Assembly: GCF_009905215.1 (NCBI RefSeq)
Contig: NZ_CP047593.1
Location: 3,662,900-3,726,899 of the forward strand
DNA from: Tichowtungia aerotolerans
Lineage (GTDB): Bacteria; Verrucomicrobiota; Kiritimatiellia; Kiritimatiellales; Tichowtungiaceae
DNA: 64,000 nt
Reading direction: 5' to 3'
Position numbers and translations under genes: made by a program. Numbering within the stretch: the stretch's first letter is position 1; every line of letters starts with the position of its first letter. The notes beneath the pieces are model-generated. The model was not told where the DNA came from. It saw only the letters and a program-made list of their open reading frames with translations, and ran no database searches. This document shows, in pieces, positions 1 to 64,000 of the stretch.

Positions 1-1848
1 ATAAGCAGAATACGCACAAAACTTCTCTGAAAGAATATTTTTTACCGCATTGGCATCGACATCAGAACCGCGCAAAACAGCAGGAATATTCGCGAAGAGA
101 ACGGCATGGGAATAAATCATGCCTTCTTTCAGGAGAGGAACAATTTTACACATCGCTCCCGCACTAAGAGAAGAATAGCCCCTCGTCAGCTTTATCTCCG
201 AAAATGCGTCAGCAACTTCCTCTGAAAAATTCCAACTCTTCAACAACTGACGTTTCCGCTCTTGGGGATCTTCCCGAGAAAATAGAACACCCCAAACTTC
301 CGTCAAAATATCACTGTCAGTTTTCTTGCGCCCTTTTACATTGTTAAACTTCCCTTTATAGGTAACAACAATCCTGTTTTGGTAATCCGCCCCAAAGACC
401 TTACGGAACTGACTTAAAACAGGACACCCCGAGACCGATGTGTCCAATGCATAATTGACATAGAAATCGGCAGGCTGGTCCTTTTCATCCCGGACCCGCG
501 CAACTGTTGCATTCTTTCCAAAAAGAACCCCGGCGATCTCGGAAAATTTAAAATAGGGCTTTGATTTGCGAAAAAACAGGTGCTCTATTTCTTTCTTCTG
601 GTTCTCGGAAAGAAAATCCATCTCCGCATCACCAGCAGACTTGAATTTTATCTGGTTAATAAAACTCCACATCCGGAACTCTTCAAATATTGGGTGGGAC
701 AACGGGGCGCATTTTTTACTGTATGTAATGGGAACCGATTTCCCAGTTTCATCAACTCGATATATCGGCTTGCCATCCCTAAACGCAGGTAACCGATATT
801 CTAACGAACAACTTGCAACCAACCCTTTCTGCGATCTCAATGGACGCTGATAAAAAATCGCATCATAAAGCTTTTGCTTCAGTTCACCCTCTATTTCCTG
901 AACCCGGCAAATTTCATCGAACTCCGCTTCATAGTGCTTTTCCCTATCAGTATATTGGCCTCGAATTTTCGTTCCGTCCCCATAACACTGATAAAAATAT
1001 TCCCCGATAGTTCGCGCATTTGCCTTTTCAATCTTCTGATCTAACTCATGAATTCCCTTTTGAACCTTCCCAAGGAACTCCGGCTTCTCCAGTACAGCTA
1101 TGCACTCACTATAAGCAGCACTAAAATCCGAGGTATTTCTTAAAATTCGGAGCAGCCTGTTCTTGAGCTTGCTCACCTTGCCCTTTGTGTCACCCGCCAA
1201 TTCCTCGATAATCTCAGAAACCTCTTCCGACGAATCGTGCTCACGCTCAAACTCTGACAGCAAAGTCGCATGAAACACGTCATATTCGTCATCACCCGCA
1301 TCAAGACTGTTGCTCTTGAACCCGCGACGTTGCGCCAAATGATAAAAAGCACGGCCTAAGTTGTTCCGCTCTGTTTCATTATCCCAATTAATCTTCCCCT
1401 CAATTGCATTAAACCGGAACAGATAAGGGTTCCGCATCACCTTATTCTTATTTTTGGAACTGAGATCATTGGTGTTCTGCCAATCCAGAAAAGCCTTGTC
1501 TTTGGGATATTCCTTATACCGTTTCTGTTGTTCTGCCTTCCGACCATACTGCCAAACATCCAAATCAACATCGGTTATCCCGGGGCACATCCCGTAATTA
1601 ACCAGAACCCGCAGTGTGTTTATCTTCCTGATGCGCCGTCGGTCATTTATCTTACGCGCACTTCGCTTTTCACGTCGCCCTGCCGCCTTTGATTTTCGAG
1701 CACCACCCTGCGCGACATCGTTCACCGCCTCCGGAAAAACATGGACGCCCTTTTTCACCAATTCGAACAGCCCATTACCAAAATCATCAACAACCGCCCA
1801 ACCAATGCTGTTCGTTCCCAAATCCAAGCCCAGAATGCGCTTACTCAT
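1..1848 (-). CDS. cas9: Cas9 (type II CRISPR RNA-guided endonuclease), N-terminal 616 residues, truncated by window edge
   Basis: RNA-guided DNA endonuclease of a type II CRISPR-Cas system. I translated the minus strand from ATG 1848: all 616 codons to base 1 are open. Seen: a RuvC-I motif ILGLDLGTNSIGWAVVD (catalytic Asp9), an Arg-rich bridge helix at about residues 57-80 (SARKINDRRRIRKIN), AFYHLAQRRGFKSN at 167-180, and IFYQRPLRSQKGLV at 331-344. Around 377-400 comes the conserved APLSHPIFEEFRMW segment. The remainder to 616 is recognition lobe. RuvC-II, HNH, RuvC-III and the PAM-interacting domain must lie left of the window, so the full protein is probably well over 1000 residues. GGGAG lies 6 bases before the ATG. 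The gene is visibly AT-richer than its neighbours (78 G+C of 180 in the lines starting 301, 781 and 1141), which suggests acquisition. A tracrRNA candidate lies divergently upstream. Subtype II-C is likely but unproven. Confidence 0.97.
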   Translation of the reverse strand, partial: MSKRILGLDLGTNSIGWAVVDDFGNGLFELVKKGVHVFPEAVNDVAQGGARKSKAAGRREKRSARKINDRRRIRKINTLRVLVNYGMCPGITDVDLDVWQYGRKAEQQKRYKEYPKDKAFLDWQNTNDLSSKNKNKVMRNPYLFRFNAIEGKINWDNETERNNLGRAFYHLAQRRGFKSNSLDAGDDEYDVFHATLLSEFEREHDSSEEVSEIIEELAGDTKGKVSKLKNRLLRILRNTSDFSAAYSECIAVLEKPEFLGKVQKGIHELDQKIEKANARTIGEYFYQCYGDGTKIRGQYTDREKHYEAEFDEICRVQEIEGELKQKLYDAIFYQRPLRSQKGLVASCSLEYRLPAFRDGKPIYRVDETGKSVPITYSKKCAPLSHPIFEEFRMWSFINQIKFKSAGDAEMDFLSENQKKEIEHLFFRKSKPYFKFSEIAGVLFGKNATVARVRDEKDQPADFYVNYALDTSVSGCPVLSQFRKVFGADYQNRIVVTYKGKFNNVKGRKKTDSDILTEVWGVLFSREDPQERKRQLLKSWNFSEEVADAFSEIKLTRGYSSLSAGAMCKIVPLLKEGMIYSHAVLFANIPAVLRGSDVDANAVKNILSEKFCAYSAY

Positions 1849-1868
1849 TTTTGACTCCCAACTTTCTA

Positions 1869-1897
1869 TTGACTTCTATGTCTCTAAAATCTAAACA
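1869..1897 (+). promoter_or_regulatory. Candidate promoter for the tracrRNA
   Basis: TTGACT (1869-1874) is a 5/6 match to a -35 box. It is followed after 17 bases by TAAACA (1892-1897), a weak -10. This would start transcription near 1903-1905, just before the anti-repeat. It overlaps the cas9 upstream region on the opposite strand. Confidence 0.5.
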
Positions 1898-1902
1898 TCA
1901 CC

Positions 1903-1996
1903 TTCGTGAGAGAAAGTAATGAAGAACTGTCTTTTCACAATAAGGCTATATGCCGAAGGTCCTAGACCTTTACCCCGCTTCGGCGGGGTTTTTTAT
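1903..1996 (+). ncRNA. tracrRNA candidate for the adjacent Cas9
   Basis: Small RNA that would pair with CRISPR repeats and load Cas9. It lies 55 bases upstream of cas9 on the opposite strand. From 5' to 3': an anti-repeat region (about 1903-1940) ending TTTTCACAAT; then AAGGC, the same junction as the neisserial type II-C tracrRNA (ACAAUAAGGCC...); a short nexus stem GGC(1944-1946)/GCC(1952-1954); a perfect 6-bp hairpin AAGGTC(1956-1961)/GACCTT(1965-1970); and a terminator hairpin CCCCGC/GCGGGG with UUCG loop and six Ts. The anti-repeat predicts CRISPR repeats starting (G/A)TTGTGAAAAG. No array is inside the window, so pairing cannot be tested here. The 5' end is inferred from the promoter candidate. 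Confidence 0.85.
1973..1994 (+). terminator. Rho-independent terminator of the tracrRNA
   Basis: Stem CCCCGC (1973-1978) and GCGGGG (1983-1988) closed by a UUCG tetraloop, followed by TTTTTT (1989-1994). Confidence 0.9.
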
Positions 1997-2091
1997 TACC
2001 CGCAAAACTAAGCTTTTAGCATAAACACACAAAGTAGTCCGTTAAACAAAAATCTTTACTATTAATAAAATAAAAAACTAACCGACAATAT

Positions 2092-2117
2092 CTTCCTAAC
2101 AGGAAGGGTTTTCTTTT
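2092..2117 (+). terminator. Weak terminator-like hairpin upstream of hslO
   Basis: CTTCCT/AGGAAG stem with AAC loop (2092-2106), then GG and TTTTCTTTT. It could be a second stop for transcripts coming from the tracrRNA side. The AT-rich stretch 1997-2091 holds nothing else I recognise. Confidence 0.35.
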
Positions 2118-2158
2118 CCGCTTGCCCTGCACCTTGCTTTTTGAGTCCATATACCGCT

Positions 2159-3037
2159 ATGAACGATCGACTGTACAAAGGACACTTCAAGGGGCTGGAT
2201 GTTGCGTTCAGCTGTGCGCTGACAACCCAAACCGTCAACGACATCGTAATCCGGCACAATTGCGATCCGGTGGCCGCGCATATTCTGGGCCGGGCCCTGA
2301 CCGGCGCGCTGCTCAGCGCAGCGATCCTCCCGGAAGACAATCGCCTGAATGTCTGCTGGAAATACAAAGGAGCTCTGAAAACCATCGTGACGGATGCCGG
2401 GGCCGACGGCACCGTGCGCGCCTTTATTTCGCCGGCACAGATCGGCGAAATTGAAGACATGACAGCTCTCTATGGGGATCTCGGCGACCTCCAGACGGTT
2501 GTTTCTCTGGATGGAAAAATCCTCAACTCCGGCACCGCACCGGTGTCGCTGCAGGATGCCGTTAAAGATCTGGCCTATTATCACTGCATCAGTGATCAGG
2601 TCGAAACCGGCATGTCCGCAATGATCGGGTTTAATGCGGACCCGGAAAATCCGGTCAGCATCTGTCAGGGCTGGATGGTTCAGGCTCTTCCTGACTGCGA
2701 TCTGGAGCGTTTCGATCGCATCCGCTCCCGCATGGAAGATCCCGCATTCCGGGATTTGCTTGCCAACGTGTCCGTCCCTGAAAAAGCCGCCGCCGTTCTG
2801 GTGGCGGACGAACCCGCCTTTGGCGGTTTCTATATGGAGGAATGCAGCGAACCCCGGTTCACCTGCCCCTGCAATAAAGAAAAAATGGGCGCAGTGATAC
2901 GCACCCTTCCCATTCCCGAGCGAATGGAAATCGTCAGAAAAAATGAACCGCTGACCGTGCAGTGCCAGTTCTGCAACGAACAATATGTACTATCCATCAA
3001 AGACTGCATCGCCGCGTGGAATGAAAAGCTGAAATAG
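2159..3037 (+). CDS. hslO: Hsp33 redox-regulated chaperonin
   Basis: Redox-activated holdase chaperone of the cytoplasm that binds unfolding proteins under oxidative stress. The 292-residue product is the usual family length. The C-terminal zinc centre is visible as FTCPCNKEKM followed about 30 residues on by VQCQFCNEQY, the CXC...CXXC cysteine set that releases zinc and forms disulfides on activation. I chose ATG 2159 (MNDRLYKG...); an in-frame TTG at 2141 would add six residues but has no better ribosome-binding site. The gene is monocistronic and converges with thiF, with stop codons only a few bases apart. Confidence 0.95.
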   Translation: MNDRLYKGHFKGLDVAFSCALTTQTVNDIVIRHNCDPVAAHILGRALTGALLSAAILPEDNRLNVCWKYKGALKTIVTDAGADGTVRAFISPAQIGEIEDMTALYGDLGDLQTVVSLDGKILNSGTAPVSLQDAVKDLAYYHCISDQVETGMSAMIGFNADPENPVSICQGWMVQALPDCDLERFDRIRSRMEDPAFRDLLANVSVPEKAAAVLVADEPAFGGFYMEECSEPRFTCPCNKEKMGAVIRTLPIPERMEIVRKNEPLTVQCQFCNEQYVLSIKDCIAAWNEKLK

Positions 3038-3039
3038 CA

Positions 3040-3846
3040 TCACCGGATGCCATCAACGATCAGGCGCAGGGCCAGGTTCGCCTGCATATGGGCGGCAATT
3101 CCAACACGCGGCGCCATCAGTCCGCATCCGGGACGCGCTCCGGTTTCCAGATCGCCGACAATATAAAGTTTCGGCCCGAGCTTTTTGATACCGATCATCT
3201 CGCCGGACGCATACCCCGCCATGCCGGATGCACCGATAAACGGAACGTCCGGACGAGCGGCCGTAAACGCCTGCAGAAGCATCGCTTTCTGCTCCGCGCC
3301 GTCAAAGGCCTCGATCATCACATCGACGTCTCCAAACAGTGGAAAAACAGTCTCCGGCATAAGCTTTACGCAATGCGCCTCAACATCAACATACGGGTTG
3401 ATTTTCCGAAGGTTGGAAACGGTGGCTTCGGTTTTAGGCACCCCGATCTGATCGACAAAATAGTGCTGGCGGTTGAGATTGCTCGGCTCCACAACATCGA
3501 AGTCGGCCACAATTAATTTGCCGATGCCAACACGGGCCAGCGCCGTCGCGATCGCGGAACCCAGCCCTCCGAGTCCGGCAATCCCGACCGTGGCGGTTTT
3601 GACCTTTTGGTGAACGCCCGGCGTGTGCCGCGCAGCCATCAGTGCTTCGAGTTCGTCTTCGGACGGCACTTCACCGCGCCGGATCAGGGAAACACAGTCG
3701 CCTTCAGATAAAGGAATGTCACCGGAAGCCACTGCTCCATTCAGAATCAAAATATCCGCATCCGGTTTGACCGCATCGCGCAGGCGGAACAGCGTTGTGT
3801 TTTGATCCACTGCAAACGGTGTTTCGTTGACGTGAATTTCTGGCAC
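3040..3846 (-). CDS. thiF: ThiF/MoeB/HesA-family adenylyltransferase with N-terminal ThiS-like domain
   Basis: E1-like enzyme of the ThiF family, which adenylates the C-terminus of a small sulfur carrier in thiamine thiazole synthesis. Residues 1 to about 60 form a ThiS-like ubiquitin-fold segment (MPEIHVNETPFAV...EGDCVSLIRRGEVPS). The rest is the E1 Rossmann domain: VGIAGLGGLGS nucleotide loop, VADFDVVEPSNLNRQ motif, and the C-terminal GLMAPRVG segment. The ThiS-like part lacks a C-terminal Gly-Gly tail, so it is unlikely to be a free carrier itself. The start is a GTG four bases after the stop of the lipoprotein gene, so the two are probably translationally coupled. Sulfur transfer in another cofactor pathway is a possible alternative role. 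Confidence 0.85.
   Translation of the reverse strand: MPEIHVNETPFAVDQNTTLFRLRDAVKPDADILILNGAVASGDIPLSEGDCVSLIRRGEVPSEDELEALMAARHTPGVHQKVKTATVGIAGLGGLGSAIATALARVGIGKLIVADFDVVEPSNLNRQHYFVDQIGVPKTEATVSNLRKINPYVDVEAHCVKLMPETVFPLFGDVDVMIEAFDGAEQKAMLLQAFTAARPDVPFIGASGMAGYASGEMIGIKKLGPKLYIVGDLETGARPGCGLMAPRVGIAAHMQANLALRLIVDGIR
3403..3419. repeat. Imperfect copy of the dispersed TTCCAA-N3-TTGGAA palindrome
   Basis: TTTCCGA-AGG-TTGGAAA inside thiF, one mismatch from the dyad. Confidence 0.5.
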
Positions 3847-3850
3847 TGCA

Positions 3851-4354
3851 TCACCATGCCGTTGTAATCAGACTGACCGCTTTGCGGGCCAGATCGTCGG
3901 CAGCTGAGGGCAGCGCAGCGAATTTGGCACTGGTCAGATCAGCGCTGTAATCAAATTCCGATTCGCCCAGCAGTTCCGGGCTTTCGACGATGACCTCTCC
4001 ATCGGCCTGCCGGGAAAGAACCGACGAAGCGCTCAACACCATACGGTATTCGCGGGCAAGAGAGCCGCGTCGCCGATCGAATGCCAACGGAGTCAGGTGA
4101 AAACGATTCAGCGTAACGGTCAAAACGGTATCGGCTTCATTTTCAGAGCGAATCTGCAGGCGTCCGTCCATCTGAATTTCAGCCCGCAGGGCTCTCATGA
4201 CCGCCACTTCAATCGACGGTTCATCTGTATTGTTAACCACATGTAGACTGACCGTCTGAACATCTTCCGGAAGGGTGCTGCCCACCCGATAGCCGGAGCA
4301 TCCGGCAAAAAGCACGACCGCCAGCGGCATCAGGAAAAGTTTGAATAATTTCAT
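3851..4354 (-). CDS. LptE-like outer-membrane lipoprotein
   Basis: A 167-residue lipoprotein with a type II signal peptide (MKLFKLFLMPLAVVLFAGC, lipobox LFAGC). The mature part, GYRVGSTLPEDVQTVSLHVVNNTDEP then an AL..EIQMDGRLQI segment, has the layout of LptE/LPS-assembly lipoproteins (GYxxGs..p..i..v.v...N.T..p..e..lt.al..ei....). LptE works with LptD to insert lipopolysaccharide in the outer membrane. The assignment rests on pattern and length only. It lies upstream of thiF in the same direction and is divergent from serA. Confidence 0.75.
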   Translation of the reverse strand: MKLFKLFLMPLAVVLFAGCSGYRVGSTLPEDVQTVSLHVVNNTDEPSIEVAVMRALRAEIQMDGRLQIRSENEADTVLTVTLNRFHLTPLAFDRRRGSLAREYRMVLSASSVLSRQADGEVIVESPELLGESEFDYSADLTSAKFAALPSAADDLARKAVSLITTAW

Positions 4355-4474
4355 GGGAGCACATTAGAAGAGCGCCCCGTCAACGGTCAAGACACGAAAG
4401 ATAAAACCGTCTGAACTTGATTTGCAAGTCGCCCGTCTGTAGCGTTTTTGGAAGAGGTTTCCCGCAAAGATACC

Positions 4475-4533
4475 CCGCCCCGGCCCAATCGATACAAAAG
4501 TAGCGATTGGGCTTGATTCGCCCTCCGGGGCGG
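4475..4533 (+). promoter_or_regulatory. Nested two-stem structure in the serA leader
   Basis: A perfect 9-bp outer stem CCGCCCCGG (4475-4483) / CCGGGGCGG (4525-4533) encloses a perfect 8-bp inner stem CCCAATCG (4484-4491) / CGATTGGG (4504-4511). The element ends 22 bases before the serA ribosome-binding site. There is no T-tract after it, so it is not a simple terminator. It could be a leader regulatory RNA or a DNA operator. It matches no riboswitch class I know. Confidence 0.6.
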
Positions 4534-4565
4534 ACTACGTTGTTCATAAATTTATGGAGACTCTT

Positions 4566-6143
4566 ATGAAAAAAGTACTGATCCCGACCAAGCTCAACCC
4601 GGTGGCTAAAGAACTGCTCGAAGCAAACGGAAACTACACCGTTGTTCAGGACGACAGCGCCGGACTCGACGTGCTGGCCGCCCAAAACCCGGATACATAT
4701 GCCTTGTTTGTCCGCAGCGAAAAGGTCACGGCTGAAATCATCGATGCCCTGTCCTCTCTGAAAGTGGTCATCCGCGCCGGAGCCGGTTACAACACGATTG
4801 ACATCAAACATGCACGCTCCAAAGGCGTTGATGTGATGAATACCCCCGGCGCCAACGCCAATGCTGTGGCCGAGGAAGTCATTGCCCTGATGCTGGCCGA
4901 CGCCCGCCACATTGTTCCCGGCGATGCCTCCACCCGCGCTGGGAAATGGGAAAAGAAAAAATTCATGGGCAAAGAGGTCACCGGTAAAACCATCGGAATC
5001 GTGGGGCTCGGCGCCATCGGTCGTCTGGTCGCCAAGCGACTGCGCGGGTTTGACGTCACCGTGCTGGCTTTCGATCCTGTTCTTTCTGAAGAAGCCGCAG
5101 ATCGTCTGAACGTGAAACTTGTCCCCCTGGCAGAGCTTTTTGAACAGAGCGACTACGTTTCCCTGCACATCCCTGAAAACGAACATACTCGCGGACTCAT
5201 CAACAAAGATTTGTTCAGCGTAATGAAAGACGGAGCCACACTCGTTAACTGCGCCCGCTCCGGCGTCATCAACGAAGACGATCTGCGCGCGATTAAAGCG
5301 GAAAAAGGCCTGCGCTTCCTGAACGACGTCTATCCCAAGGATGCCGAAGGCGATAAAACGGTAACCGATATTGCCGACATTATGCTTCCGCACCTCGGAG
5401 CCTCCACTGCCGAAGCCAACTACAACGCCGCCCGCCGCTCGGCCGAACAGCTGATCGACTTCGACAGCAAAGGCGTCACCTCCTACATCGTTAACCGCGA
5501 CATTCCGGAAGGCCTCGACGAAGCCTACGCCGACCTCGCCTTCACCATCACCAAGCTCACCCGCGCGATGATCGGCGAAGAAACCAAACTCAACAAAATT
5601 GAAACCAGCTTCTACGGCGAACTCCGCAAATTCGGAAACTGGCTCTCCGTGCCGGTGGTCTGCGCGCTCAGCGAAGAGTTCGACCGCTCCATGGATGAAA
5701 AAGCCGCCATCAGCTACCTCGAAGAGATGGGAATCGATTACGCCACCCGCGAAACCGATGAAGCCAAAGGCTACGGAAGCGCCATTACTGTTGATCTGAT
5801 GGCCAGCGTGGACGGCGACAACCTGCGCCGCATCAGCGTGCGCGGAACGGTTGCAGAAGGCCACCTGATGATCTCCCGAATCGGACATTTCGACGGGCTC
5901 TATTTCGAGCCGAAAGGTCATCTGGCACTGTTCACTTACTCCGACCGACCCGGCGTTCTCAGCCAGATCGCCGGCGCCATGGCAGAAGCCGGCCTCAACA
6001 TTGATGACGTCCGCAACCCGCACGACAAAACCGGCGAGCGTTCCATTGCGATCCTCAAAACCAATGAACCGGCCAGTGCCGAGACCATGAAGCAGGTCGC
6101 TGCAAAAATTGATGCGCTCAGCTGCTGCACGGTATCGTTCTAA
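4566..6143 (+). CDS. serA: D-3-phosphoglycerate dehydrogenase
   Basis: Oxidises 3-phosphoglycerate with NAD, the first step of serine synthesis in the cytosol. The 525-residue length and architecture are those of the long type I enzyme. It has a substrate-binding half, the Rossmann motif GIVGLGAIGRLVAKRL, catalytic segments NCARSGVINEDDL and LPHLGAST (catalytic His), an intervening domain, and a C-terminal ACT domain (SDRPGVLSQIAGAMAEAGLN) for serine feedback. I chose ATG 4566 because GGAG (4556-4559) lies 6 bases upstream; the in-frame ATG at 4554 overlaps that site. The leader carries the nested stem structure at 4475-4533. Confidence 0.96.
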   Translation: MKKVLIPTKLNPVAKELLEANGNYTVVQDDSAGLDVLAAQNPDTYALFVRSEKVTAEIIDALSSLKVVIRAGAGYNTIDIKHARSKGVDVMNTPGANANAVAEEVIALMLADARHIVPGDASTRAGKWEKKKFMGKEVTGKTIGIVGLGAIGRLVAKRLRGFDVTVLAFDPVLSEEAADRLNVKLVPLAELFEQSDYVSLHIPENEHTRGLINKDLFSVMKDGATLVNCARSGVINEDDLRAIKAEKGLRFLNDVYPKDAEGDKTVTDIADIMLPHLGASTAEANYNAARRSAEQLIDFDSKGVTSYIVNRDIPEGLDEAYADLAFTITKLTRAMIGEETKLNKIETSFYGELRKFGNWLSVPVVCALSEEFDRSMDEKAAISYLEEMGIDYATRETDEAKGYGSAITVDLMASVDGDNLRRISVRGTVAEGHLMISRIGHFDGLYFEPKGHLALFTYSDRPGVLSQIAGAMAEAGLNIDDVRNPHDKTGERSIAILKTNEPASAETMKQVAAKIDALSCCTVSF

Positions 6144-6155
6144 AAGCTGATAAAC

Positions 6156-6186
6156 ACAGGCTCTCCGGAATACCGGAGATGCCTGT
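6156..6186. terminator. Hairpin between convergent serA and ABC-F genes
   Basis: ACAGGC-TCTCCGG / CCGGAGA-(T)-GCCTGT, a 13-bp stem with one bulged T and an AATA loop. It is probably a bidirectional terminator, though neither side has a long T-tract. Confidence 0.65.
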
Positions 6187-6203
6187 CCTTACAGACAGCC
6201 GAA

Positions 6204-8108
6204 TCATCCTTCAAGCCGGTCGGCTTCTTCCAGCCACCGCGCTTCAAGAGCGGTCAGTTTTTGGGTCAGTTCGGACAACTGGATATTGAGCACGGCATAA
6301 TCAAGTTCCGGATTGCCGGAGGCCATCTGCTGATGCAGCTCCTGCTGCGCGGCCTGAAGCGTCTCCATCTCCGCCTCCATCCTGCGCAGCCCCTTCTGAG
6401 CCTCGCGCATTTTTGCCCGCTCGGCGCGCGCCGCCTTGGGATTGGCAGCTGAAGGCTGCACGTTATCAGGACTTTGGACCTTCGTCTTCCGACCTTCGAT
6501 CGTCTCCTGCCCCGCTGTCTTCTCCAGATAATAATCGTAGCCGCCGGGAAAACTGGACACACAGCCGTCCCGAACTTCAACAATATGGTCCGCCGCGCCG
6601 CGCACAAAGGATACATCGTGGCTGACGAGGCAAACCGTGCCGGGATATTCCCGAATGGCTTTCTCCAGTCCCTCGCGACCCTGAATATCCAAATGGGTCG
6701 TCGGCTCGTCCAGCAGCAGAAAGTTCGGCGGATTGATAAAGATCCGCGCAAATGCCAGCCGGATTTTTTCGCCCCCGCTCAGTACCGCGACCTGTTTGTC
6801 CACCGAATCACCGCTGAACCCGAACGAACCGAGCAGTCCGCGCACATCGCGTTCGGAAACATTGTTGCCGGCGTCACGCACAACACCCAGCACTGTTTTG
6901 TCCGGAGGCATCGTTTCTGCAAAGTCCTGCGACTGGTAGCCGAGTACCACTTTATGTCCTTCTCTCAGCCGTCCTTCGCCCGCCTGTAGCGTTCCGGCAA
7001 TCACGCGCAGCAGCGTGGTTTTTCCCATGCCGTTATACCCGACAATCGCAATCTTCTGCCCGTTCTGGATGTCCAGATTCACATCGCGAAAAATCCAGCG
7101 TTCTCCGTCATAGGAAAAGCCGAGGTTTTCGAGCTGCATGATCTGAGCGCCGCAGCGCGGCGGCGGCGCAATGCGCAAATTCGCCGCCTGCGGCGGCTTC
7201 GGCGGCATCCGGACCGCGTCCATTTTTTCCAGCATCTTCACCCGGCTCTGCACCTGAGCCGCTTTCGTGGATTTTGCCCGGAAACGGTTGATGAAACTTT
7301 CGAGCTGCTCCTTTTTCTCCACATAGTTCCGATACTCAGCCGCCTGCTGCAAGTGGCGCTGTTCGCGCTCTTTCACATAATAGGAATAGCCACCCGCATA
7401 CTTTACCGCGGAGCCGCCCTGGATTTCCAGCGTCCGGTCCGTCAGCGACTCGAGCAGATAGCGGTCATGCGAAATCAGCAGCATCGTGCCGCTGAAGCCC
7501 CGCAAAAAGCGCTGGAGCCATTCAACCGCCGGCAGGTCGAGGTAGTTGGACGGCTCGTCGAGCATCAGAACATCGGGCTGGGCGATCAACGTCCGCACCA
7601 GTTCCGCGCGCATCTGCCATCCCCCGCTGAACGACTGGAACGGATTATTAAACTCGGCCTCCTTAAAACCCAGCCCGCTGAGAGCAGCCTCGGCGCGGGC
7701 TCGCATTGCATAACCACCGAGATGCTCATATTCGTGCTGCAGCTCGCCGAGCCGCTCCAGCATCTGTCCGCTTCCACTTTCTTTTTCCAGCCTGTGTTCC
7801 AATTCATGAATTTCCGCATGAATGGTCTTCAGCTCAGGAATAGAATCGGTTGCATAATCGATCAGTGAGTCGGTTTGTGCATAGGAATGCAGCTGCTGAT
7901 GCAGATGACCCAGCCGTACATTCTTCGGCAGCGTTACATCGCCGCTGTCCGTAGAAGTTTCCCCGCTGATCAGCCCGAAAACGGTACTTTTCCCGGCCCC
8001 GTTGGGACCGACAATCCCGACGTGCTCACCCGCATTGATACGGAACGACACATCCACCAGCACTTCCTGCGTGCCAAACCGTTTGGTTACCTGAATAAAA
8101 TCGATCAT
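6204..8108 (-). CDS. ABC-F family ATP-binding protein
   Basis: Soluble twin-ATPase of the ABC-F class, ribosome-associated translation factors with no membrane domain. Seen in 634 residues: first Walker A GPNGAGKST (about 34-42) with signature SGGWQMR and DEPSNYLDLPA; a charged linker; second Walker A GYNGMGKTT with signature SGGEKIRL and DEPTTHLDIQG. A C-terminal coiled coil (MREAQKGLRRMEAEMETLQAAQ...) is typical of the Uup/YheS branch. I chose the ATG at 8108 (MIDFIQVTKRFG) because that is where ABC homology begins; the open frame extends further to 8345 but would overlap the malic enzyme gene. No strong Shine-Dalgarno is visible. Which ABC-F subgroup it belongs to cannot be decided here. 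Confidence 0.93.
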   Translation of the reverse strand: MIDFIQVTKRFGTQEVLVDVSFRINAGEHVGIVGPNGAGKSTVFGLISGETSTDSGDVTLPKNVRLGHLHQQLHSYAQTDSLIDYATDSIPELKTIHAEIHELEHRLEKESGSGQMLERLGELQHEYEHLGGYAMRARAEAALSGLGFKEAEFNNPFQSFSGGWQMRAELVRTLIAQPDVLMLDEPSNYLDLPAVEWLQRFLRGFSGTMLLISHDRYLLESLTDRTLEIQGGSAVKYAGGYSYYVKEREQRHLQQAAEYRNYVEKKEQLESFINRFRAKSTKAAQVQSRVKMLEKMDAVRMPPKPPQAANLRIAPPPRCGAQIMQLENLGFSYDGERWIFRDVNLDIQNGQKIAIVGYNGMGKTTLLRVIAGTLQAGEGRLREGHKVVLGYQSQDFAETMPPDKTVLGVVRDAGNNVSERDVRGLLGSFGFSGDSVDKQVAVLSGGEKIRLAFARIFINPPNFLLLDEPTTHLDIQGREGLEKAIREYPGTVCLVSHDVSFVRGAADHIVEVRDGCVSSFPGGYDYYLEKTAGQETIEGRKTKVQSPDNVQPSAANPKAARAERAKMREAQKGLRRMEAEMETLQAAQQELHQQMASGNPELDYAVLNIQLSELTQKLTALEARWLEEADRLEG

Positions 8109-8121
8109 AAGACCGGAGAGT

Positions 8122-8136
8122 TTCCAAGGTTTGGAA
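8122..8136. repeat. Perfect dispersed palindrome TTCCAA-GGT-TTGGAA
   Basis: Intergenic, between the ABC-F and malic enzyme starts. The arms extend to 7 bp (8121-8137). A second, one-mismatch copy follows at 8164-8178. Confidence 0.85.
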
Positions 8137-8163
8137 AAAAGAAGCAAGCCCTGACGCAGCCGG

Positions 8164-8178
8164 TTCCAAAGTTTGGAG
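8164..8178. repeat. Imperfect dispersed palindrome TTCCAA-AGT-TTGGAG
   Basis: One mismatch. It lies 28 bases after the perfect copy at 8122, in the same divergent promoter region. Confidence 0.7.
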
Positions 8179-8182
8179 ACAT

Positions 8183-8210
8183 CTGAACTTGCCCGAACAA
8201 ACAAGTTCAG
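8183..8210 (+). promoter_or_regulatory. Leader hairpin just upstream of the malic enzyme ribosome-binding site
   Basis: A perfect 9-bp stem CTGAACTTG (8183-8191) / CAAGTTCAG (8202-8210) with a 10-base loop. It ends immediately before the AGGA (8212-8215) that serves ATG 8224, so it could affect translation initiation. Confidence 0.5.
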
Positions 8211-8223
8211 TAGGATGTCGCCC

Positions 8224-9639
8224 ATGAAAATCAATCCATCACCCAGTTTCAGCATCGACCTGCGTGTAGAGTCGTCTCTCTCCCGGCAGGACCTTGAAAA
8301 TATCATCGCTACCGCCGAGGGCGTCTGCGTTGCATCCCAAGGCATCGAAAGCCCCTACGGCTTTACGGTCAACTGCCGCGACAGCGAACACCAGCAGCAG
8401 ATTTTCCAAACCCTGGAAAACACGGAAAACACCACGGTGATTTCCGCAGACGAAATCACCTTCCGCTCGCACATCGGTGGAAAGATCGAGACGTTTAACC
8501 GTCTGGATCTGCACGCGCCGGGAGCGATGTCAATCGCCTACACGCCCGGCGTCGCCCGCGTCTGCTCGGCAATTCACGAAGACGTCACTCGCGCCGACGC
8601 GCTGACCATCAAAAAAAACATGGTGGCCGTTGTTTCCGACGGAACCGCGGTTCTCGGTCTCGGCGACATCGGCCCGGAAGCCGCCATGCCGGTGATGGAA
8701 GGAAAAGCCATGCTCTTCAAAGGCTTCGGCGGCGTTGACGCCTTCCCGATCTGCCTCGCCACCAAAGATCCGGAAGAAATCATCAAAACGGTCAAACTGC
8801 TGGCTCCGACCTTCGGCGGCATCAACCTGGAGGATATTTCAGCACCGCGCTGCTTCGAAATTGAAGAGCGCCTGAAAGCCGAACTCGATATTCCGGTCTT
8901 CCACGATGACCAGCATGGAACCGCCGTCGTTTCGCTGGCCGCGCTGTTCAACGCGCTGAAAATTACCGGCAAAAAAATGGAAGAGCTCAAAGTAATCGTC
9001 AACGGCGTTGGCTCTGCCGGGGTCGCCTGCTCCAAAATCATGCTCGAAGCCGGCGTTAAAAACCTGATCGGCTTTGACCGCACCGGAGCGATTTACAAGG
9101 GCCGCACCGAAAAAATGAACTTTGCCAAGGAATGGTTTGCCGAACACACCAACCCGGAAGGCTTCACCGGCAGCCTCAGCGAAGCCATGCACGGTGCCGA
9201 TCTCTTCCTCGGCGTTTCCGCACCGGGATGCATCACCGCCGAAGACGTTAAAAACATGGCGAAAGATCCCATCATTTTCGCAATGGCCAACCCGATTCCG
9301 GAAATCATGCCCGAAGAAGCGCTGCCTCAGGCCCGCATTATGGCAACCGGCCGCTCGGACTACCCGAACCAGATCAACAACGTGCTCTGCTTCCCCGGCA
9401 TCTTCAAGGGCGCCCTGCGCTGCCGCGCAAAGAGTATCAGCGAAGGCATGAAAGTGGCCGCGGCTCACGCCATCGCCGACCTGATTCCGGCCGACAAGCT
9501 GTGCGAGGAATACATCATTCCGTCCGTCTTCGACGAAGGCGTCGCCGATGCCGTCGCTGATGCGGTCGAAAAAGTCGCCCGAGAAGAAGGCCTCGCCCGC
9601 CCCAGGATTGATGAAACCGCGCTGTATAAAATCAAATAA
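8224..9639 (+). CDS. NAD(P)-dependent malic enzyme with N-terminal ACT-like domain
   Basis: Decarboxylates malate to pyruvate. The 471-residue protein starts with an ACT-like regulatory segment of about 80 residues, then the catalytic half: YTPGVARVC (catalytic Tyr region), KNMVAVVSDGTAVLGLGDIGP, EGKAMLFKGFGG (catalytic Lys), and FHDDQHGTAVV metal-binding motif. The NAD-binding domain follows with NGVGSAGVACSK. The ATG at 8224 has AGGA 8 bases upstream. NAD versus NADP preference cannot be read from sequence alone. The gene ends at a strong terminator and carries one imperfect copy of the dispersed palindrome near its 5' end, encoding FQTLE. Confidence 0.95.
   Translation: MKINPSPSFSIDLRVESSLSRQDLENIIATAEGVCVASQGIESPYGFTVNCRDSEHQQQIFQTLENTENTTVISADEITFRSHIGGKIETFNRLDLHAPGAMSIAYTPGVARVCSAIHEDVTRADALTIKKNMVAVVSDGTAVLGLGDIGPEAAMPVMEGKAMLFKGFGGVDAFPICLATKDPEEIIKTVKLLAPTFGGINLEDISAPRCFEIEERLKAELDIPVFHDDQHGTAVVSLAALFNALKITGKKMEELKVIVNGVGSAGVACSKIMLEAGVKNLIGFDRTGAIYKGRTEKMNFAKEWFAEHTNPEGFTGSLSEAMHGADLFLGVSAPGCITAEDVKNMAKDPIIFAMANPIPEIMPEEALPQARIMATGRSDYPNQINNVLCFPGIFKGALRCRAKSISEGMKVAAAHAIADLIPADKLCEEYIIPSVFDEGVADAVADAVEKVAREEGLARPRIDETALYKIK
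8404..8418. repeat. Imperfect dispersed palindrome TTCCAA-ACC-CTGGAA
   Basis: One mismatch; lies in the malic enzyme gene and encodes FQTLE in frame. The outer arms TTTTCCA/TGGAAAA (8402-8420) are perfectly complementary. Confidence 0.7.
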
Positions 9640-9670
9640 AGCGGCCAAACAATCTGAACCTGAACAAAAA

Positions 9671-9698
9671 GCTCTCGCGGAAACGCGAGAGCTTTTTT
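9671..9698 (+). terminator. Rho-independent terminator after the malic enzyme gene
   Basis: GCTCTCGCG / CGCGAGAGC stem (9671-9679, 9684-9692) with a GAAA tetraloop and six Ts. It is preceded by As, so it may work in both directions. Confidence 0.93.
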
Positions 9699-9832
9699 GT
9701 GCGACTGATGACAAAAGAAACCATGGACCGACACCAAAGATCACGAAGCACGATTAACCACCAAGGGGCACGAACAGTGCCTGTCCCCAGAACATCAAAA
9801 GGTCGCGCTTCCGCCAGGTTCGTAAAACGAAA

Positions 9833-9854
9833 AGCCCCGCCAAATGACGGGGCT
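9833..9854 (-). terminator. Terminator of the rhamnose operon
   Basis: AGCCCCG/CGGGGCT stem (9833-9839, 9848-9854). On the minus strand it is followed by TTTTCGTTTT. It lies 22 bases after the stop of the last operon gene. Confidence 0.85.
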
Positions 9855-9876
9855 CCTCAGAAACACTGTGCGGCAA

Positions 9877-11166
9877 TTAAAGATTAAAGGCTTCGCACAG
9901 CTCGTCGATAATCTCCTGAGACATGGAAACATGTCCCCCGATCGGCTGGCTGTCAATGATCGCTTCGGCCGAGCACTCAAGCACTTCAAGCTTATCAAAG
10001 GCTGAAAGAGGATCTTTGCCAACCACCATTACGCCGTTGTTGGACAGCACCGCAGCCGGTGTTTTGAGCGTAAGCGTTTTGGTGAGCGTGTCAAAGTCGT
10101 TGAAGCTGGCTTCAAACGGCAGCAGGCTGACATCACCGACAAACACATAGCTTTCCGGAATGGTGTAGGTATCAATCTTTTCTCCACAGATACTGAACGC
10201 CAAAGCGTTGACCGGTGAGGCGTTGATAATGCAGTTCACCTCGGGATTTGCTTCATAAATCGCACGATGTGCGTGCAGCGCACGGCTCGGCTTTTTGCCG
10301 ATCTGTTTTTTGTTCTTGCGAATCATCACCAGATCTTCCGGCTCAATCGTATAGCGGTCGAGCGGGTACGGAGTGATCAGGAACGAGTCTTTGTCGATGC
10401 GGGCCGAAAAGCTTCCGGTAGTACCGCTGAGCAGACGCTGACGGTAACCGCGCTTCACAAACTTGGCCAGTTCGCAGCGCAGTTCCTTTTCTTTAATGCA
10501 CATCATATCGGTGTCGTATTCAAACGCTTCCAGCTTGTAGTAGCTTTTGGACTGCATCTGGATCTGTTCTTCGGTCAGCTCCTTCGGAGTGCCGATAACG
10601 CCGGCTTTAATATGAGCTTTGGCACAGACTTCGAGCGATTCAAAGCGCTGGAACGCATCCTGAAGGCTGGTTCCGCCGCAGCAGACACCATGGTTTTCCA
10701 GAATGACGCTGTCATAGCCTTTTTTGAACTCTTCGGCGATTTTGGCGCCGAGGTCCTCACTGCCCGGCACACCGTACGGGGCGAACCCGACAACGCCGTT
10801 GCTGTTCCATGCGGTCGGGTAGGCTTTGGTTTCCGGAACCTTGTGCGCACAGCTGAACGCCACCAGAGACATCGGATGCGCATGCACAACCGAACGGATA
10901 TCCGGACGGGCTTCGTACACGGCTTTATGGAACGGAAACTCCGATGACGGCGGATGGAGACCGTCGATCGTGCCGTCCTTACGGACGCAAACAATATCCT
11001 GCGGAGTCAACTGTCCTTTATCAACCCGGGCCGGTGTAATCCAGATATCGCCGTTTTCGTCGATAATGGACAGGTTTCCGCCCGACGTCGTCGTCATTTT
11101 ATAATTGTAAATACGTTCCAGCGTTACCGCCAGTTCGTCTCTTGGATGCAAGTATTCGTATTTCAT
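9877..11166 (-). CDS. Tandem class II aldolase/adducin protein with a degenerate second domain
   Basis: A 429-residue protein of two class II aldolase domains in tandem. The first (about 1-205) keeps the zinc and catalytic set of FucA/AraD-like enzymes: SGGNLS, PSSEFPFH (Glu), VVHAHPMS (His-X-His) and LENHGV (His). The second (about 230-420) has the same fold pattern (SGTTGSFSARI, ALHAHRAIYEANP). However, the His-X-His has become NASP and the last histidine region reads LSNNGV, so it cannot bind the metal in the usual way. It is the last gene of the rhamnose operon. A role in cleaving a phosphorylated or free deoxy-sugar or aldonate is inferred; the substrate is unknown. ATG 11166 follows an AGAGGAAAA stretch. 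Confidence 0.85.
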   Translation of the reverse strand: MKYEYLHPRDELAVTLERIYNYKMTTTSGGNLSIIDENGDIWITPARVDKGQLTPQDIVCVRKDGTIDGLHPPSSEFPFHKAVYEARPDIRSVVHAHPMSLVAFSCAHKVPETKAYPTAWNSNGVVGFAPYGVPGSEDLGAKIAEEFKKGYDSVILENHGVCCGGTSLQDAFQRFESLEVCAKAHIKAGVIGTPKELTEEQIQMQSKSYYKLEAFEYDTDMMCIKEKELRCELAKFVKRGYRQRLLSGTTGSFSARIDKDSFLITPYPLDRYTIEPEDLVMIRKNKKQIGKKPSRALHAHRAIYEANPEVNCIINASPVNALAFSICGEKIDTYTIPESYVFVGDVSLLPFEASFNDFDTLTKTLTLKTPAAVLSNNGVMVVGKDPLSAFDKLEVLECSAEAIIDSQPIGGHVSMSQEIIDELCEAFNL

Positions 11167-11201
11167 GATTTTCCTCTGTTAGTGAAATTGAGCGACAAAC
11201 A

Positions 11202-11223
11202 TATCGATCTTTACGTATCGATA
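11202..11223. promoter_or_regulatory. Inverted repeat TATCGAT-N8-ATCGATA in the rhamnose operon
   Basis: Perfect 7-bp half-sites at 11202-11208 and 11217-11223, in the 95-base gap between the two aldolase genes. A related dyad occurs at 13538-13555 in the other internal gap. It is an operator candidate or RNA hairpin. Confidence 0.5.
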
Positions 11224-11261
11224 ACAGAGTTCTTTTCGAATTTTTTATCACTCATCATCGA

Positions 11262-12317
11262 CTAACCGGCCTGCTTCTGGCGGTAGGATTCCACTTCCCA
11301 GTTTTCGATAAATTCGCGGGCGGCATCCGTCATATATTCAATGCCGCCGAAGGCCTCGGCCAGCTTCAGAACGAGAGCACCATCCTGCGCCAGTTCCAGC
11401 GCCAGGTCGGCGTTTTTCTGCGAAGTGCCGATGCCGCAGACGCAGTCACCGGTCATGACAACTTTCGGCAGGTAACCGCGTTCTGCCTGATAGGCCGCCA
11501 CGTTCTCGGCGGTCAGCTCGGCAGTGAACGGAAAGGCTTTTGCGTAGACCAGATGATCCGGAGTGATCGGCCCCGGAGCGACCGCAAACCGACCGGACGA
11601 GGCGATGAACGCTCCGTCTGCACCAAACAGCTCTTTAATTTTTTCTTCGGTCTCCGTGGAGACAACCGCATCGGAAATTTCCAGGGTTTGGAAAATTCCG
11701 GCGTCAGCGTAGGCCGCATTGAGCGCGTCCATTACGCGAGCATAGTGCGCCTGAATTTCGTCGGCGCTGTCAGCGGCAATAAAGATCCCGTGGTTTTTAA
11801 GGACCAGCAGCGCCGGCTCTTTGCCATTGGAAGCTTTGTAATCCTCGATGCGTTTGCGCACTTCCATGCAAAGCGTGTAGCCGGGATCAATGTATTCGAC
11901 CCACAGCGCATCCGGAAACATTTCTTTGCAGGCGGCTTCGCCGCCTTTAGCACAGGTCAGTCCGTTGACCGCGCACGGGTGCGTGTGCACAACGAACTTT
12001 GCGTCGAACACATTGTGAAGCGGCGCTTCAACGGAGGGACGGCCGGCATCGTTTTCGACCGAAGCCGCCATCATGTTTTTCACCAGTTCTTCGCGCGCAG
12101 CCGATTCCGTCGGCGTTTCAACGTCGTAGAGCTCGTTGATCTTCGCACGGTTCATCTGCACGAAGGTTTCTTCGGTTAAGCCGCCGAGCGTGGTGCCGGA
12201 CGGTTTCACCCACAGCGTTGTTTCGTTTTTAACGGAGGTGTTGCCGCCCCCGCCCTTCACATAATCAACGGTTCCGAATTCATGCGACAGCTCAACAATG
12301 GTCTTCAAATCCTGCAT
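11262..12317 (-). CDS. Class II aldolase, RhaD-like
   Basis: A 351-residue class II aldolase-family protein. Visible are KGGGGNTSVK (phosphate or substrate loop), VKPSGTTLGGL, RPSVEAPLH (catalytic Glu), FVVHTHPCAVNGL (His-X-His zinc ligands) and LLVLKNHGIFIA (third histidine). The extended C-terminal part resembles the aldolase half of RhaD-type bifunctional proteins, without the dehydrogenase half. The context (rhaA, rhaM, fucO) makes L-rhamnulose 1-phosphate cleavage to dihydroxyacetone phosphate and L-lactaldehyde the likely reaction. An imperfect copy of the dispersed palindrome at 11678 encodes FQTLE. It is 11 bases downstream of fucO in the same direction. Confidence 0.88.
   Translation of the reverse strand: MQDLKTIVELSHEFGTVDYVKGGGGNTSVKNETTLWVKPSGTTLGGLTEETFVQMNRAKINELYDVETPTESAAREELVKNMMAASVENDAGRPSVEAPLHNVFDAKFVVHTHPCAVNGLTCAKGGEAACKEMFPDALWVEYIDPGYTLCMEVRKRIEDYKASNGKEPALLVLKNHGIFIAADSADEIQAHYARVMDALNAAYADAGIFQTLEISDAVVSTETEEKIKELFGADGAFIASSGRFAVAPGPITPDHLVYAKAFPFTAELTAENVAAYQAERGYLPKVVMTGDCVCGIGTSQKNADLALELAQDGALVLKLAEAFGGIEYMTDAAREFIENWEVESYRQKQAG
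11678..11694. repeat. Imperfect dispersed palindrome TTTCCAG-GGT-TTGGAAA
   Basis: One mismatch. On the minus strand it reads FQTLE in frame in the class II aldolase. Confidence 0.7.
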
Positions 12318-12328
12318 TTATTTTCTCC

Positions 12329-13483
12329 TTAAAGGGCAGCTTTATAAATGGAAACGGCGTCTTCGAGCGACATGTCGCGCGGATTGCCGGGCGCACACGG
12401 ATCAACCAGTGCCAGCTTGGCCATTTCTTCAAGTTTGTCTTCCTGAACGCCGAGTTCTGCCAGTCCCGCCGGAATTCCGACATCTGCACTGAGCTTTTCA
12501 ACCGCGGCAATGGCAGCGTCGGCGGCCTGCTCGGCAGTCATGCCCGCAGTATCCACGCCCATTGCGTCAGCGACCTTGGCCATTTTTTCAGCACAAACCG
12601 GAGCATTAAAACGCATAACATGCGGCAGCAGCACCGCATTGCAGACCCCGTGCGGAAGATTGTAGACGCCACCGAGCTGATGAGCCAGCGAATGGACGAC
12701 GCCCAGACCGCAGTTGCTGAACGACATTCCGGCGACAAACGAACCGTATGCCATTTTACTGCGGGCTTCAAGATCGTCGCCTTTGGCCACCGCATCACGC
12801 AGGCTTTCAGAAATCAGCTTGATCGATTCAAACGCCAGCGCGTCGGTCAGGCGGTAAGCGCCTTTGGTGATGTATGCTTCAATCGCATGGGTCAGCGCAT
12901 CCATACCCGTGGCGGCCGTCAAAGCAGCCGGCTTGGCAATCATCAGCTCCGGATCATTCACGGCAATCGTGGCCAGACTGTTTTTGTCAACCATCACCAT
13001 CTTCACATGACGCTCTTCGTCGGTGATCACATAGTTGATCGTCACATCCGAAGCCGTTCCGGCAGTCGTATTGATCGCCACAATCGGCAGGCCTTTTTTC
13101 GACGATTTAAAGACCCCTTCATAGTCGCGGATATCGCCGCCATTTGTTGCAAGAATCGACACCGCTTTGGCACAGTCCTGAGGCGAACCGCCGCCGAGTG
13201 AAACAATGATGTCGCACTCATTTGCCATCAGCATTTTCAGGCCGTCATCCACATTGGCGCAGGTTGGATTCGGCTGAACACCGTCAAACAGCACATAATC
13301 GATCCCGGTCGCTTCCAGCACATCGGTCACCTTTTTGACCGTTCCGATCTTGTTCAGCACGGCATCGGTCACCAGCAACACCTTTGAACAGCCAAGCGAT
13401 TTGATCTCCGCGCCAACATCCTGCAATACACCCGGCCCAATCATGCTCATGGCCGGCATAAAATACGTTCTCTTCTCCAACAT
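12329..13483 (-). CDS. fucO: Lactaldehyde reductase (iron-containing alcohol dehydrogenase)
   Basis: A 384-residue group III alcohol dehydrogenase that reduces L-lactaldehyde, the aldolase product of deoxy-hexose breakdown, to 1,2-propanediol. Seen: GGGSPQDCAKA (NAD binding), TTAGTASDVTINYVITDEE (close to the TTAGTAAEVTINYVITDEE of E. coli FucO as I recall it), and the iron ligands in GMDALTHAIEAYIT, VVHSLAHQLG and LPHG. NPR near the C-terminus is conserved. Its place between rhaM and the aldolase fits fermentative rhamnose use. The ATG at 13483 has AGGAGA upstream. Confidence 0.93.
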   Translation of the reverse strand: MLEKRTYFMPAMSMIGPGVLQDVGAEIKSLGCSKVLLVTDAVLNKIGTVKKVTDVLEATGIDYVLFDGVQPNPTCANVDDGLKMLMANECDIIVSLGGGSPQDCAKAVSILATNGGDIRDYEGVFKSSKKGLPIVAINTTAGTASDVTINYVITDEERHVKMVMVDKNSLATIAVNDPELMIAKPAALTAATGMDALTHAIEAYITKGAYRLTDALAFESIKLISESLRDAVAKGDDLEARSKMAYGSFVAGMSFSNCGLGVVHSLAHQLGGVYNLPHGVCNAVLLPHVMRFNAPVCAEKMAKVADAMGVDTAGMTAEQAADAAIAAVEKLSADVGIPAGLAELGVQEDKLEEMAKLALVDPCAPGNPRDMSLEDAVSIYKAAL

Positions 13484-13537
13484 TATCTCATCTCCTTTTT
13501 TTAAAATTGCTCAAAACATTACAGTGCCCCGCCCGAA

Positions 13538-13555
13538 TCGATAACTCAATATCGA
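13538..13555. promoter_or_regulatory. Inverted repeat TCGATA-N6-TATCGA upstream of fucO
   Basis: Half-sites at 13538-13543 and 13550-13555 in the 91-base rhaM-fucO gap. It shares the TATCGA core with the dyad at 11202-11223. Confidence 0.45.
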
Positions 13556-13574
13556 ATCAGCGGGTTTTGCACGG

Positions 13575-13889
13575 TCAGTCCATGTGAAAAACCTCAGAAA
13601 GCGGCTTGAAGACAGGCATATTGTTCGGATGGACCTCCATCAGATCAGCCATGTAGTCCCACCATTTCTGCACAATTTCCAAATCCTTAAGTCCATCAGC
13701 CGTGTTGTCATCGGTCAGCTTCTGAAACGCAAACAGCGTCAGCGACTCTTCGTCAAAATAAATGGAATAATCAAAAATCCCGGCATCGGAATGCGCCTTG
13801 GCCAGCTCCGGCCAAATCTCATCGTGCCGCTTTTTGTATTCCTCAACAACATCGGGCTTGAGCTTCATTTTAAATGCGTTGCGGATCAT
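13575..13889 (-). CDS. rhaM: L-rhamnose mutarotase
   Basis: A 104-residue enzyme that interconverts the alpha and beta anomers of L-rhamnose for the isomerase. It aligns along its whole length with E. coli RhaM: MIRNAFKM start, EEYKKRHDEIWPEL (catalytic His), a YSIYFD strand, and VQKWWDYMADLM with the Trp-Trp pair. I chose ATG 13889; the open frame continues upstream but homology starts here. The start overlaps the stop of the small membrane protein gene by one base (TGATG), implying translational coupling. Confidence 0.95.
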   Translation of the reverse strand: MIRNAFKMKLKPDVVEEYKKRHDEIWPELAKAHSDAGIFDYSIYFDEESLTLFAFQKLTDDNTADGLKDLEIVQKWWDYMADLMEVHPNNMPVFKPLSEVFHMD

Positions 13890-14071
13890 CAGGCTTTCCC
13901 TTTCTTTTTGGTACCGATCCAGAAGGACGCGCTGGCAAACCACACAATGGTGGCAATCAGCATCCAGAACTTGTTCTGATCAAGATCCAGTTTATCCATG
14001 TAAAACAGCACAGGAGCCGCAACAACGGCGATCAGTGCAAAATAAGAAATAATTTCCAAAAGCTTTTTCAT
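13889..14071 (-). CDS. Small two-helix membrane protein linked to the permease
   Basis: A 60-residue protein with two predicted membrane helices (about 4-23 and 35-54) and a basic end, GTKKKGKA. Its ATG at 14071 overlaps the permease stop by four bases (ATGA), and its stop overlaps the rhaM start, so it is made in step with both. I do not recognise a family. An accessory subunit of the NCS1-type transporter is the simplest reading, but this is inference from position. Confidence 0.75.
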   Translation of the reverse strand: MKKLLEIISYFALIAVVAAPVLFYMDKLDLDQNKFWMLIATIVWFASASFWIGTKKKGKA

Positions 14072-15471
14072 GCCATCTCTCCGTTCTGCTGAAACTTGCT
14101 GATCGCAATGTAGAGTGCCGATGCGAGGAACCATCCCGGCAGGGATACAAAGTAGATTTCCATAATTCCCAGTTTATACAGGGAGTAGCAGACAATCATG
14201 GTGACAATCCATGCCGCGCCGGCCGCCCAGTTTATCTTGAGAGACTTATGTTCCGCATAGTACTGCTTCAGGCCCAGTTTCGGGAACACCCAGAAATCCG
14301 TGAAGATGACAGCCCCCATGGGCATCAGAAGCATTCCGTACAGCGCCACAAACCCGAGCAGCTTCATCGCGATGCCCGGGAACATTCCAGCGACAGTCGC
14401 CAGCAGTCCGGTGCCGATGGTGACCGCGAACCGCGACTGTTTCGGCATGATGGCCTGAAAGGCGAGACCGGCGCGATAAATGGTCGGATTGGCAGTGGTC
14501 CAGCCGGCGATGATCACGCAGATCAGTCCGGCAATCCCCGCCGCGCGATAGGCCAGCGGACCGGGCAGCACATCGGTGTTCGAAGGGTCCATATGCAGCT
14601 GGAGCGAATAGAGCACAGACGCCGCCAACCAGGCCATAAAGTGCCCGACATACATACCGGAAGCCGACGCCGCACCGCACCATGATTTTTTCGCAAACCG
14701 CAACACGGAGAGGTCAGACATCCCCACATGCATCGCCATATTGGCAAACCACGCAAAGAACGTGACATGCCAGAAGGTAAATTTCACCTGTCCCGGCAAA
14801 GCCTCGCCGCCCTTCCAGACCGCGGTTTTGCAAAGCTCCCACAAACTGCCGAGCGAGTTGACATCCGCGCCGGTCACTTCAATAAACTGCCGGAATCCGA
14901 CAATCCCGAACGCGAGGAACACCAAAACCATCCACGGCGCGGCAATATTGGCAATGCGGGCGACCATGTCGTAGCCCCATGCCGCAACAATGGAAATGAC
15001 AACGCCGACGCCCAGTACAGCCAATACCCAACCGAAACTGTTCGGGTAAATATCTGTCAAAGACGGCATGGGGAAGTCAAACCACACACCGAGCGCGGTC
15101 GCCGACACGGTAATCATAGAGCCGGCGAGAAAACAGAACATCACGCCGTTTACAATGTTGTACAGCGTAACCAGATAGCGCCCGCAGATTTTTTCCAGCT
15201 GGTAGTAGAGCGTCAGGCGGGCGCGCACAGCAATTGGCGCACACAGAAACATCCAGCTCAACACCGCCAGCAGATTGCCGAACAGAAGCCCAACCACAAC
15301 ATCGAACGCGCTGACGCCAGCCGCCACAAACAGCGGCCCAATCATCAGCTCGGTTCCGGCACAGTGCTCTCCGGCATACATGCCGATAAAGGCCTTGAAT
15401 CCCAGCGTCTTTGATTCCGGCACTGGCGAGCGCTCAAACTCACCATGTTTTTCTTCCTGCTCTTCCGCCAT
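14068..15471 (-). CDS. NCS1-type (purine-cytosine permease family) transporter in the rhamnose operon
   Basis: A 467-residue inner-membrane transporter with about twelve hydrophobic helices. The N-terminal region (KTLGFKAFIGMYAGEHCAGTELMIGPLF) and the GWTTANPTIYRAGLAFQA segment look like the nucleobase:cation symporter 1 family. Known NCS1 members carry nucleobases, hydantoins or vitamins. Here the gene is embedded between a sulfatase and rhaM, with rhaA upstream, so import of L-rhamnose or a related sugar is the contextual inference. The gene is coupled by an ATGA overlap to the small membrane protein. No other transporter is present in the operon. Confidence 0.82.
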   Translation of the reverse strand: MAEEQEEKHGEFERSPVPESKTLGFKAFIGMYAGEHCAGTELMIGPLFVAAGVSAFDVVVGLLFGNLLAVLSWMFLCAPIAVRARLTLYYQLEKICGRYLVTLYNIVNGVMFCFLAGSMITVSATALGVWFDFPMPSLTDIYPNSFGWVLAVLGVGVVISIVAAWGYDMVARIANIAAPWMVLVFLAFGIVGFRQFIEVTGADVNSLGSLWELCKTAVWKGGEALPGQVKFTFWHVTFFAWFANMAMHVGMSDLSVLRFAKKSWCGAASASGMYVGHFMAWLAASVLYSLQLHMDPSNTDVLPGPLAYRAAGIAGLICVIIAGWTTANPTIYRAGLAFQAIMPKQSRFAVTIGTGLLATVAGMFPGIAMKLLGFVALYGMLLMPMGAVIFTDFWVFPKLGLKQYYAEHKSLKINWAAGAAWIVTMIVCYSLYKLGIMEIYFVSLPGWFLASALYIAISKFQQNGEMA

Positions 15472-15480
15472 CTGCGCTCC

Positions 15481-16908
15481 TTATTTTTCGTTTGCAATTT
15501 TCTCCGTTGCCTCAAAAGCATCATGCCCGGTTGAACCGCTGCCGAGCAGCGGATAGTAGCTTTTCGGCAGTTTTTCCCGATACTCTTCAATAATCGTCCG
15601 ATAGGCCGGGTCCGACGCAAGATTCATCCATTCATTTGGATCTTTTTTGCGGTCATACAGTTCTTCAGAACCATCGTGATAGTGAATATAACGATATTGA
15701 TCAGACACGATCGCTACGTTTTCCGGACCAAAACTGGAGCGAGCCATGTACGGCCAGTCCGTTTTGGGGTTGTCCAGCAGCGGCTTAAGTGAATGCCCCT
15801 GCAGTCCGGAATCTGCATCCAGCCCGGTCAGCGCCAGCAGTGTCGGATAGATATCGAGCAGCTGAACCGGATGATCGCACACAGCCCCTTTTGCAACGCC
15901 CGGACCAGCAATAATCAGCGGAACACCGGCACCGTCGCGCCAGATACTGCGTTTGGCAAAGCGCCGTTTTTCTCCCAGATGAAATCCGTGATCGCCATAG
16001 AGCACCACGACCGTATTTTCGCTGCGCCCGCTCTTTTCCAGTGCGTCCAGCACCCGGCCGATCTGATGATCGACAAAACTGACACAGGCCAGATAGGAAC
16101 GCACCAGCGGTTTCCATTCGTTGTTTTCTTCCACCCACTCCATCGTAGGCGAAACGTGCTTCAGGCGGGTCAGGTTCACGCCGTATTCAGGAACATCATC
16201 CAGATCGTTGGCAACAACTGCCGGAAGCCGGAGTGTTTCCAAGGGATACAGGTCGAACCATTTCTGCGGCGCATACTGTGGAACGTGTGGACGGTAAAAC
16301 CCGATGCCGAGCCACAGCGGCTGATCATAATTTTTGGCCAGCTGATTTTCGGCCCAGGTTGCAATCTGATAATCCGGCGTTTGATCATCGCGCTCCGGAT
16401 ACGCACCCCAGTCCCAAAGCATATGCCCGGGAAATCCAGTCAGTTTTTTATCAGGATACGGCCCGAACGCGCCGAAATTCCCGGCATAGTTAGGTAGATA
16501 ACGGACATTCTCGTCGCCATGGTACAGTTTGCCGGCGGCCGTTACATAATAGCCTTCCTGCAGAAAACGCTGAGGAAGCTGTGTCGCCTCACGGGCCACC
16601 GGAGAGTCTCCGATCGGCGGATCCAGGAAATAGATGCCGGTACTCTCCGGATAGCGGCCCGTCATCAGGCTGGCGCGCGACGGGTTGCAGACCGGCGACT
16701 GACACTGCGCATTGGTAAACAACACGCCTCGCCTTGCAAGCCGGTCAATGTTCGGGGTTTTTGCCTGAGGATGTCCCCCAAGGCATCCGATCCAGTCGTT
16801 GAGGTCATCGACTGCAATCATCAGCACATTGGGCCGTTCCGACGGCTGACTCAACGCAGCACTGCTGCAGAATAAAACAGCGCAAACAGAACCCATCCAT
16901 TTTTTCAT
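15481..16908 (-). CDS. Secreted sulfatase, iduronate-2-sulfatase-like (S1 family)
   Basis: A 475-residue type I sulfatase that would hydrolyse sulfate esters on a polysaccharide or oligosaccharide. Signal peptide MKKWMGSVCAVLFCSSAALS; metal-binding RPNVLMIAVDDLNDW; formylglycine motif PVCNPSRASLMTGRYP (CXPSR, Cys matured by a formylglycine-generating enzyme not in the window); AAGKLYHG; and LYGDHGFHLGEK near the second metal site. The pattern resembles the iduronate-2-sulfatase-like S1_7 group. I used ATG 16908, where the signal peptide begins. It sits directly after rhaA in the rhamnose operon, which suggests that it desulfates a rhamnose-containing glycan such as ulvan or rhamnan sulfate (inference). 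Confidence 0.93.
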   Translation of the reverse strand: MKKWMGSVCAVLFCSSAALSQPSERPNVLMIAVDDLNDWIGCLGGHPQAKTPNIDRLARRGVLFTNAQCQSPVCNPSRASLMTGRYPESTGIYFLDPPIGDSPVAREATQLPQRFLQEGYYVTAAGKLYHGDENVRYLPNYAGNFGAFGPYPDKKLTGFPGHMLWDWGAYPERDDQTPDYQIATWAENQLAKNYDQPLWLGIGFYRPHVPQYAPQKWFDLYPLETLRLPAVVANDLDDVPEYGVNLTRLKHVSPTMEWVEENNEWKPLVRSYLACVSFVDHQIGRVLDALEKSGRSENTVVVLYGDHGFHLGEKRRFAKRSIWRDGAGVPLIIAGPGVAKGAVCDHPVQLLDIYPTLLALTGLDADSGLQGHSLKPLLDNPKTDWPYMARSSFGPENVAIVSDQYRYIHYHDGSEELYDRKKDPNEWMNLASDPAYRTIIEEYREKLPKSYYPLLGSGSTGHDAFEATEKIANEK

Positions 16909-16969
16909 AGGGGATATCCTCTTCAAAACCTCCGTTACCGGCATTCGCAGGCAATAAGGCAAACGCGCA

Positions 16970-18229
16970 TTACGCGCGTTTCCTCAAAACGTCAGTCTCG
17001 TAGGCTTCCATTTCACCAATCCAGTCTGCGCCAACCGGCACGTCCGCTTTTTCGCAGAGCATATCCCAAACGGCAGCAAACGGCATGGATTTAAACTCTT
17101 CCATCAGAGCCAGGCGCTGAGCTTTCTTACCTTCGACTTCATAGCCCTGCAGCTGCGCAGTCGGATCGAGCAGCGCATAGAGAATTCCTTTGCGGGCAGC
17201 ACGGGTTCCGGTAACATAGGCACCAATACGGTTGATGGATGCATCAAAGAAGTCGAGAGCAACCACGACGCGATCCCACACATTGCCGCGCTGGATTTCA
17301 ATAAAGACGTTTTTCAGATCGTCATTGAACAGCGTAACGTGGTCGGAGTCCCAGCGGATCGGGCGGCTGACGTGCAGTAGGATTTTATCCATAAACTGCA
17401 AATGGCTGGAGATTTTTCCATGAATGTTTTCGGTCGGGTGGAAATGCCCCATGTCCATGCAAAGGCCCATGCCGCGGCTGATGGCGTAGTCCGAGCAGAA
17501 TTCGCCGGAGCTCACCACATACTCTTCGGATCCGATTCCGAACAATTTGCTTTCGATGAAGTCAACGCATTTGGTTTTGTCGACAGAATCGTCAGCCATA
17601 ATTTCATCATACGATTTCGCCATCCGGGCACGCGGACTGAAACGGTCGGCCGGAATGTCTTTGTCGCCATCCGGAGTCCACCAGTTGACATAACAGGGAC
17701 TGCCCTGGCTTTCAGCCATTGCCTGTGCAATTTTCCGGCAGGCTTTTCCGTGTTTCACCCAGAAGGCGCGAATCTCATCATCCTGATGTGAAAGCGTAAA
17801 GCCGTCTTCCGCTTTCGGATGCGCAAAGAACGTCGGATTGAAGTCGAGGCAGATGCCCTGCTCCTTCGCCCAGTCCATCCATTTGGTAAAGCAGGACGGA
17901 TCCATTTCGTCGCGGTCGACATAGTGATCTGTTTCGGAATAGCAGGCATGAACATTTACACGCTGGGTTCCGGGAATCAGCGACATCGTCTTTTCGAGGT
18001 CGGCACGGGCTTCTTCGCCGTTACGGGCGCGCCCCGGATAGTTGCCGGTGGCCATAATGCCGCCGCCGTCCAGCCCTTCCGGCTTGGTTTCAAAACCGCC
18101 GACATCGTCGGTCTGCCAGCAATGCAAAGAAATCGGAAGCGCCAGCGCCTTTTCAATGGCTACATCCGTATCAATTCCAAAAGCAGCGTAACGCTCCTTC
18201 GCCAGTTCATATGCTTTTTCAACACTCAT
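16970..18229 (-). CDS. rhaA: L-rhamnose isomerase
   Basis: Converts L-rhamnose to L-rhamnulose in the cytosol. The 419-residue length equals that of E. coli RhaA as I recall it. Recognisable segments are ISLHCWQTDDVGGFE, GIMATGNYPGRARN, RVNVHACYSE, LDFNPTFFAHP, GLCMDMGHFHPTE (metal and substrate-binding region), ILLHVSRPIRWDSDHV and VVALDFFDASINRIGA. It is the first gene of the minus-strand operon. The ATG at 18229 has AAGGAGA upstream. It is divergent from an AraC activator across 98 bases. No gene for rhamnulokinase follows anywhere in the operon. Confidence 0.97.
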   Translation of the reverse strand: MSVEKAYELAKERYAAFGIDTDVAIEKALALPISLHCWQTDDVGGFETKPEGLDGGGIMATGNYPGRARNGEEARADLEKTMSLIPGTQRVNVHACYSETDHYVDRDEMDPSCFTKWMDWAKEQGICLDFNPTFFAHPKAEDGFTLSHQDDEIRAFWVKHGKACRKIAQAMAESQGSPCYVNWWTPDGDKDIPADRFSPRARMAKSYDEIMADDSVDKTKCVDFIESKLFGIGSEEYVVSSGEFCSDYAISRGMGLCMDMGHFHPTENIHGKISSHLQFMDKILLHVSRPIRWDSDHVTLFNDDLKNVFIEIQRGNVWDRVVVALDFFDASINRIGAYVTGTRAARKGILYALLDPTAQLQGYEVEGKKAQRLALMEEFKSMPFAAVWDMLCEKADVPVGADWIGEMEAYETDVLRKRA

Positions 18230-18327
18230 GTAGATTCTCCTTCTTTAGTTAAAACCGATCAGAACCTTACCACTGTCCGCCCAAAATACACCTTGACGAT
18301 GCAGACAACTTCTAGCACGATCACGAC
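18230..18327. promoter_or_regulatory. Divergent rhaA / AraC control region
   Basis: 98 bases between the two start codons. TTGACG (18293-18298) is a possible -35 for the regulator, but no good -10 is seen at the right distance. Binding sites for the regulator should be here; I see no clear direct repeats. Confidence 0.5.
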
Positions 18328-19194
18328 ATGAGTGAAATCCTCGAAAAACAGGACTATTTTGAAGATCCGACCCTGCCGATCCAGATTCATCTCCGCGATC
18401 CGCAGCCTGAGTTCCCGCTGCACAGCCATCACTTTGATGAACTGATCATCATTCTCAAAGGAACGGCCATGCACATTGTGGATGGCCAGCCCTTTCCGGT
18501 CAAAAGCGGCGATGTCTTCGTTGTTTCCGGCGCACACAAGCACCAGTACCTCGAAATGCACGGGCTGGCCCTGGCAAATATTCTGTTCGATTCCAACGCA
18601 CTGGGCATGAATCAGTGGGATATTCGCGCCCTGCCCGGCTTTCACGCGCTGTTCGAACTCGAACCCGCCCTGCGCACCCAGCAGAAATTCAACAGCCGCC
18701 TGCAGCTGAACGCAAAGCAGCTGAATATTGCTCACGACGGGCTCCGCGAACTGCAGCGGGAAACCGCCGAAAAAAGCCCCGGATACCGGGTGATGGCCAA
18801 AGGCCTTTTCATGCAGCTCGTTGTATTTCTCTCCCGGTGCTATTCCGACACCCCGCCCGAGGAATCACTCGATCTGCTGCGCCTCGGCGACGCCCTCGCG
18901 CATATTGAAACCCACTATGCCGAAAAAATCACACTGGAGGATCTCGCCCGCAAAGCACACCTCTCTCCCCGCCACTTCCAGCGCATCTTTCACGACTGCG
19001 TCGGACGCTCGCCGATCGACTACCTCATGCACATCCGCGTCAGCAAATCCGCCCTGCTGCTGCTCAGTACAAACCGGACCATCACCGACATCGCGCTCGA
19101 CTGCGGCTTTTCCGACAGCAACTATTTCACCCGTCAGTTCCGAAAAATCATGGAACTGACTCCCGGCCAGTATCGCAAAAACAGCCCGCGCTGA
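18328..19194 (+). CDS. AraC-family regulator, probable L-rhamnose activator
   Basis: A 288-residue transcription factor. The N-terminal cupin (EFPLHSHHFDELIIILKGTAMH, VKSGDVFVVSGAHKHQY) probably binds the sugar; this is the RhaR/RhaS layout. The C-terminal about 100 residues carry two helix-turn-helix motifs (ITLEDLARKAHLSPRHFQRIFHD and ITDIALDCGFSDSNYFTRQFRK). It is divergent from rhaA and so probably controls the operon in response to rhamnose. Ligand specificity is inferred from position only. Confidence 0.88.
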   Translation: MSEILEKQDYFEDPTLPIQIHLRDPQPEFPLHSHHFDELIIILKGTAMHIVDGQPFPVKSGDVFVVSGAHKHQYLEMHGLALANILFDSNALGMNQWDIRALPGFHALFELEPALRTQQKFNSRLQLNAKQLNIAHDGLRELQRETAEKSPGYRVMAKGLFMQLVVFLSRCYSDTPPEESLDLLRLGDALAHIETHYAEKITLEDLARKAHLSPRHFQRIFHDCVGRSPIDYLMHIRVSKSALLLLSTNRTITDIALDCGFSDSNYFTRQFRKIMELTPGQYRKNSPR

Positions 19195-19252
19195 CCTGCA
19201 ATCTGATCAAAAAAATCCGTGAAATCAGGCCCGTTCATGCTACATTCATCGA

Positions 19253-19271
19253 CTTCCTGCTGTGCAGGAAG
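19253..19271 (+). other. Hairpin between the AraC gene and alaS
   Basis: CTTCCTGC/GCAGGAAG stem with TGT loop. No T-tract follows. Just after it ATTCGTTAT occurs twice within 25 bases. It may be a weak terminator or an alaS leader element. Confidence 0.35.
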
Positions 19272-19383
19272 AGTTATTCGTTATTAGAGATTCGTTATCA
19301 GGGAGGATGAAAAAGAGCTCCTAGCGTCAAAAGGCCAGTCCTAATAACCAATAAAAATTAACCAATAACTGTTTATCTGAACT

Positions 19384-22008
19384 ATGACATCCAACGAAAT
19401 CCGCCAGTCCTTTCTCGATTTCTTAGAATCGAAGCAGCACACCATCGTCAAATCCGCCAGCCTGCTGCCCGACGCGCCCAACCTGCTCTTCACCAACGCG
19501 GGGATGAACCAGTTTGTGCCGATCTTCCTCGGCCAGTCCAACTGCCCCTACCAACCGGGCCGCGCCGCCGACACCCAGAAATGCATCCGCGCTGGCGGAA
19601 AACACAACGACCTCGAGGACGTCGGCGCCGACACTTACCACCACACCTTTTTCGAAATGCTCGGCAACTGGTCCTTCGGCGACTACTTCAAGCAGGAAGC
19701 CATCGACTGGGCATGGGAGCTCCTCACCGGCGTCTGGGGCTTCCCGAAAGAACGCCTCTACGCCACCTACTTCGGCGGCGACGACAAAGGTGAAGCCGAC
19801 CTCGAAGCCAAAGAAATGTGGCTCAAATACCTGCCGGAAGAACGCGTTGTGCCCGGCAACCGCAAAGATAACTTCTGGATGATGGGCGACACCGGCCCCT
19901 GCGGCCCCTGCTCCGAGCTCCACGTCGACCTTACTCCTGAAGGCAACTGCGGCGCCAAAATGGTCAACGCCGACAGCCCCCAGTGCATCGAAATCTGGAA
20001 CCTCGTTTTCATCCAGTTCAACGCCGACGAACAGGGCAACTTCAACCCGCTCCCCGCCTGCCATGTCGACACCGGCATGGGCTTCGAACGCGCCTGCTCC
20101 ATCATTCAGTGCACCAAAGGATTTACGGACTTCTCCGGCGTCATCTCCAACTACGAAACCGACGTCTTCACCCCCATTTTCCAAACCTTGGAAGAAATGA
20201 GCGGCAAGAAATACGGCTCCTCCATGACCGATCCGGCCGACATCGCCTTTCGCGTCATCGCCGACCACATCCGCTGCCTCGGCTTTTCCATCGCCGACGG
20301 TATCCTGCCCTCCAACGAGGGCCGCGGCTACGTCCTGCGCCGCATCCTGCGCCGCGCCGTGCGCGTCGGCCGCGCCCTCGGCTTCAAAGACGCCTTCTTC
20401 TACAAACTCACCGACACTCTCGCCGACACCTACGGCGACGCCTTCCCCGAGCTGCGCACCAACCGCGACCGCGTCGAAAAGACGCTCAAAGCCGAAGAAG
20501 AATCCTTTAACCGCACCCTCGACCGCGGCATCGAACTCTTCGAGCAGGTCGTCGACGGACTCGAAGGCAAAACCTTCCCGGCCGACGAAGCGTTCAAACT
20601 CTACGACACCTACGGCTTCCCGCTCGACCTCACTGAAGTGATGGCCCGCGAGCGCGGCCTCGCCGTCGATGCCGAAGGCTTCGAAAAGCTAATGAACGAA
20701 CAGCGCGAGCGCGCCCGCGCCGACTACGCCGCTAAGAAATCGGTCATCATGGCCGAAACCGCAGGCCTCGACGTCAAACCGACCGAGTTCGTCGGATTCC
20801 AAACCTTGGAAAGCGAAGCACTCGTCGAAGCCGTTACGCCGGGCGAAGACGGCACCTACAACATCATTCTCGACAAAACCCCCTGCTACGCTGAAATGGG
20901 CGGACAGTTGGGTGACAAGGGAACCATCAGTGTTCCCGGCCACGATGATAATGATGTCGGAACTCTGGAAATTACGGATACCCAGAAACAGGGCGAATTG
21001 GTTGTACACGTTGCTAAACTCGTCTCCGGCCGCGCGCCCGAGCCGGGCGAAGGCGTCCTCGTCGATGTCGACGCCGAACGCCGCGCTGACATCCAGCGCC
21101 ACCATACCGCGACCCATCTTTTCCACTGGGCGCTGCACAAAGTCGTCAGCGAAGATTCCCGCCAGCGCGGATCACTCGTCGCGCCCGACCGCATGCGTTT
21201 CGACTTCAACAACCCGGAAAAACTCTCGGACGAGCAGATCGCCGAAATCGAAAAACTGGTGAATGAAAAGATTGAAGCCGCCCTGCCCGTCTACGCACAG
21301 GAAGTACCCTTCACCGAAGTGCAGAAGCACCCGGAAATCCAGCAGTTCTTCGGCGAGAAGTATGGAGATACGGTTCGTGTCTTACAAATGGGAGGAACCT
21401 CAGGTTCCTTTGACGGCTTCTCGATGGAACTGTGCGGTGGCTGCCACGTCAGCAATACCGGCGACATCGGCAAATTCAAACTAATGAGCGAAAGCTCTAT
21501 CGCCGCCGGGATCCGCCGCATTGAAGCCGCCTGCGGCAAATATGCCGACGCCTTCATCGAAGAGCAGAAAACGGCCGCCGCTGAGGCGGAAGCCAAGGCC
21601 AAAGAGCTCGAAGAAAAGAAAGCCGCCGCCAAAGCGCGTCAGGCCGAAATGCAGTCGCAGGCTCCGGCCATCGCTGAAGAACTGCTTACCAAAGTCAAAG
21701 ACGGCCTGCTCATCGAAAACCTGGGCGACACCGATGCGCAGCTGCTCAGCGTCATCATGGATGCCCTGCAGCCCAAGCTCGAAAGCACCGTCGCCATCCT
21801 CGGAGGCGTCTCCGACGGCAAAGTCGCGCTCGTTTGTGCTGTAACGCCCGACCTCGTCAAAGAAGGTAAAAACGCTGGCAAAATTGTCGGCGCCATCGCC
21901 AAACAGTGCGGCGGCGGCGGCGGCGGCAAACCCGACCGCGCCCAGGCCGGCGGCCGTAACCCCGATGCGCTTGAAGCCGCACTGGCCGGCGCCAGTGAAT
22001 TGATCTAG
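19384..22008 (+). CDS. alaS: Alanyl-tRNA synthetase
   Basis: Charges tRNA-Ala. The 874-residue protein has the full bacterial layout: class II catalytic domain (RQSFLDFLESKQHT, HHTFFEMLGNWSFGDY, WNLVFIQFN, HVDTGMGFER), the helical tRNA-recognition domain, the editing domain with zinc ligands HTATHLFHWALH (about residue 573) and CGGCHVSNTGDIG (about 683), and a C-terminal DHHA1 domain ending with a glycine-rich GGGGGGKPDRAQAGG motif. ATG 19384 gives the normal N-terminus. The gene contains two perfect copies of the dispersed palindrome (20179 and 20797), both encoding FQTLE. Confidence 0.98.
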   Translation: MTSNEIRQSFLDFLESKQHTIVKSASLLPDAPNLLFTNAGMNQFVPIFLGQSNCPYQPGRAADTQKCIRAGGKHNDLEDVGADTYHHTFFEMLGNWSFGDYFKQEAIDWAWELLTGVWGFPKERLYATYFGGDDKGEADLEAKEMWLKYLPEERVVPGNRKDNFWMMGDTGPCGPCSELHVDLTPEGNCGAKMVNADSPQCIEIWNLVFIQFNADEQGNFNPLPACHVDTGMGFERACSIIQCTKGFTDFSGVISNYETDVFTPIFQTLEEMSGKKYGSSMTDPADIAFRVIADHIRCLGFSIADGILPSNEGRGYVLRRILRRAVRVGRALGFKDAFFYKLTDTLADTYGDAFPELRTNRDRVEKTLKAEEESFNRTLDRGIELFEQVVDGLEGKTFPADEAFKLYDTYGFPLDLTEVMARERGLAVDAEGFEKLMNEQRERARADYAAKKSVIMAETAGLDVKPTEFVGFQTLESEALVEAVTPGEDGTYNIILDKTPCYAEMGGQLGDKGTISVPGHDDNDVGTLEITDTQKQGELVVHVAKLVSGRAPEPGEGVLVDVDAERRADIQRHHTATHLFHWALHKVVSEDSRQRGSLVAPDRMRFDFNNPEKLSDEQIAEIEKLVNEKIEAALPVYAQEVPFTEVQKHPEIQQFFGEKYGDTVRVLQMGGTSGSFDGFSMELCGGCHVSNTGDIGKFKLMSESSIAAGIRRIEAACGKYADAFIEEQKTAAAEAEAKAKELEEKKAAAKARQAEMQSQAPAIAEELLTKVKDGLLIENLGDTDAQLLSVIMDALQPKLESTVAILGGVSDGKVALVCAVTPDLVKEGKNAGKIVGAIAKQCGGGGGGKPDRAQAGGRNPDALEAALAGASELI
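20179..20193. repeat. Perfect dispersed palindrome TTCCAA-ACC-TTGGAA
   Basis: Inside alaS; in frame it encodes FQTLE. Confidence 0.88.
20797..20811. repeat. Perfect dispersed palindrome TTCCAA-ACC-TTGGAA
   Basis: Second copy inside alaS, 618 bases after the first and with the same spacer; also encodes FQTLE. Confidence 0.88.
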
Positions 22009-22096
22009 CCACAAAGAAGCGCAAAAAAGGAGAAGAAGGCAGCCGATGACTTTGGGAATCGTCTGCTTTTCTTTCGTCTTCCCCTGCGCCTTATCA

Positions 22097-22135
22097 ACGC
22101 CAGGGTCAGACGCCAGGGCCAAACGCCGGGGGCAG
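22097..22135 (+). repeat. Three imperfect 13-base tandem repeats after alaS
   Basis: Units ACGCCAGGGTCAG, ACGCCAGGGCCAA and ACGCCGGGGGCAG in direct succession. They lie in the 262-base gap between alaS and the next gene, which holds no gene I recognise. Confidence 0.75.
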
Positions 22136-22270
22136 TCCTATGAATTAATGTTTTCCGATAATTGAAAATCTCCTTGTTCAGCAAGGTAAACGTGTGGCGT
22201 TCGTGATTCCAACCAACAACGTTCACGAAACCGGTTGAACCAGCCGGTGGAAGGTGAGATTATCATCATT

Positions 22271-23068
22271 ATGTTTCGCTCCGTTTTAAAACTTACTCCC
22301 GCCATCGCATTATCCGTCATCGCACTCCTGTTCTGCGGATGCCGAACCTCTCCCTCCCCGCACGAACAGGCCTCACGCCCCCTTCAGCCCACGCCCGATA
22401 CGGATTATCAAATTTACCTGATCATTGATGATGCCGGACAACGCCTCAGCCAAATACAACCGTTTCTGGAACTGCCTGTTCCTATGACGATTGCCGTTCT
22501 GCCGGGACTGCCCGCTACACAAAGCTCCGCAGCGGCCATACAGCTCCAGTCGGACAGCAAACAGCTGATCCTGCATCAGCCGATGCAGCCCATGAGATCC
22601 ACGGCCGATCCCGGCCCCGGAGCCATCTACAGCGACACTCCGCTTGAAGAGATCCCGAATATTCTGCGTCAAAACCTGGCAGAAGTACCGGCAGCACGAG
22701 GAATGAACAACCACATGGGGTCGCTGATAACCCAGGATCGTTCAAAAATGAATGCGGTGATGGCTTTCTGCAAAACGAACGATCTTTTTTTTGTGGACAG
22801 CGTTACAACACCGGCATCCATCGCCACACAGGCTGCACTGGAGCACGGCGTTCCAACGGCGCAGCAGCATGTCTTCCTGGACAACGACCGCAGCGAAGAA
22901 GCCATCACGCGGCAGTTTGAACGGGGAATGCGAATCGCGAAGGACAAAGGGTTTGTTGTGATGATCGGTCATGCCTCATCACCTGAAACGGCACGAGTAA
23001 TCGGACTGATGCATCAACCGGCCAAAGATGCCAACTATTCGTTCCACATGATTGATGATCTGCTTTAA
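22271..23068 (+). CDS. Divergent polysaccharide deacetylase (YibQ/DUF610-like) lipoprotein
   Basis: A 265-residue exported protein with a lipoprotein-type signal (IALSVIALLFCGC). The mature part begins YQIYLIIDDAGQRL and continues with PVPMTIAVLPGLPATQ and QLILHQPMQPM. It then has GAIYSDTPLEEI, GMNNHMGSLITQD and GFVVMIGHASSPET. This order matches the divergent polysaccharide deacetylase family (YibQ), a cell-envelope protein often near peptidoglycan hydrolase partners. The enzymatic substrate is not established. I chose ATG 22271 because the signal peptide starts there; an upstream in-frame ATG at 22235 would spoil it. Confidence 0.82.
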   Translation: MFRSVLKLTPAIALSVIALLFCGCRTSPSPHEQASRPLQPTPDTDYQIYLIIDDAGQRLSQIQPFLELPVPMTIAVLPGLPATQSSAAAIQLQSDSKQLILHQPMQPMRSTADPGPGAIYSDTPLEEIPNILRQNLAEVPAARGMNNHMGSLITQDRSKMNAVMAFCKTNDLFFVDSVTTPASIATQAALEHGVPTAQQHVFLDNDRSEEAITRQFERGMRIAKDKGFVVMIGHASSPETARVIGLMHQPAKDANYSFHMIDDLL

Positions 23069-23332
23069 GAACAGGCCGTTTTGAGGCCTGCGCTAACAGC
23101 CAGTCCAGAAGGCTGGTCCGGCAAGCACAGATCATCCGCATTTAAACATTTGCTTACCCCCGAAAGGGAAAACTTTCTCTTGTTCCCAAGAGAGAAGATT
23201 GCCCTGAGAATGGATGTTTTTAACGGTGAAAAAATCGTTTCCGGAAAATGACGACATCTCTTTTCAAGCATCAGAATAGAGTTTCGAAAACCGCGCGATT
23301 GCAGTATTATTCAGGCGGGAAGGAGAGCAGTT

Positions 23333-24343
23333 GTGATAAAACCATGGCCAACACGCTTCTCAAACAAGCCGGAAACAAGCCCGCTGAAACGGGCCGCAGT
23401 ATCTTCGTTTTTTTACATCACAATCTGCATATTCTACATACTTTTTTCCGGACAACTTGCCGCAAAAGTCGCCCAGACCCCTGAAGAGCTCAAACAAATC
23501 GAAGTCGTTAAAGGCATCGCATTCATTATCGTTACCGGCATTCTGTTTTTCATCCTTTCGTTTGCATGGTGGCGTAGAACCCGCCTCCAGCATGAGCTGC
23601 TGCTTCAGAGTGAACGTAAAGCCATCGCCGCCATGTGCAGCGCCTCACTGGCGCACGACCTCAACAACCTGCTGATGTCTCTCTCTGGACTTGTCGAAGG
23701 ACTCAAGGGAAGAGAGCGAAACGATTCTTTCCTGGTCAACATGCGCAAACTGCTTGAAGAGGGAATTGAAAACCTCGCGAGGATGGCCAGACACATGGCC
23801 GCATCCACCAAACAGCTGCAGACGCAGGAAACAGAAAAGATCGCACTGTCTTCCGCGCTGCCACAAATTGTAGAGCTGATTCGAAAACATCCGAACGTAC
23901 GAACCTGCAGCCTGAAAATCACCGGAGATACCAATGTCCCCCTGACCCTCCACCCGCGACTTCTCGAACAAGCAGTCATCAACCTGGTTGTCAATGCGGC
24001 ACAGGCAACCGGAAAAAGAGGTAAAATCGAACTCGCGCTTAAACAGGAAGAAAATGTCCTTTTTCTTGAAGTTCACGATAACGGTCCCGGGATTGACGCC
24101 GAAACAGCCAAGGCCGTATTTACCTCGGGGTTTACCACAAAAACAGACGGAACCGGACTGGGGCTTCTTTCCGTTCAAGCCTTTGCCTCATCGTGCAAGG
24201 CGGAAATCACCATCGGCAAATCGCATCTTGGCGGAGCCGTGTTCAGGCTCGCGATTCCCCTCCCAGAAGCCCCTTCCAGAGGAAGGGAAAAACGGACAGA
24301 AAGAATCCAGGAAGATAAAAATCCCCCAAGGGTCACGCAATAA
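23333..24343 (+). CDS. Membrane sensor histidine kinase, orphan
   Basis: A 336-residue kinase with two membrane helices (about 23-45 and 61-79) around a very short periplasmic segment. A dimerisation/phosphoacceptor helix follows, with ASLAHDLNNLLMSLSGL (phosphorylated His). The ATPase domain has an N-box LEQAVINLVVNAAQAT, G1 box VHDNGPGID, and G2 box GTGLGLLSVQ. It is of the HPK4/NtrB-like type (HDLNN). Start GTG 23333 has GGAGAG upstream. No response regulator lies nearby, so its partner is unknown. The preceding 264 bases contain several small hairpins (for example 23076-23093) but no gene. Confidence 0.88.
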   Translation: MIKPWPTRFSNKPETSPLKRAAVSSFFYITICIFYILFSGQLAAKVAQTPEELKQIEVVKGIAFIIVTGILFFILSFAWWRRTRLQHELLLQSERKAIAAMCSASLAHDLNNLLMSLSGLVEGLKGRERNDSFLVNMRKLLEEGIENLARMARHMAASTKQLQTQETEKIALSSALPQIVELIRKHPNVRTCSLKITGDTNVPLTLHPRLLEQAVINLVVNAAQATGKRGKIELALKQEENVLFLEVHDNGPGIDAETAKAVFTSGFTTKTDGTGLGLLSVQAFASSCKAEITIGKSHLGGAVFRLAIPLPEAPSRGREKRTERIQEDKNPPRVTQ

Positions 24344-24432
24344 ATTTTGAAACAAGCCATTAGCGCGAGCCCGTGATTTGTAGTACTTTACCCAATAAAC
24401 ATCTTTTCTTTCTTTGACCCATAAAATGAACC

Positions 24433-24834
24433 ATGAAAAAAATTACTGTATTAATTAAAACGATACTCCTCTTCCTCCTCCTAACGGGATGTCTTTGGCC
24501 TGTACCGATCACGAGAACAGCCACCGGATCGTTTGAACAACAAAACCTGCAAATTGATGCAGTATTTAACGAGTTAATGGGAAATAAGCTCACGATTTGC
24601 ATCAACCAGAAACCCGTTATTGACCAATCTTTAGGCAATCCCATCTTTCCGCCATACAGCAAGGATCCGGCATGGAAAAAAAGTCTGATTACCTATCAGC
24701 CCCTGCACGGAAACTGGCAGGGACACTTCGTGCGTGTGGAGAGCTCAAAAGGAACCGTTTATCCCGGCTCGCAACTGTACCCCGACTGTAAAATCTTCAT
24801 CGACGATCAATTAATCTGCGTATTCTCTTTTTGA
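24433..24834 (+). CDS. Small predicted lipoprotein, unknown function
   Basis: A 133-residue product with signal peptide MKKITVLIKTILLFLLLTGC (lipobox LLTGC). The mature domain has alternating polar and hydrophobic stretches with a central P-Y-S-K-D-P-A-W. It ends in IDDQLICVFSF. I do not recognise a family. It stands alone between the histidine kinase and a DUF2293 gene. The 189 bases after it hold nothing recognisable. Confidence 0.6.
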   Translation: MKKITVLIKTILLFLLLTGCLWPVPITRTATGSFEQQNLQIDAVFNELMGNKLTICINQKPVIDQSLGNPIFPPYSKDPAWKKSLITYQPLHGNWQGHFVRVESSKGTVYPGSQLYPDCKIFIDDQLICVFSF

Positions 24835-25023
24835 GCACCTAAAGAACCGTCCGAAAGACAACCCGGAACTAACAGAGAAACGAAGTGAGAATGTTAGAAT
24901 TGTCTGATCCCCCTCAAACAGGCAGGATACTTATTTTACATTCCAATCATCAAAATCTCTGCACCCTTTGAGCTCTTACTGGCCAATCCGCCTCCAACTA
25001 ATAAAATTTCCTGAATAGAAAAA

Positions 25024-25713
25024 ATGCCGAATCAAAACCGAACACTGAGGCCCGCGCCGCATCCGAAATTTAAATACCTTGTTACCGAACAGGGAGCACA
25101 CATCCATCCGCCCGCGGACTGGGCCTGTTTGAAGCCGGGCGATGCGGCCGTCACCCGCGCACTGAAAGCGCTCGGTCCCTGCTGGACGGTCCAGCAGAAA
25201 AAGGGCCGAAAAATCTTTTCCCTTGGCGTATGGGCGCCGGCGGAACGCATTGAGGAGGCCAAGAAAGCGGTTGAAGAAAAACGGGCTGATCCGGCCTACG
25301 CCAAACGACGCGAAAGCGACCTGAAGCGGCGCGCGAAAAAACAAGCAGAGTATGAAAAGGAGTTTTATCAAGCGGTTTTAGACTGGCTCCATTTTCATCC
25401 CAAACATCAGGCACTGGCCGAACAAATGGCAAAGGCAATCACAGAGCATGCCGTACCGGTCGGCAGCGGAACCGTAGCCCGCACAGAGCAAATTCCAGTC
25501 GAAAAACGAGCGTCGGCCGCCGTGATTGCATGGATGCGGCATCAAACAACCGCCTACGATACAATGTATATCGAACGGGTAAAAGGCCGACGGCGTGAAG
25601 TCCGCCGCGAGCTTGCAAAGCAATCGGCCGAACTGCTCGGTGCTTACCGCAAAGGGCAACCGGCCCATGAATCGTGCCCGCTCGCAAAAGCCGTTCGCAG
25701 TTCGATGACTTAA
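25024..25713 (+). CDS. DUF2293 domain protein
   Basis: A 229-residue cytosolic protein, strongly basic. The central part has a Lys/Arg-rich helical segment (KRADPAYAKRRESDLKRRAKKQAEY in pieces). The C-terminal half carries the DUF2293 signature region: AVIAWMRHQTTAYDTMYIERVKG followed by RREVRRELA. The family is widespread but has no established function; the basic nature hints at nucleic-acid contact, which is a guess. Confidence 0.75.
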   Translation: MPNQNRTLRPAPHPKFKYLVTEQGAHIHPPADWACLKPGDAAVTRALKALGPCWTVQQKKGRKIFSLGVWAPAERIEEAKKAVEEKRADPAYAKRRESDLKRRAKKQAEYEKEFYQAVLDWLHFHPKHQALAEQMAKAITEHAVPVGSGTVARTEQIPVEKRASAAVIAWMRHQTTAYDTMYIERVKGRRREVRRELAKQSAELLGAYRKGQPAHESCPLAKAVRSSMT

Positions 25714-25748
25714 ATGTCTGCTGCGCCACTTTTCAGGACACAGGCAAA

Positions 25749-26465
25749 CTAATCTAAATAGATTTCGGTGCGATAGTATCCCGGGGCTCTATCCATAGGA
25801 ACGCCGCAGGTCACAAGCTGGTTCTCTGCCTGAATGTCATCCATATCCGGAACAGGCGTCCAATTGCCCTCAGCAAGACTGCTGCTGTGCAGCAAACGAT
25901 ATTTGCGGGTGCGATTCTCATAGCCGCTGCCCCCCGCCTTCTCCGCAAAAAAGTAAACGGCTCCATCAGGAGAAATTCTCAGGATGGGCCGGTCCGACGG
26001 ATTCATCGGGTCCGTACCGGCAATAAACTCTTCCAGGTCAATCACGCCATTGCCGTCGCTGTCCGTACTGCTTCCTGCCCGGTGCAGCGAACCAAAATAA
26101 AACGTCTCCCAATCATCCGATAGTCCATCGAAATCGGAATCGGGCATGACCGGGGCCGTCCAGAACAACTCCTCGGAATAATCACTTTCGACAGGACCGG
26201 AACAGGTTCTCACACAGAAATACAGTGTTTTATTGTATTCCAGATCAGTCAGCCGAACACTGGTTCCGTTGGTCACTGTAATATAGTCGGTATATCTCCC
26301 GGAGGTTGTACCATAAAACAACTTATAATAGTGAATTTCCTCCAGAGGGTCCCCGTTGACTGTGGTCTGTGCCGGCTCCCACTCCACAGTAATACTGATG
26401 GCTTCACAAAACCAAACAGCTGCGAATATAATGCCGAAAGTCATTCTAAATATTGTCTTTAGCAT
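25749..26465 (-). CDS. Secreted protein with fibronectin-III-like and calcium-repeat segments
   Basis: A 238-residue exported protein. Signal peptide MLKTIFRMTFGIIFAAVWFC; then one fibronectin-III-like domain (about 30-110: ISITVEWEP...YYKLFYGTTSGRYTD...LYFCVRTC). Next come thrombospondin-3/dockerin-like Asp-rich loops (DSDFDGLSDDWE and DSDGNGVIDLEEF) followed by AGTDP, which probably bind calcium. The C-terminal segment (YRLLHSSSLAEGNWTPV) resembles the end domain of the duplicated protein at 38247-39806. ATG 26465 has GGAGAGGA upstream. It is probably a cell-surface or matrix protein; its role is unknown. Confidence 0.7.
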   Translation of the reverse strand: MLKTIFRMTFGIIFAAVWFCEAISITVEWEPAQTTVNGDPLEEIHYYKLFYGTTSGRYTDYITVTNGTSVRLTDLEYNKTLYFCVRTCSGPVESDYSEELFWTAPVMPDSDFDGLSDDWETFYFGSLHRAGSSTDSDGNGVIDLEEFIAGTDPMNPSDRPILRISPDGAVYFFAEKAGGSGYENRTRKYRLLHSSSLAEGNWTPVPDMDDIQAENQLVTCGVPMDRAPGYYRTEIYLD

Positions 26466-26995
26466 AGCGTCCTCTCCACTGTTCAAATTATGCCCAAACC
26501 CTTGTTCAGAACGAGTCAGACTGGCCTCTGCCCACGTTCTAAACTCTTAACCCGCAAGAAACACCCGGGTTAAAAAGCCTATTTACAAAGGATATAAAGG
26601 TCTCAGATACCCGGACGTATATCCAGAAAAAAACAAGAACAGATCTGAAACCCAAACAGGATGATTTTTCCGAAAATCCCGAAGCAAAAACAGCCCCCGA
26701 TCGCACATCATCAGAGAGCCCCCTAAACCAAAAAAGACAGGTGTAATGGCTGCTTTGTTCCAGCCAATGATTCTTCTTTGAAGAAAGAAACTCCATCTTC
26801 AAAAATCATAAATACAATGGCAAGCTATACCAACTTATATAAACGCACATTCTTTAGATTGAAGATTCATTGAAGAAACCATCCTTTCCGGAGAGAAAAA
26901 GATGCATCGATCCGCTCGCGACAATGAAACCGCTCATTAATGATCATCTATGATCCGCACTTGTACGACAGCAGTAAAACTGATTGGCTGTCATC
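26466..26995. other. 530-base intergenic region without a recognisable gene
   Basis: AT-rich spacer between divergent genes. It must hold the promoters of both. The largest open frame in it (26539-26802, minus) has no ribosome-binding site or family features. I see no repeat, RNA gene or terminator. Confidence 0.6.
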
Positions 26996-28528
26996 ATGAA
27001 AACGGTTGACCAGCTTTTTGAAGAAATCCTGCGTGCAAGAACACGGGTATACCGCGCGGGGGCGCCAACGCCCTTGCAGCCGATGCGTCTGCCCGAAGCC
27101 GGTGCCTGCGAGGTGTTTATAAAACGCGAGGATCTCGGACCGATCAATGCCTACAAGTGGCGCGGGGCCTATAACGCCGTTGCGGCATATCATCAGCAAA
27201 CCGGCTGCGAAACCGTTGTGGCCGCATCGGCCGGTAATCACGCCCAGGGCGTTGCACGCGCCGCCCGGCTGCTCGGCATCCAGGCAAAAATCTTTATGCC
27301 GCTGGCCGCCCCGCTGCTCAAGCAGGAAGCTGTCCGGCAGCATGGCGGCGATCACGTTGAGATTATCCTGACCGGCGACACCTACAACGAGGCCGACCAG
27401 GCTGCTCGGTCTTTTGCAGAGGAACACGATCTCACCTATATCCATCCGTTTGATGATCTCTACACAATGGCCGGCCAGGCGACCATTGCGGACGAAATCA
27501 TGCTGTCCGGAACAGTGCCCGACGTCGTCTTCCTGCAGATCGGCGGCGGCGGAATGGCAGGAGCCGTCTCCTGCTGGCTGAAAAAGCACTGGCCGGACAT
27601 CCGTATTATCGGCGTCGAGGCCGCCGAACAGGCGTCGATGAAGGCGTCTATTGAAGCCGGATATCCGGTCACACTCGATTCAGTAGACACATTCTGTGAC
27701 GGCACAGCTGTCACCCGGCCCGGCGACCTGACCTATTCCGTCTGCCGTGAAACGATCGATGAATTCATTACCGTGACTAACGATGAAGTGTCCGCCGCAA
27801 TCCAGCGCATGTGGGAAAGCCTGCGCGTCATCCCGGAAACCTCCGGCGCCATTGGGCTGGCCGGACTGATCCAGTACACCGCCGACCACCGCGCAGATAT
27901 CAAAGATAAAAAGCTCCTTTGCATCTGCAGCGGCGCCAACATGGACTTCAGCAAGCTGGCTCAGATTTCGCGTGCGGCGGCCATCGGCACGCACCACCGC
28001 CGCTACATCCGCTTCCACCTGAACGAAGAAAGCGGCTCGATGCTGAGCCTGCTGGACCGCTATTTCATCGACATCGCCGTAGGCGAGTTTCTGTACGGCA
28101 AGGTCGACAAAACAAATGCGTGGCCGATTATTGCCGTGGAAGGAGAAACCGAACGACTGAACCGGTTTGAACAGGAATTGAGCGACGGCGGCATACAGTT
28201 CGAGAATGTCACTCATGCGGCGGATGTGCGCTACCGCATCATCAACTATAACCCCGCCCTGTTTAAAAATCCTCTGCTGCTGCACATCGAGTTCCCGGAA
28301 CGCAAAGGTGCCCTGCGCGATTTTATGCGAAGGGTCTCCGGCCTGGCCAACGTCTGCTATTTCAACTATGCCTATTCCGGTGAAGCCATCGGTCACACGC
28401 TGATGGGCTTTGAGTTTGAAACCCCGGCCGCGCGGGATAATTTCCTGACCGCAGTCGGAGAAACCCGGGTGTCTATTCGACCGGTCGACCAAACCACTGC
28501 GGAACGGATTTTACAACACACGTCTTAA
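26996..28528 (+). CDS. ilvA: Threonine dehydratase (biosynthetic type)
   Basis: PLP enzyme that deaminates threonine to 2-oxobutanoate at the start of isoleucine synthesis. The 510-residue length is that of the biosynthetic form. Seen: PLP lysine in [16 protein letters not shown] (Lys54), [11 protein letters not shown], a phosphate loop IGGGGMAGA, and CSGANMD. The C-terminal third (about 325-510) holds two ACT-like modules ([18 protein letters not shown]) for feedback control. ATG 26996 chosen; a TTG 12 bases upstream is less likely. It is followed after 15 bases by a YchJ-like gene. Confidence 0.95.
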
Positions 28529-28543
28529 CCCACCAAAACCTGC

Positions 28544-28930
28544 ATGAAAACAATGGACTGTCCCTGCGGAAGCGGGAAACGAATTCAGGAATGCTGCGGC
28601 AAATGGATTGCCGGACGCAAAAAGGCACCAACAGCAGAGACGCTGATGCGCTCCCGTTACACCGCATATGTACTGGAGGATGTCGATTATCTCGTTGAAA
28701 CCACCCTGCCCGCATCGCGGGATCGCACGCTGGCCGACGATATCCGCCACTGGATGAAACAGGTGCAGTGGCAGCGGCTTCATGTACTCGGCACCGAAGC
28801 GGGCGATCGCTCCGACACCGAAGGAACGGTTGAATTTATCGCAGAATTCATCGGCCCGAACGGCACCGACCGCCATCATGAACGCTCACAGTTCAAAAAG
28901 GTTCACGGCACCTGGTTCTACGTCGGATAG
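28544..28930 (+). CDS. YchJ-like SEC-C motif protein
   Basis: A 128-residue protein of the UPF0225/YchJ family. It starts with a SEC-C-type zinc motif (CPCGSGKRIQECCGKW), then AETLMRSRYTAYVLEDVDYLVETT and a C-terminal NTF2-like half (VEFIAEFI...HHERSQFKKVHGTWFYVG). The function of the family is not established. Fifteen bases after ilvA and probably co-transcribed. Confidence 0.85.
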   Translation: MKTMDCPCGSGKRIQECCGKWIAGRKKAPTAETLMRSRYTAYVLEDVDYLVETTLPASRDRTLADDIRHWMKQVQWQRLHVLGTEAGDRSDTEGTVEFIAEFIGPNGTDRHHERSQFKKVHGTWFYVG

Positions 28931-28936
28931 ATCGTC

Positions 28937-31498
28937 TTACTGTTTTACAATCCGAATCTCATCCACAAAAACCGTCACATCGTATCCCGTCACGCCCAGG
29001 CCCTTCAGCACCAACGCCCGAATGCTCTGAGACGGAACCGTAAAGACCGCCTCGAACGGCTGGTAGGTTCCGGACGCGGTCGGCTGAAACGTCCCACCTG
29101 AAACCCCGCCCAGCAAAACCTGCAGTTGCTGCGTCTGTGCGCCGCTGTTCAGCCGCTGGGCCGCATAAAAGGATACCGCATAGGTTCCCTCTTCCAGAAT
29201 CAGCGCCTGAGAAGCCTGCCCCACGTTCTGAAGGAAAAGCACCTGAGCACCTTCGGGCGGAGCCGGGTTTCCGGAAGTGAAGGCCGTGGAGGCTTCACTG
29301 CAACCCGCGCCTCCGGAGAAATCCCACGGGGTTCCGGACGGACGATATTCATATCCGTTTTCATCCGAATCGAAAAAGCCCGCTTCGAATCCTCCGTCGA
29401 GCAGCGCTTCATTGGCCGACGGAGCGATGTATTTCCGGAGCGTTGCGGAAACGCCCTGCGGCCCGCCGTACAGATTGTCTCGAACAAACACCGGATTGGC
29501 GGTGTTATATGCAACGGCCGCGCCTTCCATATCGAACTGGTTGCCGAGAATGCTCACGTACCCGCTGGAAGACCGGACATCAACACCAATCCGGTTGGTC
29601 GTGGACGGTCCACTGAAAAAGTTATGATCAATCACAGCGGTATACCCGTAATTCAGACAAATATCGGTCGGAGAAAAGTCGCGGGCGACACCGGTTCCGA
29701 GAAATGCGCTGCCCTGCGTATCCAAACATTGGAAACTGTTGTGGCTGAAAAACAGCTGCCGCATCCCGTTCACATAAATACCGTAGTCCCGGAAATTAAA
29801 ATCGCAGTTGTTGACGTGAAACGCCGGCTCGGCCCAGCCGTCACCCGGATCGCCAATATCGATCAGCAGACCGGTCGAGCATTCATCAAACAGCGTATTC
29901 TTCACCTTCCCGTCTTCCGGAAACTTATAGGGAGCGGCGTAAACGATTCCGGTTGCCACACCGGAAAAAATGCAGTCACCGATCATCGGGTTGTAGCAAT
30001 CTTCCAGATCCAGGCCGACCTGTGCGGACCAGTTTCCGTTGGATGCCGAACCATCGGCAAACACCTTGATGTTTTCAAATTTCGGATACCACGAGTTCCA
30101 CACCAGACAGCCGGTCTTGAAATAGTTTCCATCACCCGGCTGCGAAGAGCGGACATTCATGTTAATCAGGTTCAGGTTGCGGTTCTGGGTCACGCCGGAC
30201 GGAGGCAGGTCCATAAAAAAGGCGTACTCAATTCCCGGCTGCATTGCCACCAGCGAAAGGTCCCGAACGGTCAGCTGCATCCATGAAATCGACGTCCCTG
30301 CAAACCGCAATCCACCCGACGTATTGTTCACCAGAAGCTGAGTCACCTCCTCCCCGCCGCCGCGAATCTGCATACCGTACTGCGAAGTGTTTCCAATGCC
30401 TGGAATATCCACAGGGGAGTTCAGAAGATATGTTCCAGCCGGAATAAAGATTTCGGAATGCCGCGAGCTTCCCAGAACTTCCAGCATCTGTTCAAACGCC
30501 GGCGCAGAGTCCATTGTGCCGGTCGGATCGGCGCCGAAATAGAGTGGATTAAAGACAGACGTCTCCGCAACAATCCGCTGCTGAGACGTGCTCAGGGCAG
30601 ATGTCAGATAGCGATCCACCCGAAAGAGCGCCGGATCGCCCGCGGGCTTGGCGGCATGCATCACCATCTGAACCGGCGCCGCGGTATCGTACACCGCATT
30701 GGTCGCAAAAAAATACTCCACGCCGTTCACCGTCACGGCAGCCCGTTTGGAAACCGTGTTGAAGGTGATGGACACATAACGCGCATCACGGTCCGGAATC
30801 CAGTTGGTTGCCGCCAGCTCGCCATCCCAGTAAAAGCGGGCAGCGCCGTTGTCCTCCAACTCAACGGAAATGAGAGACGCCGGCCATTGCTCATCGGTCC
30901 CGTACGACAGGCCCAGCCCCCAGAAAGCTCCGACCGGCTGCGCATCATTCGGCGGACGAAGAACCGCGGTGAAATCCAGCCGTTTTCCCGTCACCATATT
31001 GGTCAGGATACCGCCCTGCGTCACAACCGTCACATCATCGGCCCCGGCGGACGGCAAATCAAACCACATGTCGCCGGCGGCCACATAAACCTCCCAGCCG
31101 GTACTGTCATTATATTCCGTATAGGGATTCGATGTGTAGCGGTTGCTATGGTGCCCGTCCTCGATATTATCGCTGGAGACAGCCCGGGTACAGTTCTCGA
31201 CCGCCAGCAGTTCGCCGCCCTGATACACCCGAAGAAATGCCGGACGAGGCGCGCCGTACGGCGAAAAACTGTAGAAAGACAGGTTTGTGTCCGCCGATCC
31301 GAATTTATAGGCGTGCAGCTGCCAGGCAGAGTTCAGATCACTGGTATCATAAACCAGATACATCTCATTCGGCGTGCTTTCCCACGCCAGATCAAACGAA
31401 GCCCCGTTCAACTGTCCGGCCAGCAGGAAATCATCTTCTGCGCAGAAACCGATTCCCGCGACGAAACTGAGCAAAAGGACTATCTTTTTACAATTCAT
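28937..31498 (-). CDS. Large secreted beta-helix protein with pectate-lyase-3-like domain and C-terminal carbohydrate-binding-like domain
   Basis: An 853-residue exported protein with signal peptide MNCKKIVLLLSFVAGIGFCA. Residues about 110-290 look like a LamG/concanavalin-like sandwich. From about 315 comes FNPLYFGADPTGTMDSAPAFEQML, the typical start of a pectate-lyase-3/tailspike-type right-handed beta-helix, with IFIPAGTYLLNSPVDIPG and GMQIRGGGEEVTQL. The helix runs to about 690. The last 150 residues (LLDGGFEAGFFDSDENGYEY...VFVDEIRIVKQ) form a jelly-roll typical of sugar-binding modules. It is presumably a polysaccharide lyase or hydrolase; the substrate is unknown. Downstream of, and similar to, the gene at 31509, from which it is separated by 10 bases. 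Confidence 0.85.
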   Translation of the reverse strand: MNCKKIVLLLSFVAGIGFCAEDDFLLAGQLNGASFDLAWESTPNEMYLVYDTSDLNSAWQLHAYKFGSADTNLSFYSFSPYGAPRPAFLRVYQGGELLAVENCTRAVSSDNIEDGHHSNRYTSNPYTEYNDSTGWEVYVAAGDMWFDLPSAGADDVTVVTQGGILTNMVTGKRLDFTAVLRPPNDAQPVGAFWGLGLSYGTDEQWPASLISVELEDNGAARFYWDGELAATNWIPDRDARYVSITFNTVSKRAAVTVNGVEYFFATNAVYDTAAPVQMVMHAAKPAGDPALFRVDRYLTSALSTSQQRIVAETSVFNPLYFGADPTGTMDSAPAFEQMLEVLGSSRHSEIFIPAGTYLLNSPVDIPGIGNTSQYGMQIRGGGEEVTQLLVNNTSGGLRFAGTSISWMQLTVRDLSLVAMQPGIEYAFFMDLPPSGVTQNRNLNLINMNVRSSQPGDGNYFKTGCLVWNSWYPKFENIKVFADGSASNGNWSAQVGLDLEDCYNPMIGDCIFSGVATGIVYAAPYKFPEDGKVKNTLFDECSTGLLIDIGDPGDGWAEPAFHVNNCDFNFRDYGIYVNGMRQLFFSHNSFQCLDTQGSAFLGTGVARDFSPTDICLNYGYTAVIDHNFFSGPSTTNRIGVDVRSSSGYVSILGNQFDMEGAAVAYNTANPVFVRDNLYGGPQGVSATLRKYIAPSANEALLDGGFEAGFFDSDENGYEYRPSGTPWDFSGGAGCSEASTAFTSGNPAPPEGAQVLFLQNVGQASQALILEEGTYAVSFYAAQRLNSGAQTQQLQVLLGGVSGGTFQPTASGTYQPFEAVFTVPSQSIRALVLKGLGVTGYDVTVFVDEIRIVKQ
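29721..29733. repeat. Short copy of the dispersed palindrome, TCCAA-ACA-TTGGA
   Basis: Five-bp arms. On the minus strand it encodes FQCLD in the beta-helix protein. Confidence 0.65.
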
Positions 31499-31508
31499 TC
31501 ATCCGTCC

Positions 31509-32783
31509 TCAGTTCAGGTCGTCCGTAATCATTGTTCCGGCTGTATCGACATAGCGTGTAAGCCATGCGCCGCCGCCGCTGAAATCGCCGACCATCCCGC
31601 CGAAGACGCTGTTGATGCAGGAAATACTGTTACTGCTCTGATTATATACTGCGGTTCCCTCCATATTAAACTGATTGCCGGAAAGCAGCACATAGCTGCT
31701 GTCGGAGGAAATCTGCACGGCCCGCCTCCGGGGACTGGCCGGCTCCACAAAAAGGCAGTGGTCAATCGTTACATTCGATGCGTAAACCAGATCCACATCA
31801 ACCGGGTCATAGTCCGCGGTGGTTGAGCCGTTGTTGTACCACTGACTTCCGTCCCGTTCGCTGCAGTAGAAAAGAACATGACTGATATTCACCTGCCGGG
31901 CTCCGACCACATTCACGCCGACGTCGTAATAGTTGAAATGGCAGTTGTCAATATGCACGTTCGGCAGCGGCCAGCCTTCGCCCTTCTGCCGGAACTGCAG
32001 ATCCAGCGCAACATCCACACCGACCAGATAGGTGTTTACAATGGTCGCTTCGCGAGCCGTGGAATTAACTTTCCCATGATAAATCGCGGTCTGCACCTTG
32101 TTGATATGACAGTCGCGAATCACCGGTGCACGGCAGTCCTGCAGGAAAATCCCGTATTCCGGATGGCGAACCGGATCCACATATTCGCCCTGCTTACGAA
32201 TGGTCACATTAACAAACCGGGCGCCCCACGCACTGGTTGCTTTGATCCCGGTTGCAAAAAAATTCGGCGAGGTATGAATCGGCGAGGTAATATACACATT
32301 CTCGACAATCAGCTGACGGCACAGCGGATCGCCTGCATCTGCGGCTTCAAACTCGAAAGCGGTTGTAATATTGGTTTGCATCGCAACAAACGACAGATCT
32401 GAAAGCTGCACGCAAAGACGAGTCATCCCCGACGCATCAACGAACAGTCCGCCGACCGCATTATTCACCCAAAGCTCTGTTGCATCCTGTCCTCCGCCGC
32501 GAATCGACACACCATGCTGAAAGCTGTTATCGCTCACCGGAAACGTCACCCGGCTGTTCAGCAGAAACCGGCCCGGCGGAATAAACACCTCGACCTGCGG
32601 ATCGGCACCGATATCTGCAATCATAGCATTGAATGCCGGGGACGAATCCGTGGTTCCTGTCGGATCTGCACCGTAGTCCAGCGGGTTATAAACCCGCGAA
32701 TTCTCCAAAAACGGAGCGGAGTCCACCTGCGCATAAAGCACCGGAACCGCCAGACAAAACACAACCATCATAAAAACACGCAT
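31509..32783 (-). CDS. Secreted pectate-lyase-3-like beta-helix protein
   Basis: A 424-residue exported protein. Signal peptide MRVFMMVVFCLAVPVLYAQ, then YNPLDYGADPTGTTDSSPAFNAMIADI, VFIPPGRFLLNSRVTFP and GVSIRGGGQDATELWVNN, the N-cap and first coils of a pectate-lyase-3-type beta-helix. Short Asn/Ile-rich coils run to the C-terminus. It parallels the core of the 853-residue neighbour but lacks its LamG-like and C-terminal modules. Start ATG 32783 has GAGAGG 7 bases upstream. It is probably expressed with the neighbour under the AraC gene at 32896. Confidence 0.85.
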   Translation of the reverse strand: MRVFMMVVFCLAVPVLYAQVDSAPFLENSRVYNPLDYGADPTGTTDSSPAFNAMIADIGADPQVEVFIPPGRFLLNSRVTFPVSDNSFQHGVSIRGGGQDATELWVNNAVGGLFVDASGMTRLCVQLSDLSFVAMQTNITTAFEFEAADAGDPLCRQLIVENVYITSPIHTSPNFFATGIKATSAWGARFVNVTIRKQGEYVDPVRHPEYGIFLQDCRAPVIRDCHINKVQTAIYHGKVNSTAREATIVNTYLVGVDVALDLQFRQKGEGWPLPNVHIDNCHFNYYDVGVNVVGARQVNISHVLFYCSERDGSQWYNNGSTTADYDPVDVDLVYASNVTIDHCLFVEPASPRRRAVQISSDSSYVLLSGNQFNMEGTAVYNQSSNSISCINSVFGGMVGDFSGGGAWLTRYVDTAGTMITDDLN

Positions 32784-32895
32784 CGCACGGCCTCTCAAAT
32801 ATTATATGTTTATTAATTTTGATATTTTTATCATTATATACGCAAAATGACAACACAAATTCAGCAGCAACCAGGCGAGAACAAGGCCGAACGGA

Positions 32896-33684
32896 TTATC
32901 CGGTCCATTGCTCAACCCGGAAGGCGCGCGGGCTGGTTTCATAGCGCTCCCTAAATCGCCGGGCGAAGTGATACGGAGCACTGAAGCCGCAGCGATAGGC
33001 AATCTCGGAAACATTGAGCCCGGTTTCGACTAAGAGCCGCCGGCCGTTTTCCGTGCGAACTCTCCAGAGATACTCCACCGGCGTAATCCCGAGATACTTT
33101 TTAAAAAGACGAATCAGATGGGTCGGTGAAACACAACCCGTTCGGGCTATGCAGGCGAGATCCAGCGACTCGGGATAACGGGAATCGATCAGTTCCTGCG
33201 CCCGCACAACCGCTTCCGGCAACGGAACGGCCTGCCGGGGATACCCGGTACTATCGAAAAACTCAGCAAACAGCAGAACTGCAATCTGCTCATAAAGATT
33301 TGTCGCCGAAGCATCCGTTCGGACATTCAGTGTTTTGCCCCAATCAGTCAGCTCCCGAATTTTTCCAGACATTGGAAATACGCCAGTCAATGCCTGATAA
33401 TCGCTGAGTTGACGATCTGAAAGCTCTGCATCATATGCGGAACAGAAGCCGTGGTGCGTCTTTTCCGCACGGGCAAACCGGAACTGTTCTACATGATTCG
33501 GCAGCAGCAGCATGATTTTCCCAGCCCCCACTCGCTGCTCACGCCCGTCCACAAAAACATCACAATAACCGCTGTACACATAAAAGAGCTGGAGTGACGT
33601 CTGTACGCGCGGTCCCAATGTCCCGCCCGCCGGATACACACAATCGTCAATCCGAAACCCCGAAACCCGATCTGCTAATTTCAT
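32896..33684 (-). CDS. AraC-family regulator (paralog 1 of the carbohydrate region)
   Basis: A 262-residue transcription factor. N-terminal cupin: FRIDDCVYPAGGTLGPRVQTSLQLFYVYSG, GKIMLLLPNHVEQF and THHGFCSA. C-terminal double helix-turn-helix: LDLACIARTGCVSPTHLIRLFKKYLG and VSEIAYRCGFSAPYHFARRFRERYETSP. The N-terminal domain matches that of the regulator at 39953 closely (RIDD.VY..GGTL, THHGFC), so the two are paralogs that probably sense related ligands. It lies between the beta-helix genes and the divergent UroD-like gene. ATG 33684 used (MKLADRV), matching the paralog start MKTASN. Confidence 0.88.
   Translation of the reverse strand: MKLADRVSGFRIDDCVYPAGGTLGPRVQTSLQLFYVYSGYCDVFVDGREQRVGAGKIMLLLPNHVEQFRFARAEKTHHGFCSAYDAELSDRQLSDYQALTGVFPMSGKIRELTDWGKTLNVRTDASATNLYEQIAVLLFAEFFDSTGYPRQAVPLPEAVVRAQELIDSRYPESLDLACIARTGCVSPTHLIRLFKKYLGITPVEYLWRVRTENGRRLLVETGLNVSEIAYRCGFSAPYHFARRFRERYETSPRAFRVEQWTG
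33362..33378. repeat. Imperfect dispersed palindrome TTTCCAG-ACA-TTGGAAA
   Basis: One mismatch; inside the AraC gene, in a reading frame that does not give FQTLE. Confidence 0.6.
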
Positions 33685-33823
33685 GCAATAAAAATACAAT
33701 AAAAGCGCAACAAGTCAGCATTAATGTTTATTATGTATTCTTTTTCAGCAACCAGATCCATTTACACCCGAGCTGCAACAGGTTTAAATCTGTTTCATCA
33801 TTTTTCAGAAAGGGAGCAGGTAA

Positions 33824-34966
33824 ATGACCAGTAAAGAACGGATATTCAGACAGCTCGCAGGCGAACCGGTTGACCACATTCCGCTGATCGGCGGATGGGC
33901 GCTCGGTGCCCGCAACATTGCAGAGATTGCCGGAATCAGCATTGAAGATTATCAGACCGACCCGCTCGGCGGCGTACTTGCCGCCAACCATGCCCTCTGC
34001 TGCGACGGCCTCGTCCCGCCCGCAATTCCCGACCCGGCTAACCTCGATGAAAACCATCAGGGCGAAGTGCGCGAAGAAGAGTTTGCCCACATTGAACCGG
34101 AAGCCCTGCTCGAATACGCCGAACAGATTCCGGATACCGAAGAGCGGGTTCTGGCCGAACGCTTTAATGAGAAAAAATTCGAGGCCAACCTTAACGCCGT
34201 GTACGACATGCACCAGAAAAACACCAAAGGCTTTACATTGATCCCCAACGACTGGGGCGTTTCCGCAAATTTTACCCTTTTCGCCATCTACGGCTATCAG
34301 GCTTTTCTGGAGGCGATCGCCTTTTATCCCGAGGCCGTTGAAAAAATCTTCTGGGAATCCGCCGTCATCGCGCGCCGTCAGAACCAGTATCACATCGAGA
34401 TGATCAAAAAACACGACCTGCCGCGCATGATGTTCACCGGTCACGACATCTGCAACCAGATGGGGCCTATGTGCTCCCCGAAATATCTAAAAAAAAGTTA
34501 CTGGCCGCACTCCAAATACGCACTCGAACCGTTTGTAAACGAAGGGATCCGGCTGATTCATCACTGCGACGGAAACGTCATGCCGATCATCGACGATATG
34601 ATCGACGCCGGCTACACCGGCTTCCAGGGCTTTCAGTATGAGTGCGGCGTTGATCCCTATGAACTGGCAAAACGTCGCGGCCCCAACGGCGAAACCATGC
34701 TTTTCATGGCCGGGCTTTCCATCACCCGCACCCTGCCCTTCGGTACTCCGCAAGAAGCCAAAGACGAAATCGACTACTGCATGGACTACACTGATGGCGG
34801 AAAAGGTCTGTTTCTGTTCACCAGCAACGTCGTCGGCATTGAAGTGCCGCCGATCAACCTGAAAACCGCCTATCACCACGCCGCATCCATTGATCCTTCA
34901 ACATGGCAGCCAAAACAACGTCCGTGGCCATGGAGTCAGAGACAATCGAAAACCTTGCTGAACTGA
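33824..34966 (+). CDS. Uroporphyrinogen-decarboxylase-family protein (methyltransferase type)
   Basis: A 380-residue protein beginning MTSKERIFRQLAGEPVDHIPL, the usual start of UroD-superfamily proteins of the MtaA/CmuA type rather than the heme-pathway HemE. Later segments fit the same barrel: ILIHHCDGN-like RLIHHCDGNVMPIIDDMIDAGYTGFQGFQ and LFMAGLSITRTLPFGTPQEAKDEI. Such proteins often move methyl groups to or from a corrinoid. No corrinoid protein gene is in the window. Its position in a polysaccharide region, divergent from an AraC regulator, suggests a link to methylated sugars or related compounds (inference). AAAGGGAGCAGG precedes ATG 33824. Confidence 0.8.
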   Translation: MTSKERIFRQLAGEPVDHIPLIGGWALGARNIAEIAGISIEDYQTDPLGGVLAANHALCCDGLVPPAIPDPANLDENHQGEVREEEFAHIEPEALLEYAEQIPDTEERVLAERFNEKKFEANLNAVYDMHQKNTKGFTLIPNDWGVSANFTLFAIYGYQAFLEAIAFYPEAVEKIFWESAVIARRQNQYHIEMIKKHDLPRMMFTGHDICNQMGPMCSPKYLKKSYWPHSKYALEPFVNEGIRLIHHCDGNVMPIIDDMIDAGYTGFQGFQYECGVDPYELAKRRGPNGETMLFMAGLSITRTLPFGTPQEAKDEIDYCMDYTDGGKGLFLFTSNVVGIEVPPINLKTAYHHAASIDPSTWQPKQRPWPWSQRQSKTLLN

Positions 34967-35014
34967 GCTGAGAATCGAGCGGAATCAACCGTTCTGTAAA
35001 AGCCAACCACTCCA

Positions 35015-36424
35015 TCATTCAAGGCCCAGCATGGTTTCTGCAAACCGTTTCCCCAATTCAATCTGCCCGGCAGTAGTATAGTGAAGATGATCATCATTTT
35101 TCGGTAAATCATCGCAATTGATATAAGCATATGCTTTTTCCATGCAGTCCTCCTGAGCACTCCGTACCAGATCCACATATGGATACAGAGGGTTTACCCG
35201 ACCGGCAACAAACGGCATATCGGGTGCTGAGAAATCAGCGCGAGCCGTTTGGATTAGGTGCGCCAGATTCTCGGCATAAGCTGATGCCTTTTCTTCTTCC
35301 CGACTGTCCCGTTCTCCCTGCATCCAGATCATACCTTTAATCTTCACGCTTCGGGATTCACAAGCTGCGTGAACCTTATTTTTAAGGCCTGCATATAATG
35401 AATTCGGATCATCGGGATCCCAATCCACAGCAAGGCTGGTTCCCCCTTTACTGTGTTTGATAATGCCGATCGGGCGAAAACTCTGTTGACTGAGCACATC
35501 CGCAAAAGTCACCTCCGGGCCGAATCCTTTTTCCGGAGGCTCCAACCAGAGCCAATCAACCCCGTCAAATACAAACACCTCGCGCTGCACTGCCTGAAGC
35601 GAATCAGGGAGCTGGTTTCTTTGAGACCGCGAGCCAAGCATGTTGCTTTGCCCGGCACAGATATAAACATCCAGCGGTGCGCCCTGCAGCAACCGGCGCA
35701 GTGCCGCCGCAGGACCGGGCACGACAGACGACAGTTTCAACACGAACTCATCCACACCAACTGTCCCCGACTTATACCCGGAAACCCCAAAACCAAACGC
35801 CGTGAATTTCAGCTGTCCAACCTGCCCGGATGGAATCTCTGCCGAAACCGAAACGGACTCTTCTCCGGCGGTGCTTGATACAACCGCCTTGGCCGTCAGG
35901 CTGGCGGGATTATATTCCAGAGAAATCAACAGCTCACCTGACAACATCCGGGGGGCCAAAACTCCACTGAGCTGAGTGAAAGTCCACCCGCTGTCTCCCT
36001 CCAAAATCTTCAGTTGCAATTTTCCCGCGTGCGGTCCCACAGTTATCAAACGGACCGATAAAATATCCTGCCTGGAGGTAGCAAATAAAGCAGAGTTCGC
36101 ATCATCGGTCATTGCCAGATAAAACCCTCCGTAGGCTCCACCCAGATCCGACTGACTTAAATCCACCTTAGCAGCCAGAACACAGGATCCGCCCTCAGAC
36201 GGATGTGCCACAACATAGGCCTGCTGATTGTTTTGGCGAACTTCCACACGGCCGTCGTTTAATGATGTTCTATTCAACCTATCTCGCCAGACCCAGTCCC
36301 CCAGCCTTCTTCCGGCCAAAACTTCTCCGGCCTGGGTCGTATTGAAATGATCACAGACTTCAGTTTCTGCAACCGCGCCTACGACCAAAAAAGCAAATAA
36401 AAATAAACCGATCGCCCTGATCAT
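35015..36424 (-). CDS. Secreted SASA/CE6-type carbohydrate esterase with N-terminal beta-sandwich domain
   Basis: A 469-residue exported protein (signal MIRAIGLFLFAFLVVGAVA). Residues about 22-225 form a domain with LNRTSLNDGRVEVRQNNQQAYVV and FGFGVSGYKSGTVGVDEFVL. The same domain type occurs twice in the protein at 38247-39806. The C-terminal half is a sialate-O-acetylesterase/CE6-like SGNH fold: VYICAGQSNMLGSR (nucleophile Ser), KHSKGGTSL, IWMQGERDS, and KNDDHLHYT (catalytic Asp-X-X-His). It probably removes acetyl groups from a polysaccharide. It is in the same direction as the beta-propeller gene upstream. Confidence 0.85.
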   Translation of the reverse strand: MIRAIGLFLFAFLVVGAVAETEVCDHFNTTQAGEVLAGRRLGDWVWRDRLNRTSLNDGRVEVRQNNQQAYVVAHPSEGGSCVLAAKVDLSQSDLGGAYGGFYLAMTDDANSALFATSRQDILSVRLITVGPHAGKLQLKILEGDSGWTFTQLSGVLAPRMLSGELLISLEYNPASLTAKAVVSSTAGEESVSVSAEIPSGQVGQLKFTAFGFGVSGYKSGTVGVDEFVLKLSSVVPGPAAALRRLLQGAPLDVYICAGQSNMLGSRSQRNQLPDSLQAVQREVFVFDGVDWLWLEPPEKGFGPEVTFADVLSQQSFRPIGIIKHSKGGTSLAVDWDPDDPNSLYAGLKNKVHAACESRSVKIKGMIWMQGERDSREEEKASAYAENLAHLIQTARADFSAPDMPFVAGRVNPLYPYVDLVRSAQEDCMEKAYAYINCDDLPKNDDHLHYTTAGQIELGKRFAETMLGLE

Positions 36425-36465
36425 CTACAATACCTTCCTATTCTCTTAAAAACTTGTACCCGCAG

Positions 36466-38136
36466 TTATCTGATCTTCTGTTCTGCAACCAGCGATGCGG
36501 CCCCAACCGTATCTTTCGGGTCTTTAAATCCCGGGCCGCCGGCAGCAACATACCCGTCACTCCGGCCCGTTCTGTCGCAACTGACCCAAAAAGAATAAAG
36601 ATCACCCCGCTCCAGTACGAAACGGAATCGAACCGGCTTTCCGGCAAGCACGGACAAATCCGCACCATCATCCCAGGTCATCTCATACACGGTGCTGTCC
36701 CCGGTAAAAACATGGCTGTTTTCCAACACAAACGGAGGAATGCTGTTCCCGTCTACATCCAGCATCTCCACCTTCAATGTTCCTTCAGGAACATCAGCAT
36801 TTACAAACAAGTGCTTCCCTGAAAACAAAACCGGACGTGTAATCAGGCTTCCTTTATCATCTGGGGTTTTCATCGATGCGAAGCCATCTCGTCTTAGAAC
36901 AGCAATCCCCGTCGCTCCATTCGCATACATGCCTTTGGGGATTGATTCATCGCCTTCCATTCCGGAATAGTAAAACCAGAGCTGATCTCCTCGAACCGTA
37001 CAGATACCTCCCACCGATTGAATATAACCCCGATCCCATACGCCTGCCGTCCGAGAGGCTTCGATCGCGGTTGTCCGGTCTGGACGATCCCAGTGGAATC
37101 CGTCCCGGCTGTACGCAAAGTTCAACTCCGTAACTTTGGGAACACCGTGACAATCATTATTATTCGGCCCTCGCCAGATTTGGAAGAACCCGAGCATGAT
37201 GCTTTCATAAGCCACCGCATCCAGATTATAAAGCTGGGGCTTGAGTCCAATATCCGCATCCGGCAGATCCAACGCATCGGCTCCGGCCCATACAACCGGC
37301 TGACCGGGGCTCCAGCGGCCCTGCCGGTAATTCTCTTCATCCAGCTCCCATTGATTATCAGCCATCAGATCTTCACTTTCCCAATAATGCCGGGATCGTC
37401 CGCGAAAAGCTGATCGAATACTGAAAACCCACTTTTTCCGGAAGGGGTTATAAAAAATCGTGCTGCGATCTCCCATATTCCCGGTTAAGACAGAATTTCC
37501 GAAATGGATTCCATCAGGAGATTCAAAACAGCGGCCGCCTTTGCCGCCCAACCCGCCGGGCTCACGAACAAATAGTTTATATTTTCCTGCAGAGTTTTCT
37601 GTCCACCAATCCCGCACGACAGTTGTTGAGTCAGGCCGCAGATCTGCCGGATAAACCTGATTCGTGTCAGGAACAATATCCAGTTTCGGGCGGGCCCATT
37701 CGATCCCGTCTTTACTGGTCGCATAGCAGATCGTGCCGTGCCAGCCCGCATTATACCAGAGCTTAAAAACCTGCTCTTCCTCATCCCACAAGACAGCTCC
37801 ACTCAGCGGCGCAGCCACACCCCTTCCACTCCCTTCGGTCCACTCCAAAGAGTTTTTCGGTTTCAATACCGGATTCCCGTGGTATTTCTTCGGATAATGG
37901 AATGTCCGCACAAGACTGGTTTGTTCAATTAAAAAATCATCCACAAACAACTGCCGTCCCACATCGATTGGAATGATCTCGGGAGGACACTCAAGATAGG
38001 GCACCGGCATTGGATCTGTTGATGCGGCATCCAACTGCTCAGGCGGCCAATCAGACGGCAATTGGATCCCATTATACAATCGTTCTGAAAAAGCATTGAG
38101 CGAAATAAAAAGCAATACTGTAAAAAAAATATTCAT
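36466..38136 (-). CDS. Secreted five-bladed beta-propeller glycosidase-like protein
   Basis: A 556-residue exported protein. The signal peptide starts at MNIFFTVLLFISLNAFS. The core has repeated propeller blades typical of GH32/GH43-like folds: IDVGRQLFVDDFLIEQTSLVRTFHYPKKYHGNPVLKP, FKLWYNAGWHGTICYATSKDGIEW, and FAYSRDGFHWDRP. The C-terminal 110 residues form a beta-sandwich. The opening 'RQLFVDD' block is common in planctomycete-type secreted proteins annotated as GH32-like. Catalytic residues cannot be assigned with confidence and the substrate is unknown. Confidence 0.75.
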   Translation of the reverse strand: MNIFFTVLLFISLNAFSERLYNGIQLPSDWPPEQLDAASTDPMPVPYLECPPEIIPIDVGRQLFVDDFLIEQTSLVRTFHYPKKYHGNPVLKPKNSLEWTEGSGRGVAAPLSGAVLWDEEEQVFKLWYNAGWHGTICYATSKDGIEWARPKLDIVPDTNQVYPADLRPDSTTVVRDWWTENSAGKYKLFVREPGGLGGKGGRCFESPDGIHFGNSVLTGNMGDRSTIFYNPFRKKWVFSIRSAFRGRSRHYWESEDLMADNQWELDEENYRQGRWSPGQPVVWAGADALDLPDADIGLKPQLYNLDAVAYESIMLGFFQIWRGPNNNDCHGVPKVTELNFAYSRDGFHWDRPDRTTAIEASRTAGVWDRGYIQSVGGICTVRGDQLWFYYSGMEGDESIPKGMYANGATGIAVLRRDGFASMKTPDDKGSLITRPVLFSGKHLFVNADVPEGTLKVEMLDVDGNSIPPFVLENSHVFTGDSTVYEMTWDDGADLSVLAGKPVRFRFVLERGDLYSFWVSCDRTGRSDGYVAAGGPGFKDPKDTVGAASLVAEQKIR

Positions 38137-38246
38137 GTCATTTCTAACGCAACACAGTCCTGTAAAAAAATTGCCGGCGACCTCTCCGGCAAAAAACACG
38201 CATCCCGAACCTTCACCTGAAGATCCGGAATGAATACCGCAATGAA

Positions 38247-39806
38247 TTATTCACCAATCAGGCGGTAGAATGCCTGCAAACCGCCGGGTTCGTTTGTCAC
38301 CGCCATTTGACCATCTACGCCGGATATATTTTCGACCACATTGCTCCAATCCCCGGAAACCAGACTTTCACGGGATTGCAACGCATATGTCCCTGCAGCA
38401 TCTCCCTGCCAACTGAAAACGAGGTCAGAATTGATAAGCTCCGCAGTAACCGATCCAATGGGTTCCAATACCCCGCCACTTTGATTCAGTAAAAAGTTGT
38501 CCCACAACACAGTACCGCTCTGGTATCCGGTTGTATTGAACCCGAAACCGCTGATCGACAGAGCATCTGCCTGTTCCTGAGTCAATGTGGTCGTCTTTGC
38601 AACAGATGCCCCGGTAACTGTATTGGACGCAACCCCCGTCACGGTCAAACCTTCAAGACTCAATGACAGCCGCACTGGATCCGTATCATACCCTGGCAAA
38701 CTGTTGTCACTAAGCCCACTGACAACGGTAGTCCCGCCATTTTTGACAACCAAAGAAATCTTGCCGGTATTAGATGCGGTCGTAATCAGCCTCATGGAAA
38801 TTCCATCCCCGGCAATAGCCGCCAACGAGGAGCCATCCCCATCAAACATACCGATCGTCGCCCCGCCATAAGCTCCGGCCAATCCGGCTCCATTCAGAAA
38901 AAAGTCCGCAGAAACTTCCGCCCCGAACCCACTCACCAGCATGTTCGCCCGCACCCAGGCCAATTGATCATTAACACGGACCTCAACATGATCGTTCGTG
39001 AGCGATGCTCGACTGAAATTGTCATTCCACGTCAACTCTCCAACAGGCGTCACCCGACCGTTCAGATCCCCGGAAGCACTGTCAAAATCATCAGAAACCT
39101 CAATTGAATCTGGAATATAGCTGATTTGCTCCAGCGCAAAGTTGTCCCAAATCACCGTACCGCTTTGATATCCGGTTGTATTAAACCCAAAACGATCCAT
39201 GGCCAAAGAAGCCGCCTGGTCGAACGTTAATGTTATTGTCTTTGAGACAGACGCACCGGTGACTATGTTGGATGCAGTTCCGATCACCGTAAGATTCACG
39301 AAACTCACCGATAACTGAATCGGATCTGTATCATATCCCGGCAAGCTGCTGTCACTGACACCGCTGAAAATCACAACGCCTCCATTTCTCACCACCAGCG
39401 AAATTTTTCCGGTATTGGATGCCGTTGTAACCAATCTCATGGAAATCCCATCGCCGGAAGCAACCGCCAGCGTACCGCTCCCGTCAGACATGCCAACCGT
39501 CGCCCCGCCATAACCTCCAGCCAGCCCGGCACCGTTCAGGTAAAACTCTGCCGAAACCTTTGCTCCCAAACCGCCAGTCAAAGCGTTTGTCTGCACCAAG
39601 GCCAGCTGGTTGTTGACACTCACCTCAACCTGATCATTGGCAAGCTGTGCCCGACTGTAGGTGTCTGCCCAGACCAGCTCCCCGACCGGCGTCACACGGT
39701 CATTAAGAATCCCGGGATCTCCACTAAAACTGTCTGAAACAATAACCGTGGCCTGTACCGCCACCGCACAACATAAAACCGCAAACCCTGCCGTTATTTT
39801 TCTCAT
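38247..39806 (-). CDS. Secreted protein with two tandem copies of a ~215-residue domain
   Basis: A 519-residue exported protein with signal MRKITAGFAVLCCAVAVQA and a strong AGGAGG ribosome-binding site before ATG 39806. Two near-identical domains follow: each has DRVTPVGEL.W.D..SRA, NQLAxV, LNGAGLAGxYGGAT, GDGISMRLxTTASNTGKISLV, SLPGYDTDP and FGFNTTGYQSGTV. The repeat is visible in DNA with a period of 645 bases. The last 60 residues (YALQSRESLVSGDWSNVV...AFYRLIGE) form a small terminal domain seen in other secreted proteins here. The repeated domain also occurs once in the esterase at 35015. Probably sugar-binding or surface-attached; no catalytic motif seen. Confidence 0.75.
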   Translation of the reverse strand: MRKITAGFAVLCCAVAVQATVIVSDSFSGDPGILNDRVTPVGELVWADTYSRAQLANDQVEVSVNNQLALVQTNALTGGLGAKVSAEFYLNGAGLAGGYGGATVGMSDGSGTLAVASGDGISMRLVTTASNTGKISLVVRNGGVVIFSGVSDSSLPGYDTDPIQLSVSFVNLTVIGTASNIVTGASVSKTITLTFDQAASLAMDRFGFNTTGYQSGTVIWDNFALEQISYIPDSIEVSDDFDSASGDLNGRVTPVGELTWNDNFSRASLTNDHVEVRVNDQLAWVRANMLVSGFGAEVSADFFLNGAGLAGAYGGATIGMFDGDGSSLAAIAGDGISMRLITTASNTGKISLVVKNGGTTVVSGLSDNSLPGYDTDPVRLSLSLEGLTVTGVASNTVTGASVAKTTTLTQEQADALSISGFGFNTTGYQSGTVLWDNFLLNQSGGVLEPIGSVTAELINSDLVFSWQGDAAGTYALQSRESLVSGDWSNVVENISGVDGQMAVTNEPGGLQAFYRLIGE

Positions 39807-39952
39807 CTGATTCCTCCTTTTTCTTAGCTGTATACCAACAACACTCGAATCAAGCCCCTTGCATAATCTCATAAATAGAGAACCCGATATTGACTCAAAT
39901 GTCCATGGATGGGACTATTCGAAATCTGACTAAAACTCACATCAGCACACGT

Positions 39953-40786
39953 ATGAAAACGGCATCCAACATTCTTTTCTATCGCATTGACGATCATGTT
40001 TATGACCCCGGCGGCACACTGTCGCGCTGGCAAACAAACCTTCAGCTGCATTACACATATACAGGGAGCGTTGCCATTCAGGTCGACTCGGAACACTGGG
40101 TACAGCACGCCGGCGAAATCTGTCTGTTACTGCCAGGCCATCAGGAACATTTCCAATATTCGGAAACGGAACATACGCATCACGGCTTCTGCACTGCAGC
40201 CGGCGTCACCCTCTCCGAAGAAACCGTCCGCCTGTACGAAGGCATTCCCCGCAACATAAAAACCAGCCCCAGAATCAAACCGCTCACCGATCTGGCTCGA
40301 ACTCTCTACGAAGAAAAAAACGAAGCCGCAAAAAACCTCTATAACCAGATCGCGGAAATGATCTTTGCCGAATTCTTCTACTCCGCCGGAATCCCGTCCA
40401 ATCAAAGCCAAAGCCTGCCATCAGCCATTCAGCGGGCCCAGGACTTCATCGGAACCCATTACACGGAACCCTTCACCCTGCCCGAGCTGGCAGAGTTCTG
40501 CTTTGTATCACAAGGACATCTCATCCGGCTGTTTAAAGAACATTTGCAGACCACTCCGATCCGTTATCTATGGGCCATCCGCCTGCAACACGCTGTAGAA
40601 AAACTCACCGATACCAGACTCAATGTATCCGAAATTGCCTTTCAGTGCGGCTTTGTCTCCCCCGATCATTTTTCCCGCCTGTTTAAGCAGCACTTTAAAC
40701 TTTCTCCGCTTCAGTACCGTAAAAACCAACAGCATCTGACGAACTCCTGCATCCACACCCTGACCCCGAAAAAGAAACAGCGATAA
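39953..40786 (+). CDS. AraC-family regulator (paralog 2 of the carbohydrate region)
   Basis: A 277-residue transcription factor paralogous to the one at 32896: FYRIDDHVYDPGGTLSRWQTNLQL, GEICLLLPGHQEHF and THHGFCTA in the cupin half, then FTLPELAEFCFVSQGHLIRLFKEHLQ and VSEIAFQCGFVSPDHFSRLFKQHF. It is divergent from the duplicated-domain gene and upstream of the sulfatase at 40895, so it may control both. I used ATG 39953 to match the paralog; the frame is open from 39890. An imperfect dispersed palindrome lies at 40150-40166. Confidence 0.88.
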   Translation: MKTASNILFYRIDDHVYDPGGTLSRWQTNLQLHYTYTGSVAIQVDSEHWVQHAGEICLLLPGHQEHFQYSETEHTHHGFCTAAGVTLSEETVRLYEGIPRNIKTSPRIKPLTDLARTLYEEKNEAAKNLYNQIAEMIFAEFFYSAGIPSNQSQSLPSAIQRAQDFIGTHYTEPFTLPELAEFCFVSQGHLIRLFKEHLQTTPIRYLWAIRLQHAVEKLTDTRLNVSEIAFQCGFVSPDHFSRLFKQHFKLSPLQYRKNQQHLTNSCIHTLTPKKKQR

Positions 40787-40894
40787 TTGTCAATTTAAGA
40801 CAGATTTCTGAAAACCACATCGATTTACAGCCATAAGCAGCAACCGTTACCCTGAAGGTTGAAATCGGAAAACTCAAAATTTCAGGAAACAGCT

Positions 40895-42304
40895 ATGGAT
40901 AAAAAGATATTAACGGCAGCAATCATGGCAGCGTCAGTCACTGCCTCTGTGGCTGACAGTCAGAAGCAACCGAACATCGTTTTAATCATGGCCGACGACC
41001 TCGGCTGGAATGAACTCGGCTACAACCAGTCAGCTGAAGACAAAGCCACCCGCAAGGATCTGGCCCGTACACCAAACATCGACCGCATCAGCGAGGCCGG
41101 AGTCCGGTTCGATCATTTTTACGCCCAGGCCATCTGCACCCCAACCCGCGCGGCACTGATGACCGGCCGCTACGCCTTCCGCTCCGGCATGGCCTCCGGC
41201 GTCATCCTCAACCATCTGCACTACGGCCTGCCGCTCGACGAAACCACGATGGGCAACGTCATGAAAAGCGCCGGCTACGCCACCTGCATTGTCGGAAAAT
41301 GGCACCTCGGCCACGAAACAGCCGCCTATCTGCCGACCGAACGCGGCTTTGATTACCACTACGGACTCTACACCGCGATTGACCACTTCACGCACGAATG
41401 GCAGGGCGGACTCGACTGGCACCGCAACCGCAAAGCCATCCGCGAAGAAGGCTATGCCACCGACCTGCTCGGCGACGACTGCGTCCGCATCATCGAAAAA
41501 CACAACTTCAAAAAAGAACCGTTGTTCCTCTACCACCCCATGTTCGCCGTCCACGCATGGAACCAGTCCACCGAAGAATATATGGCACCTTATGCCAATG
41601 TAGAAAACGAAGAACGCCGCCGACTGCTCGGCATGTGCTCCGCCATGGACAAACAGTTCGGACGGATCATCCAGGCATTGGAAGACGCCGGACAGACCGA
41701 AAACACCCTCGTCTTTTTCCTTTCCGACAACGGCGGCCCCAAACGCCATCAGGCCGACAACGGTCCGCTGCGCGACGGCAAAGGCTCCTACTACGAAGGA
41801 GGAGTCCGCGTTCCGGCCTTCGCCTACTGGCCCGGACAAATTGAGGGCGGCCGCACCGTCCGCGGACTCGCACACGTCGTCGACCTTCTTCCAACCTTTG
41901 GAAAACTCGCCGGGGCCGAAATGCCCGTCAAACCGCTTGATGGCGAAGACCTCGCGCCCGTCCTCTTCGACAACGCCGACAGCACCGGCCGCAGGGAAAT
42001 CGTCTTCATGGTCGAGGACAGCGAACGCCTGCGGCGCGGCGCCATCATCCAGTGGCCATGGAAGCTGCGACGCACCGCGCTTAAAAACGGCCCGTGGGTT
42101 TACGAGCTATTCAATCTCGAACAAGATCCGTACGAAAAAGCCAACGCCCACAAACAAGGCAAAGCCTATCCTGAAATCACCGACCGCCTCAGCCGCCGTC
42201 TCGACGAACTGAGTAAAGACGCTCCGCCGGCCTTCTGGCAAGAAGGCAACGGCAACGCCCCGAAAGGCTGGACACCGCCGCCCATTATCGGACCCGATCA
42301 ATAA
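40895..42304 (+). CDS. Secreted sulfatase with CTPTR formylglycine motif (S1 family)
   Basis: A 469-residue type I sulfatase. Signal peptide MDKKILTAAIMAASVTASVA, metal-binding QPNIVLIMADDLGWNELGY, formylglycine motif AICTPTRAALMTGRYAFRSG (C-X-P-T-R, with Thr in place of the more usual Ser), VGKWHLGH, and FFLSDNGGPKRHQADNGPLRDGKGSYYEGG. This is the arylsulfatase-B-like layout. The start ATG 40895 is preceded by AGGAAACAGCT. It follows the AraC gene on the same strand. It carries one perfect dispersed palindrome near 41889. Confidence 0.94.
   Translation: MDKKILTAAIMAASVTASVADSQKQPNIVLIMADDLGWNELGYNQSAEDKATRKDLARTPNIDRISEAGVRFDHFYAQAICTPTRAALMTGRYAFRSGMASGVILNHLHYGLPLDETTMGNVMKSAGYATCIVGKWHLGHETAAYLPTERGFDYHYGLYTAIDHFTHEWQGGLDWHRNRKAIREEGYATDLLGDDCVRIIEKHNFKKEPLFLYHPMFAVHAWNQSTEEYMAPYANVENEERRRLLGMCSAMDKQFGRIIQALEDAGQTENTLVFFLSDNGGPKRHQADNGPLRDGKGSYYEGGVRVPAFAYWPGQIEGGRTVRGLAHVVDLLPTFGKLAGAEMPVKPLDGEDLAPVLFDNADSTGRREIVFMVEDSERLRRGAIIQWPWKLRRTALKNGPWVYELFNLEQDPYEKANAHKQGKAYPEITDRLSRRLDELSKDAPPAFWQEGNGNAPKGWTPPPIIGPDQ
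41889..41903. repeat. Perfect dispersed palindrome TTCCAA-CCT-TTGGAA
   Basis: Inside the sulfatase gene; here the frame is shifted and it encodes LPTFGK. Confidence 0.85.
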
Positions 42305-42310
42305 TGGGTT

Positions 42311-42937
42311 TTATTCAAACCCGTTGCGGGTTTCGTCTGCGCCGGCGGACAGCAGTTCGTCGGCCGTAAAGGAGGATGTGATTCCGACACAGTGTGCGCC
42401 GGCGGCTTTGGCGGCCTGCACGCCGTTAACCGCATCTTCAAAGACCGTTGCATCCGCCGGATCAACGCCAAGCCGCCGGGCTGCTTCGAGGAAAATGTCC
42501 GGGGCCGGCTTCTTGTGCTCAATCTCCAGCCCATTGACCAGCGCATCGAACAGCTTCTCGTCGAGGTCCATCTCATGCAGGTTGGTTTTGAGCTTCACTT
42601 CGTCGGCACTGGTGGCCACCGCCAGCAGAATTCCCTCAGCCCGGGCACTTTCAATAAACACCTTTACTCCCGGCAAAGCCTGGAGCTTTCCCTTCACACA
42701 CTCGCCGTACAGGCGATAGGTCTCGGCTTTGTCGCGTTCAAGGTTCAGGATGATGCCGTGTTTTTCGGCCACACCGCCGATATAACGATCTTCGCCGGAT
42801 CCGACAAAAGGCAGAAAATCCTCCTCCGGAACATCTACTTCATGGGTTTCCTTAAACATGCGAACAGCGGCCTCGGCAATAAACGGCTCGGAGTCGCACA
42901 GCACTCCGTCCATATCAAAAATATATGCTTTACTCAT
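42311..42937 (-). CDS. HAD-superfamily hydrolase, beta-phosphoglucomutase-like
   Basis: A 208-residue haloacid-dehalogenase-type phosphatase or phosphomutase. Motif I IFDMDGVLCDSEP (nucleophile Asp and acid Asp), helical cap (about 15-85), motif II LLAVATSA, motif III KKPAPDIFLEAA, motif IV VFEDAVNGVQAAKAAG. The cap and KKPAPDIF block are those of the PGM/phosphatase subgroup acting on sugar phosphates. Convergent with the sulfatase. A perfect dispersed palindrome lies 37 bases upstream of its start. Confidence 0.88.
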   Translation of the reverse strand: MSKAYIFDMDGVLCDSEPFIAEAAVRMFKETHEVDVPEEDFLPFVGSGEDRYIGGVAEKHGIILNLERDKAETYRLYGECVKGKLQALPGVKVFIESARAEGILLAVATSADEVKLKTNLHEMDLDEKLFDALVNGLEIEHKKPAPDIFLEAARRLGVDPADATVFEDAVNGVQAAKAAGAHCVGITSSFTADELLSAGADETRNGFE

Positions 42938-42973
42938 CAATTTTTATTCCTTTTCGAACGATCATACACACCG

Positions 42974-42988
42974 TTCCAAACATTGGAA
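42974..42988. repeat. Perfect dispersed palindrome TTCCAA-ACA-TTGGAA
   Basis: In the 108-base gap upstream of the HAD gene, where it could act as a regulatory site. Confidence 0.85.
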
Positions 42989-43045
42989 ATGGATTGAGTC
43001 ACTGGCTGTTGTTTTTCCAGAACCTGGTATTTTGGCAGAACGGCT

Positions 43046-44062
43046 CTAACCAACCTGTTTGTAATACTCAACTGCAGTACGATTTGGAACGACCAGAACC
43101 TGTTCGAGCAGTTTTTGGCGGTCAGCATCCGTCAACACTGAAAATGAGCGGGCCAGTTCGATTTTTTCTTCCAGCAGGCCTTTGTTTTCTGCTCCGGTAA
43201 TCAACGTGCTGATCGGAAGAGACCAGGCAAACTGAAGTGCATCGGAAACGGAAAGAGCCGTTGGAATAACCGGCGTATCACTTTGCCAGCGAACCTTTCC
43301 ATTCACTTCCTTACGGTCGAAAAAACGGCCGTCCGCCAGCGTTTTCATTGCCAAAACGCCAAGCCCCTGCTCAACAGCATCCGGAAGGACCTGGCGGACA
43401 AAACTGTGCTCGGAAGCGCCATCAACTGGATTGATCGGCATTTGAAGCGTGGAAAACAGTGACTGTTCGGGAACGCGTTTCAGCATTTCAAGATGGGCAT
43501 ACGGGTTTTGGTGTCCGGTAAAGCCAACGTAACGCGTTCCGCCGGATTCCAGAATTTGAGTCAGTGCGTCCAGAACACCGTTATCGATCCGTGAAACGAC
43601 ATCATCCGGTGTTTTCAGAGAATGAAGCTGCAGCAAGTCCACAGAATCCACACCCAGACGTTTTCGGGACAGGTCAAATTCCCGAAGCACTCCGTCGCGG
43701 TCTGCGGCCTGAGACTTGGTCATCAGGAAAATATCGTCACGATATTTTGGAACCAGAAACTGTCCATAACGCTCTTCACTGAGTCCTTTTCCATAGTTAT
43801 GGGCCGTATCGAAAAATCGAACTCCTCCGGCGATAGCCGTTTCGATTACTTCCTGAGCATCGCGTTCCGAGGTCCAGCCGATATGAAATCCACCCACTCC
43901 CAGCATGGTGATCCGCTCACCGGTTCGGCCTAATGCACGCTGCGGCAGCAGCGCTCCCCACCGATCGGCCAAAAGAGGAGCAGAGGCCGAAAACACATCG
44001 CGGCACATCAATGCGCCGGTAAAGGTTGTCATCCTGCGAATGAAACTGCGTCTAGAACTCAT
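43046..44062 (-). CDS. Tat-exported aldo/keto reductase
   Basis: A 338-residue aldo/keto reductase with an N-terminal twin-arginine signal (MSSRRSFIRRMTTFTGALM). The barrel shows the family pattern: LGRTGERITMLGVGGFHIG, FFDTAHNYGKGLSEERYG (catalytic Asp and Tyr), FLMTKSQ (Lys) and LLQLHSLKT (His). Tat export implies that it folds with NADP(H) before crossing the membrane, or is held by the signal. ATG 44062 has GGAGG 5 bases upstream. Likely substrate is a sugar or aldehyde; unknown. Confidence 0.88.
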   Translation of the reverse strand: MSSRRSFIRRMTTFTGALMCRDVFSASAPLLADRWGALLPQRALGRTGERITMLGVGGFHIGWTSERDAQEVIETAIAGGVRFFDTAHNYGKGLSEERYGQFLVPKYRDDIFLMTKSQAADRDGVLREFDLSRKRLGVDSVDLLQLHSLKTPDDVVSRIDNGVLDALTQILESGGTRYVGFTGHQNPYAHLEMLKRVPEQSLFSTLQMPINPVDGASEHSFVRQVLPDAVEQGLGVLAMKTLADGRFFDRKEVNGKVRWQSDTPVIPTALSVSDALQFAWSLPISTLITGAENKGLLEEKIELARSFSVLTDADRQKLLEQVLVVPNRTAVEYYKQVG

Positions 44063-44135
44063 GGGCACCTCCGGCTGAAGAATGCCGAAAGCCTACCTCA
44101 AAGCTGAGTGCCATTCAACCCGGCAATGTTGATGA

Positions 44136-47100
44136 CTAAGCATGAACCTCTTCGAGTTTTTCCTGCCCGTTCTCAGCAGCAAGGTCTTCAGGAGCCGTTT
44201 CGCTTTCCTCCCTGAACTCCACCGGCAAAGAGAAACTCAGCCGCTTTGTCAGCTCTGAAGGTTCCTGGAGGCACAGAGTTCCGCCGAGCAGTTCTGCATA
44301 GCGGCGAGTCAAAGAAAGACGCAATTCCTCTTCGTTCATTTCGCGAGTCGGCTTTTCCTCACTATTGGAATCAAACAGCCCCCCGGTCACTGCGGCATCC
44401 TGGTCTAGACTGCTGTACACCAGAAGGAACTCCATTTTCTTATGATGCTCGTCGAGATTCTCGCATGTTACATGCAGTCCGACCCGCCCCTTCCCGTCCG
44501 TTTTTTCGAGTGCATGGTCAAAGAGAGAGTCCAATACCTGTCGGATCCCGGCCGGATCAATACAAACTGTCGGCGGGAGACTGCTCGAACGGCTCAGGGC
44601 AAAAAACAGCCTTCTCTCTTTTGCTTTTTCAGTAAATTCGTCGGTCAGTCCGGTTAAAAATGTATTCAGGACAAAAGGCTCCGGCTGCAGGTGAATTCCA
44701 CCGTTTTCGAGCTGAAAAAGCTCCTGCTGATAGTTGAGCATCGACTGCAATCGCTGCCCGCAGCGGTTGATTTTCTTTAAACGGGTCCGCAGTCCGCTCG
44801 GCAGGTCATCATCATCATCAAGAACCGCTGCAGACAACTGTACGACTGGTTCCAGAGGTGCAGTTAAGTCTTCAGCAAAATCATAGACCTTACGCCCGCT
44901 GGCTTCGATCGTCTTACGCAACCGCTCTGCTTCCTGCGTGACGATTCGACGCGCATCCGCCTCCTGCACCGTCATTCTTTCCTGACGGGACAGTTTATGA
45001 CGTATAGAATCAATCTCCGACTGAAGTTCTTCTTCCCGCTCCTGCAAGGACTGCTGAGCCCGACGATTTTCCTGCATCTCCTCTTTAAACAAACTGATTC
45101 GGTGAGCAAGGCCGTCTTTTTCCAGCTTCACCATCCCTTCGAGTTCTTCCTTTGCCTTCTGCAATGAAGAGACCTCGGCCGTCCGTTTTTCCAGCGTTTC
45201 CTGAGTCTGAATCAACTGAGCAGACAGCTCTGCCTGTTCCGCTTTGATTTGATCTTCGTGTTCATGCTGACGTTTAAGTTTTTCCTTCAGCTCACGAGTA
45301 CGCTGCTGAATCTGCTCTTCAACCGCATCCCGCTCTTGAGCGGCAGCCTCACGGGTTTCCGCAATCTGATTTTCCAGATCAATCCGTTGGTCAGCAGCGT
45401 TGGCCAGTTCGCGAGTGCGCTGTTCAACGATTACCTCCAGCTCTTCTACTCGCTGCTGCAGTTCAGCTTCAGTGCGCCGCAACGTTTTTTCTGTGTCGCG
45501 GCTGGCGGCCTTGACATCGTTAAACTGTTTGACCTGTTCCGCCAATCGGTTCTTTTCCTGAACAACAGCCTCTTCCATACGCCGGCGGGTTTCGAGCAGT
45601 GCCTGCTCCTGCTGTTTGCGTGCAGCAACGGCGGCATCGAGCTCAGCTGTTCGCTCTGCAAGTGATGACTCCAGTTCAGCCAGCTGATGACTTGATTCTG
45701 TCTGCGCCGCCTTCAGCTGTTTTTCGCGCTCACGCAGCTCATTCAGTTCATTTGCAAGCGCCACTGTTTTCTGCTCAATCTGAACCTGATAGGTTTCACG
45801 GCCGGCCGCCGCCTCCTTACGGAGCTCTTCCAGCTCACGTTCCAAAGAACTGCGCTCCGATGCCGACTGTTCCAGTTCCTTGACCTGCTGAGCAATCCGT
45901 TCTTCGAGATCACTGCGAACCTGAAGTAACTCATCCTCCCGCGACCGCCATTCGGAAATTCTGGACTCAAGCTCTCCGGATCTGTCCTCAAGAGTTAACG
46001 ATACCTCTGCGAGGTTTTTACCCAACCGTTCACATTCTGCGGTCAGCTCATCTTCATGAGCAGTCCGCGCCTGCAGTTCTGATTTCAAACCATCGATTGT
46101 CTGCGTAAATTCAGCCTCAATGCGACCCCGTTCCTCAGCAAATTCATCGCGGGTTTTCTTCAGCAGCTCATCCAGCTGGCCACTCTGCTCAGATTCCCGC
46201 CCCAGTTTTTCCTGAAGATTTTTGAGCTCTTCCTCCATCTGCCGGCGGGTTTCCTGCAGAGACTGTTCCTGCTCCTTGTGTGCCGCAACAGCAGCTTCCA
46301 ATTCGGCGGTGCGTTCCTCCAGAGCACTGTTCAGCTCTTCCAGATGCCGGTTGTTTTCTTCCTGAGCGGCTTCCAGCTCCTGTGCACGTTCTTTCAGGCG
46401 GTTCACTTCCTGTTTCAGCGGAGCGGTCTGCTGCTCAATCCGAACCTGATACGTTTCACGTCCGGCAGCGGCTTCCTTACGCAATGCCTTCAGCTCGCTT
46501 TCCAGAGCCGTACGTTCTGATGCCGCCTTTTCAATCTGCTGCCGTTGTTCTTCGACACGCTCTTCCAGTTCACCGCGGACCTTCAACAGCTCGTGCTCTC
46601 TGGCCTTCCATTCCGAACTGCTGGACTCCAGCTCCATGGAGCGCTCCTGCAACGATTTTTTGATCTCAGCAAGACTGCTGTTCAGTTTAGCACATTCAGC
46701 AGTCAACTCCTCTTCCCGGGCGCGTCGAGCCTCCAGTTCCTCGGTCAAACCGGCGATTTTCTGACCGGTTTCCGACTCGAAACGCATCCGCTCCGCGGCA
46801 AATTCTTCGCGGGTCTGCTGCAGCAGAGTATCCAGTTGCTCGCGCTGCCCGGACTCCTGCTGAAGTTCCTCCAACCGCGCTTCGAGTGTTTCTTCCAGCG
46901 CTTCTCTCTGCGTCTCAAGTTCTGAAACGGTCTTATTCAGGGTCTCTTCACGAAGGCGATACGCTTCCAAATCATTTTCAAAATGCTTCACCTTCCCGGC
47001 CAGCGTTTCCTCCATTTTCTCGAGGTCCGCAATCAGTTTATCGCAAAGCTGTCGGGATTCCTCACGCGCGGTACGGGCCGCGGTCACCTGACTTTCCCTC

Positions 47101-49367
47101 TCCGCAATACGATTCCGGAGTTCATCGCATTCAGCACTCAGCTGTTGCTCCAGCGTCCGTTGACGGGTCACATCCATTCCGGTAACAGTAAAGCCATACA
47201 CGTCTTCCCGTTCCTGGATCCGGCAGTTTACGGTCAGGAATGTCCCTCCTGCTGTCGCCAAACGGTATTCATAATCTTTCTTCCGCTCAGAAGCATTTTC
47301 CGAGAAGGCGTTTTTGAGCAGATCCCGATCGTCTTTACAGACCAGGGTTTTAACATATGAGTGTCCCACCACCGCTGATTCATCCATTCCAAGAAGTTCC
47401 AGCAATGCATCATTGGCAGAACGAACCACTCCTGAAGGATCAACTGTCGCCACAAGCATCGACGCATTGCGCAGAATTCCAGCCTGCAGATCCCGCTGCT
47501 TCTCAAGCTCCGCCTCAACGGCCTTGCGGGGTGCTGCATCACTGTAGATCCCAATCATCCGTTCCGAACCGCCAAAGGATCCTGTAGTGACCCCGAGATC
47601 AGTAAACACAACCGACCGGTCCTTACGAACACAGGACAATGCATTGTCAAAACGCTGAGAATTCTCTGCACGCACCGCCCACTCTGCTAAAACCTGGCGA
47701 CGTGATCCCGGCGAGTGCAGATCACCTACTGTAAGGCGGGGTATCTCATCTGCAGTATAGCCAAACAGATCACAGAAAGCCGGATTGGCATACGAAATCC
47801 GTTTCGACGATGCATCGGCCATCATCATTCCAAACGGATTATTCTCAACCAGACCTCGGAAACAGGATTCAGACTGCTGCAGTTCCTGTTCACGGCGGGT
47901 ACGATCCGTCACATCGATCGTAATCCCTACAACGCCCTCCACCACACCGTCGTCACTCAACAGCGGATTTTCAATAGTTTCAACCCATTCTGTCCCATCC
48001 GATCCCGGCTTGGAATCCACTTTACGACAGAGCTCACCGTTCTTCATCGCCTGAATACCGATTTCATTTGCATCGCGTGAAACAGCAGGAAGCACTTCGA
48101 AGATGGTTTTGTCCATCCAGTCCGCAACCGGAACGCCAGTACGCTCTTCAAAACCACGGCTGACATACTGATAGCGGCAGCGGGAGTCTTTGATAAACAC
48201 ATCTCCGGGCAACGTGTTCAGAATACGCTGAAAAAAGGCCAACTGCTGGTCAAACTGTTCTTTGTCGCGCTTCTGCTCGCTGATGTCATACTGTGCCCCC
48301 ATAATGCAGACCAGCTTTCCATCCTCCACTATTCCCCAGGCATCATTATGCAAATAGAGCGGTGTACCGCGATGATTGGAGCAAACCCGTTCTTCGTCCT
48401 GTACGCTCAAGCCGCCCTCTAAAAACTTCTGAATATCATCGGGATTTTCAAACAGGCCGCATCCGCCTGGCAGATCTTTCAGTGCGGTTCCAGTCAGTTC
48501 TTCGACGGATCGACCGCAAAACTCAGCCAGTCCGCGGTTACAGGTTACCAGCTTCATCTGCCGGTGAATCCGGTCGGCCACTTTTTCAGCCGGCTGGTCC
48601 ATCACAATCGGCTCATCGGGGCGCAATTCATAAAAACTGCCCACAGTCCGGCACATGAATTCGCTGCGCTGTTCTGAAGCATGAGCCTGCTGACACCTCA
48701 GCTCCTGAGCGCTTACATCCACCAGAAGCCCAAAATAGCCAAGAACTGACTGATCTTTATCGCGAATCACAGAACCGCGTTCTGCAACATATACAATGCT
48801 TCTATCCTGCCTTTGCAGCCGATACCCCGACTGATACGGCAATTCAACAGAAACAAAACTCCGCCACTCTTCTCCGACCCGCTCCCGATCTTCCGGGTGA
48901 ACCGCACTAATCAATCCGGATTCCAGAATCTGCTGTTTAGAACGCCCGCACAGCGCTTCCATCGCCTGATTGATATAGATGCACTCGCCGGCATCGTTCA
49001 GTTTGAAAACTGCAGCGCCGCACTCGTCCAGCATACGGCTGTGTGACTCCAGCGTGTCCGCAAACCGGTTCGTCATTTGAGTCAATTCCTGGTTGGTGTG
49101 ATCCAGTTCCGGCAACAGATCCTCGCACTTTTGAGAAAACGAAAGAAACTGTCGCCGATATTTGAGCAATAGAAAAATACTCAACGCCAGCAAAAGAAGC
49201 AGTCCTATGACCCCGCAGATCAATCCAATCTGCAGCGTGGAAATGCGTCCCGAATCCGCAGGAATCTCCAACAAGGAATCCTGAGCAACTGCTGTTGATG
49301 AAATAAAAAACGGAACAAAAACGGCGGCTCGCCGGATCACGCCCCCGCAGTGTTGAATGATTTGCAT
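44136..49367 (-). CDS. Giant multi-PAS, long coiled-coil membrane protein ending in a degenerate histidine-kinase module
   Basis: A 1743-residue protein. Signal-like segment at about 1-28, one membrane helix at about 42-68 (GLICGVIGLLLLLALSIFLL), then about five PAS domains to residue 730 (for example VFKLNDAGECIYINQAMEAL and FGMMMADASSKRISYANPAF). From about 740 to 1470 it is one continuous Glu/Arg/Leu coiled coil, with a 660-base (220-residue) internal duplication visible in the DNA. The end (about 1480-1743) has the shape of a histidine-kinase core. However, the H-box reads AEDLTAPLEP (Glu where His is expected), the N-box is DSLFDHALEKT without the key Asn, and no DXGXG box is seen. Start ATG 49367 follows GAGAGGGG. 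It is likely a non-catalytic sensor or scaffold. Confidence 0.85.
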   Translation of the reverse strand: MQIIQHCGGVIRRAAVFVPFFISSTAVAQDSLLEIPADSGRISTLQIGLICGVIGLLLLLALSIFLLLKYRRQFLSFSQKCEDLLPELDHTNQELTQMTNRFADTLESHSRMLDECGAAVFKLNDAGECIYINQAMEALCGRSKQQILESGLISAVHPEDRERVGEEWRSFVSVELPYQSGYRLQRQDRSIVYVAERGSVIRDKDQSVLGYFGLLVDVSAQELRCQQAHASEQRSEFMCRTVGSFYELRPDEPIVMDQPAEKVADRIHRQMKLVTCNRGLAEFCGRSVEELTGTALKDLPGGCGLFENPDDIQKFLEGGLSVQDEERVCSNHRGTPLYLHNDAWGIVEDGKLVCIMGAQYDISEQKRDKEQFDQQLAFFQRILNTLPGDVFIKDSRCRYQYVSRGFEERTGVPVADWMDKTIFEVLPAVSRDANEIGIQAMKNGELCRKVDSKPGSDGTEWVETIENPLLSDDGVVEGVVGITIDVTDRTRREQELQQSESCFRGLVENNPFGMMMADASSKRISYANPAFCDLFGYTADEIPRLTVGDLHSPGSRRQVLAEWAVRAENSQRFDNALSCVRKDRSVVFTDLGVTTGSFGGSERMIGIYSDAAPRKAVEAELEKQRDLQAGILRNASMLVATVDPSGVVRSANDALLELLGMDESAVVGHSYVKTLVCKDDRDLLKNAFSENASERKKDYEYRLATAGGTFLTVNCRIQEREDVYGFTVTGMDVTRQRTLEQQLSAECDELRNRIAERESQVTAARTAREESRQLCDKLIADLEKMEETLAGKVKHFENDLEAYRLREETLNKTVSELETQREALEETLEARLEELQQESGQREQLDTLLQQTREEFAAERMRFESETGQKIAGLTEELEARRAREEELTAECAKLNSSLAEIKKSLQERSMELESSSSEWKAREHELLKVRGELEERVEEQRQQIEKAASERTALESELKALRKEAAAGRETYQVRIEQQTAPLKQEVNRLKERAQELEAAQEENNRHLEELNSALEERTAELEAAVAAHKEQEQSLQETRRQMEEELKNLQEKLGRESEQSGQLDELLKKTRDEFAEERGRIEAEFTQTIDGLKSELQARTAHEDELTAECERLGKNLAEVSLTLEDRSGELESRISEWRSREDELLQVRSDLEERIAQQVKELEQSASERSSLERELEELRKEAAAGRETYQVQIEQKTVALANELNELREREKQLKAAQTESSHQLAELESSLAERTAELDAAVAARKQQEQALLETRRRMEEAVVQEKNRLAEQVKQFNDVKAASRDTEKTLRRTEAELQQRVEELEVIVEQRTRELANAADQRIDLENQIAETREAAAQERDAVEEQIQQRTRELKEKLKRQHEHEDQIKAEQAELSAQLIQTQETLEKRTAEVSSLQKAKEELEGMVKLEKDGLAHRISLFKEEMQENRRAQQSLQEREEELQSEIDSIRHKLSRQERMTVQEADARRIVTQEAERLRKTIEASGRKVYDFAEDLTAPLEPVVQLSAAVLDDDDDLPSGLRTRLKKINRCGQRLQSMLNYQQELFQLENGGIHLQPEPFVLNTFLTGLTDEFTEKAKERRLFFALSRSSSLPPTVCIDPAGIRQVLDSLFDHALEKTDGKGRVGLHVTCENLDEHHKKMEFLLVYSSLDQDAAVTGGLFDSNSEEKPTREMNEEELRLSLTRRYAELLGGTLCLQEPSELTKRLSFSLPVEFREESETAPEDLAAENGQEKLEEVHA

Positions 49368-49595
49368 GAGACCCCTCTCAACCTGTCTGTTTCCCAAAAT
49401 AACGAAGAAGACAGATTAAAAAGCATTTCACATGCCATCCTGTGTGCAGTTCGCGCAAACAGATACACAAACACGCCCGCACCGCCCCTCCTGGCGCGGC
49501 ACGTACGGGCATTGAAAAATCTCAGAGATGAACTACTTAGTTTCGCCCATCAACCTGGCAACGGTCAGCGCCGTGGCATCCGCAGACGGCCTTTG

Positions 49596-50321
49596 TCAAA
49601 GAATTGAAAAATCGCAGACAATCGGCAGATGGTCGGAATAAAGAACTTTGGGCATCCAACAGCGCTCAACCTCAATTCCAGGGCTGTGGAAAATAAAATC
49701 CAGATGCCGCTTGGGCTTCCAGCTCGGGAACGTCGGCGAATTCGCCGCATGGGCGTTTTTCATCTGCGTGGCGGCGAGAAACAGCCGCACCTCCTGCTCG
49801 CCCCAAAGCGCGTTGAAATCACCGGCCACAACACACGGTTTATCAATCTCTTTGATCAGTTCGTAGAGATCTCCCAGCTGGCGGTGACGCAACCGCGATC
49901 CCAGCGGAAGATGGATCAGGAAAAAGACCACATCATCCATCTCAAGCTCGATCACCAGACGCTTCATGCCGCGGTCGAAATAGTGAAATTTTTCCTGATG
50001 CCCACTATCGCGAACAATAAAAGCGTTTCCCTGCTGATTTAAAACCGGAAGACGATTGCTGAATGAATCTTTACCGTATTTGGATCGATACACATGATAA
50101 TGCCCAAGCTTCTTCGCCAAGGTCTCAGCCTGATTGGTTTTGCGCGTGCGGTACGAACCCGCATCCACCTCTACCAGTCCTGCCACATCCGGATTCAGTT
50201 CGTGCAGGAAACCACTGATCTCTTCCAGCGTCTTTCCATTACGGCCCAAGTATCCCTGAAGCGGAAACTGGATCTTCCCGCCGCCGGTGCCGTATCGAAT
50301 GTTGTATAAAACAAACCTCAT
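49596..50321 (-). CDS. Endonuclease/exonuclease/phosphatase family protein
   Basis: A 241-residue metal-dependent phosphodiesterase or nuclease. The family motifs are visible: MRFVLYNIRYG (Asn), DVAGLVEVDAGS (metal Glu), FFLIHLPLG, CVVAGDFNALWGE (Asp-Phe-Asn), HLDFIFHS and LYSDHLPIVCDF (catalytic Asp-His). There is no signal peptide. Its ATG overlaps the murC stop by four bases (ATGA), so it is coupled to cell-wall genes. The substrate is unknown: DNA, RNA, a phospholipid or an inositol phosphate are all possible. Confidence 0.88.
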   Translation of the reverse strand: MRFVLYNIRYGTGGGKIQFPLQGYLGRNGKTLEEISGFLHELNPDVAGLVEVDAGSYRTRKTNQAETLAKKLGHYHVYRSKYGKDSFSNRLPVLNQQGNAFIVRDSGHQEKFHYFDRGMKRLVIELEMDDVVFFLIHLPLGSRLRHRQLGDLYELIKEIDKPCVVAGDFNALWGEQEVRLFLAATQMKNAHAANSPTFPSWKPKRHLDFIFHSPGIEVERCWMPKVLYSDHLPIVCDFSIL

Positions 50322-51556
50322 GTACGCGCCCAATCTGCCATCTGTTCAATATCGCCCGCGCCGATGATGAGCAGGACATCGCCAGCTCTCAACTCGCTGC
50401 GGATATCCTGCCACGTTTTTTCCAAACATTGGAAAAATTTTATGCGCTTTTTCCAATCATCGGCAAACCGGTTCATCAGGTCTTGAGTCGTACCGCCTTC
50501 CAAAGGCTGCTCAGAGGCCGCGTAAACCGGCAGCAGCCACAGTTTCTCCACCCCTTGGAACGCCGGAGGGAAGTCAGGCCCGAGCGCCCTTGTGCGCGTA
50601 TAGCGGTGCGGCTGAAAAACGCCCAGAAGCCGCTTCGGCTCCAGCGTTTCCAACGCCGTCTGGATCAGCGCCCGAATTTCAGTCGGATGATGCGCATAAT
50701 CGGAAATCACCGTGTAATCACCCTTAAAAACAGTTTCAAAACGCCGTTTCACCGGCTTCAGATTTTTCAGTGCCTGGAAGATGTCCGCCTCGGTTTTCCA
50801 ACCTCTGGACACTTCAATGGCGGCCATGGCATTTAATCGATTGTGACGGCCCGGCAGCGAAAGATTCAGCGATTGAAAAGAATACGGAACTGCTTTCGGG
50901 TTATCTTTGCAGAGCCGGGTCGCAACAGGATCATCGGCACAATATACGATCTTTTCTCTCGTTTGCGCGATGAACTGACGGAAACAGTTCTCGAAGGACT
51001 CGAAACTGTCGTGATGCTCCATGTGGTCGTATTCAATATTGGTAATCACGGCGATGTCGGGATGGTAGTTGGCCACCGTTCCATCCGATTCATCCGCTTC
51101 GACCACCATAATCTGGCCGTCACGCGCAACGCCGTCAAAGCCCGCCACTTCGCCTCCAACGCAAAAGCCGCAATCGAGAATCTGGGCGATCATAGACGTT
51201 GTTGTGGTTTTTCCGTGCGTACCGCTGACCGCAATCGTAAACCGGTCTTTCAACAGTTCCGGCAGCACATCGCCGCGCCAGCTGACCGGCACCGCAGCGG
51301 CCATCACATCAGGATGGGAATCCGGAACTGCGCGGGTTCTGATGATCCATTCGGTTCCAGGCGGCACCTCGTCCAGAACAGAAATCCCTTTCCCCCTGAG
51401 CCATTCGGTCTGGCGATTCTCCTGCGCATCGGAGCCGGAAACGACGTGACCATGCTCCTTAAGCAGAAACGCGAGCCCGGCCATGCCGATCCCGCCGATC
51501 CCGAGCATATGAATCCGGCGCGGCGCGGAAAGCAGACCGGTTATTTCTTTGCACAT
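50318..51556 (-). CDS. murC: UDP-N-acetylmuramate--L-alanine ligase
   Basis: Adds L-Ala to UDP-MurNAc in peptidoglycan precursor synthesis. Seen in 412 residues: HMLGIGGIGMAGLAFLL (UDP-binding Rossmann), P-loop AVSGTHGKTTTTSMIA, EADESDGT, NIEYDHMEHHDS, LPGRHNRLNAMAA, DYAHHPTEIRA, FQPHRYTRT. It is slightly short for MurC but complete. Its start overlaps the murG end by 16 bases, and its stop overlaps the downstream gene. A perfect palindrome with 9-bp arms at 50417-50437 encodes FQCLE. Confidence 0.95.
   Translation of the reverse strand: MCKEITGLLSAPRRIHMLGIGGIGMAGLAFLLKEHGHVVSGSDAQENRQTEWLRGKGISVLDEVPPGTEWIIRTRAVPDSHPDVMAAAVPVSWRGDVLPELLKDRFTIAVSGTHGKTTTTSMIAQILDCGFCVGGEVAGFDGVARDGQIMVVEADESDGTVANYHPDIAVITNIEYDHMEHHDSFESFENCFRQFIAQTREKIVYCADDPVATRLCKDNPKAVPYSFQSLNLSLPGRHNRLNAMAAIEVSRGWKTEADIFQALKNLKPVKRRFETVFKGDYTVISDYAHHPTEIRALIQTALETLEPKRLLGVFQPHRYTRTRALGPDFPPAFQGVEKLWLLPVYAASEQPLEGGTTQDLMNRFADDWKKRIKFFQCLEKTWQDIRSELRAGDVLLIIGAGDIEQMADWART
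50420..50434. repeat. Perfect dispersed palindrome TTCCAA-ACA-TTGGAA, longest arms
   Basis: The arms extend to 9 bp (TTTTTCCAA/TTGGAAAAA, 50417-50437). In murC on the minus strand it encodes FQCLE. Confidence 0.9.
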
Positions 51557-52623
51557 TGCTCCACCGTTTCAGCCAGTTTTTCGGCAGCATTGATTGAATC
51601 TTCGCGCAGCGCGCGGATGCGCATTTTCCCGAGCCGTTCCGGCTCTTCCATTTGTGTTCGAATATAATCAGCCAGCCACTCAACAGTCATTTCGGACTGC
51701 TGCACCACATCGGCAGCCCCCGCTTTTTCCAGCGCACGGGCGTTGGCGGTCTGATGATCGCTCGCCGCATGCGGATACGGGATCAACAGCGCCGGCAGGC
51801 CGAAAATACCGAGCTCTGCGCAGGTCGATGCCCCGGCGCGGCAAATCGCCAGATCAGCGGTTTCATACAAGGCAGCCATCTCCTGTGTAAACGCCAGGAC
51901 GTCTGCATTCATGTCGGCCTCTTCATAGCGCCGCCGAATGTGCGACTCATCAGCGGGACCGGTGAGATGCGTAACGCGCAATGCGTTTTGCGTATCAGGA
52001 GCCAGAAGACAAACCGCTTCGGAAACCATTTCGTTTACAGCATGGGCACCACCGGAACCGCCCATCACCAGCAACCGGAATTCCGGGGCCGAGGTCTTGG
52101 GCTCAGAACGCCTTTTGAACTCCGGCCGAAGCGGCATACCGGTTGTGACCAGATTCAGCCCTTTCAGATGATAGCGGGTTTCCTCAAAGCAAATAGCGAT
52201 GCAGGCGGCCTTTCCGGCCAGCATGCGTACAGCTCGACCGGGAATAGCGTTGGCTTCGTGCAGCACCACCGGAATCCCGCGCAGACGGGCGGCCAGACAG
52301 GGACCAATGGAGGAATAGCTGCCCATTGCCAACACGGCATCGGGACGATGCCGGAACATGGCAATCCAGCAGCGGATTACGGCAAGGACAATCCGGCAGG
52401 CCGTCAGAACAGAACGCATCGGCCCGAACTGGAACCCTTCTGACGGGATCGTGACAACCGGGCCCTTCCAGCCCTGCAGAACGGTGCTTTCCACATGCTT
52501 CCCGGAAAGCCAGAGCGTGACGTGATGACCACGGGAACGCAGCGCGCGGGCGGTTGCCAGGCCCGGGAAAATATGTCCGCCGGTTCCGCCACAGGCGACC
52601 GCAACATGAAGTTTTTCAGCCAT
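51541..52623 (-). CDS. murG: UDP-GlcNAc:lipid I N-acetylglucosaminyltransferase
   Basis: Makes lipid II at the inner face of the cytoplasmic membrane. Seen in 360 residues: the N-terminal glycine loop VAVACGGTGGHIFPGLATARAL, PVVLHEANAIPGRAVR, LLVMGGSGGAHAVNE, and ADLAICRAGASTCAELGIFGLPALLIPYPHAASDHQ. The start at 52623 is set by the homology; it overlaps the folC stop by 8 bases. Order on the minus strand is accD-folC-murG-murC, a compact operon. Confidence 0.96.
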   Translation of the reverse strand: MAEKLHVAVACGGTGGHIFPGLATARALRSRGHHVTLWLSGKHVESTVLQGWKGPVVTIPSEGFQFGPMRSVLTACRIVLAVIRCWIAMFRHRPDAVLAMGSYSSIGPCLAARLRGIPVVLHEANAIPGRAVRMLAGKAACIAICFEETRYHLKGLNLVTTGMPLRPEFKRRSEPKTSAPEFRLLVMGGSGGAHAVNEMVSEAVCLLAPDTQNALRVTHLTGPADESHIRRRYEEADMNADVLAFTQEMAALYETADLAICRAGASTCAELGIFGLPALLIPYPHAASDHQTANARALEKAGAADVVQQSEMTVEWLADYIRTQMEEPERLGKMRIRALREDSINAAEKLAETVEQCAKK

Positions 52624-53878
52624 TGAACAGTCCCTGTCTCCTGAGTTCTTCAGCAAGATACAGCGAACCGGTAAAGCAGAGAAGCCGCTTTTTACCGGAC
52701 TCGACCCAATTGCGGGCGGGCTGCAGATCTTCGATCGGCTCAAGCTTCATTCCAATGGTTTGCCCAACTTCGGCAATTTCCTCAGCACTCATAGCGCGCT
52801 CCCCGGGAAGCGTAACGGCGAATGCTTTTTCAGTCGCCGGTTTGAGAGCCGCCAGAATTCCGGCCACGTCCTTGTCTTTCATAAACCCGAAGACAAATCC
52901 GTTTCCAAACTTTGGAAAGATTTCGTCCAAGGTTTGGAACAGCGTTTCAGCGCCGTTCGGATTGTGTCCCCCATCAAAGATGATCGGCGGCTTCATGGAA
53001 AGCATCTGGAAGCGCCCCGGCCACCTGACGGTTTCGAGTCCTTTCTTCATCTGAAGCTTAAGGCCTTCGATATCGGACAGGTCTTCCAGAGCGGCCACGG
53101 CGATGCCGCAGTTCTCGAGCTGATAGCTGCCGCCAAGCGGCAGACGAATGTTGCGGTAGTCGGTTCCGCTGGCTTCGATGTCGACAAGCTGATCGGTGCG
53201 GCGACTGTCCAGAACCTGAAAAAATGCGGCCTCTTCGCTTCCAAGGATTGGAACTTTTTTGTCGGCGGCTTCTTTGTAAACAACGGCTTCGGCGGCAACC
53301 GGCATCGGCCCGCAAATGACCGGAACGCCCTCTTTAATGATTCCGGCTTTTTCCCATGCAATTTTCTCGAGGTCTTCGCCGAGGTAGTTGGCGTGGTCAA
53401 GTGCGATGCGGGTGATGACGGATACGACCGGCTGAATGACATTGGTGGCGTCCCAGCGCCCGCCCATACCGGTTTCGATAACGGCGTACTCCACACCGGA
53501 GCGTTTGAAGTGCTCAAAAGCAATCGCTGTGGACAGTTCAAAAAACGTAGCGGGCCGCAAGCCGGTTTTTGAATCGGCAACTTCAACCGCCTGGATCAGC
53601 TGATCGAGATTCTCATTGGGAATGTCCTGCCCGTTGACGCGGAAGCGCTCGTTGAAGCGAATAAGATGCGGCGACGTATAGAGTCCGGTCTTTTTACCGG
53701 AAGCGCGCAGCACCGACTCAATCATGGCGCAAACCGACCCTTTGCCATTGGTGCCGGCGACATGTATGCTTTTAAATTCCCGCTGCGGATTACCGAGCTG
53801 GTCGAGCAACGCGGTAATCACGTCGAGACCGGGCCTGATGCCCAGAGCGGTGCGGGCGAATAGCTGTTCAATATTCAT
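52616..53878 (-). CDS. folC: Folylpolyglutamate synthase / dihydrofolate synthase
   Basis: Adds glutamate to dihydropteroate and folates. Seen in 420 residues: VAGTNGKGSVCAMIESVLRASG (P-loop), TSPHLIRFNERFRVNG, FELSTAIAFEHF, VIETGMGGRWDATNVI, SVITRIALDHANYLG, IFDGGHNPNGAETLF. It is a normal length for the family. It contains three dispersed palindrome copies (52903 perfect, 52926 short, 53239 perfect), the densest gene in the window. It starts 6 bases after accD. Confidence 0.95.
   Translation of the reverse strand: MNIEQLFARTALGIRPGLDVITALLDQLGNPQREFKSIHVAGTNGKGSVCAMIESVLRASGKKTGLYTSPHLIRFNERFRVNGQDIPNENLDQLIQAVEVADSKTGLRPATFFELSTAIAFEHFKRSGVEYAVIETGMGGRWDATNVIQPVVSVITRIALDHANYLGEDLEKIAWEKAGIIKEGVPVICGPMPVAAEAVVYKEAADKKVPILGSEEAAFFQVLDSRRTDQLVDIEASGTDYRNIRLPLGGSYQLENCGIAVAALEDLSDIEGLKLQMKKGLETVRWPGRFQMLSMKPPIIFDGGHNPNGAETLFQTLDEIFPKFGNGFVFGFMKDKDVAGILAALKPATEKAFAVTLPGERAMSAEEIAEVGQTIGMKLEPIEDLQPARNWVESGKKRLLCFTGSLYLAEELRRQGLFNG
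52903..52917. repeat. Perfect dispersed palindrome TTCCAA-ACT-TTGGAA
   Basis: In folC; 7-bp arms. A second, shorter copy (TCCAA-GGT-TTGGA) follows at 52926-52938 and encodes FQTLD, so two copies lie within 36 bases. Confidence 0.85.
52926..52938. repeat. Short copy of the dispersed palindrome, TCCAA-GGT-TTGGA
   Basis: In folC; on the minus strand it encodes FQTLD. Confidence 0.6.
53239..53253. repeat. Perfect dispersed palindrome TTCCAA-GGA-TTGGAA
   Basis: In folC; here the frame gives VPILGS. Confidence 0.82.
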
Positions 53879-53884
53879 CGAGCA

Positions 53885-54730
53885 CTATGTATCCATCATA
53901 TAGTCGAGAACAGTTGAAAGGCGCTCTTTGAGTTCGTGGCGCGGAACCACCATATCAATGAGTCCGTGCTTCTCGAGAAATTCAGCGCGCTGGAACCCTT
54001 CGGGGAGATCCTGCTGAGTGGTCTCTTTGATCACGCGCGGACCGGCAAACCCGATCAATGCGCCGGGTTCAGCCATAATGATGTCGCCAAGCGTCGCGAA
54101 GCTGGCCATGACACCGGCCATCGTCGGATGTGTCAGCACCGGGATGTATGGGAGCCCGGCTTCCGCGTGACGGGCAAGTGCGGCACTGGTTTTGGCCATC
54201 TGCATGAGACTGAAAAGTCCTTCATACATACGGGCTCCGCCGGAAGCGCAAACAATGATACAGGGTATTTTCTGTTCGGTGCAGCGTTCAATCTGACGAG
54301 TGATTTTTTCTCCCACTACGCTGCCCATGCTGGCTCCGAGAAATTTGAAATCCATAACGCTGATGCCGACGGAGCGACCGTTTATTTTTGCGGCACCGCA
54401 GGTGACCGCATCTTTAAACCCGGTCTTTTTCTGATTTGCTTCGAGTTTGGCAATGTAGGAATCCTGTCCGGTAAAGCCGAGCGGATCGGCGGAAGTCATA
54501 TTGGCGTCCCACTCCTGAAAAGTTCCTTCATCGGCAAACAGGTCAATACGCGCCTGACGGCCGAGGCTGAAGTGATATCCGCATTTTGGGCAAACCTGAA
54601 GATTTTCAGCTAACTCTTTGGTGTAAATAATTTCACTGCAACCAGGACATTTTTCCCACAATCCATCGGGCACATCCCGCTTGCGAACCTGAACTGTTGA
54701 ATACTTCTTTTTGCCGAATCGTAAAGCCAT
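53885..54730 (-). CDS. accD: Acetyl-CoA carboxylase carboxyltransferase subunit beta
   Basis: Part of the enzyme that makes malonyl-CoA for fatty acid synthesis. The 281-residue protein has the N-terminal four-Cys zinc ribbon ([19 protein letters not shown] then VCPKCGYHF) and the crotonase-like core with [61 protein letters not shown], and [15 protein letters not shown]. The partner accA is not in the window. First gene of the accD-folC-murG-murC run, with folC 6 bases downstream. Confidence 0.97.
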
Positions 54731-54817
54731 AAGTACCTCTGGAATATTGGAAGAGTGGAGTTTTGGAACACTGGAACCTTCATCCCACCATTCCTCTAAT
54801 CCATCATTCCATTCTTG

Positions 54818-55513
54818 TTATCCTCTCGCAACCGTCACCACATAAACAGCTTCTGCACCACCGTCTTTCAGCGCGCCGGCACAGGCATTGACCGTGGCTC
54901 CGGTCGTCATCACATCATCTACCAGTAAAATTCTGCGCCCTTCCAAGCGGGCAAAGAAACCGGGTCGAAAAGCGCGGGATACGTTAGCGGCACGTTGGGG
55001 AGCTGTCAAACCCGTTTGAGTTGATGTCGGCCGAATCCGGCGCACACTCTTTTCCTTATATAGGAGCCCTTCCCGACGAGCCAAAGCTGCCGCTAAAAGA
55101 GCTGACTGATTATAACCCCGATCACGCTGCCGACTCGGCCAAAGCGGAACGGGAACAACCCAATCAAACTCAACGTCTTCATATTCTGCCCGAACGCAGG
55201 CTTCCAGCAAATCGGCTAAGTCATCCACAAGCCACAATGCGTCTTCATATTTTAAAGCCCGCAGCGCTTCGCCAACTCCACCCTCGTAACGGACAGCAGA
55301 GCGGGCAAAATCAAAATGTGGCGTCTGCCGGCTGCAGGCAAAACAGGTGTAGTCATGCTGGACGTCGCCGGCCACAGGATCACCGCAGCAGTGACAGAAT
55401 GGAGGCTCGACCCGGGTCGTGTCTGCATAGCAATCCCAGCACAGATAACGAAAGGGATTCGGTGACGGCTGTCCGCACCCGGCACAGTTCCTTGGATAAA
55501 GCAGGTCTAACAC
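54818..55513 (-). CDS. ComF-family phosphoribosyltransferase
   Basis: A 231-residue protein with an N-terminal double zinc ribbon (CAGCGQ...CWDCY, CHCCGDPVAG...CFACSR) and a C-terminal type I phosphoribosyltransferase domain with the PRPP loop RILLVDDVMTTGATVNACA. ComF/GntX-family proteins are linked to DNA uptake in competent bacteria, but orphans like this are common. The start codon appears to be a GTG at 55513 with no clear ribosome-binding site. It is divergent from the secretin genes. Confidence 0.88.
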   Translation of the reverse strand: MLDLLYPRNCAGCGQPSPNPFRYLCWDCYADTTRVEPPFCHCCGDPVAGDVQHDYTCFACSRQTPHFDFARSAVRYEGGVGEALRALKYEDALWLVDDLADLLEACVRAEYEDVEFDWVVPVPLWPSRQRDRGYNQSALLAAALARREGLLYKEKSVRRIRPTSTQTGLTAPQRAANVSRAFRPGFFARLEGRRILLVDDVMTTGATVNACAGALKDGGAEAVYVVTVARG

Positions 55514-55936
55514 GAATAAAAATTACTTTACTCATTAAAAAAATCGATGTTTTTGTAGGATTAAGAAAAAAAGTCAGGCGATCCTGCCACCCTTTCTATG
55601 CAATCCAGAAGTATTTTTCCGGCAGAGCACAAAAAAGCTTAAATTCGTCATGCCCTTCCCCATGAATGAATTATGAAAAGAAACTTCCATTCATGCTGCA
55701 AGCGATCTGTTTTCAAGCTCGCAGATATGAGTCCGAAATTCACTGTTGAAGAAACAAAAAACATCAATTTAACACGCAATATTTCGCTTTAAGTTTTGAC
55801 ATTCTCATCAATATTCTAGACGATCTCCTGTCTTTTATCAGAATTAGGCTAAGGATGTCGTTAAAGGCAGATAAGCTTTAGCGGGAGAAGAAGAATGCCG
55901 GTTCTGGAATGTAAAACCTATCAGGAGGAACAGAGG
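55514..55936. promoter_or_regulatory. Intergenic control region before the secretin genes
   Basis: 423 bases with no recognisable gene. TTGACA (55797-55802) is a perfect -35; TAGACG at 55819 (16 bases on) is a weak -10. The leader then runs about 105 bases to the first secretin gene. An in-frame ATG at 55895 also has a purine-rich site (GGAGAAGAAGA), so a longer N-terminus is possible, but the signal peptide favours ATG 55937. Confidence 0.5.
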
Positions 55937-57598
55937 ATGCGAAAGTTAGCAATGGGCATTGCAGTACTGCTTTATCTTGCAGCGCAAAGCGGCACAGCCG
56001 AAACGATCATTACGGCTCAGGATTATGCAGTGGACAGCGATGTTGTACTGGAAAGTGCACTGCAGGAAATTAAGTCTGCTCCGCAGGACACAATCGATTT
56101 TACCGGCGATGCTGTAAAATACGTCGCGGATGAAACCGTCATCGCCGTTGAAGGCGTTAAAGCGGCTTTCAAATCCAATCCGGTCGATCAGGTTAAAAAA
56201 GATGCACTGCTCGATGTTGCCAACGCGTGGGACTCATCCAACGACATCGTTTTCCGTTCCTATAAGATCAGCAGAGCTGTCAGCGAAGAACTCGTCGCCG
56301 GCGCCGGTGCTGACGAGACAGATGTAGTCGATGTGACTGCCGCCTTCTACGGCATCGATTTCCCCACAAAATCATCGGCGTACCTTCGCCCGGAATTCAA
56401 CCGCCTGTTTGTGCGCAACACACTGGACAACATTCTTTCCATCGAAGATGTGCTGGCCGAACTTCACAGTGCAGAACGCGAACTGATGGGAAAACAGGTT
56501 TCTATTGAAACCAAGTTTGTGGAAATCAACCAGAGCTCACTCAATGAAATGGGCTTCAACTGGTACTTCGAAGGAAAAGGTTCTGACGGAACCGGCGCTG
56601 CAGGAATCTTTGAAAATCTGGTTCTGCCTGCTGGACAGAACCTCCTCTCTTCCGGGCTTCGCAATGCATCCGGCGTCTTCGGAACCGACGCCACCGCCGG
56701 CACGCTGGCATTCAGCAAAACCGCTGGATCTCTTCGCTGGAGCATGATGATGAATGCACTGGAACAGACAGAAGATGCCGATGTGCTCTCTGCTCCGAGC
56801 ATTGTGACCCGCGACGGATCAACCGCCAGCATCATGGTTGGTGAAGAACGCACTGTTTCCTCCGGCTTTGATGTCAAGAACTCTGAAAGTTCGCTTTACG
56901 TCGAGCACGACCTCGAAATTGAAAACATGGGTGTGATGCTCGAAGTGACTCCGGAACTCCGTTCCGACAGTTTGATCGACCTCGAACTCAACCCGAAAGT
57001 GGTTGATCTGATCGGATACGACGACTATCAGGTGCACCCCGACGCCGCCATCAGCCCGATTCAGGGTAATATCCTGCGCAACTCCATGATGCAGGGACGC
57101 TATCCTGTTATTACGGGTACACTTGATGCTGCAGGAAACTTGGTTACAAACAGCATTGGATTCCTGTATGACGCGTTGCTTGATAATGCCACAATTTATA
57201 AAAATGACGGAAGCCCAGGAGCAGCAAAAGGGACTACGGACATTAATGACTCACTCTACAACTCACCTCGTTACTACGAACAATTCCGTGAATTTGACCA
57301 CGATGATCTCCCGCAGGCTCCAGCGCTGTGGGGCCGCATGCCCTACTACCGTCTTCGCGAAATCGAAACACAGGTCACCGTTGCTGACGGAAGCACAGTC
57401 GGCATGGGCGGTCTGATTTACGACAAACTGGAAACCTACCGCGACAAAGTCCCGGTACTCGGCTCCATCCCGTTCCTGGGCCGTCTCTTCCGCTCTGAAG
57501 GAGAAAAGAGCGTCAAACGCAACCTGATGATCTTTGTCACCGCCACACAGGTGGACGCAAACGGACGCAAAGCATCGGACCTCGCCCTGAAGAAATAA
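55937..57598 (+). CDS. Secretin-family outer-membrane protein, copy 1
   Basis: A 553-residue exported protein with signal MRKLAMGIAVLLYLAAQSGTA. After about 190 residues that I cannot assign, the secretin core begins at KQVSIETKFVEINQSSLNEMGFNW. It ends with REIETQVTVADGSTVGMGGLIYD...VPVLGSIPFLGRLFRSEG...KRNLMIFVTA, the conserved barrel and gate end of GspD/PilQ secretins. It lacks the several N-domains of a full GspD. AGGAGG lies 8 bases before ATG 55937. It is followed after 29 bases by a paralog. Similar paired genes occur in Verrucomicrobia (Amuc_1098-type), which suggests an envelope or pilus-linked role (inference). Confidence 0.82.
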   Translation: MRKLAMGIAVLLYLAAQSGTAETIITAQDYAVDSDVVLESALQEIKSAPQDTIDFTGDAVKYVADETVIAVEGVKAAFKSNPVDQVKKDALLDVANAWDSSNDIVFRSYKISRAVSEELVAGAGADETDVVDVTAAFYGIDFPTKSSAYLRPEFNRLFVRNTLDNILSIEDVLAELHSAERELMGKQVSIETKFVEINQSSLNEMGFNWYFEGKGSDGTGAAGIFENLVLPAGQNLLSSGLRNASGVFGTDATAGTLAFSKTAGSLRWSMMMNALEQTEDADVLSAPSIVTRDGSTASIMVGEERTVSSGFDVKNSESSLYVEHDLEIENMGVMLEVTPELRSDSLIDLELNPKVVDLIGYDDYQVHPDAAISPIQGNILRNSMMQGRYPVITGTLDAAGNLVTNSIGFLYDALLDNATIYKNDGSPGAAKGTTDINDSLYNSPRYYEQFREFDHDDLPQAPALWGRMPYYRLREIETQVTVADGSTVGMGGLIYDKLETYRDKVPVLGSIPFLGRLFRSEGEKSVKRNLMIFVTATQVDANGRKASDLALKK

Positions 57599-57627
57599 AC
57601 ACGGTCTGAATTTAAGGAGAAACTATC

Positions 57628-59244
57628 ATGCGAAAAACAATCTTTATTACAACAACCGTCCTTTTGGCGGGTTTCAGTTTCGCTCAGCAGCAGTCTGAAA
57701 GCGTCGAAGGCATTCTGAACGAACTTGGCGGTCTGCAGACTGAAGCCGCGTCAATGTCGGCACCGGAAACGGCAATACCTGCAGTTGCTGAAGAAGTACC
57801 TGCCGCCGAACCCGTCGTTGCAGAAGGAACGGTTGATATTCCGGCCGTTATCGAAGACAGCCGTGATGCCTATGCTATGGGTGAATTTGAGCGTGCTCAG
57901 CTTGGGTTCAAAAGAGTCATTGCTGCCTCCCCGGAAAACATTGTGGCCCGGATGTACCTTCGTAAAATTGCCGAACGCGATCAACGCAAGGTGGAGGTCA
58001 GCGGCATGCAGGCCGTTACCGCCGGATGGAACACGAGCCTGGTGCTGCGCTCCTACTCGGTCTCTTCCGATTCTGCTGAAAAAATGGAACTGGGCGACGT
58101 AGAAGGTCCGGTTGATGTAAGCGCCAAATTTCCGGAAGTTGAATTTCCGGAAGGTTCTGCCGCGATGTACCAGCCGAAGATGGAAAAAATCTTTGTCCGC
58201 AACACCGTTGAAAACCTGACCATTATCGAAGAAGTTCTTGAAGCAATGGATGTCGCAAAAACATCCGAAGATGTAGAACAGGTCGAAATCGAAGCGAAAT
58301 TCGTCGAAGTCTCTGAAGGAACACTCGAAGCCCTTGGCTTTGAATGGAACTTTGATGGAACTGTTGGCAGCGGTATCGAAGGTGATGACATCCAGATCAG
58401 TGATGGAGTTGACGGTCTGTTTGCAAAAGCCCTTCGCGGTGGTTCTGATGAAACCCTGCCCTTCAGCCAGCCGAGCACGCTTGGTGCTGGATCGATCGGA
58501 GCAGGAACTCAGTCCGGCCTGAACGAAGACTGGACGGCATTTGATATCTCAAACAGCTTCAGTTCCGAATCAGCAACCCTGGCTCTGCGGAACAACGGCA
58601 GCAACCCGCTGGATCTTTTGATCAGTGCTCTGGATCAGTCCAGCGGTGCAGATGTTCTTTCCGCTCCCCGCATCGTTACTAAAAGCGGTGAAGAAGCTGT
58701 GATCCGTGTAGGTCAGAAACATATTTACCCCGAAGTCTACGAACCGAATGCTTCCGGTGGTAATATTGTTCACGTCAAATACGAAGACTGGGAAGAAAAA
58801 CTACTGGGTGTTGAACTGACCGTGACTCCGCAGGTAGACGGCGACCAGATCGAAATGGAACTGAATCCGAAAATCACTGAACTGCAGGGTTGGCAGACCT
58901 ATGATGTTGCCCCGAAAGACTCCGCTTACACCTGGTACCAGTACCGTATCGGCCTGAAATTCTACCATGACGCCATTCAGGCCAGACTGCCGATCTTCCG
59001 CGTGCGCAATATCGAAACAGAAGTGACCATTGCTGATGGAGCAACCATCGGCATGGGCGGGCTCGTCAATGAGCGAATTGAATCCTATGAGGACAAAGTT
59101 CCCTTCCTGGGCAGCATGCCGCTGGTTGGACGCCTCTTCCGCTCCGAAGGCGAGCGCGCTGTCAAACGCAACCTGATGATGTTTGTAACGGCTAAAAAAG
59201 TGGAACCGACCGGACGCATTAACAGCGCCCGCTCTTTCCAGTAA
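57628..59244 (+). CDS. Secretin-family outer-membrane protein, copy 2
   Basis: A 538-residue paralog of the preceding gene. Signal MRKTIFITTTVLLAGFSFA; an Ala/Glu/Pro-rich stretch (about 30-70); a TPR-like helix pair (YAMGEFERAQLGFKRVIAASPEN); then the secretin core from VEIEAKFVEVSEGTLEALGFEW to RNIETEVTIADGATIGMGGLVNE and VPFLGSMPLVGRLFRSEGERAVKRNLMMFVTA. The ends of the two proteins are nearly alike while the middles differ. AAGGAGA precedes ATG 57628. A terminator follows, so the two genes form one transcript. Confidence 0.82.
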   Translation: MRKTIFITTTVLLAGFSFAQQQSESVEGILNELGGLQTEAASMSAPETAIPAVAEEVPAAEPVVAEGTVDIPAVIEDSRDAYAMGEFERAQLGFKRVIAASPENIVARMYLRKIAERDQRKVEVSGMQAVTAGWNTSLVLRSYSVSSDSAEKMELGDVEGPVDVSAKFPEVEFPEGSAAMYQPKMEKIFVRNTVENLTIIEEVLEAMDVAKTSEDVEQVEIEAKFVEVSEGTLEALGFEWNFDGTVGSGIEGDDIQISDGVDGLFAKALRGGSDETLPFSQPSTLGAGSIGAGTQSGLNEDWTAFDISNSFSSESATLALRNNGSNPLDLLISALDQSSGADVLSAPRIVTKSGEEAVIRVGQKHIYPEVYEPNASGGNIVHVKYEDWEEKLLGVELTVTPQVDGDQIEMELNPKITELQGWQTYDVAPKDSAYTWYQYRIGLKFYHDAIQARLPIFRVRNIETEVTIADGATIGMGGLVNERIESYEDKVPFLGSMPLVGRLFRSEGERAVKRNLMMFVTAKKVEPTGRINSARSFQ

Positions 59245-59275
59245 CAAACTGAAACTTCAGTTGAACCGGCGAAAG

Positions 59276-59307
59276 GGAGGGCTCCGGCAGGCCGGACCCC
59301 TCCTTTT
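59276..59307 (+). terminator. Rho-independent terminator after the secretin pair
   Basis: GGAGGG...CCCTCC outer stem with TCCGG/CCGGA inner stem, then TTTT. Confidence 0.85.
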
Positions 59308-59403
59308 CGTTAAAACATCAGAATACAGCGTGCCCGATCGGTAACTCGGGTTGATTTGAAGAACTGCATTCGGTGAAAGTCTGACTTTACCGGGAGAAAT
59401 GAG

Positions 59404-61557
59404 ATGAAAAGATTTGTACTGTCGACCCTGCTGCTGCTGACTGCCTTGTCTGCAAAAGCAGCCCAGTCCGCGACGAATGTCTGGGTAGATACCTTTACCT
59501 TAGAAATAACGAAAATCGCCCAGCCTGCAGTTTCCACAAACGATATAACCATCGATGTGGCGGAAGGCGGAACCGCAACAGCCGATTTAACACTGACCAA
59601 CAGTGGTAATGTTTCTGTGTCATATTCGTTGACCTTTGAAGGAGCCTCTTCTGCCAGCTACTCGGTAATCACCCAGACTCAAAGCCGCGCCTCATTCCTT
59701 CCGGCAGAACACGCGCCCGAGACCGTTCTTACAAACTGGAGCGGTAACTCTTCCGAGGCAGAAGATATCAGCTTTGATATGACTGTCTTTGGCAACAGCT
59801 ACACCGGCTTTTCGGTTAATGCCAACGGCTCCGTTACTCTGATTAACAGTGCTGGAGACACTGCAACAGTCAGCCCATTTGAAACCACCGCTTTTGATCC
59901 GAAAACTGTACGCTTTAAGAAAACCGAATCCCGACTGATTATTGCCTGGGGTGTAAATCCAGATGAACTGAACTCAGGCATGTTTCAGGTTTGGCTCAAT
60001 ACAGACAATACAATCCGCTTCCTCTACGAAAAAACATCTTTCGGCATTGGAACCATTTCCCTTCTGGACTCTGAAGGACATTCCCAGACGGTTAACCACA
60101 CTCCCGGGCTGCTTTCATATGAAAGTCTTCTACTGACACCCCAGGCATGGTTTACCGCCATCCCGACGAGCGGAACGGTTTCCGGGTCCAAACAAAGCAC
60201 AGTAACTTTCGCTGCGAATGCTGAAAACCTTGCTCCCGCTTCATATGACATCACAGCTCATGTTCTCTGGAGCAATGGAGACAGCAATGAAGTGTCCGTA
60301 ACCGTGAATGTAGACGCCGAAACACTGAAACTCACTCTTCCCCCGGACGTCACCTTTTATGGAATGGCAGGACTGATTACCCGCACAAATGTCACTGTAT
60401 CCAACACGGGAAATGCCCCGTTGACCTACAGCATTATCTACCCAGACCTGCAGGCAGCTTCTTACTCTGCTGATCAGGTTGATTATGCAAACAAATGGAT
60501 CAGCGGCGGAAGCACAGTCCTGAGCGGAGAACTTGGAATCGATTCCTTTGAACTTGAATTTCCATTCACTTTCTTCGGCACCACCTACAGCAGCCTGATC
60601 ATCAATGAAAACGGCTCACTGTCACTGGGAGGCAGTGCATCGATTAAAGTGCTCAATGGTGACTTGGAGTTTGATGATGATGCATCCGTTTCAATTTACA
60701 ACAACGCAGCAGGAACCTGGAGTGCCATCACCTGGAAAAACATGTCTCCAAACGGCAGTCTGGAAAACTACACCTTCCAGGCCGTTTTGAACCGCGACGG
60801 AACTATTCGTTGCAGTTATAAACATCTAGAAGAAAACTGGATGAACGGAGTTATTCAGGTCACGGATGGAGTAACCAGTGTTTCTGGAACCCTCACCAAT
60901 GAGACCACCGTAGTTACCGAAACTGTCGTTGACAGCATTGACATCATCGGTACCAACTATTTTGGCTCTGGTGATGCAAGAATTGTGGACAGCTATATCT
61001 ACGCGACGAATTATACGACAACCACAACGTATACAAATGAAATAAACAACCAGGCCGTTCTGTTCACTCCGGGCAAACGTCAGGTGATCACCGCATCACC
61101 TCTGACGGGCACACTCGTTTCCGGAGCTTCAAAAATGATTACCCTCACCGGTGATGCGCGCAGCCTGGACGCCGGAGGCAGCAGTGATGTAAGCGTAAAT
61201 ACAACGCTGAGCTTCACTTACTCAGGAAGCACTGATGATCTCGACGTAACGTTCGTTGCCACCAACAGCGCGGACTCGGCCTACCCGGCACTGTCTGCAA
61301 ATGCGGTTGCCGATATGTGGGGAACATCAGATGAACCGAATATCTGGACAGAACAGGATGAAACCGGATCCGCCCGCACCGTCTACTGGCCGGAACCCGA
61401 AGATTCCCTAAGCCGTGTTTACTATGTCCTGTACACCCCAAGCCTGGTCGAAGAGTTTTACCAGATTGCGGTTGTCACAAATGAGTGCGTGTTTGTTGAT
61501 GAAGATTCCGAACGCATCAGCAATCCTCAGGGATACTACAAGGTGGATGTTGAATAA
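59404..61557 (+). CDS. Large secreted protein with repeated sandwich modules
   Basis: A 717-residue exported protein (signal MKRFVLSTLLLLTALSAKA). It has alternating beta-sandwich and nidogen-like modules. Segments such as VAEGGTATADLTLTNSGNVSVSYSL and FYGMAGLITRTNVTVSNTGNAPLTYSI are the Ig-like 'choice-of-anchor' type. ISFDMTVFGNSYTGFSVNANGSVTL and LEFPFTFFGTTYSSLIINENGSLSL are the repeated F-G-T/S-Y...N-G-S motif. The C-terminus is a fibronectin-like domain ending GYYKVDVE. GGGAG lies upstream of ATG 59404. Cell-surface or matrix protein of unknown role; it has its own terminator. Confidence 0.75.
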   Translation: MKRFVLSTLLLLTALSAKAAQSATNVWVDTFTLEITKIAQPAVSTNDITIDVAEGGTATADLTLTNSGNVSVSYSLTFEGASSASYSVITQTQSRASFLPAEHAPETVLTNWSGNSSEAEDISFDMTVFGNSYTGFSVNANGSVTLINSAGDTATVSPFETTAFDPKTVRFKKTESRLIIAWGVNPDELNSGMFQVWLNTDNTIRFLYEKTSFGIGTISLLDSEGHSQTVNHTPGLLSYESLLLTPQAWFTAIPTSGTVSGSKQSTVTFAANAENLAPASYDITAHVLWSNGDSNEVSVTVNVDAETLKLTLPPDVTFYGMAGLITRTNVTVSNTGNAPLTYSIIYPDLQAASYSADQVDYANKWISGGSTVLSGELGIDSFELEFPFTFFGTTYSSLIINENGSLSLGGSASIKVLNGDLEFDDDASVSIYNNAAGTWSAITWKNMSPNGSLENYTFQAVLNRDGTIRCSYKHLEENWMNGVIQVTDGVTSVSGTLTNETTVVTETVVDSIDIIGTNYFGSGDARIVDSYIYATNYTTTTTYTNEINNQAVLFTPGKRQVITASPLTGTLVSGASKMITLTGDARSLDAGGSSDVSVNTTLSFTYSGSTDDLDVTFVATNSADSAYPALSANAVADMWGTSDEPNIWTEQDETGSARTVYWPEPEDSLSRVYYVLYTPSLVEEFYQIAVVTNECVFVDEDSERISNPQGYYKVDVE

Positions 61558-61576
61558 CCCACCTATCCTGTTCAAC

Positions 61577-61610
61577 AAAAGCCCTTTCTTTATCGGAAGG
61601 GCTTTTTTTA
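61577..61610 (+). terminator. Rho-independent terminator after the large secreted protein
   Basis: AAAAGCCCTT / AAGGGCTTTT stem (61577-61586, 61597-61606) with a 10-base loop and a run of seven Ts (61603-61609). Confidence 0.92.
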
Positions 61611-61815
61611 TGGACTGCAGAGGTTGCTGAACCTGTCCTGCTGCATACAAAGGACAATACTTCCGTACAAACAAAACAGCGTAAAGTCATCATACTCTTT
61701 GGGGAAACAGGCGATCCGGCCTTTACCAAAAAGGTAAAAACGTCCTGTAAATACGCATGTCCGGCCCTTTTTTCGAACACAGAACAAATCAATTGAATTT
61801 TTTTCATCATTGCTT

Positions 61816-61844
61816 TTGACAACTCGCCTCCGCTTCTCTACCTT
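61816..61844 (+). promoter_or_regulatory. Promoter of the tRNA-Lys gene
   Basis: TTGACA (61816-61821), 17-base spacer, TACCTT (61839-61844). The predicted start lies about 12 bases before the mature tRNA end. Confidence 0.75.
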
Positions 61845-61863
61845 ACTCGCTCTTCTGTTTTAC

Positions 61864-61936
61864 GGGCCGGTAGCTCAGTTGGTAGAGCATGTGACTTTTA
61901 ATCACAGGGTCCTGGGTTCGAGTCCCAGCCGGCTCA
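61864..61936 (+). tRNA. tRNA-Lys (anticodon TTT)
   Basis: 73 bases. Acceptor stem GGGCCGG/CCGGCTC (one G-T pair) with discriminator A; D-arm; anticodon loop CTTTTAA with anticodon TTT (61897-61899) on stem TGTGA/TCACA; T-loop GTTCGAG. CCA is not encoded. Stands alone, not in a tRNA cluster. Confidence 0.97.
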
Positions 61937-62041
61937 CTCTTTTTTGAGAGTGTTTCCCCTTCGAAACAGAACTCTATTCAGAGTCAAACACCGCTATTTT
62001 TGTATTCCATCACAGCACAAGGCAGGTAATATCAAAGCCCT

Positions 62042-62503
62042 ATGAGCTGGTACATTACTCTACTTGTTTGCGGATTGTTTTTGATTGGAATCGAAATTTT
62101 TGTGCCAGGAGGTGTGCTCGGCATTTTCGGCGCAGCAGCATTGATCGGAGCAACCATCATTGGATTTAATATTTTCCCAATATGGGGAGGATGGCTCAGC
62201 CTCTTCGGCATACTCTGTCTCGCGGGACTGGCCCTGTTCATCTGGTTCCAGTATTTTCCGAAAAGTCCGGCCGGCAAAGCGCTGTCTCTCTCTCAGGAGA
62301 TTGGAAAAAAAGATCATGACGAAGCGACCTGGGAACCCGGGATGACCGGAACAACACTCTGTGAACTGCGACCGGCCGGCAAAGCAGAGGTCAACGGAAA
62401 GCGGCTGGATGTAATTGCTGACAACGGAACATGGATTGCGCATGATACCCGCATCGAAATTGTCCGCATATCCGGCAATCGAATTTATGTAAAGGAAGTC
62501 TGA
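62042..62503 (+). CDS. NfeD-like membrane protein
   Basis: A 153-residue inner-membrane protein. About four hydrophobic segments in residues 1-70 (YITLLVCGLFLIGIEIFVPGG...), then a C-terminal OB-like domain (GMTGTTLCELRPAGKAEVNGKRLDVIADNGTWIAHDTRIEIVRISGNRIYV). NfeD proteins pair with flotillins and help organise membrane microdomains. Here the flotillin FloA is two genes downstream, with one other gene between. Three bases separate it from the next gene. Confidence 0.9.
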   Translation: MSWYITLLVCGLFLIGIEIFVPGGVLGIFGAAALIGATIIGFNIFPIWGGWLSLFGILCLAGLALFIWFQYFPKSPAGKALSLSQEIGKKDHDEATWEPGMTGTTLCELRPAGKAEVNGKRLDVIADNGTWIAHDTRIEIVRISGNRIYVKEV

Positions 62504-62506
62504 GAT

Positions 62507-63718
62507 TTGAAAGTTGCAACCCAAATATTGAAAGCCCAAACAGGGTTCTGTCGAAAAAAAAGCCGCCCAGGGAAAAAGGCAGGAATCGCCGCCTTCCTTT
62601 TTGCTGTCGGCCTCTGTGCGCACGCCATTGAATTTGTCCAAACCAACCAGTTCATTATTCCCGGCGATCAGTTCGTGTCTGAAGAGACATGGCTGTCTGC
62701 CCAATCCATTGCAATTTCAGGAACGGTCTCCAATGATCTGTTCGCAACCACACAGAATGCAGAACTGAGCGGAAACTTCCACGAAGACGTCTGGTGCATC
62801 GGCGACAGTATTCATGCTCAAGGCACCTTTCAAAACAGTGCACGCCTGATTTCCCGAACCGTACAGATACAAGGAACCGTGTATGGACCGGTAATGGCCG
62901 TCGGCAACACGGTAAAAATTGACCGGGAAGCCGTTCTGAACAACGGTCTTCTGTGCATGGGCGAAAATACCATCATTGAAGGGACGATCACAGGCAACGT
63001 AAGAGCCTTTGCGCAACGCGTTACACTGGGCGGGAGCATCACTGGAGATCTTGTTCTCACTGCACAGGAAATCGTCGCACTTCCGGGAACCGTCATCAAT
63101 GGAGACCTGTCATACGCAGCGCCAAACGATCTGGTGCTGCCGTCTTCGGTGATCCTGAATGGATCGCTTCGCAAGCAGCTGGCGGCTCCGGCTGCACGCA
63201 AGCTCTTCAAAGCCAATATCACGGGACATTTTCTGTTCGGACTGGCAGCGCTGGTTACCGGTCTTGTTTTTTCTGGAATCTTCCCTCGCTATACCGGTGC
63301 AGCAATCCACACATTAAGAACCTCAACCGGTTTATGTGCAGTAATCGGATTTGCAGCGCTCGTTCTGATGCCAATGGCGGCCTTCCTAATGCTGTTTACG
63401 GTGATCGGGTTCCCGCTGAGCATTCTGATCCTGCTGTTTTATTCAATTCTGCTGTATCTCAGCAAAATTATCGTCGCACTGTGGATTGGATCGCTCATTC
63501 TGGGTCGAAAAGGTTTTAACAAACGCCGTGTCGGCGGACCAATGGCTCTAGGCATGCTGGTCCTCTACACCCTCACTCTTTTTTCTCCGGGCTCATTCCC
63601 GATCAATCTCATAATCATTCTCTTCGGCCTCGGGGCATTGATCACTGCTCTTTTCAAAAAACCGATCCCGATCATTCTTTCACCGGAACCGGCCAACGAA
63701 ATCAAACAAGGAGACTAA
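62507..63718 (+). CDS. Membrane protein with bactofilin-like beta-helix domain
   Basis: A 403-residue protein. After an N-terminal signal or helix (about 25-40), residues about 45-235 are short repeated strands of the polymer-forming/bactofilin type (SIAISGTVSNDLFATTQNAELSGNFHEDVW..., QIQGTVYGPVMAVG, IEGTITGNVRAF). From about 243 come several membrane helices. The start codon is probably TTG 62507, with AAGGAAG 7 bases upstream; the start is therefore tentative. Lies between NfeD and FloA. Function unknown; perhaps a membrane-anchored scaffold. Confidence 0.8.
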   Translation: MKVATQILKAQTGFCRKKSRPGKKAGIAAFLFAVGLCAHAIEFVQTNQFIIPGDQFVSEETWLSAQSIAISGTVSNDLFATTQNAELSGNFHEDVWCIGDSIHAQGTFQNSARLISRTVQIQGTVYGPVMAVGNTVKIDREAVLNNGLLCMGENTIIEGTITGNVRAFAQRVTLGGSITGDLVLTAQEIVALPGTVINGDLSYAAPNDLVLPSSVILNGSLRKQLAAPAARKLFKANITGHFLFGLAALVTGLVFSGIFPRYTGAAIHTLRTSTGLCAVIGFAALVLMPMAAFLMLFTVIGFPLSILILLFYSILLYLSKIIVALWIGSLILGRKGFNKRRVGGPMALGMLVLYTLTLFSPGSFPINLIIILFGLGALITALFKKPIPIILSPEPANEIKQGD

Positions 63719-63721
63719 ATC

Positions 63722-64000
63722 ATGAATATTCTTACCATCCTAAGCATTATTGTTCTGCTGGTCGCCGCATTCGTCTTCATTATCATCCTGTCAGTGGCCG
63801 CTGCCTGGGTGCAGGCGTGGGGCTCCGGCGCCAAAGTCAAAATCTCAAGACTGCTGGGAATGAAAATCCTGCGCAAAGTGCCGGTCATGCTGGTCACTCG
63901 TGCACGCATTCAGGCCGCCAAAGCAGGAATTGACATCAATACCGACCTCCTGGAAGCACATTACCTTGCTCGAGGAAACGTGATGAATGTGGTCCAGGCT
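63722..64000 (+). CDS. floA: Flotillin-like FloA, N-terminal part (runs off right edge)
   Basis: The first 93 codons are open to the end of the window. One membrane helix (ILTILSIIVLLVAAFVFIII), then WVQAWGSGAKVKISRLLGMKILRKVP, RARIQAAKAGIDI and LLEAHYLARGNVMNVVQA. This is the start of the FloA/YqfA SPFH family, which forms functional membrane microdomains. GGAG lies 9 bases upstream of ATG 63722. Third gene of the NfeD cluster. Confidence 0.93.
   Translation, partial: MNILTILSIIVLLVAAFVFIIILSVAAAWVQAWGSGAKVKISRLLGMKILRKVPVMLVTRARIQAAKAGIDINTDLLEAHYLARGNVMNVVQA

Follow-up and report, generated by a model that had tools for sequence, protein, structure and literature searches.

The window, a 64,000-nt stretch of the Tichowtungia aerotolerans genome, carries on its minus strand (44136..49367) a gene for a 1743-residue protein in which an array of PAS domains and a very long coiled coil precede a histidine kinase (HK)-like end that appears to have kept its fold and lost its catalytic residues. 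With moderate confidence, we interpret the product as a giant pseudo-HK specific to the order Kiritimatiellales that acts as a PAS-gated, long-reach docking scaffold and works without phosphotransfer. A preliminary description of this DNA had argued against a phosphorelay enzyme, and this negative claim has good support at the level of sequence, where the loss of motifs extends to the whole family.

The gene was delimited from the list of open reading frames, the sequence itself, and orthologues. Its frame starts with an ATG at 49367 and ends with a stop codon at 44138-44136; the calculated mass of the product is 198 kDa. A Shine-Dalgarno–like sequence, GAGAGGGG (49372..49379, minus strand), lies 4 nt 5′ of this ATG, which is therefore preferred over an upstream TTG start that would yield 1753 residues. 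A scan for promoters and terminators revealed no convincing site. The gene product matches the initial account of a 1743-residue multi-PAS coiled-coil protein with a pseudo-HK end, every checked number of which was right; that account gave no strand.

The structure of the C-terminal part was predicted with AlphaFold2 from a 17-sequence alignment. In the model, a DHp-type helical hairpin and a CA domain of alpha/beta type can be distinguished (mean pLDDT 83.6, pTM 0.75), and its best solved structural matches, in comparisons that included Foldseek, were RetS (Z 20.6), GacS (Z 20.5), and DivL (Z 17.8). Profile searches with the C-terminal region likewise returned RetS (E = 3e-23) and DivL (5e-11). 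The DHp-like hairpin, defined by the model and its RetS, GacS, and DivL matches, would span residues 1482-1554 (44706..44924, minus strand), and the CA/HATPase-like domain, devoid of nucleotide-binding motifs, residues 1563-1719 (44211..44681, minus strand; model, fold comparison, and alignment). The DHp and CA fold of a kinase is thus predicted to be retained.

All catalytic HK motifs, i.e., the phospho-His, the N-box Asn, DxGxG, and the GxG box with the ATP lid, are absent in a profile alignment to RetS and in an alignment that includes ten kinases from the source genus. In the profile alignment, the phospho-His column of RetS is occupied by Glu1499 (44871..44873, minus strand). Among 17 family sequences, this position is Glu in 12, Asp in 2, and Gly, Thr, or Arg in 1 each; neither His (0 of 17) nor Tyr occurs there. 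His1618 (44514..44516) stands at the site of the N-box Asn, where the family has Tyr (14 of 17) or His (3 of 17), and Tyr1651 (44415..44417), within YSSLD, replaces the Asp of DxGxG (Tyr in 16 sequences and Phe in 1). Residues 1679-1683, EEELR (44319..44333, minus strand as the preceding two), align with the GTGLG (GxG) box. The canonical box sites of the protein therefore read AEDLTAP, DHALEKT, YSSLD, and EEELR. The ten control kinases keep SHEIRTP or SHELRTP, the N-box, and DTGIG-type and GTGLG-type boxes where these are covered (one of the ten alignments starts past the H-box). The preliminary description had listed the phospho-His, the N-box Asn, and DXGXG as missing; this holds, and the GxG box is gone as well. 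Structure-guided alignment, a check named beforehand, found neither a functional phosphoacceptor His nor an ATP lid.

The losses are not confined to the window protein, as all 20 C-termini of a wider alignment are without the motifs. The Pfam HATPase_c model scored below its cut-off on the 1743-residue protein (E = 0.057). The C-terminal domain is 46% identical to that of the nearest orthologue, and 17 of its columns are invariant over the order. Because the same specific aromatic replacements recur family-wide, the nucleotide pocket appears to have been remodelled, unlike what would be expected from random decay. Residual ATP binding by the CA domain may be compatible with these replacements.

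At the other end of the protein, a probable signal peptide (residues 1-28, RR...VFVPFFISSTAVA; 49284..49367, minus strand) and a transmembrane helix (residues 47-68; 49164..49229, minus strand) were recognized by eye. Similar N-termini are present in most orthologues, the helix is kept in the N-terminal alignment, and the layout of signal peptide and transmembrane segment is common to most of the family. The helix is followed by KYRR, which, by the positive-inside rule, would place the remainder of the protein in the cytoplasm.

Up to five stretches behind the helix were recognized by Pfam as PAS. PAS1 (residues 111-218; 48714..49037) is supported by Pfam PAS and the AlphaFold2 model, PAS2 (residues ~244-361; 48285..48638) by the secondary structure of the model and the alignment, and PAS3 (residues 384-491; 47895..48218), with invariant Cys397, Trp417, and Trp461, by Pfam PAS_4, the alignment, and the model. 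PAS4 (residues ~502-620; 47508..47864) was delimited by Pfam PAS_8 at 502-547 and the N-terminal alignment, and PAS5 (residues 637-734; 47166..47459) by Pfam PAS_9 and the same alignment; all five lie on the minus strand. PAS1 to PAS3 (residues ~111-491) are the conserved part of the sensor array, 45 columns being invariant among 22 sequences. Only the source genus has PAS4 and PAS5 at this place; in the N-terminal alignment, Pontiellaceae have no PAS4 there, and some of their orthologues carry a PAS immediately N-terminal to the DHp instead. The AlphaFold2 model of PAS1 to PAS3 contains three PAS folds (pLDDT 84.7), with a pTM of only 0.44, so that the relative positions of the domains are uncertain. 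Foldseek matches of this model were to proteins with several PAS domains (e.g., DosP, FixL, and MmoS) and do not indicate a ligand. Three cysteines, Cys276 and Cys303 of PAS2 and Cys397 of PAS3 (window region 47720-48545), are found unchanged in 22 of 22 orthologues and point to redox or metal sensing as a possible function.

Between the sensors and the kinase-like end, residues ~755-1490 (44898..47105, minus strand) form a continuous coiled coil, as judged by periodicity, autocorrelation, and a phase scan; a stretch of 740 residues contains a single proline. With a rise of 0.1485 nm for each residue, the ~736 residues of the coil would extend over 109 nm, in agreement with the ~730 residues and ~100 nm first suggested. 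The power of the hydrophobic periodicity was 46.6 at 3.54 (0.02 grid) and 67 on a finer grid, compared to a 99th percentile of 8.5 in shuffled sequences. The coil is built of 39-residue units (39/11 = 3.545 residues per turn): each of the ten coils that were tested has a period of 3.545-3.550 and is autocorrelated at 39, 78, 117, and 156. Matches to SMC and Rad50 (NCBIfam) were far below cut-off and reflect coiled-coil composition only. The hydrophobic seam is a single phase-coherent stripe along all 736 residues and continues, modestly shifted, in DHp helix 1, and rod and DHp are thus probably one continuous pair of helices. We infer that the coil is a parallel homodimer.

The S-helix is a parallel coiled-coil unit of ~40 residues with an ERT signature that is located between sensor and output domains (PMC1592074). 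Units of this kind, linking sensor to output, are matched by the 39-residue repeat in the ten coils. The window coil contains five RT.EL-like signatures with spacings of 220, 78, 39, and 39 (shuffle mean 0.7, maximum 4). In one relative (L021/L062), a clear array can be seen, in which a unit like QELxxEIAERKKTEExLRQNESELxxxxxxLEAxIEQRT is present in seven or eight copies, while the signature is sparse or missing in the coils of several other orthologues. Descent of the coil from the S-helix is therefore likely, though short of proof. Whereas the S-helix is a single element in ordinary kinases, ~19 units would stand in tandem here, with a signature that has degenerated in many of them. A part of the rod is itself duplicated: residues 821-1040 (46248..46907) and 1041-1260 (45588..46247, both minus strand) are 57.7% identical over 220 residues without gaps, and 47 and 43% identical, respectively, to the single copy in the orthologue L060. 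Third codon positions are near-saturated (35-53% identity in the core), which excludes a recent expansion; the duplication is old, yet lineage-specific.

The preliminary description had also suggested a ruler. In six Pontiellaceae, a coil of ~650 residues has no internal indels at a mean coil identity of 47%; per 1000 aligned residues, there are 0 indels in the coil, 1.4 in PAS1 to PAS3, and 4.9 in the DHp-CA part. Divergent sequence combined with conserved length is the pattern described for molecular spacers (review, PMC5082667), and it is present in these six genomes. Intolerance to register shifts alone could account for part of the absence of indels. Over the order, the distance from PAS3 to the DHp varies from 526 to 997 residues, in part via extra PAS domains. 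Coil lengths of other members differ by 78, 82, 14, and 4 residues; the changes are mostly large steps (78, 82, and 220), and large ones preserve the phase (78 residues are 22 turns and 220 residues are 62 turns). Given this range and the 220-residue duplication in the window protein itself, no single fixed length is measured in the order: coil length is held inside a lineage and is not one value order-wide. The ruler suggestion thus receives mixed support, holding for the six Pontiellaceae only, and the order as a whole lends no support to a strict ruler.

In searches with an N-terminal profile, 25 of 43 Kiritimatiellales genomes (24 besides the source genome) had one orthologue each, which in one genome is split into two frames, whereas 245 genomes from elsewhere in the class had none. 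The order consists mostly of marine bacteria, and relatives with the gene include Pontiella sulfatireligans F21, a metagenome-assembled genome (MAG) labelled Pontiella desulfatans, and other Pontiellaceae isolates and MAGs. In the source genus, the gene is present in only 4 of 14 genomes; since it is missing from the other 10, it has no core cell function there. With a C-terminal profile, family members scored 284-401 bits versus at most 124 bits for proteins from outside the order, the best of which is a 1698-residue canonical hybrid kinase (G290) that was rejected as a member. Large open reading frames of the genus with 1412, 1557, and 1575 residues (L022, L023, and L024) were also rejected; they are ordinary kinases with the His and DxGxG and have no long proline-free coil. 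On these comparisons of sequence, the proteins form a discrete, order-specific family and not one decayed gene. The family is not described in the literature searched.

To our knowledge, only a few pseudo-HKs have been recognized, DivL being the studied one. DivL of Caulobacter (PDB 4q20) has no kinase activity, binds ATP weakly, and binds DivK~P through its core; a dead HK core can thus act as a sensor of response regulators (PMC4211667). The window protein resembles DivL in being membrane-anchored and multi-PAS and in ending with an HK core that has no phospho-His and is predicted to be non-catalytic. In contrast to DivL, which is alphaproteobacterial, carries Tyr or, rarely, Ala in place of the His, and contains no long coil, the Kiritimatiellales family has mostly Glu at the His site (Glu1499 in the window protein, and no Tyr in the column), a more deeply changed pocket, and, in full-length members, a rod of 650-740 residues. 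DivL is also not the closest match, either by sequence or by fold. The protein is therefore like DivL in principle, but it is no DivL.

The closest DHp and CA domains, by profile and by fold, are those of RetS from Pseudomonas aeruginosa (PDB 6dk7, 6dk8, and 7n0e). RetS keeps SHEIRTP and the N-box, and neither a PAS array nor a long coil is reported for it. The sensor of RetS is a 7TMR-DISM; the 1743-residue protein has PAS sensors and no His in the H-box. As RetS demonstrates, binding by an HK core can serve to regulate another kinase (PMC12148439). FrzS of Myxococcus (PMC1974792) combines a non-phosphorylatable two-component domain with a long coiled coil by which position within the cell is controlled; its dead domain, however, is a receiver, its coil has 258 residues, and it contains no PAS. 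Pfam and NCBIfam scans found no receiver domain in the window protein. PodJ of Caulobacter (PMC8980812) is comparable in that it is a coiled-coil scaffold and regulates a histidine kinase with PAS domains, but it is not described as having a PAS array or a kinase fold itself.

In the scheme that we favor, the single transmembrane helix would anchor the protein in the inner membrane, and the PAS domains just inside the membrane would sense a cytoplasmic signal that is possibly redox-linked, given the three invariant cysteines. A parallel homodimeric rod of ~100 nm, made of tandem 39-residue S-helix–like units, would bear the dead DHp and CA domains at its far end, where they may serve as a docking or allosteric module for receiver domains or active kinases. 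The protein would then, with no phosphotransfer involved, bring a partner to, or sense a partner at, a great distance from the membrane. Conservation of this design across the order suggests that the dead kinase does not act as an enzyme but as a docking element carried on the end of a long arm. About 41 receiver domains are encoded in the source genome, so that two-component partners are available. The scaffold role put forward at the outset is plausible; docking itself is what we infer from this design. Several points count against it: the dead core could be a mere capping or dimerizing element, the CA domain may have residual ATP binding, most genomes of the source genus do not have the gene, and no neighbor gene is common to the source genome and Pontiellaceae.

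A bolder form of the docking scaffold can be offered only tentatively. The protein would be a membrane-rooted "fishing rod" of ~100 nm under the control of its sensors that arose by tandem amplification of an S-helix switch, its dead core would read two-component proteins deep in the cytoplasm or elsewhere, and its length would be set in each lineage by the number of units; this would make it a new class of signaling protein.

Alternatively, the rod itself could be the function, as a polar tether, spacer, or filament former, with a kinase-like end that only caps or dimerizes it and no two-component partner. The coil is the most divergent part of the protein and still has no internal indels in the six Pontiellaceae, as in spacers (PMC5082667), and no conserved two-component gene adjoins the gene in the loci examined. 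We nevertheless consider such a cytoskeletal or spatial element unlikely, since the C-terminal domain, with its 46% identity and 17 invariant columns, is more conserved than a cap would need to be, and three sensor PAS domains with 45 invariant columns are conserved as well.

More doubtful is a RetS-type inhibitor, whose DHp would swap with that of an active kinase, giving a heterodimer without activity. RetS, the closest solved structure by profile and fold, blocks GacS via a heterodimeric DHp interface (PMC12148439). However, RetS itself retains SHEIRTP, and its top rank may be due to a divergent domain of the hybrid-kinase type. Moreover, a 736-residue coil in phase with DHp helix 1 would keep the DHp homodimeric and hinder exchange; with a dimeric coil of such length leading into the DHp, DivL-type reading appears more likely than RetS-type exchange.

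The properties of the rod also bear on a possible long-range transmission, in which a rod derived from the S-helix would relay a conformational change from the PAS domains to the distant dead core. The 39-residue units are close to the ~40 residues of the S-helix, the five RT.EL signatures exceed the shuffled maximum, the register continues into the DHp, and large changes of coil length are phase-preserving. Yet, a relay over 100 nm would demand an unusually stiff coil, conservation of register is expected in any coiled coil, and several orthologues show the signature only weakly or not at all. We regard transmission as improbable.

A working atypical kinase that binds ATP and uses another acceptor is very improbable. 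HATPase_c does score above its gathering threshold in a few orthologues (26.8 bits in L062 and 27.8 bits in L065), and Glu or Asp is frequent at the His site, but in 17 of 17 sequences aromatic residues take the places of the Asn and Asp by which Mg-ATP and adenine are held, and the acceptor position is variable (E/D/G/T/R). Finally, although catalytic residues are gone and two orthologues (L046 and L047) are frame-split, a decaying pseudogene or an annotation error can be dismissed, because the frame is stop-free over 1743 codons, 24 orthologues exist, 20 orthologues share the same losses and specific replacements, and the folded parts are 46-53% identical to those of the nearest orthologue.

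The family, fixed in one order and endowed with a remodelled pocket and a ~100-nm rod, would serve as an independent case of non-catalytic reuse of an HK core. A rod made of repeated S-helix–like units offers a test of how, and how far, such coils carry signals or, alternatively, of whether bacteria make golgin-like tethers out of signaling parts. Since there are cultured members, such as P. sulfatireligans F21, the family is open to experiment.

Upstream of the gene, on the same strand, accD, folC, murG, murC, and an endonuclease/exonuclease/phosphatase-family gene are located at 50318-54730, which places it at the end of a cell-wall and lipid housekeeping cluster. A shared operon was rejected, as murC, murG, the endonuclease/exonuclease/phosphatase-family gene, and an aldo-keto reductase gene do not adjoin the gene in other genomes. 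In most Pontiellaceae, a gene with a GH18 domain lies a few bases downstream of the orthologue (L044/L075/L049), and a gene for a protein of ~400 residues (407 residues) with no Pfam match lies upstream on the same strand; neither neighbor had a match in the source genome, in searches run without a positive control. Gene order in the loci examined thus indicates no partner.

Several orthologues have unusual frames or ends. In a one-contig genome (L047, 7637-11823, minus strand), the orthologue is split between PAS2 and PAS3 into overlapping frames of 371 and 1038 codons, which may be due to a sequencing error, a real break, or a programmed frameshift; another (L046) is split ahead of the C-terminal part. 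In L061 (8530-9243; the same as L020), the frame runs ~240 residues beyond the pseudo-kinase to the contig end with no Pfam match, possibly a fusion or a contig-end artefact. Pontiellaceae orthologues with an intact C-terminus (L064, L065, L069-L073, L075-L077, L079, and L080) all end with GAA, mostly AGAA, past a variable linker. This ending resembles a ClpXP-type C-terminal degron and might act as one; AGAA was rejected as a family-wide degron, as the window protein ends with EEVHA. The tmRNA tag of the source genome is ADESYALAA.
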